Assembly: GCA_001799195.1 (NCBI GenBank)
Contig: MGSU01000023.1
Coordinates: 1 to 20,116 of the forward strand
Length of the DNA: 20,116 nt
Source: Deltaproteobacteria bacterium RIFOXYA12_FULL_61_11
Lineage (GTDB): Bacteria; Bdellovibrionota_F; JAHFAK01; YA12-FULL-61-11
Reading direction: 5' to 3'
Shown here: positions 1 through 20,116 of the stretch, piece after piece
How positions within the stretch are numbered: the stretch's first letter is position 1
How the letters are laid out: every line of letters starts with the position of its first letter
Notes under the pieces: generated by a model
Seen by the model: the letters and a program-made list of their open reading frames with translations, nothing else
Database searches by the model: none
What the model was told of the DNA's origin: nothing
Made by a program: the position numbers and the translations under genes

Positions 1-9
1 ACCGCCCCA

Positions 10-34
10 CTAGCCCTCTATATCTGGGGGCTAG
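10..34. repeat. Inverted repeat (7-bp stem) upstream of mreB
   Basis: CTAGCCC at 10-16 pairs perfectly with GGGCTAG at 28-34 around an 11-base loop. No run of T follows on either strand, so this is not a classical intrinsic terminator. It could still end transcription of a gene to the left of the window or act in the mreB leader. Its role is inferred only from its position upstream of the mreB promoter candidate. Confidence 0.35.
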
Positions 35-45
35 ATTCTGCCTGA

Positions 46-1182
<1,137 letters not shown>

Positions 1183-1251
1183 GGGAGCAGCTAACACCTT
1201 CATTACCATCCATTCTCTTTCCTCGTACCTGTCAAGGCTGGTGACACATTC

Positions 1252-2085
1252 GTGGTGAGAGCGCTTTTCCATTACTCTCGTACGCTGTTAATCGTCTTGA
1301 TCATCCTCTTCCTCATCAATCACCTCACCCGACAAGCATCCATCGTACCCTCCGCGGTACAACACATCATCGTCTATCTGCTTTCCCCTATCCAAACCGT
1401 TTCCGCCCTTGCCATGAACGGGCTGGGCTCGGCATTCACCCACTACCTCTACTTGGTCAACCTTGCCCAAGAAAACGAAGCACTGAGACGGAAGAACACC
1501 ATACTCGAGAATCAGATCATTGCTCTTCGAGAGATTGAGATCCGCAACCAGAGACTTACCCAGATCCTTGAACTCAAAGGTCTGGTGGAAGACCCCATGA
1601 TCCAAGCGCAGGTCATCGCCAGGGGCCCGGATCATCGTCGCCATGTCCTGCGGATCAATAAAGGAGAAGCCGACGGTATTCACCTCAATGATCCAGTGAT
1701 CAACCATCACGGTGCCATCGGCGTAATCGCCGCTCTAGCCCGGCATTCCGCTGATGTACACCTGCTCACCGATTTCAATTGCTATATTGATTCCATGTTG
1801 CAACGCACTCGCGTGCATGGCGGCATTTACGGAAAGGACGCGGAGACTCTGGTGATGAAATATGTCGAGCGAGAAAGCGACGTCAGTACCGACGACATCG
1901 TCATCACTTCTGGACTGGGCTTAGTATGGCCCAAGGGCATCCCTGTGGGGAAAGTAGCGGTCGTTCAAGCAACAGGCAACCGATTGTTTCAACATATCGA
2001 AGTCTCCCCGGCTGTCGATTTCCAGGCCATTGAAGAGGTCATGGTCATCGTCCGCCCTCGCGAGGAGGCCCAACCCCGTGGTTAG
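1252..2085 (+). CDS. mreC: Rod shape-determining protein MreC
   Basis: MreC is a bitopic inner-membrane protein whose periplasmic part activates the PBP2-RodA peptidoglycan synthase and links it to MreB and MreD. The 277-residue product has one N-terminal membrane segment (about residues 10-25, rich in L, I and V). A heptad-like coiled coil follows at about 70-105, and then the two-barrel MreC core. The core contains the typical stretch VIARGPDHRRHVLRINKGEADGI (shown here as the region near residues 123-145) and VTSGLGLVWPKGIPVG-like sequence near 220-235. The start is GTG 1252; GTG 1255 is equally possible. GGTGA at 1240-1244 may serve as a ribosome-binding site. Its stop codon lies inside the start of mreD. 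Confidence 0.95.
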   Translation: MVRALFHYSRTLLIVLIILFLINHLTRQASIVPSAVQHIIVYLLSPIQTVSALAMNGLGSAFTHYLYLVNLAQENEALRRKNTILENQIIALREIEIRNQRLTQILELKGLVEDPMIQAQVIARGPDHRRHVLRINKGEADGIHLNDPVINHHGAIGVIAALARHSADVHLLTDFNCYIDSMLQRTRVHGGIYGKDAETLVMKYVERESDVSTDDIVITSGLGLVWPKGIPVGKVAVVQATGNRLFQHIEVSPAVDFQAIEEVMVIVRPREEAQPRG

Positions 2086-2611
2086 TTATCTCCTCGGTTT
2101 CACCATCCTCACCAACCTGCTCCTGGCTATCCAAACCACCGTGATCAACCCCTTGGTGAGCAAGACCGGTTTCGCTCTCGGGTTCTCCCACCTCCATGGT
2201 GTCGACCTCTTGCTCCTGGTATTCCTCTATTCCGTCTTCGCACATGGCCGTTCGGTGGCATTGGCTGTTGCACTCTACCTCGGCATCCTCCTCGATGTGC
2301 ATACCCCGACCAGCACCGGTCTCTATCCCTTGCTCTACCTGTTGTTGTTCGGCGCGTTGATCTTCATTTCGAACAAGATATTGATAAAAAAAGACTCTCT
2401 TGCCGTCCCCCTGCTCGGTTGTCCGCTCGAGGTGATCCTCTACGCCTTGTTCCATGTACAGGCCACCAACAGCTCGGCCTTGCTCGACCAACTTATCACC
2501 ACGCTACCAGGCTATCTGCTCCTCCAGCTCCTGTTCTATCCCGGTATCCGACGCCTGCTCGACCTACTCGACTACTTGCGTCCGAAACGTCTCGACCTTA
2601 CCCAGAGCTGA
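2078..2611 (+). CDS. mreD: Rod shape-determining protein MreD
   Basis: MreD is a small polytopic inner-membrane partner of MreC in the elongasome. The frame is open from 2030, but GTG 2078 is preferred. A strong AGGAGG at 2063-2068 lies 9 bases upstream, and translation from there gives 177 residues beginning with a membrane segment (VSYLLGFTILTNLLLAIQ). About five hydrophobic segments follow, including the typical central patch around YLGILLDVHTPTSTGLYPLLY, where MreD proteins carry a conserved G-D and G-L pattern. It overlaps the end of mreC by 8 bases, so translational coupling is likely. The identity rests on topology, size, position and this patch. Confidence 0.9.
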   Translation: MVSYLLGFTILTNLLLAIQTTVINPLVSKTGFALGFSHLHGVDLLLLVFLYSVFAHGRSVALAVALYLGILLDVHTPTSTGLYPLLYLLLFGALIFISNKILIKKDSLAVPLLGCPLEVILYALFHVQATNSSALLDQLITTLPGYLLLQLLFYPGIRRLLDLLDYLRPKRLDLTQS

Positions 2612-2615
2612 CTTT

Positions 2616-4385
2616 ATGAATCACGAACCTCTCATTCTCGGCATCTGCAACACCTCGGACAGCGGAGCAGCGCTCTTACGTGGAAACGACATCCTCGGAG
2701 CTGTCGGCGAAGAACGCTTGAATCGGGTCAAGCTCACCCGAGAGTTCCCTGTACGAGCAATTACCTGGTTGCTCAAAGAGGCGGGGTGCACTGCCGTTGA
2801 CCTCGACCACATCGCCTGTGGAGCTTGGGCCGGCCTCGACCCAACGCTCGGCCCTCCACTACTCGTGGAGTCCCTCCTTGCCCACCTCTCATCTTCGAAG
2901 GTCACACAAAAATCCAAAGTCTTCCTTGAACGCACCGCGGCATCCTGCCGTACCGATGCCATCCAACGACAGGCCTTCCTGACAGGGTTACAACAGTATG
3001 GATTGCCCCTCGAGCGCGTGGGCTTCTATGACCATCACCTCGCTCACGCTCTGACCGCTTATTGTGGTTCCCCCTTCCGTGAATGTTGGATCCTGACCTC
3101 AGATCTCCGCGGTGACCACCGCTCAACCACGCTCTGGGCAGCGGGGCCGGACCAAGGTTTGCGTTTACTGCACCAAGTCACCGAATGGGACAGCGTCGGT
3201 GCTTTCTATGCAATCATCACCGCCCTGCTCGGCTTCACCCCCGACCGGCACGAGGGGAAAGTCATGGGTCTTGCCGCGCATGGCAATCCTGCCCGCTGTC
3301 GTTCCGTAATGAAGGAAATGATCGAGTTACGCGAAGGAACCTTTCACGCTCAGCTCGGACCGCTCTATAAACCCTTCGTCCAACCGGATGTACCGAAGTT
3401 GCGATCAAGACTGGCTCACTCTTCTTGCGAAGACATCGCCGCAAGTGCCCAAGAACATCTCGAACGTCTCCTACTAGGCTATCTCAGATATCATCACCGC
3501 CGGCATTCCCCTGGACGTCCCATTGCTCTTGCAGTTGCCGGTGGAGTTTTTGCCAACATCCGGCTGAATGCTCGCCTTGCCGCCTTGGACTTCGTGGAAG
3601 ATCTCTTCGTCTTCCCGAACATGGGAGATGGCGGCTGCGCGCTCGGCGGCGCTCTGGCTGCGCGCTACCATCGATCCCACCAGAACTTGGAGGCCCTGCC
3701 AAAAGGACTTCCTCATGTTTACCTCGGCCCGGCTTACGACGATGTCGACTTCGAGAAGGCTCTTCATGGTACAGGGCTGGAAGTAACCATGCTCGATTCA
3801 CCTTCTCGAACCGTCGCCACATGCCTGGCCGCCGGCTTGATAGTGGGCTGGTTCCAGGGAAGGACCGAGTATGGTCCCCGGGCCTTGGGCAACCGATCCA
3901 TCCTCGCTCCTGCAATATCGACTCTGTACCATGAAGAACTCAATCGGCGATTGCATCGTGACGATTTCATGCCTTTCGCTCCGGTCCTTATTGAAGAAGT
4001 CGCCTCCCGGTGTTTCAAAGACTATAAAGCCTCTAGTAGAACTCACGAGTTCATGACGACGCTCTACACTGCCACGAAGTGGTTCACTGAGAAGTGTCCC
4101 GCAGCGGTTCACGTGGATGGCACCGCACGACCCCAAGTGGTGCGCAGGGATGTGAATCCCCTCTATCACGAAATCCTCGACAACTATTTTCGGATGACAG
4201 GTATTCCAGCCGTGATTAATACCAGCTTCAATACCCATGAGGAACCGATCGTCTGTTCTCCCTCTAATGCCGTGCACTGCTTCCAGAGCGGTGCAGCCGA
4301 GCTGCTGGTACTCGGGAACCGGCTTTGCTATGATCAGGCTTTTGCCGGGACCGTAGCATCCCTGCTCGGAGACAGAAACCCGTGA
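2616..4385 (+). CDS. Carbamoyltransferase, NodU/CmcH (TobZ-like) family
   Basis: Enzymes of this family transfer a carbamoyl group from carbamoyl phosphate, via carbamoyl-AMP, to a hydroxyl on a sugar or small molecule. ATG 2616 gives 589 residues, a typical length. The N-terminal Kae1-like domain starts GICNTSDSGAALL (9-21) and EERLNRVKLTREFP (32-45). It holds the metal-site motif DHHLAHA (139-145), DRHEGKVMGLAAHG (210-223), VAGGVFANIRLNARL (307-321) and MGDGGCALGGAL (336-347). The C-terminal YrdC-like domain has GWFQGRTEYGPRALGNRSIL (411-430) and INTSFNTHEEPIVCSP (534-549). All key motifs look intact, so it is probably active. It begins 4 bases after mreD and ends in a GTGA overlap with the next gene. 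The acceptor is unknown; a cell-envelope glycan or lipid is only an inference from the mre context. Confidence 0.9.
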   Translation: MNHEPLILGICNTSDSGAALLRGNDILGAVGEERLNRVKLTREFPVRAITWLLKEAGCTAVDLDHIACGAWAGLDPTLGPPLLVESLLAHLSSSKVTQKSKVFLERTAASCRTDAIQRQAFLTGLQQYGLPLERVGFYDHHLAHALTAYCGSPFRECWILTSDLRGDHRSTTLWAAGPDQGLRLLHQVTEWDSVGAFYAIITALLGFTPDRHEGKVMGLAAHGNPARCRSVMKEMIELREGTFHAQLGPLYKPFVQPDVPKLRSRLAHSSCEDIAASAQEHLERLLLGYLRYHHRRHSPGRPIALAVAGGVFANIRLNARLAALDFVEDLFVFPNMGDGGCALGGALAARYHRSHQNLEALPKGLPHVYLGPAYDDVDFEKALHGTGLEVTMLDSPSRTVATCLAAGLIVGWFQGRTEYGPRALGNRSILAPAISTLYHEELNRRLHRDDFMPFAPVLIEEVASRCFKDYKASSRTHEFMTTLYTATKWFTEKCPAAVHVDGTARPQVVRRDVNPLYHEILDNYFRMTGIPAVINTSFNTHEEPIVCSPSNAVHCFQSGAAELLVLGNRLCYDQAFAGTVASLLGDRNP

Positions 4386-7300
4386 TCGATCAGACCCCAC
4401 CAACCCGCAACCCGCTGTTCTATGCGCCCGAGGACATCAAGTTGCTTGAGGTCCTCGATTCGATCCTCACCAGACCGAAGTCAACCCCTTCCCGGTCCTA
4501 TTCCCCCGACCTCCACCCCCGAGGTATCAAAGAACTGACCGAGCACAAGAGTACCCGTCTGGCCTACGCCATGATCGATCTGTTGGAAACCCTTGAACGC
4601 GGTTCAGCACCTGAGCGTCTGCAAGCTCTCAAGGTCGTCCATGACGAGGTCATGCATGACCGGAGCATGTCGATGCGTTACAACGCAGCTCGAGTCATGC
4701 TCCAAGTCATGAAAGAACTCGTACGCGTACGCGGTGAGGAAATCCACCGTTTGGATCTCCTGCGCGATTTCCAGGACGCCGCTTCTGGGAACCCTCGCCG
4801 GATACGCAGCCAATTACGCAAACACCATCTGGTCGAAATGCCCGAGGCCCATAATCAGTTGGCCTTCGACGACCATGTCCACGACGCCAATACCAAGGGT
4901 AGGAAATCTCCCTCCCACCTCATCCTGGATGCCTGGATCAAGGGCATTCGTCACCTCTCGGTAGTCTATTACGACTACATCGACTACGAAGCAGTCACCG
5001 AGATCCTGGAGGCAAGCCGCATCGTCGGTATCGATCTCCGCCTCGGCGTTGAATTCACCGCCAGATTGCATGACAAACCAATTCATCTCATCTGGATACC
5101 GCGTGGTCTCGAACGCAACCGCGACCTCAAAGAACTGCTCGATGACCCGAACACCCGCGAACTGATGATTCAGGGCAAAGAAGCCTCGGCCTTCGAACAC
5201 GCCTACCTGCTCGAGGTTTTTAGAGTATTTGTCGTCAAACACTTACCAGACATCACTACACGTTTCAACCTCAACCTTTCGCACCTAGACGAACAGGAAT
5301 TCCTGACCTTCTTGGGCATTGGACGGCTCTCTCCCGTCCATATTGCCGAATTCACGTTCTCAAAAATCCAACCTTTAATGAAACAGCGTTTCGAAGCCAT
5401 CCGGGCTGAATATCCTACCGCGAACCTCGAGGTCCAGCTTCAACTTACACAAGAAGTAAATCAACTCAATGAGTTGGTTCCCGAGTATCTCATCGATCAC
5501 TATCTCCGCGAAGAACTCAATTCCACCCGGCCGAACACCGACGAACTGCCACCGTTACGACGGCTCAGCCCCCGAGAGATTCTCTTGCGCCTCAACCATC
5601 TTCCCTGTCGCTCGAATATCACCCTCAACCCCTCCAATCTCACCCCCCAGGAGGTGTTAGAGGTACTGTACCAGGGCCGAGGTTTGGTCACCCACTTGGA
5701 GATCTTCAACCTCAAGGATTGGTCTCGGGGCAAGACCGAACATCGCGAGACCATCAACAGAATACGCAGGATCCTCAATCGCGGCAACGTGATCGAAGGA
5801 AAAAGACTCGTCAACTCCCTGCTGCACGAGGCCGAAGGTCGGCCATTGATCCTCGCCGAACAACTCAAGGCGTTACGCGATATTCTTTTCGATATCAGAA
5901 CCTTGATGTCCCTCTATCGCAACGATCCCCTCCGCAGCAGATTGGGCAGCGACTCTGTCGGCCGATCCCGGCACACCCCCGGGATGGGTCTGGTCGTCCT
6001 TTCAACCCTCGCTCCCTCCGTTCAACGCGCTCTCCGGCGCGACCAGAAACGCATCCTGCCGGTCCAAACCAGCGTATATCGGCAAATTACCTACCTCGAT
6101 AGACCAAATCGTCGCCTCACCGCTCAGACCCGAGCTACCCCTCCGCCACTCGTTCCATTGTGGTGGAGATTGCGAGGAGTAGTTACCGACCATTGGTCCT
6201 TCGTGCCTAACGCAACCTGTTTGGTCCAACAAGGAGGCAGCATTGCCACCTTGGCCGGGCAACCCGAAGAGAAGGGCAACGGTTTCACTCTGCATCCCCT
6301 ACCTCGAGGACGTCGGGGTAGCCCCTCAACATTACACCCCCGTCATCTCAATGGGCACGTGCGCAACATACTGAAAATTTTATTGGGCTTTATCCCAGCC
6401 TTTCTAGCCTTCTTCCTTACCAAGGACTGGTGGTTCTTGGCTTGGTTCGGCGCCCCATTGTGGTTCACCATCACCGGACTACGCAATGTCGTTCAATCGG
6501 TGGTCGGCGGGGGCGGCTTGATGCGACGATCCTTACTACGATGGAACGACTACGTCTCATGGAGCAGGGTTTCGGATTCCCTGCTCTACACCGGTTTCTC
6601 AGTGCCGTTGTTGGATTGGCTAGTAAAAGGTGTATTCTTATCCCAGTCCCTCGGTATCACCGTCTCCTCCGATCCCTGGCTTCTCTATTCAGCCATTGCC
6701 CTGGCCAATGGTTTATACATCTCGAGTCACAATATTTTCCGTGGATTGCAAAAAATCGCTGTCGTCGGGAATTTTTTCCGTACCATTCTCTCGATTCCCC
6801 TAGCTTATACCATCAACTTTACCTGCGCTAATATACTGCTTTCGCTAGGACTTTCTAGTGCTGTTACCGATGAATGGCTCCAACTCTGGGCAGCGGTCAT
6901 TTCCAAGTTCGCATCAGACTTGGTGGCGGCAATAATCGAAGGCTATGCTGACCGCCAAGACAATTTTTTACATCGGGCCGTCGATTACCGCGACAAATAC
7001 CAAGCAGTACTCAAGTTACAGAATAAACTCGAGACACTCTTTCCCGATAAGGATGTAGGGGAAATGCTGACCTCACCGGGTTCTTTTATGTCCACCCTGG
7101 CCGAACGGTATCCCGATCTTCTCAAGCCCATGGTCATCCACGCCCTGGACCTGATGTATTTCTACCTCTATCAACCCCGCGGACAACTTGCGCTACGTAC
7201 CCTACTCCTCGAACTCCTGCCCGAGGATCGGCGCATGCTCGTCGTCAACCAGCGCATCCTAGGCGAAAAACGCATAATTTCTCGACTATTCTTAGATGGT

Positions 7301-7414
7301 CTGTGCGGTGAGCGTTTCGAACGGGCCTTAGCTATCTACCTCTCCCATGCAGACCATTACCTCGAATTCCTGGCGCGACTCGAACTCGAAGTTGTTCGGG
7401 CTGCCCCAGGTTAA
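4382..7414 (+). CDS. Large membrane protein with degenerate PHP-like N-terminal domain
   Basis: I do not recognise this 1010-residue protein as a named family. Residues 1-160 are mostly helical. Residues 160-240 read like a PHP metal-dependent hydrolase: DDHVHDAN (163-170, the HxH motif), KSPSHLILDAWIKGIRHL (175-192), VVYYDYIDYEA (194-204) where TDHD is usual, GVEFTA (222-227) and IHLIWIP (234-240). Further on, LGSDSVGRSRHTPGMG (521-536) resembles the final GSDxH motif with H displaced. Residues 245-515 would be a large insertion. About six hydrophobic segments lie between 660 and 850, followed by a soluble helical tail of about 155 residues. The start is GTG 4382, with GGAGA at 4368-4372 nine bases upstream. 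It overlaps the carbamoyltransferase stop by 4 bases. The PHP link and catalytic competence are inferred from motif reading only. Confidence 0.85.
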   Translation: MIDQTPPTRNPLFYAPEDIKLLEVLDSILTRPKSTPSRSYSPDLHPRGIKELTEHKSTRLAYAMIDLLETLERGSAPERLQALKVVHDEVMHDRSMSMRYNAARVMLQVMKELVRVRGEEIHRLDLLRDFQDAASGNPRRIRSQLRKHHLVEMPEAHNQLAFDDHVHDANTKGRKSPSHLILDAWIKGIRHLSVVYYDYIDYEAVTEILEASRIVGIDLRLGVEFTARLHDKPIHLIWIPRGLERNRDLKELLDDPNTRELMIQGKEASAFEHAYLLEVFRVFVVKHLPDITTRFNLNLSHLDEQEFLTFLGIGRLSPVHIAEFTFSKIQPLMKQRFEAIRAEYPTANLEVQLQLTQEVNQLNELVPEYLIDHYLREELNSTRPNTDELPPLRRLSPREILLRLNHLPCRSNITLNPSNLTPQEVLEVLYQGRGLVTHLEIFNLKDWSRGKTEHRETINRIRRILNRGNVIEGKRLVNSLLHEAEGRPLILAEQLKALRDILFDIRTLMSLYRNDPLRSRLGSDSVGRSRHTPGMGLVVLSTLAPSVQRALRRDQKRILPVQTSVYRQITYLDRPNRRLTAQTRATPPPLVPLWWRLRGVVTDHWSFVPNATCLVQQGGSIATLAGQPEEKGNGFTLHPLPRGRRGSPSTLHPRHLNGHVRNILKILLGFIPAFLAFFLTKDWWFLAWFGAPLWFTITGLRNVVQSVVGGGGLMRRSLLRWNDYVSWSRVSDSLLYTGFSVPLLDWLVKGVFLSQSLGITVSSDPWLLYSAIALANGLYISSHNIFRGLQKIAVVGNFFRTILSIPLAYTINFTCANILLSLGLSSAVTDEWLQLWAAVISKFASDLVAAIIEGYADRQDNFLHRAVDYRDKYQAVLKLQNKLETLFPDKDVGEMLTSPGSFMSTLAERYPDLLKPMVIHALDLMYFYLYQPRGQLALRTLLLELLPEDRRMLVVNQRILGEKRIISRLFLDGLCGERFERALAIYLSHADHYLEFLARLELEVVRAAPG

Positions 7415-7432
7415 CCCCCGACCGTTCAACTC

Positions 7433-9262
7433 TCAACCATTTTGCAGTATGCGATCCTGCCATTGCAGGAGGTAGAGTTCGAGGGGTTCCTTCTTCCCCT
7501 TGGCCTCGATGGTCCGATAGAATTTGAATCGCAGGTTCCTCTCATGCTGGTGTTTATGGAATATTTCCTTCGAAACGATGATGCTGCCGAACTGTTCTTC
7601 TTTGTGAATACCAAAGCGTGCTGTGGTATTGACGACATCGCCAAAAACATCGATACCTTCATCGCTCTCCTCAATGATGCCTTGCCCAAAATGCAGGCAG
7701 ATGCGCAACTCGAAACTGTGGGTTGCAGCAACGCTTTTATTGTGCCGTTCGAGTTCTTTCATGATACGCAGCGCTGCGCCGATACCACTGAAGGTATCAT
7801 CGAAACAACCGATGGTGATATCACCGTCGGATTTTATCAACTTACCGTATTCCTTTAAAACCGGGAATACCAAAGTGTTATGTGTCTCAATGACCTTGCG
7901 ACCTTCTACTGCGCCAAGACGTTCGAAGAACTTCATCGAATCCTTGATCTCAACGAACATAATGGTGATCTCTTTGTAGTACTGTTTTTCGAGGATGGCT
8001 TCGATGCGTCGGTATTCTTCCTCAATGACTGCTCGAGCCACAAGGAACCCGAGGTTGGTATGCTGCTCCCATTCGATGAGAGAAAGTAAACGCTGCTCCT
8101 CTGCCTTGATATCGGTTAATTTTTGTTCCCTTTTCTGGAGTTCGTCGGTCAGAATAGAAGCCTCTCGAAACTGTTCGGCCAAAATCTTCCCATGGCGTTC
8201 CAGTTCCTGGTTGAGCCGGTTCCTCCGATCGGTATGGGCATGCTGGGCCAACACGAGCATACGCTCCTCTTTGCGTTTGAGTTCTCGGCCTCGCACAGCT
8301 AGTTCGGTTCTACGCACCTCAAGAATCTCGAGCTTGCGTTGGAGTCTGAGAACATCGCTGGCCAAGGTGAGCATGGTTCGACGCTCGTCCGTGGTTTCCA
8401 ATGGTTTGCTCTGTTGCTCAATCAATTCGCGTTGAGAGGTTTCAAGTCGTTGTTGCAACCTCGCTTTCTCCTCGAGATATCTCATTCCCTCCAGCCTGAG
8501 GTCATTAAGAATACCTTCGCGTTGCCCGTCCAATACCAAATGTTGCGCTTCCGCCGAGCGTAATCCTTCGAGTTCTCGTTGGAGCTGTGCAATGACCTTT
8601 TCTTCCTCTTTGATCTTGGTTGAGATCTCGCTGTTCCGTTCCACCACCCTTGCATGAGCAGCATTAAAATCCTGTATGGATTCCAACAATTGCTCTTTCT
8701 GCATCTTTTCACCATCGACTTGTCGCCGAGACTTGGATTCTCTCGCTTCGATCAATTCGAGCATACCCTCGAGTTGATCCTTCTTCTCGACGTACTCCAT
8801 AAAGGTAAGTTTACCGTTCAGACTTTCAATGACCGTTTTCAACGCTTTCCCACGCTCATCGAGTTCGGCCATGATTTTGTAGGTCACAGCTCGACGCATT
8901 GCGAGGATGAGGTCGTTGACCTTGACCGGTTTGAGTTGGAAGTGCTTGGCCCCAAAGGCGAATGCCTTATGCACAACCTCTTTGGTAGCAACTTCGGACA
9001 GCATGATCACAATAGCCGAGGGGTTGAGGCGAAGCATCTCTTTCAGCACGACCAATCCGGACATACCCTGGAGCTTCACGTCCATAATGGTCAGATCGGG
9101 TCGATGCTGCTGGAACAGCGTCAAGGCCGAGGTACCATTGTCGGCCTCGGCGATCACCACGAAGGCGTCTTTGTCGATGGCTCGACGCAGATTCACCCGT
9201 ACCGCGGTAACGGTATCGACGATCAAGACGGTCAACTTCTGGTCATTGTAGCCTTGTTGCAT
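7433..9262 (-). CDS. Response regulator with coiled coil and class III nucleotidyl cyclase domain
   Basis: The 609-residue product has three parts. A CheY-like receiver (about 9-125) has phospho-acceptor D61 in TIMDVKLQGMSG, S89 and K111. The acidic pair is reduced to D16-T17. A highly charged coiled coil runs from about 130 to 425. A class III cyclase domain (about 430-600) follows. In it, E438 (FVEIKDS) replaces the first metal Asp and D481 in SDGD is the second. K477 and D538 sit where adenine-specifying Lys and Asp lie in Rv1625c-type cyclases, and N545 and R549 (VVNTTAR) match the transition-state pair. So adenylyl cyclase (ATP to cAMP) is more likely than guanylyl. The protein is predicted cytosolic. 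An AGGGGAG precedes the ATG closely. It is convergent with the membrane-protein gene (18 bases between stops) and divergent from ino1. Confidence 0.9.
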   Translation of the reverse strand: MQQGYNDQKLTVLIVDTVTAVRVNLRRAIDKDAFVVIAEADNGTSALTLFQQHRPDLTIMDVKLQGMSGLVVLKEMLRLNPSAIVIMLSEVATKEVVHKAFAFGAKHFQLKPVKVNDLILAMRRAVTYKIMAELDERGKALKTVIESLNGKLTFMEYVEKKDQLEGMLELIEARESKSRRQVDGEKMQKEQLLESIQDFNAAHARVVERNSEISTKIKEEEKVIAQLQRELEGLRSAEAQHLVLDGQREGILNDLRLEGMRYLEEKARLQQRLETSQRELIEQQSKPLETTDERRTMLTLASDVLRLQRKLEILEVRRTELAVRGRELKRKEERMLVLAQHAHTDRRNRLNQELERHGKILAEQFREASILTDELQKREQKLTDIKAEEQRLLSLIEWEQHTNLGFLVARAVIEEEYRRIEAILEKQYYKEITIMFVEIKDSMKFFERLGAVEGRKVIETHNTLVFPVLKEYGKLIKSDGDITIGCFDDTFSGIGAALRIMKELERHNKSVAATHSFELRICLHFGQGIIEESDEGIDVFGDVVNTTARFGIHKEEQFGSIIVSKEIFHKHQHERNLRFKFYRTIEAKGKKEPLELYLLQWQDRILQNG

Positions 9263-9294
9263 ACTCCCCTGATCTGCCGCCCACTGGTTCTCAT

Positions 9295-9322
9295 CCTATA
9301 GGACGCGAGTACCGCAGATCAA
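9295..9322 (-). promoter_or_regulatory. Candidate promoter of the receiver-cyclase gene
   Basis: On the - strand, TTGATC (9322-9317) is followed by a 16-base spacer and TATAGG (9300-9295), giving four matches in each box to the sigma70 consensus. Transcription would begin near 9288, leaving a leader of about 26 bases before the ATG at 9262. The -10 lies within a perfect 10-bp palindrome, TCCTATAGGA at 9294-9303, which could bind a dimeric regulator. Confidence 0.38.
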
Positions 9323-9402
9323 CGCCCAATATCTGAGGTTTTTTACCCATCCTCTCCATCCCTCTAGTCTAACGGCCTCGAGAGTGAGAATGAGGGTTCA
9401 AC

Positions 9403-9413
9403 AAGGAGGCTCC
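9403..9413 (+). promoter_or_regulatory. Ribosome-binding site of ino1 within a small inverted repeat
   Basis: AAGGAGG at 9403-9409 is a near-perfect Shine-Dalgarno sequence 8 bases before ATG 9418 and fixes the ino1 start. The bases AGGAG and CTCCT around it (about 9404-9414) are complementary. The loop is too short for a stable local hairpin, so any sequestering effect is doubtful. Confidence 0.6.
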
Positions 9414-9417
9414 TCAC

Positions 9418-10734
9418 ATGCAGAAAAGAACTTTCGACATCCAGCCGGCAAACGGCAAACTCGGCATCTTGCTACCAGGTCTAGGCGCGGTATCCAGCAC
9501 CTTCATCGCAGGCTGTGTCGCCGTACGGCGCGGTCTCGGCGAACCCTTCGGTTCGCTTACCCAGATGGGGACCATCCGCCTGGGCAAACGCACTGAGAAA
9601 AAACATCCTAAAATCAAAGACTTCATACCTTTATCCAGTCTCGAGGAGCTCGAATTCCTGGCGTGGGACCCCTACCCCGAGAACTGCTACCAAGTCGCAC
9701 GCAACAATGCCATTCTCCCCCACGAGCTGCTCGACCAGATGAAAGAAGAACTCTCGGCTATCACACCCCTCCCCGCAGTGTTCGATAAAACGTACGTGCG
9801 TAACCTCGACGGTCCCAACGTCAAGAAGGGTGCGACTAAATTCGAACTCGCCTCCCAACTCATCGAGGATATCCGACGTTTCAAAGAAGAACGCGGTCTA
9901 TCGCGTATGGTCATGATTTGGACGGCAAGCACTGAAACCTATCTCGAGCGTTCCCTGGCTCACAGTTCGATCGAGAACTTCGAAAAGGCGATGGTCGCGA
10001 ATGACCCGAGCATTGCGCCCTCCATGCTCTATGCCTATGCAGCGATTAAATCAGGCATTCCCTTCGGCAATGGCGCTCCGAACCTCTGCGTCGACACTCC
10101 CGCACTCCAACAGCTCGCTACCCTGCACCGAGTTCCCATTGCCGGTAAGGATCTCAAGACCGGTCAGACCCTTATGAAGACCATCGTGGCCCCAGGACTG
10201 AAATCCCGCCTCCTGGGTATCCGCGGTTGGTTTTCCTCGAACATCCTCGGTAACAGGGATGGACAAGTCCTCGACGATCCCGACAGCTTCAAGACGAAGG
10301 AAGAGAGCAAGCTCTCGGTGCTCGAACATATCCTCGAACCTGAGATCTACCCCTCGCTCTACAAGGACCTCTACCACAAGGTGCGTATCAACTATTACCC
10401 CCCCAAGGGCGACAATAAAGAGAGCTGGGACCATATCGATATTTTCGGTTGGCTTGGTGGCAACATGCAGATCAAGATCGACTTTCTCTGTAAAGACAGT
10501 ATTCTTGCCGCCCCGATCGTGCTCGACCTAGCTCTCTTCCTGGATTTCTCCGCCCGCTGCGGCATGAAAGGCATCCAGGAGTGGCTATCGTTCTATTTCA
10601 AATCACCGATGGTTGCAGAGGGTCTTTACCCGGAGCATGACCTGTTTATCCAGCTCAAAAAGCTCAAGAACACCCTACGTTTCATCAAGGGTGAAGAACT
10701 CATCACCCATCTTGGGCTCGAATACTACGATTGA
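9418..10734 (+). CDS. ino1: Myo-inositol-1-phosphate synthase (inositol-3-phosphate synthase)
   Basis: This NAD-dependent isomerase/lyase converts glucose 6-phosphate into 1L-myo-inositol 1-phosphate, the first step of inositol synthesis for inositol lipids, thiols or compatible solutes. The product is 438 residues. The Rossmann motif is ILLPGLGAVSSTF (about 17-29). Further family signatures are VMIWTASTE (165-173), IKSGIPFGNGAPN (210-222), the lysine-rich loop AGKDLKTGQT (242-251) and FGWLGGNMQIKIDFLCKDS (343-361). The C-terminal block is GMKGIQEWLSFYFKSPM (382-398). The C-terminal sequence resembles the bacterial type found in Bacteroidetes and some deltaproteobacteria more than the short actinobacterial form. 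It is a single-gene unit between two genes on the - strand. No inositol monophosphatase gene is present in the window. Confidence 0.95.
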   Translation: MQKRTFDIQPANGKLGILLPGLGAVSSTFIAGCVAVRRGLGEPFGSLTQMGTIRLGKRTEKKHPKIKDFIPLSSLEELEFLAWDPYPENCYQVARNNAILPHELLDQMKEELSAITPLPAVFDKTYVRNLDGPNVKKGATKFELASQLIEDIRRFKEERGLSRMVMIWTASTETYLERSLAHSSIENFEKAMVANDPSIAPSMLYAYAAIKSGIPFGNGAPNLCVDTPALQQLATLHRVPIAGKDLKTGQTLMKTIVAPGLKSRLLGIRGWFSSNILGNRDGQVLDDPDSFKTKEESKLSVLEHILEPEIYPSLYKDLYHKVRINYYPPKGDNKESWDHIDIFGWLGGNMQIKIDFLCKDSILAAPIVLDLALFLDFSARCGMKGIQEWLSFYFKSPMVAEGLYPEHDLFIQLKKLKNTLRFIKGEELITHLGLEYYD

Positions 10735-10782
10735 TCTGCCAGCCCTCCGGCCTTCCCCCGAAAACTGCACCGTGCATTCAGC

Positions 10783-11388
10783 TCAGCGATTGGCTCGATA
10801 CTTGATGCCCTCGGGAACGAGAACCTCGATGTCTTCGAGGTTCACACCCAATTCTTCGACTAATTTACTCGTGCCGATGATGGCGTCGAAAGCATCTTTG
10901 ACCTTGCGCTTGTTCTTGGGGCGGTCGGAAAAATAGGCCAGGTTGGCATTGGCCTGTTTGACCTGGGTCACCAGGATCTTGCATACCGCTTCTTGGAACT
11001 TGAAAGCGAAGCGCGAGCGAGAATTGAAGAGCAGATCAAAATTGTCGCTGTTGAGTTCGAGCAAGGTCGAGGGAAGCCTTGCAAAGCAGGTAGAGAAACG
11101 CGGTTTCTGGTCGAGCAGAGAAATGAAGCCGAAGATCGACCCTCTGCGATAGTAGGACAGTACCTCCTTCTTGGCTGCACCAAAGATTGCCTTACAACTG
11201 ACAATCTCTCCCTCGACCACGAAGTAGCAGGTGTTGCCGCGATCCCGTTCCCTGAACACGATCTGCTTGGGTAGGTAGGTACGCTGCACCAAGACCGAGG
11301 CGAGCGTGCGGAGTTCCTCCCGTTCGAAACTGCCGAAGAAGGGCATGGTCATCAGTAGGTCCACCATCTCTGGGCGAGGTGACGCCAC
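10783..11388 (-). CDS. Cyclic nucleotide-binding domain protein without HTH
   Basis: The product is a CRP-like beta-roll sensor domain of 201 residues from GTG 11388. That start has an excellent CGGAGG 6 bases upstream; ATG 11367 is the alternative. The fold is signalled by PFFGSFEREELRTLASVL (about 16-33), FRERDRGNTCYFVVEGEI (45-62) and the phosphate-binding cassette at FGFISLLDQKPRFST (86-100). In that cassette the usual FGE glutamate, which contacts ribose, is F88, whereas the arginine (R97) is kept. Nucleotide affinity is therefore uncertain. The C-terminal 90 residues are helical and charged with no recognisable helix-turn-helix, so it is probably a sensor or adaptor rather than a transcription factor. 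It lies near a predicted adenylyl cyclase gene and diverges from the 11497 gene. The open frame extends far upstream to 12024, but that part is antisense to the neighbours. Confidence 0.85.
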   Translation of the reverse strand: MASPRPEMVDLLMTMPFFGSFEREELRTLASVLVQRTYLPKQIVFRERDRGNTCYFVVEGEIVSCKAIFGAAKKEVLSYYRRGSIFGFISLLDQKPRFSTCFARLPSTLLELNSDNFDLLFNSRSRFAFKFQEAVCKILVTQVKQANANLAYFSDRPKNKRKVKDAFDAIIGTSKLVEELGVNLEDIEVLVPEGIKYRANR

Positions 11389-11435
11389 GTTTGCCTCCGA
11401 GTATTGCTCTCGATGAATAGAGGAAAATATTACTA

Positions 11436-11464
11436 TTGCCCGAGCATCTTGGAAAGCATAGAAT
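11436..11464 (+). promoter_or_regulatory. Candidate promoter for the helical protein / YcgN-like pair
   Basis: TTGCCC at 11436-11441 (four of six to the -35 consensus), a 17-base spacer and TAGAAT at 11459-11464 (five of six to the -10) form a plausible sigma70 promoter. The predicted start is near 11471, about 26 bases before ATG 11497. The surrounding 109-base divergent region is locally AT-rich, as expected of a promoter region. Confidence 0.42.
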
Positions 11465-11496
11465 GCGCCTCCACGCGATGCCCCTGGAGGTCCTCG

Positions 11497-11919
11497 ATGT
11501 TCATCAACCTGTTCGAGATGGAAGGAGCCAAGGTCAAAGAAATCCTCAATGACGACCTGCGAACCTTTCGGGAGAAACTCAATCAACTGTTCGAGGCAAT
11601 GGTCAAGAAGGACGAGTATGCCCTGCGCTTGACCATCCGGAATCGTTTCCTCGAGCGCATTATGTTCAAGACCACCACGGGTGATGCCGATAACCTGATC
11701 ACCCGTTTCGAAGAAATCCGCGAATTGTTCCAAGATTTCCGCAACCGCTTCGAAGATTTGGACTACAGCGAGGACGCTCTCGAGAAGGGCGAGGAGCAGA
11801 ATATGTCCGACCTCGAAGAGTACATCCGCGTCATCTCCGATGCCATCAACGGCATCTCCAACAATGTCGGTATCGCCGAGAAACTGCGTCGACTGGAACA
11901 CCACAATACCAAGGGTTGA
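11497..11919 (+). CDS. Small predicted all-helical protein of unknown function
   Basis: I do not recognise this 140-residue protein. ATG 11497 is chosen because TGGAGG at 11485-11490 lies 6 bases upstream; the frame stays open to 11404, but the extra 31 residues look random. The sequence is rich in E, R, L, D and F and has no obvious membrane segment or signal peptide. It reads as amphipathic helices throughout: about 5-35, 38-56, 64-88 and 103-137, with an acidic patch (SEDALEKGEE, 91-100). It is followed 10 bases later by the YcgN-like gene, so the two are probably co-transcribed, and it diverges from the cyclic-nucleotide-binding protein gene. It is probably cytosolic, possibly a partner or regulatory protein; function not assigned. 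Confidence 0.75.
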   Translation: MFINLFEMEGAKVKEILNDDLRTFREKLNQLFEAMVKKDEYALRLTIRNRFLERIMFKTTTGDADNLITRFEEIRELFQDFRNRFEDLDYSEDALEKGEEQNMSDLEEYIRVISDAINGISNNVGIAEKLRRLEHHNTKG

Positions 11920-11929
11920 CCGGGCGGTC

Positions 11930-12364
11930 ATGCCATCCTTCCCAACCTCCTCTGATCTCCACGACCTCGACCCTGAGACCTGGGAAGCCCTTTGCGCTCG
12001 TTGCGGTTGGTGTTGTCTGCACAAACTCGAGGATGAAGTCAGCGGGGAAGTCTACTACACTGCGGTAGCCTGCCGCTTGCTCGACCATACTTCCTGTACC
12101 TGTCGGGACTATGAGAATCGGGCCACCGAGGTTGCAGATTGCCTCGATCTACACACCCAGTTGCAGACAGCACTTCCCTGGCTCCCCCCCTCCTGCGCCT
12201 ATCGGCTGCTGCACGAGGGCAAACCATTGCCCGCATGGCATCCGCTGGTTTCGGGATCTTTTTCCAGTCCTGAACAAGCCGGTGTTACGGTGAGCCGGTT
12301 TGCACTCCCTGAAGAGGGAGTAGACCTTGAAGATCTCTCTCGTTATATCCTCCGCAAGCTCTGA
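11930..12364 (+). CDS. UPF0260 / YcgN-type cysteine-cluster protein
   Basis: The 144-residue product follows the E. coli YcgN pattern closely. An N-terminal WEALCARCGWCCLHKL (18-33) holds the CxxCxxCC cluster. Next comes YYTAVACRLLDHTSCTCRDYENR with further cysteines, then DCL, and WLPPSCAYRLLHEGKPLPAWHPL with the last conserved Cys. Eight or more conserved cysteines point to metal (zinc or iron-sulfur) binding, but the biochemical role of the family is not established. ATG 11930 is used; GGGCGG at 11922-11927 is only a weak ribosome-binding site, so coupling to the preceding gene is likely. The frame is open to 11840, where it would overlap that gene. Family assignment is secure, function unknown. 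Confidence 0.9.
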   Translation: MPSFPTSSDLHDLDPETWEALCARCGWCCLHKLEDEVSGEVYYTAVACRLLDHTSCTCRDYENRATEVADCLDLHTQLQTALPWLPPSCAYRLLHEGKPLPAWHPLVSGSFSSPEQAGVTVSRFALPEEGVDLEDLSRYILRKL

Positions 12365-12798
12365 CCGTCAAAGAGCGGACACCGGCCCGGCAGAAACTAC
12401 CCGGCAAGCCCTGCCTGCCCGCCCTTAGTATTTCGCTATTTCTTTGTAATGAATGCTCTTTTTGATCAGCCATCCTGGCCCTTGGTTTGCACACAGGGGA
12501 GCAGTCGGCGGTAGGGTGGAGAAGACGAACCATGGTCAATGCCTGGCAGATCAAATATGGCAGCAGCCTCCTCCAAGGCGAGATGAGTCGCAGTTCCTTA
12601 CGGCTCTGGAACCGCTTTTACTATGCATTGGCCTCGCAAGCCTCCAGTAACAGCGAACCTCCACAGCGATATCAAACTCGCAACCCACCCGATCGGCCAG
12701 GGATTGAGGATACTCCTTGACACGCTGACCCTCTCGCCGCTGAATACCATCTACTCTACCCTCCAGGACGATCGACAATCATGCGAGACAAAGGCACG
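12365..12798. other. Long intergenic stretch between ycgN-like gene and rfbB-like gene
   Basis: About 430 bases contain no confidently coding gene. The stretch holds a GC-rich part just after the ycgN-like stop, an AT-richer part at about 12427-12465 that could include a promoter, and one small ORF described separately. I found no convincing intrinsic terminator, RNA gene or repeat. The region could hold the promoter and leader of the dehydratase gene. Confidence 0.5.
12532..12720 (+). CDS. Possible small protein (62 residues), uncertain
   Basis: An ATG at 12532 opens a 62-codon frame ending in TGA at 12720. A GGTGGAG about 10 bases upstream could be a ribosome-binding site. The N-terminal half (MVNAWQIKYGSSLLQGEMSR, then a W/Y/F-containing stretch) looks more protein-like than its proline- and arginine-rich tail. 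No motif, signal peptide or membrane segment is clear. It lies 78 bases before the dehydratase gene on the same strand. It may equally be a chance ORF or the remnant of a gene. Confidence 0.3.
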   Translation: MVNAWQIKYGSSLLQGEMSRSSLRLWNRFYYALASQASSNSEPPQRYQTRNPPDRPGIEDTP

Positions 12799-13836
12799 AT
12801 GCGCTTGTTGGTCTGTGGCGGCGCCGGCTTCATCGGTAGTAACTTCATCCACTTCCTCATCGAACATCAGCCAGAGGTCGCGATCGTCTGTTACGATGAA
12901 CTGACCTATGCCGGCAACCTTGCCAGCCTGGGGACCTGTCTTCAGCATCCCCATTTTGAGTTTGTCAGGGGAGATATCAACAATGCTGAACTCCTGCGCC
13001 ACATCCTCCAACGGTGTTCGATCGACCACGTGATCAATTTTGCCGCCGAGACGCATGTCGACCGTTCTATCTTCCAACCGCTCTCCTTCGTCGACACCAA
13101 TGTCCACGGCACGGCCACGATCTTGGAAACCTTGCGCGAGGTCTGGACCGATCCGCAAGCCCATCGCCTGGTTCAGGTCTCCACCGACGAAGTCTTCGGG
13201 AGTCTTGGTCCCCACGGCAGTTTCGACGAAAACTCTGCCTACCGGCCGAACAGCCCTTACTCGGCCTCCAAGGCCGCGGCCGATCACCTCGTCGATGCCT
13301 ATCACACCACCTATGGTTTGAACACGGTCGTGACCCACTGCACCAATAACTACGGTCCGTACCAATATCCCGAAAAACTGATCCCTTATATGATCCTTGC
13401 AGCACTCGAGGACCGTCCTCTGCCCATTTACGGAGACGGCCAGAACGTGCGTGATTGGATCCATGTCAAAGACCACTGTTCCGGCGTGTGGGCGGCCCTC
13501 ACCAGGGGGAGCACCGGCAGGCACTATGCCTTCGGTTCAGGTTGCGAACGCACGAACCTGGAACTGGTGACGCTCCTCTGCTGGCTGCTCGATCAAAAAC
13601 TCGGTCGAAGTGCAGAGCAAGCCACTTCCCGGCTGATGACCTTCATCCAGGACCGTCCCGGCCATGATCGGCGGTATGCCCTCAATCCCTCCCGAGCCCG
13701 CACCGAGTTGGGCTGGGAACCTGTCGTCGATTTCGAACCAGGGCTCACCACCACGGTGCGCTGGTACCTCGAACACCGCGAGTGGTGGCAACCGATCCTC
13801 GAGCGCAAGGCCAAGCTCCATTTCTATCATCAGTAA
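12799..13836 (+). CDS. rfbB: dTDP-glucose 4,6-dehydratase
   Basis: This SDR-superfamily enzyme converts dTDP-glucose to dTDP-4-keto-6-deoxyglucose with bound NAD+, the second step towards dTDP-rhamnose and other deoxysugars of O-antigen or exopolysaccharide. From ATG 12799 it has 345 residues. The NAD motif GGAGFIG covers 7-13, the catalytic STDEVFGSLG covers 128-137 (T129, D130, E131), and YSASK at 154-158 supplies the YxxxK pair. CTNNYGPYQYPEKLIP (181-196) and YGDGQNVRDWIHVKDHC (211-227) are typical of RmlB. ATG 12781 would add six residues; the 12799 start is preferred because RmlB proteins begin close to the glycine motif and AAAGG lies just upstream. The other rml genes are not in the window, so this is an isolated copy. 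It is convergent with mfd, with 30 bases between. Confidence 0.93.
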   Translation: MRLLVCGGAGFIGSNFIHFLIEHQPEVAIVCYDELTYAGNLASLGTCLQHPHFEFVRGDINNAELLRHILQRCSIDHVINFAAETHVDRSIFQPLSFVDTNVHGTATILETLREVWTDPQAHRLVQVSTDEVFGSLGPHGSFDENSAYRPNSPYSASKAAADHLVDAYHTTYGLNTVVTHCTNNYGPYQYPEKLIPYMILAALEDRPLPIYGDGQNVRDWIHVKDHCSGVWAALTRGSTGRHYAFGSGCERTNLELVTLLCWLLDQKLGRSAEQATSRLMTFIQDRPGHDRRYALNPSRARTELGWEPVVDFEPGLTTTVRWYLEHREWWQPILERKAKLHFYHQ

Positions 13837-13866
13837 CTGCGCTCCTCCATCTCCCAACCTTCCCGA

Positions 13867-16800
13867 TCAAACAGCGTTTTCCCCATCACGCTCAGCAATC
13901 TCCTTGAGCAACCACCGAAGGTCCGCAAATATGGTCAGACTGCTGGCATCGCGCGAAGAGATCACGAGACTGTTGTCCGGCGTCAACTTCAAGCGGTGCT
14001 GCTCGCGATGGAGCAGCGCCAGCAGACGGTCGAGATCGATCAGGGAGTGCTCACAGAGTTGCAGCGAATTGACCATCCCAGAAACCACCACGCCCTTGAT
14101 ACGCATCGCTCTCGCGAGAACCTTGAGGCCGATGATCTCGACGAAATTCTCCAATTCCTCGGGCAGAGGTCCATAACGGTCCTGCAGCTCTTCGACCAGA
14201 GCGACCAAATCCTCTTGGGTCTCGACCATGGCGAAGCGCCGGTACAGGCGAAGCCTAGCTCCCGGCTCCAACACATAATCGGGTGGAATGCGTGCCGGAA
14301 TATTGATGGTCAGGACCGGATCGATCTCGGGGACCACGTCCTCGCCTTTCATTCTCTTGATCTCTTCTTCCAGCAACTGGGTATACAATTCCAGGCCGAT
14401 CGCGGCGATGTGCCCGGATTGGGCTTCGCCCAGGATATTCCCGCCGCCGCGGATCTCGAGGTCCCGCGAGGCCACCCGGAAGCCTGACCCCAGCCGCGAG
14501 AATTCCTCGATGGCCTCCAATCGACGCTGGGCATCCTCGGTGACCAACTCGTGTTCGGGAACCAGGAAATAGGCATAACCCCGCCGTTTCGAGCGTCCTA
14601 CCCGACCGCGGAGCTGATAGAGCTGAGATAAACCAAAACAATCGGCCCGATTGATGATGATGGTGTTGGCATTGGGGATGTCGAGCCCGGATTCGATGAT
14701 CGACGTGCACAAGAGCAGATCAACCTCACGGTTGATAAAGGCGAGCATTCGTTCCTCGATCAACACTTCATCCATTTGCCCATGCACGATGGTCAGACGG
14801 AGCTCGGGCATCAACCGCAATAAATAGCGCTCGAGGTTGTCGATGTCCTGGACCCGGTTGTGGACGAAAAAGATCTGCCCACCGCGACGTAGTTCCCTCG
14901 TCACGGCCTCGACGATGACGCCGGAGGAGAACCGGGCCACGGTGTTGCGGATGGCCTGACGGTCTACGGGCGGGGTGTTGATCAAAGAGACATCGCGTAA
15001 CCCAAGCAAGCTGAGCTGTAACGTTCTCGGAATCGGTGTGGCAGTCAGGGTGAGCACGTCGAGGTTGGCCTTGAGTTCTTTTATCCGCTCCTTATGGCGA
15101 ACCCCGAAACGATGCTCCTCATCAACCACCAGGAGGCCGAGATCTTTGAAGAGGACGTCTTTGCTCAGCAAACGATGGGTGCCGACAAGCACATCGATAC
15201 GCCCATCACGCACCTGTTCGAGGACCGTGCGTTCGTTGCGCGCGAGCTTGAACCTGCTGAGGAAGTCCACGTTGATCGGGTGATCGCGGAAGCGTTCTTT
15301 GAGAGTCAGATAGTGCTGTTGGCAGAGGACAGTGGTCGGCACCAGGAAAGCGACCTGCTTACCATCCAATACCGCCTTGAAGGTAGCTCGCAGGGCGACC
15401 TCGGTCTTGCCGAAACCCACATCCCCGCAGACCAGTCGGTCCATCAGGGTCGGTGAGGTCATGTCCTCCAGCACCTCCTCGATCGCCCTGAGTTGCTGAT
15501 CGGTCTCTTCGTAAGGGAACCCGGCTTCGAATTCGAGATAGGCCTTGTCCGGGGGGGAGAACGAAAAACCCTCGCTGATCTTGCGGCGGGCATACAAGCG
15601 AACGAGGTCCGAGGCTATCTTCCCGACCTCTTTCTTGGCTTTACTCCGCTTGCGTTCCCAGGCAGGTCCACCCAACTTGTCCAGGGCGGGGTGCCCTCCC
15701 TCCGCGCCGACATAGCGCTGGACTAGGTTCATACGGTCGACGGGCAGATAGAGTTTGTCACCGTCACGGTACTCGAGGAGCAGAAAATCGTTCTCAGCAC
15801 TCCCGGCAGTGCCGAAACTCAAACGGACGAGCCCTTGGTAGCGACCGATGCCATGATGCAAGTGGACCACGTAATCGCCGTCACGCAGGTCTCCGCTGAA
15901 CTCGGCCGCGACCTCGCGGGCCCTGGTCTGCCGTCTCCGTCTCCCGACTTGGCCGAAGAGATCTTGTTCGGCCAAGAGGAGGATACCCAAGTGAGGGAGA
16001 TCGACACTACCGCTGAGCCGGCCTTCGGTGACCAGCACCTTTCCGCGCAGGGAGACTCCAGGTTCGAGGGAACTCGCCCCACCGGCCAGTCTGCTTTCGT
16101 CGAGTATTACCTGATAGTGGTCGCACGCCAGCAGCTCGGCGGCTCGCCTTGCCTGGAGTGCGGTATGGGTCACCACCACCGGGGTAACCCCATGCTCCAC
16201 CGCCAGGGTGCAGCGGGTACGGAAAAAGGCCAGGACAGAACCTTCGAATTCTCGCATGACGTGTTCCCTGCCGCCGATACCGGTCAGATCCTCGGCCTCG
16301 AGACTGAGCTTCCGGCTCGGCCCCAGGTCGATACCGGGATCGTCGAAACGCAGGCCTGGGTTGCCGAGCAAGTACGTACGCAAGGTCTCGGCGGCAACGT
16401 ACTGTTCGGCCGGAGGAGTGACCAGGGCACCGGTTTTTCGGGCTCGGTCGAAGCGCTCTGCGACCTCGGCCTCGAAGGTCAGCAGTCGACCGGTCACCAG
16501 GGGTGTGGAAGGCAGAATGACCAAACGCGGACCGAGTTCCTCGAGGAGATGAGCGGCCTCTCCGTAACAGGTGGCGGTGAGGCGCTCTAACCCGTGGAAC
16601 CACTGACCACGTCGGAGGGTTTCTATGATCGCTTCCCGGCGCTCTCGGGGGACATCCTGACTATCCCCGAGCCGCTTGAGCCGTTGGGCGAGGACCTCTT
16701 GATCAAGAGCGCCCAGGAGTAACTCCTTGGCCGGGCACACCCGGTACTCGATCAGTGGTTGCAAAGAGCGCTGGTTCTCGGGATCGAAAGAGCGGAGGGA

Positions 16801-17436
16801 TTCGACTTCGTCATCGAAGAACTCGACGCGGCACGGCCAGGTTTCGACCGGAGACCAGACATCGAGCAAGCCCCCTCGCAAGGCGAAATTCCCAGGTTCC
16901 TCGACGACTTCTTCTCTTTCGTAGCCCATGACCGCCAAGGCCGCTGCTAAAACGTGCAATTCCGTACGCTCCCCGGCCTTGAGTACCCGGGCGTGCCGAC
17001 GGTGGAGATCCCCTGGCAGGAGGGGAGAGATCAGGGCATCGATCTCGGTGAGAAGACAGGTGGGTCCCACGGCCTGACGCAACCGGTCCAACGTAGCCAT
17101 CCGGCGCAGCACGACCCCACGTTCAGGAGAGAGTTCGCTGAGTAGCTCCTTGTCTTGGGCGGGAAAAACCAGGACCTCGGCAGGCCTCTCCTGCACGAGG
17201 GACAAGTTGGGCAGCCTCTGTCGAAGCTCTTGCCGCAGAGCCAGCGCCACCTCCGGCAGGTCTTCGAGCAAGCGGAGCAGGCATTCGAGATCCTGGGCCA
17301 CGGTTTCCAGCCCCCGTCCATCTCCCAGCACTACAAGGCAAGGCAGTTCAGAGACGCGCGTCAGAGCGGCAAGCAACAAGCTGCGTGCCACCGTGGGTAA
17401 TCCGCTGTAAGAATAGTGAGGTATTAGAGCCGTCAT
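13867..17436 (-). CDS. mfd: Transcription-repair coupling factor Mfd
   Basis: Mfd removes RNA polymerase stalled at DNA lesions and recruits UvrA. The 1189-residue product is close to the usual length of about 1150. The N-terminal UvrB-like part (1-380) is followed by the RNA-polymerase-interacting CarD-like domain (about 516-585, DYVVHLHHGIGRYQGL). The translocase has Walker A GDVGFGKTE (671-679), the DEEH box (772-775), TATPIPRTL (798-806), SIIESGLDIPNANTIIINRAD (912-932) and motif VI QLRGRVGR (941-948). The TRG region and C-terminal D7 domain complete it (about 960-1170). ATG 17436 is chosen because it overlaps the rhomboid stop in an ATGA, with GAGG a few bases upstream. The frame continues to 17880, but that extension is antisense-like read-through of the rhomboid gene in another frame. 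Confidence 0.97.
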   Translation of the reverse strand: MTALIPHYSYSGLPTVARSLLLAALTRVSELPCLVVLGDGRGLETVAQDLECLLRLLEDLPEVALALRQELRQRLPNLSLVQERPAEVLVFPAQDKELLSELSPERGVVLRRMATLDRLRQAVGPTCLLTEIDALISPLLPGDLHRRHARVLKAGERTELHVLAAALAVMGYEREEVVEEPGNFALRGGLLDVWSPVETWPCRVEFFDDEVESLRSFDPENQRSLQPLIEYRVCPAKELLLGALDQEVLAQRLKRLGDSQDVPRERREAIIETLRRGQWFHGLERLTATCYGEAAHLLEELGPRLVILPSTPLVTGRLLTFEAEVAERFDRARKTGALVTPPAEQYVAAETLRTYLLGNPGLRFDDPGIDLGPSRKLSLEAEDLTGIGGREHVMREFEGSVLAFFRTRCTLAVEHGVTPVVVTHTALQARRAAELLACDHYQVILDESRLAGGASSLEPGVSLRGKVLVTEGRLSGSVDLPHLGILLLAEQDLFGQVGRRRRQTRAREVAAEFSGDLRDGDYVVHLHHGIGRYQGLVRLSFGTAGSAENDFLLLEYRDGDKLYLPVDRMNLVQRYVGAEGGHPALDKLGGPAWERKRSKAKKEVGKIASDLVRLYARRKISEGFSFSPPDKAYLEFEAGFPYEETDQQLRAIEEVLEDMTSPTLMDRLVCGDVGFGKTEVALRATFKAVLDGKQVAFLVPTTVLCQQHYLTLKERFRDHPINVDFLSRFKLARNERTVLEQVRDGRIDVLVGTHRLLSKDVLFKDLGLLVVDEEHRFGVRHKERIKELKANLDVLTLTATPIPRTLQLSLLGLRDVSLINTPPVDRQAIRNTVARFSSGVIVEAVTRELRRGGQIFFVHNRVQDIDNLERYLLRLMPELRLTIVHGQMDEVLIEERMLAFINREVDLLLCTSIIESGLDIPNANTIIINRADCFGLSQLYQLRGRVGRSKRRGYAYFLVPEHELVTEDAQRRLEAIEEFSRLGSGFRVASRDLEIRGGGNILGEAQSGHIAAIGLELYTQLLEEEIKRMKGEDVVPEIDPVLTINIPARIPPDYVLEPGARLRLYRRFAMVETQEDLVALVEELQDRYGPLPEELENFVEIIGLKVLARAMRIKGVVVSGMVNSLQLCEHSLIDLDRLLALLHREQHRLKLTPDNSLVISSRDASSLTIFADLRWLLKEIAERDGENAV

Positions 17437-18122
17437 CTCGACCTCGGTACGAAAGCCCCGTGCCAGCGGAGGAGCAACAACAACACGGCCCCCCAAAGGA
17501 ACCCACCCAGATGAGCATACCAAGCAACCCCTCCACCTGCGGTGGTCTCCATAGAGGAGTTGAGGACCTGGACGAGGAACCACAGGCCCAGGAACATCAC
17601 GGCCGGCAGACGCAGGATCTTGATAAATATGAACAGGATCATCAGGGTATGGATCTTGGCCCTCGGGAAGCAGACCAAATAGGCCCCCAAGACGCCCGAT
17701 ACTGCTCCCGAGGCGCCGATCGTCGGCACCACGCTGTGCACATCGCTCAAGGCATGAACCAGGCTGGCCACCATCCCGGCCACGAGGTAGAACGCCAGGT
17801 ATCCCCAATGCCCCAGACGGTCTTCGATGTTGTTCCCGAAGATGTAGAGGAACCACATGTTGCCGAGGACGTGCAGCCATCCCCCGTGCAGGAAGAGGGA
17901 GGTCAGGAGCGTAGCCACGGCCGGGACCTCGGTCGCGCCGCCGACCACTTTGGTGAAGGTGAGCAGCTCATACGGTACCAGGGCATAACTCCGGAGGATC
18001 GCGTGCTGCCTCACCGCGTCTTGCAGGAACACGGTCAGGTATATGCCAAGATTGGCCGCAATCAGGGCGAGATTGACTACAGGGAACGTTTTTGCTCTAT
18101 TCTCGTCGCGCAGGGGTAACAT
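17433..18122 (-). CDS. Rhomboid family intramembrane serine protease
   Basis: The 229-residue product has six or seven hydrophobic segments and the catalytic elements of rhomboids: S138 in GASGAVSG and H204 in AHLGGF form the dyad, with H84 and N88 (HVLGN) shaping the oxyanion region. NNIEDRLGHWGYLAFYL (97-113) is the conserved loop after the first core helix. It has an N-terminal membrane segment (about 13-33) with no large soluble domain, like bacterial GlpG-type but shorter at the N-terminus. Such enzymes cut transmembrane substrates in the inner membrane; the substrate here is unknown. It precedes mfd with a 4-base stop/start overlap and diverges from the tolC-like gene by 69 bases. A GGTGGGA lies just upstream of the ATG. 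Confidence 0.93.
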   Translation of the reverse strand: MLPLRDENRAKTFPVVNLALIAANLGIYLTVFLQDAVRQHAILRSYALVPYELLTFTKVVGGATEVPAVATLLTSLFLHGGWLHVLGNMWFLYIFGNNIEDRLGHWGYLAFYLVAGMVASLVHALSDVHSVVPTIGASGAVSGVLGAYLVCFPRAKIHTLMILFIFIKILRLPAVMFLGLWFLVQVLNSSMETTAGGGVAWYAHLGGFLWGAVLLLLLRWHGAFVPRSR

Positions 18123-18191
18123 GTTCCCACCATCGCCTGCCGGCGGTTCCTTCTCACGAGGTTCACACCACCGTTCAACCGGGATACCACA

Positions 18192-19538
18192 ATGCTTCCG
18201 ACCTGGCCATTACTCCTCCTCCTCTCGACCTTCGCTTACGCAGAAGGTGAGCCGCTCCGCTTGACCCTGGAGCAATGTCTCGACCGATTAGATGGAACCC
18301 CCTTGCAGAGGGCGATCAATGCCCAAGGAGAGATAGCTCGGGCTGAGCGCAAGCGTTTCGACTCCTCACTCATCCTCCCGAAACTGGAAGTGAAGATCCT
18401 CGGCGCCCCGGTACCAGATATAGGAGGTACTATTGAATCGCCGATCACCCACTCGTTCTTCGACTTCGAGGACTTCGTCACCCATCTCGGTCCACTCGTG
18501 GTCGTGGACCTCGACGCCCTCCAACCGGTCTTCACCTTCGGCAAGTTGACGAAAGCCAAGCGGCTGGCCGAACTCAAGCAAGACTATGGCCTCCTGGGTG
18601 CTGCTCAGGCCCGTTCGGAATTGAGACTCAAGACGGCCAAGGTGTTCCACGGACTCCAGGCAACCTTCAGCCTCGCGGAGGTAGCCGGAGAGGCCAAGCA
18701 GCGGTTATTGGAAGCACGACAACACCTCGTGGACCTGCTCGAGGAAGAGGAGGAAAGCGTCGAGCAACGCGACGTGACCAAACTCGATTTGTACCTCCTG
18801 GAGATAGAAGCCCAGCTTGTCGAGGTACGCACCCGCAGGACCGAGGCCGAGGCCGCGCTGCTCCTGCTCCTCGATCTCCCCCCGAACAGCCGCATCGAGC
18901 CCGACCCCCTGCAACTCAGTCGCACCGCACAGGTCCTACCCGGTCGAGACGAGCTCTTGACCCATGGTCGGGAACACCGTTCCGATTTCCAAGCCCTCAC
19001 CCTCGGACTGGAGGCTAGCCAACTGGCTGAGGATGTGGCCCAACTCGATTTTCTCCCCGAGTTCTTCCTCGGAGGGAAATTCCGCCTTGCCCGGGCTCCG
19101 GACCGACTCGACGTGGGTAGTCCCTTCCTCAAGGACGACACCAACTTCACTCACCTCGGCGTAGCCCTCGGATTGCGTCAGAAGCTGGACTTCTGGACTC
19201 TCACCCGCAGCGCCCAGCTTGCCTCGGCCACGGCCGAGAAACAGCGCCTCGAACTCAACCTTGCACGAGCCGGGCTCGAACTCGACCTCGCTTCTGCCTA
19301 TAATCGGCAACAAGCCGATCGCGAAACCCTCGATCTGCTCGAACGCCGCGTCACCCTGGCGCGACAGATGTTCACCGAACAATTCGCCGAATTCCAATCC
19401 GGGTTCTCAGATTTTCCCATCAAGGACCTTGCCGAGGCCTTCCAAGTGTATGCCGAAGCCCGCGTGGCTTTGTTCAAACGGCTGCTCGACGAAAATGTGT
19501 CGTGGTTCGAACTCCGCACCAAAGCTGCCCTACCCTGA
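18192..19538 (+). CDS. TolC-family outer membrane efflux protein
   Basis: The 448-residue product begins with a signal peptide (hydrophobic 5-15, probable cleavage after AYA at 17). It then has the OEP pattern of two internally similar long helical halves, with segments such as EARQHLVDLLEEEEESVEQRDVTK (given here as about 176-199), where DVTKLDLYLLE (195-205) corresponds to the helix pair found in TolC proteins. It would form a trimeric channel across the outer membrane and periplasm for a type I or RND exporter. No inner-membrane pump or adaptor gene is next to it in the window; the neighbours are rhomboid and an Hsp70-like gene. The ribosome-binding site is weak. Family confident, substrate unknown. 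Confidence 0.85.
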   Translation: MLPTWPLLLLLSTFAYAEGEPLRLTLEQCLDRLDGTPLQRAINAQGEIARAERKRFDSSLILPKLEVKILGAPVPDIGGTIESPITHSFFDFEDFVTHLGPLVVVDLDALQPVFTFGKLTKAKRLAELKQDYGLLGAAQARSELRLKTAKVFHGLQATFSLAEVAGEAKQRLLEARQHLVDLLEEEEESVEQRDVTKLDLYLLEIEAQLVEVRTRRTEAEAALLLLLDLPPNSRIEPDPLQLSRTAQVLPGRDELLTHGREHRSDFQALTLGLEASQLAEDVAQLDFLPEFFLGGKFRLARAPDRLDVGSPFLKDDTNFTHLGVALGLRQKLDFWTLTRSAQLASATAEKQRLELNLARAGLELDLASAYNRQQADRETLDLLERRVTLARQMFTEQFAEFQSGFSDFPIKDLAEAFQVYAEARVALFKRLLDENVSWFELRTKAALP

Positions 19539-19559
19539 CGATGAACCTTGCTTCTTCCC

Positions 19560-19578
19560 GTTGCTGACCATCAGCAAC
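19560..19578. terminator. Perfect 8-bp hairpin at the tolC-like / hsp70-like convergent junction
   Basis: GTTGCTGA at 19560-19567 pairs with TCAGCAAC at 19571-19578 around a 3-base loop, CCA. It begins 22 bases after the tolC-like stop and covers the stop codon of the hsp70-like gene. Neither strand has a U-tract after it, so it is not a textbook intrinsic terminator, but position and symmetry fit a bidirectional end structure or a 3'-end stabiliser. Confidence 0.4.
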
Positions 19579-20116
19579 CGAGGCTGGCCACCTTTGTTCC
19601 GGATTGTGCGGCAACATTCGTTCTCGGGGTCACCTCTGACAGAATCGGGCCGCGGACTTCCTTGTTTCGATCCTTCCGTTCGGCCAGGGTGCGGTTGGAC
19701 ACGAGTTGCACGGATAGTTCCTTGGTCCGCAACGTGCTGCTTCGGCATTCTCCGGTGCCCCGATGGCGGGCACTGACCCTGAGAAGACAATCCTCGCTCA
19801 AACCAAGAGTGACTTCGAACTCGATCTCCCCGGCCTGACGTGGTTCCAGGTTCGCCATGGTCAGGGTGCCGAGGTATTCATTGCGTCGGGCTTGGGCATG
19901 TTCCCCCTGGAACAGCCTGATGGAGATCGCCGTCTGATTGTCTGAGGTCGTAGTCACGGTGAAGGTCCTCCGGAAGGGGAGAAGAGTCTGCTTCTCGACA
20001 ATGGTGGAGAACCGCCCATCCAACAATTCGATCCCGATGGGTTGGGGCAAGACATCGAACAGGACCACACTGTCAAAACGGGCAAGGGTCTTGGTGTACA
20101 CGGCGGCGCCGAGGGC
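19571..20116 (-). CDS. Hsp70-family protein, C-terminal part (5' end beyond window)
   Basis: The visible 181 residues begin ALGAAVYTKTLARFD, matching the end of an Hsp70 nucleotide-binding domain. A beta-sandwich substrate-binding domain follows. FDVLPQPIGIEL replaces the LDVTPLSLGIET of DnaK, and DNQTAISIRLFQGE and YLGTLTMANLEP match DnaK positions. FEVTLGLSEDCLLRVSARHRGTG also matches, with the usual DxDGIL motif altered to LSEDCLL. After the sandwich only about 55 residues remain, with no helical lid and no EEVD-like or acidic tail. It therefore looks like a specialised or degenerate Hsp70, not the housekeeping DnaK. The frame continues past base 20116; the codon now read as M at 20101-20099 is internal. 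It is convergent with the tolC-like gene. Confidence 0.85.
   Translation of the reverse strand, partial: ALGAAVYTKTLARFDSVVLFDVLPQPIGIELLDGRFSTIVEKQTLLPFRRTFTVTTTSDNQTAISIRLFQGEHAQARRNEYLGTLTMANLEPRQAGEIEFEVTLGLSEDCLLRVSARHRGTGECRSSTLRTKELSVQLVSNRTLAERKDRNKEVRGPILSEVTPRTNVAAQSGTKVASLGC

Follow-up and report, generated by a model that had tools for sequence, protein, structure and literature searches.

The question raised by this locus is what is done by a protein of 1010 residues in which a degenerate barrel of the PHP type is joined to a membrane domain of six helices, and which of the two parts does the work. In the window (the whole stretch of 20,116 nucleotides that was analysed) the gene is an open reading frame with no internal stop over 1010 amino acids, present in single copy in its own genome. 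Its GTG start codon overlaps the stop codon of a gene that matches the carbamoyltransferase families PF02543 and PF16861, and both the reading frame and this GTGA overlap, as described in an earlier note on this DNA, are confirmed from the sequence. The layout of the gene and its product is as follows:

4382..7414, + strand: whole gene, with GTG start, for the 1010-residue protein with PHP-like barrel and six-helix membrane part (reading frame; full-length relatives)
4382..4385, + strand: GTGA overlap of the start codon with the stop of the upstream carbamoyltransferase gene, 2616-4385 (sequence, Pfam)
4409..4831, + strand: N-terminal helical domain, residues 10-150 (AlphaFold2 secondary structure)
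4853..5116, + strand: PHP barrel part 1, residues 158-245, with strands 161-167, 191-197, 218-229 and 232-240 (AlphaFold2, structure and profile comparison)
5117..5596, + strand: helical insertion, residues 246-405 (AlphaFold2, profile alignment)
5597..6217, + strand: PHP barrel part 2, residues 406-612 (AlphaFold2, structure comparison)
6353..6949, + strand: six-helix membrane domain, residues 658-856 (model, conservation, topology)
6950..7402, + strand: C-terminal cytoplasmic helical part, residues 857-1007 (models, topology)

Within the PHP superfamily the protein represents a new variant, one that carries an uncharacterised membrane domain. When every member of the family was searched against Pfam and NCBIfam nothing rose above a cut-off (a SLATT_5 match, found in one member of 42, is taken as chance), profile searches of PDB sequences returned chance matches only, the plasmids searched held no match to the protein, and the literature search found no paper on it. 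Relatives occur on 22 contigs of one collection; one other phylum has them in 23 of 247 genomes and a further phylum in 20 of 39, and the membrane domain used as query detected 7 of 386 broadly drawn genomes, the window's own included. Most of these relatives are full-length proteins with 36-49% identity. The window's own phylum is represented in the collection by two genomes, the second of which is without the gene. The named hosts are, in the Desulfobacterota, Desulfamplus, Desulfotignum, Syntrophales and Mailhella, and elsewhere bins labelled Deltaproteobacteria or Myxococcota, and Wallbacteria. In one locus (L026:2466-5647) the gene is split into two frames of 282 and 777 amino acids, and another (L015:11677-11787) has a short second piece of the gene on the opposite strand.

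The full-length AlphaFold2 model, built from 20 aligned sequences, has a pLDDT of 80.2 and a pTM of 0.76. Compared with PHP structures by VIA, residues 158-612 match 3o0f with Z 18.8 over 258 residues, RNase AM (9etk) with Z 18.3 and Cv1693 (2yb1) with Z 18.2, with PHP domains of DNA polymerases coming next (Z 11-13), and the top 27 rows of the list are all PHP proteins; Foldseek matches of the barrel to PHP proteins reach E values down to 6.7e-7. A profile of 42 relatives set against 20 ordinary RNase AM-type PHP proteins gives an hhalign probability of 95.6%, compared with 0.2% for the membrane domain, which served as control in the same comparison. The PHP-like fold proposed in the earlier note is therefore what a structure search does find (VIA Z 18-19; 95.6% vs 0.2%), and residues 158-612 are predicted by model and profile alike to be a PHP barrel of the RNase AM/YciV/Cv1693 type. 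The NCBIfam cut-offs for RNase AM- and Cv1693-type proteins are far from being reached by the protein itself (16.4 vs 400 bits and 16.1 vs 375 bits).

As in the RNase AM/Cv1693 subfamily, an insertion of the RPHxA type is present between beta-4 and beta-5, with the conserved His in 64 of 65 sequences; the profile alignment reaches into its start and pairs H320 with the His of the RPHxA-like motif. In the AlphaFold2 model this insertion spans about 170 residues and not the ~270 originally estimated, and it corresponds in part to an insertion already present in RNase AM-type proteins. Between equivalent residues it is ~66 residues longer than in an ordinary RNase AM-type protein (L004), and ~54 further extra residues lie ahead of GSD with respect to the same protein, the second half of this pairing resting on motifs. 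The individual positions on which the state of the barrel was judged, counted over a main clade of 51 and a sister clade of 14 sequences, are:

4868..4885, + strand: motif I, DDHVHD, residues 163-168, with alpha-metal ligands H165 and H167 (H165 in 51/51 and H167 in 44/51 of the main clade)
4895..4897, + strand: K172 in place of the SDG Asp, the catalytic Asp20 of RNase AM (K in 47/51 of the main clade; E/D in 12/14 of the sister clade)
4967..4972, + strand: Y196-Y197 in place of the TDH Asp-His (alignment)
5051..5053, + strand: E224 of GxE, bridging alpha/beta ligand (48/51 main clade, 14/14 sister clade)
5339..5341, + strand: H320, aligned to the RPHxA-motif His of the RNase AM-type insertion (50/51 main clade, 14/14 sister clade)
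5945..5956, + strand: GSDS, residues 522-525, with alpha-metal ligand D524 (D in 42/51 of the main clade, 13/14 of the sister clade)

The alpha set of PHP proteins in general includes the second His of HxH. RNase AM coordinates its alpha metal through His13, Glu72 and Asp255, its beta metal through Glu72, His83 and His198, and its gamma metal through Asp20, His45 and His257; the alpha and beta metals are proposed to hold the attacking water, and the mutants D20A, E72A and D255/H257A are inactive (PMC9410882). When these ligand positions are transferred to the 1010-residue family by alignment, the nine-residue, three-metal PHP set is found to be incomplete, the window protein having H165, H167, E224, H235 and D524 only, with K172, Y197, N416 and V526 standing in for the remaining ligands. 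The motifs first read from the window, namely HxH (H165, H167), GxE (G222, E224), IHL (H235) and GSDS (522-525), are all present, the replacement of TDHD by YYDY (196-199) and of the last DxH by DSV is borne out too, and the motifs are more than chance because full-length relatives conserve most of those residues. The IHL motif holds in the window but does not extend to close relatives, in which position 235 is mostly S, Q or K within the clade.

In the main clade, 41 of 51 sequences have Y at the His45 position, the position of the beta-4 His varies, N mostly takes the place of the HP His, and H does not occur among the residues listed for the last His. Read from the alignment, this clade has mostly the putative alpha-metal ligands only (H165, H167, E224, D524), and the beta and gamma ligands are gone. 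The sister clade (14 sequences, mostly one family) has the beta-4 His in 12 of 14 and the HP His in 10 of 14, and is predicted on the same alignment to keep alpha and beta ligands. A paralogous subclade of seven sequences combines Y167 with S or N at 524, so that the alpha ligands are lost too, a change that is a single event on the tree and not seven, and four genomes (G262, G173, G137, G235) each hold an alpha-site copy plus a ligand-poor copy. In G262 there are three paralogues, L073, L074 and L075, with the alpha-ligand states HYES, HHED and HHQA. Ligand states cluster strongly on the tree, with 5 changes against a shuffled mean of 21, the tree being midpoint-rooted and some of its long branches unsure; the direction of change is taken to be loss because ordinary PHP proteins have the complete ligand set.

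This pattern bears on whether the barrel could still be the catalyst, in which case the protein would be a membrane-bound phosphoesterase to which the membrane domain delivers a lipid-linked substrate; main-clade proteins would work with a single metal plus K172/R174/K175, and those of the sister clade with two metals. Such a one-metal hydrolase is the main rival to the reading preferred below, because the alpha set survives here, unlike the alpha-site His that Pol III has lost. What the barrel retains is precisely the set of alpha-metal ligands (HHED in 41 of 54 sequences, a count that also upholds the expected conservation of HxH and GSD in homologues), residues G173 and K175 are invariant in 54 sequences, and the sister clade keeps the ligands of both metals that are proposed for the attacking water in RNase AM (PMC9410882). 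Against this, Asp20 and His257, which were altered in the inactive RNase AM mutants D20A and D255/H257A (PMC9410882), are both replaced here, and the paralogous subclade lost its alpha ligands yet keeps the conserved membrane residues; a catalytic barrel appears somewhat unlikely.

The barrel could also be no more than a structural remnant. The precedent is E. coli DNA polymerase III, whose PHP domain has lost five of nine ligands and keeps its fold for stability (PMC3666897); on this reading the membrane domain of the 1010-residue protein would be a transporter or channel for a non-phosphorylated solute. Apart from this precedent, such a reading would accommodate the mixed neighbours of the gene and the decay of ligands in subclades whose membrane domain does not decay. 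If the barrel were purely structural, however, one would not expect 42 of 51 sequences to retain the complete set of four alpha-metal ligands, and we regard this explanation as unlikely.

The membrane part is the more constant half of the protein. The six transmembrane helices that the earlier note had described are predicted at 658-856 and confidently modelled: the domain modelled alone from 42 sequences (pLDDT 90.5, pTM 0.82) consists of six membrane helices and a C-terminal helical bundle. The charge of the loops gives a clear N-in/C-in topology, with K+R values of 2.1, 2.7, 3.3 and 5.5 inside vs 0.6, 0.6 and 0.03 outside. Across 65 sequences R701, N776, Y779, H783, N784, R787, N797, R800, K842, S845, D846 and E853 are invariant or nearly so, and the invariant positions hold even across clades at 23-31% identity. 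All ten near-invariant R/K/H/D/E/N residues of the helices sit in the half of their helix that faces the cytoplasm, from its end to its middle. Foldseek against the PDB returned nothing for this domain at E 0.001 or better, and the viral library queried with it gave no match. The best VIA match has Z 6.1 over 125 residues at 9% identity (4u9n/4u9l, which we take to be the MgtE transmembrane domain), a top row whose score is within the chance range for helical bundles, and no kinship with MgtE is claimed. SpecificRecomb (PF10136) was rejected as a relative of the domain, the hhalign probability being 0.2% vs L111, one sequence of that family. Three proteins of ~650 amino acids from one other phylum (L114, L115, L116), all lacking a PHP motif, show weak matches to the membrane domain (E 2e-5 to 1e-4); by sequence, they hint that the membrane domain can exist without the barrel.

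Starting from the computed fold, ligand-loss pattern, topology and positions of the conserved residues, we infer that the membrane domain binds the substrate and that the PHP domain assists it. In the reading that is preferred here, to which we tentatively give a probability of about 40%, this inner-membrane protein acts at the inner leaflet on a phosphorylated substrate, with the membrane domain doing the work and the PHP domain as an accessory. The protein would sit in the inner membrane with its PHP domain in the cytoplasm, and the invariant membrane-domain residues would bind the phosphorylated substrate, most likely a phospholipid head group or other lipid phosphate, the main chemistry or transport being done by the membrane domain at the inner leaflet. 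The PHP domain would be a phosphate-binding accessory with at most one metal or none, and not a standard PHP hydrolase, and K172 would stand where the gamma-metal ligand was. A more specific version, namely a membrane enzyme or transporter of unsolved fold for a phosphorylated lipid, whose PHP domain was turned stepwise (3, 2, 1, 0 metals) into a phosphate-sensing regulatory domain, is possible but doubtful.

The proposal is weakest where it connects the protein with lipid or phosphate metabolism, a step that draws on gene neighbourhoods. Neighbour clustering found no gene family common to most loci, and many neighbours are unrelated. GDPD adjoins the gene in two loci (L010, L011) and in the divergent L078 of genome G258; there its end lies a single base ahead of the gene, and no other GDPD was found in the genome. 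An obligate partnership with GDPD was rejected, since 14 of 27 genomes with the gene have none. In G481, ugpC is directly upstream of the gene and ugpB three genes further; in L022, PhoU_div and Pho4 are beside it; and a metallophosphoesterase with weak LpxG/YaeI similarity adjoins it in L062 and is nearby in L011 and L065. The few recurrent neighbours suggest glycerophospho-, inositol-phosphate or phosphate metabolism. Since many loci have unrelated neighbours and the phosphate-theme category was picked after the data were seen, this theme serves as a lead only.

Among these contexts, that of L007 could place the protein in an inositol-phosphate pathway (phosphatidylinositol phosphate or di-myo-inositol phosphate), as the phosphatase or in another late step. 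The gene there comes after Ino1 and a bifunctional inositol-phosphate cytidylyltransferase/CDP-alcohol transferase, a single 105-aa reading frame lying between. The window also has Ino1, two genes downstream of the 1010-residue gene, with a cyclase gene on the opposite strand intervening. Ino1 is nearby in those two loci only, and the search of the window's own genome for enzymes of the pathway was weak, with a model that also matches all 14 control genomes; a role of this kind is improbable. The two Ino1-type inositol-phosphate synthases (window 9418-10734 and L007:4500-5906), each near a relative of the 1010-residue gene, are 67% identical. The cyclase gene (7433-9262, - strand) encodes a response-regulator receiver domain, a long coiled-coil-like stretch and a class III adenylate/guanylate cyclase domain.

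The earlier note had coupled the protein to MreBCD and the carbamoyltransferase, with which it would act on an envelope component made during elongation, and the GTGA overlap and the same-strand order of the genes in the window are consistent with this. The genes mreB and mreC lie upstream on the same strand, their names coming from sequence and position only, and mreD has a weak Pfam and NCBIfam match, under the curated cut-offs. Comparison with other genomes speaks against the coupling: tblastn of 71 other loci that hold a relative (924 kb) found no MreB, MreC, MreD or carbamoyltransferase near the gene, and the gene often stands alone between opposite-strand genes. The overlap is thus an arrangement of the window's own genome, because tblastn found none of the four genes in the 71 loci, and a partnership with them is very improbable. 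The carbamoyltransferase itself is of the NodU/HypF type and its gene directly follows mreD, an order absent from the loci with a relative.

The interest of the family, which is without a name in Pfam or NCBIfam, lies in a fused membrane domain that is strictly conserved and for which no solved relative was found, and in the graded stages of the loss of a three-metal active site that living lineages preserve. Whether a PHP barrel can work with one metal or become a sensor can be tested directly in this family.

Among known systems, the closest in the barrel are RNase AM (YciV/RNM) and the 3',5'-nucleoside bisphosphate phosphatase Cv1693, which are alike in DxHxH, GxE, GSD and an insertion with a conserved His. 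Unlike them, the main clade has lost the beta and gamma ligands, the insertions are longer, and N-terminal helical and six-helix membrane domains are added. The variant PHP domain of E. coli Pol III has likewise retained the PHP fold after loss of about five of nine ligands, and the two cases differ in what was kept: Pol III lost an alpha-site His, whereas in the 1010-residue family the alpha set is the survivor, and where Pol III has a polymerase the 1010-residue protein has none and carries a membrane domain instead.
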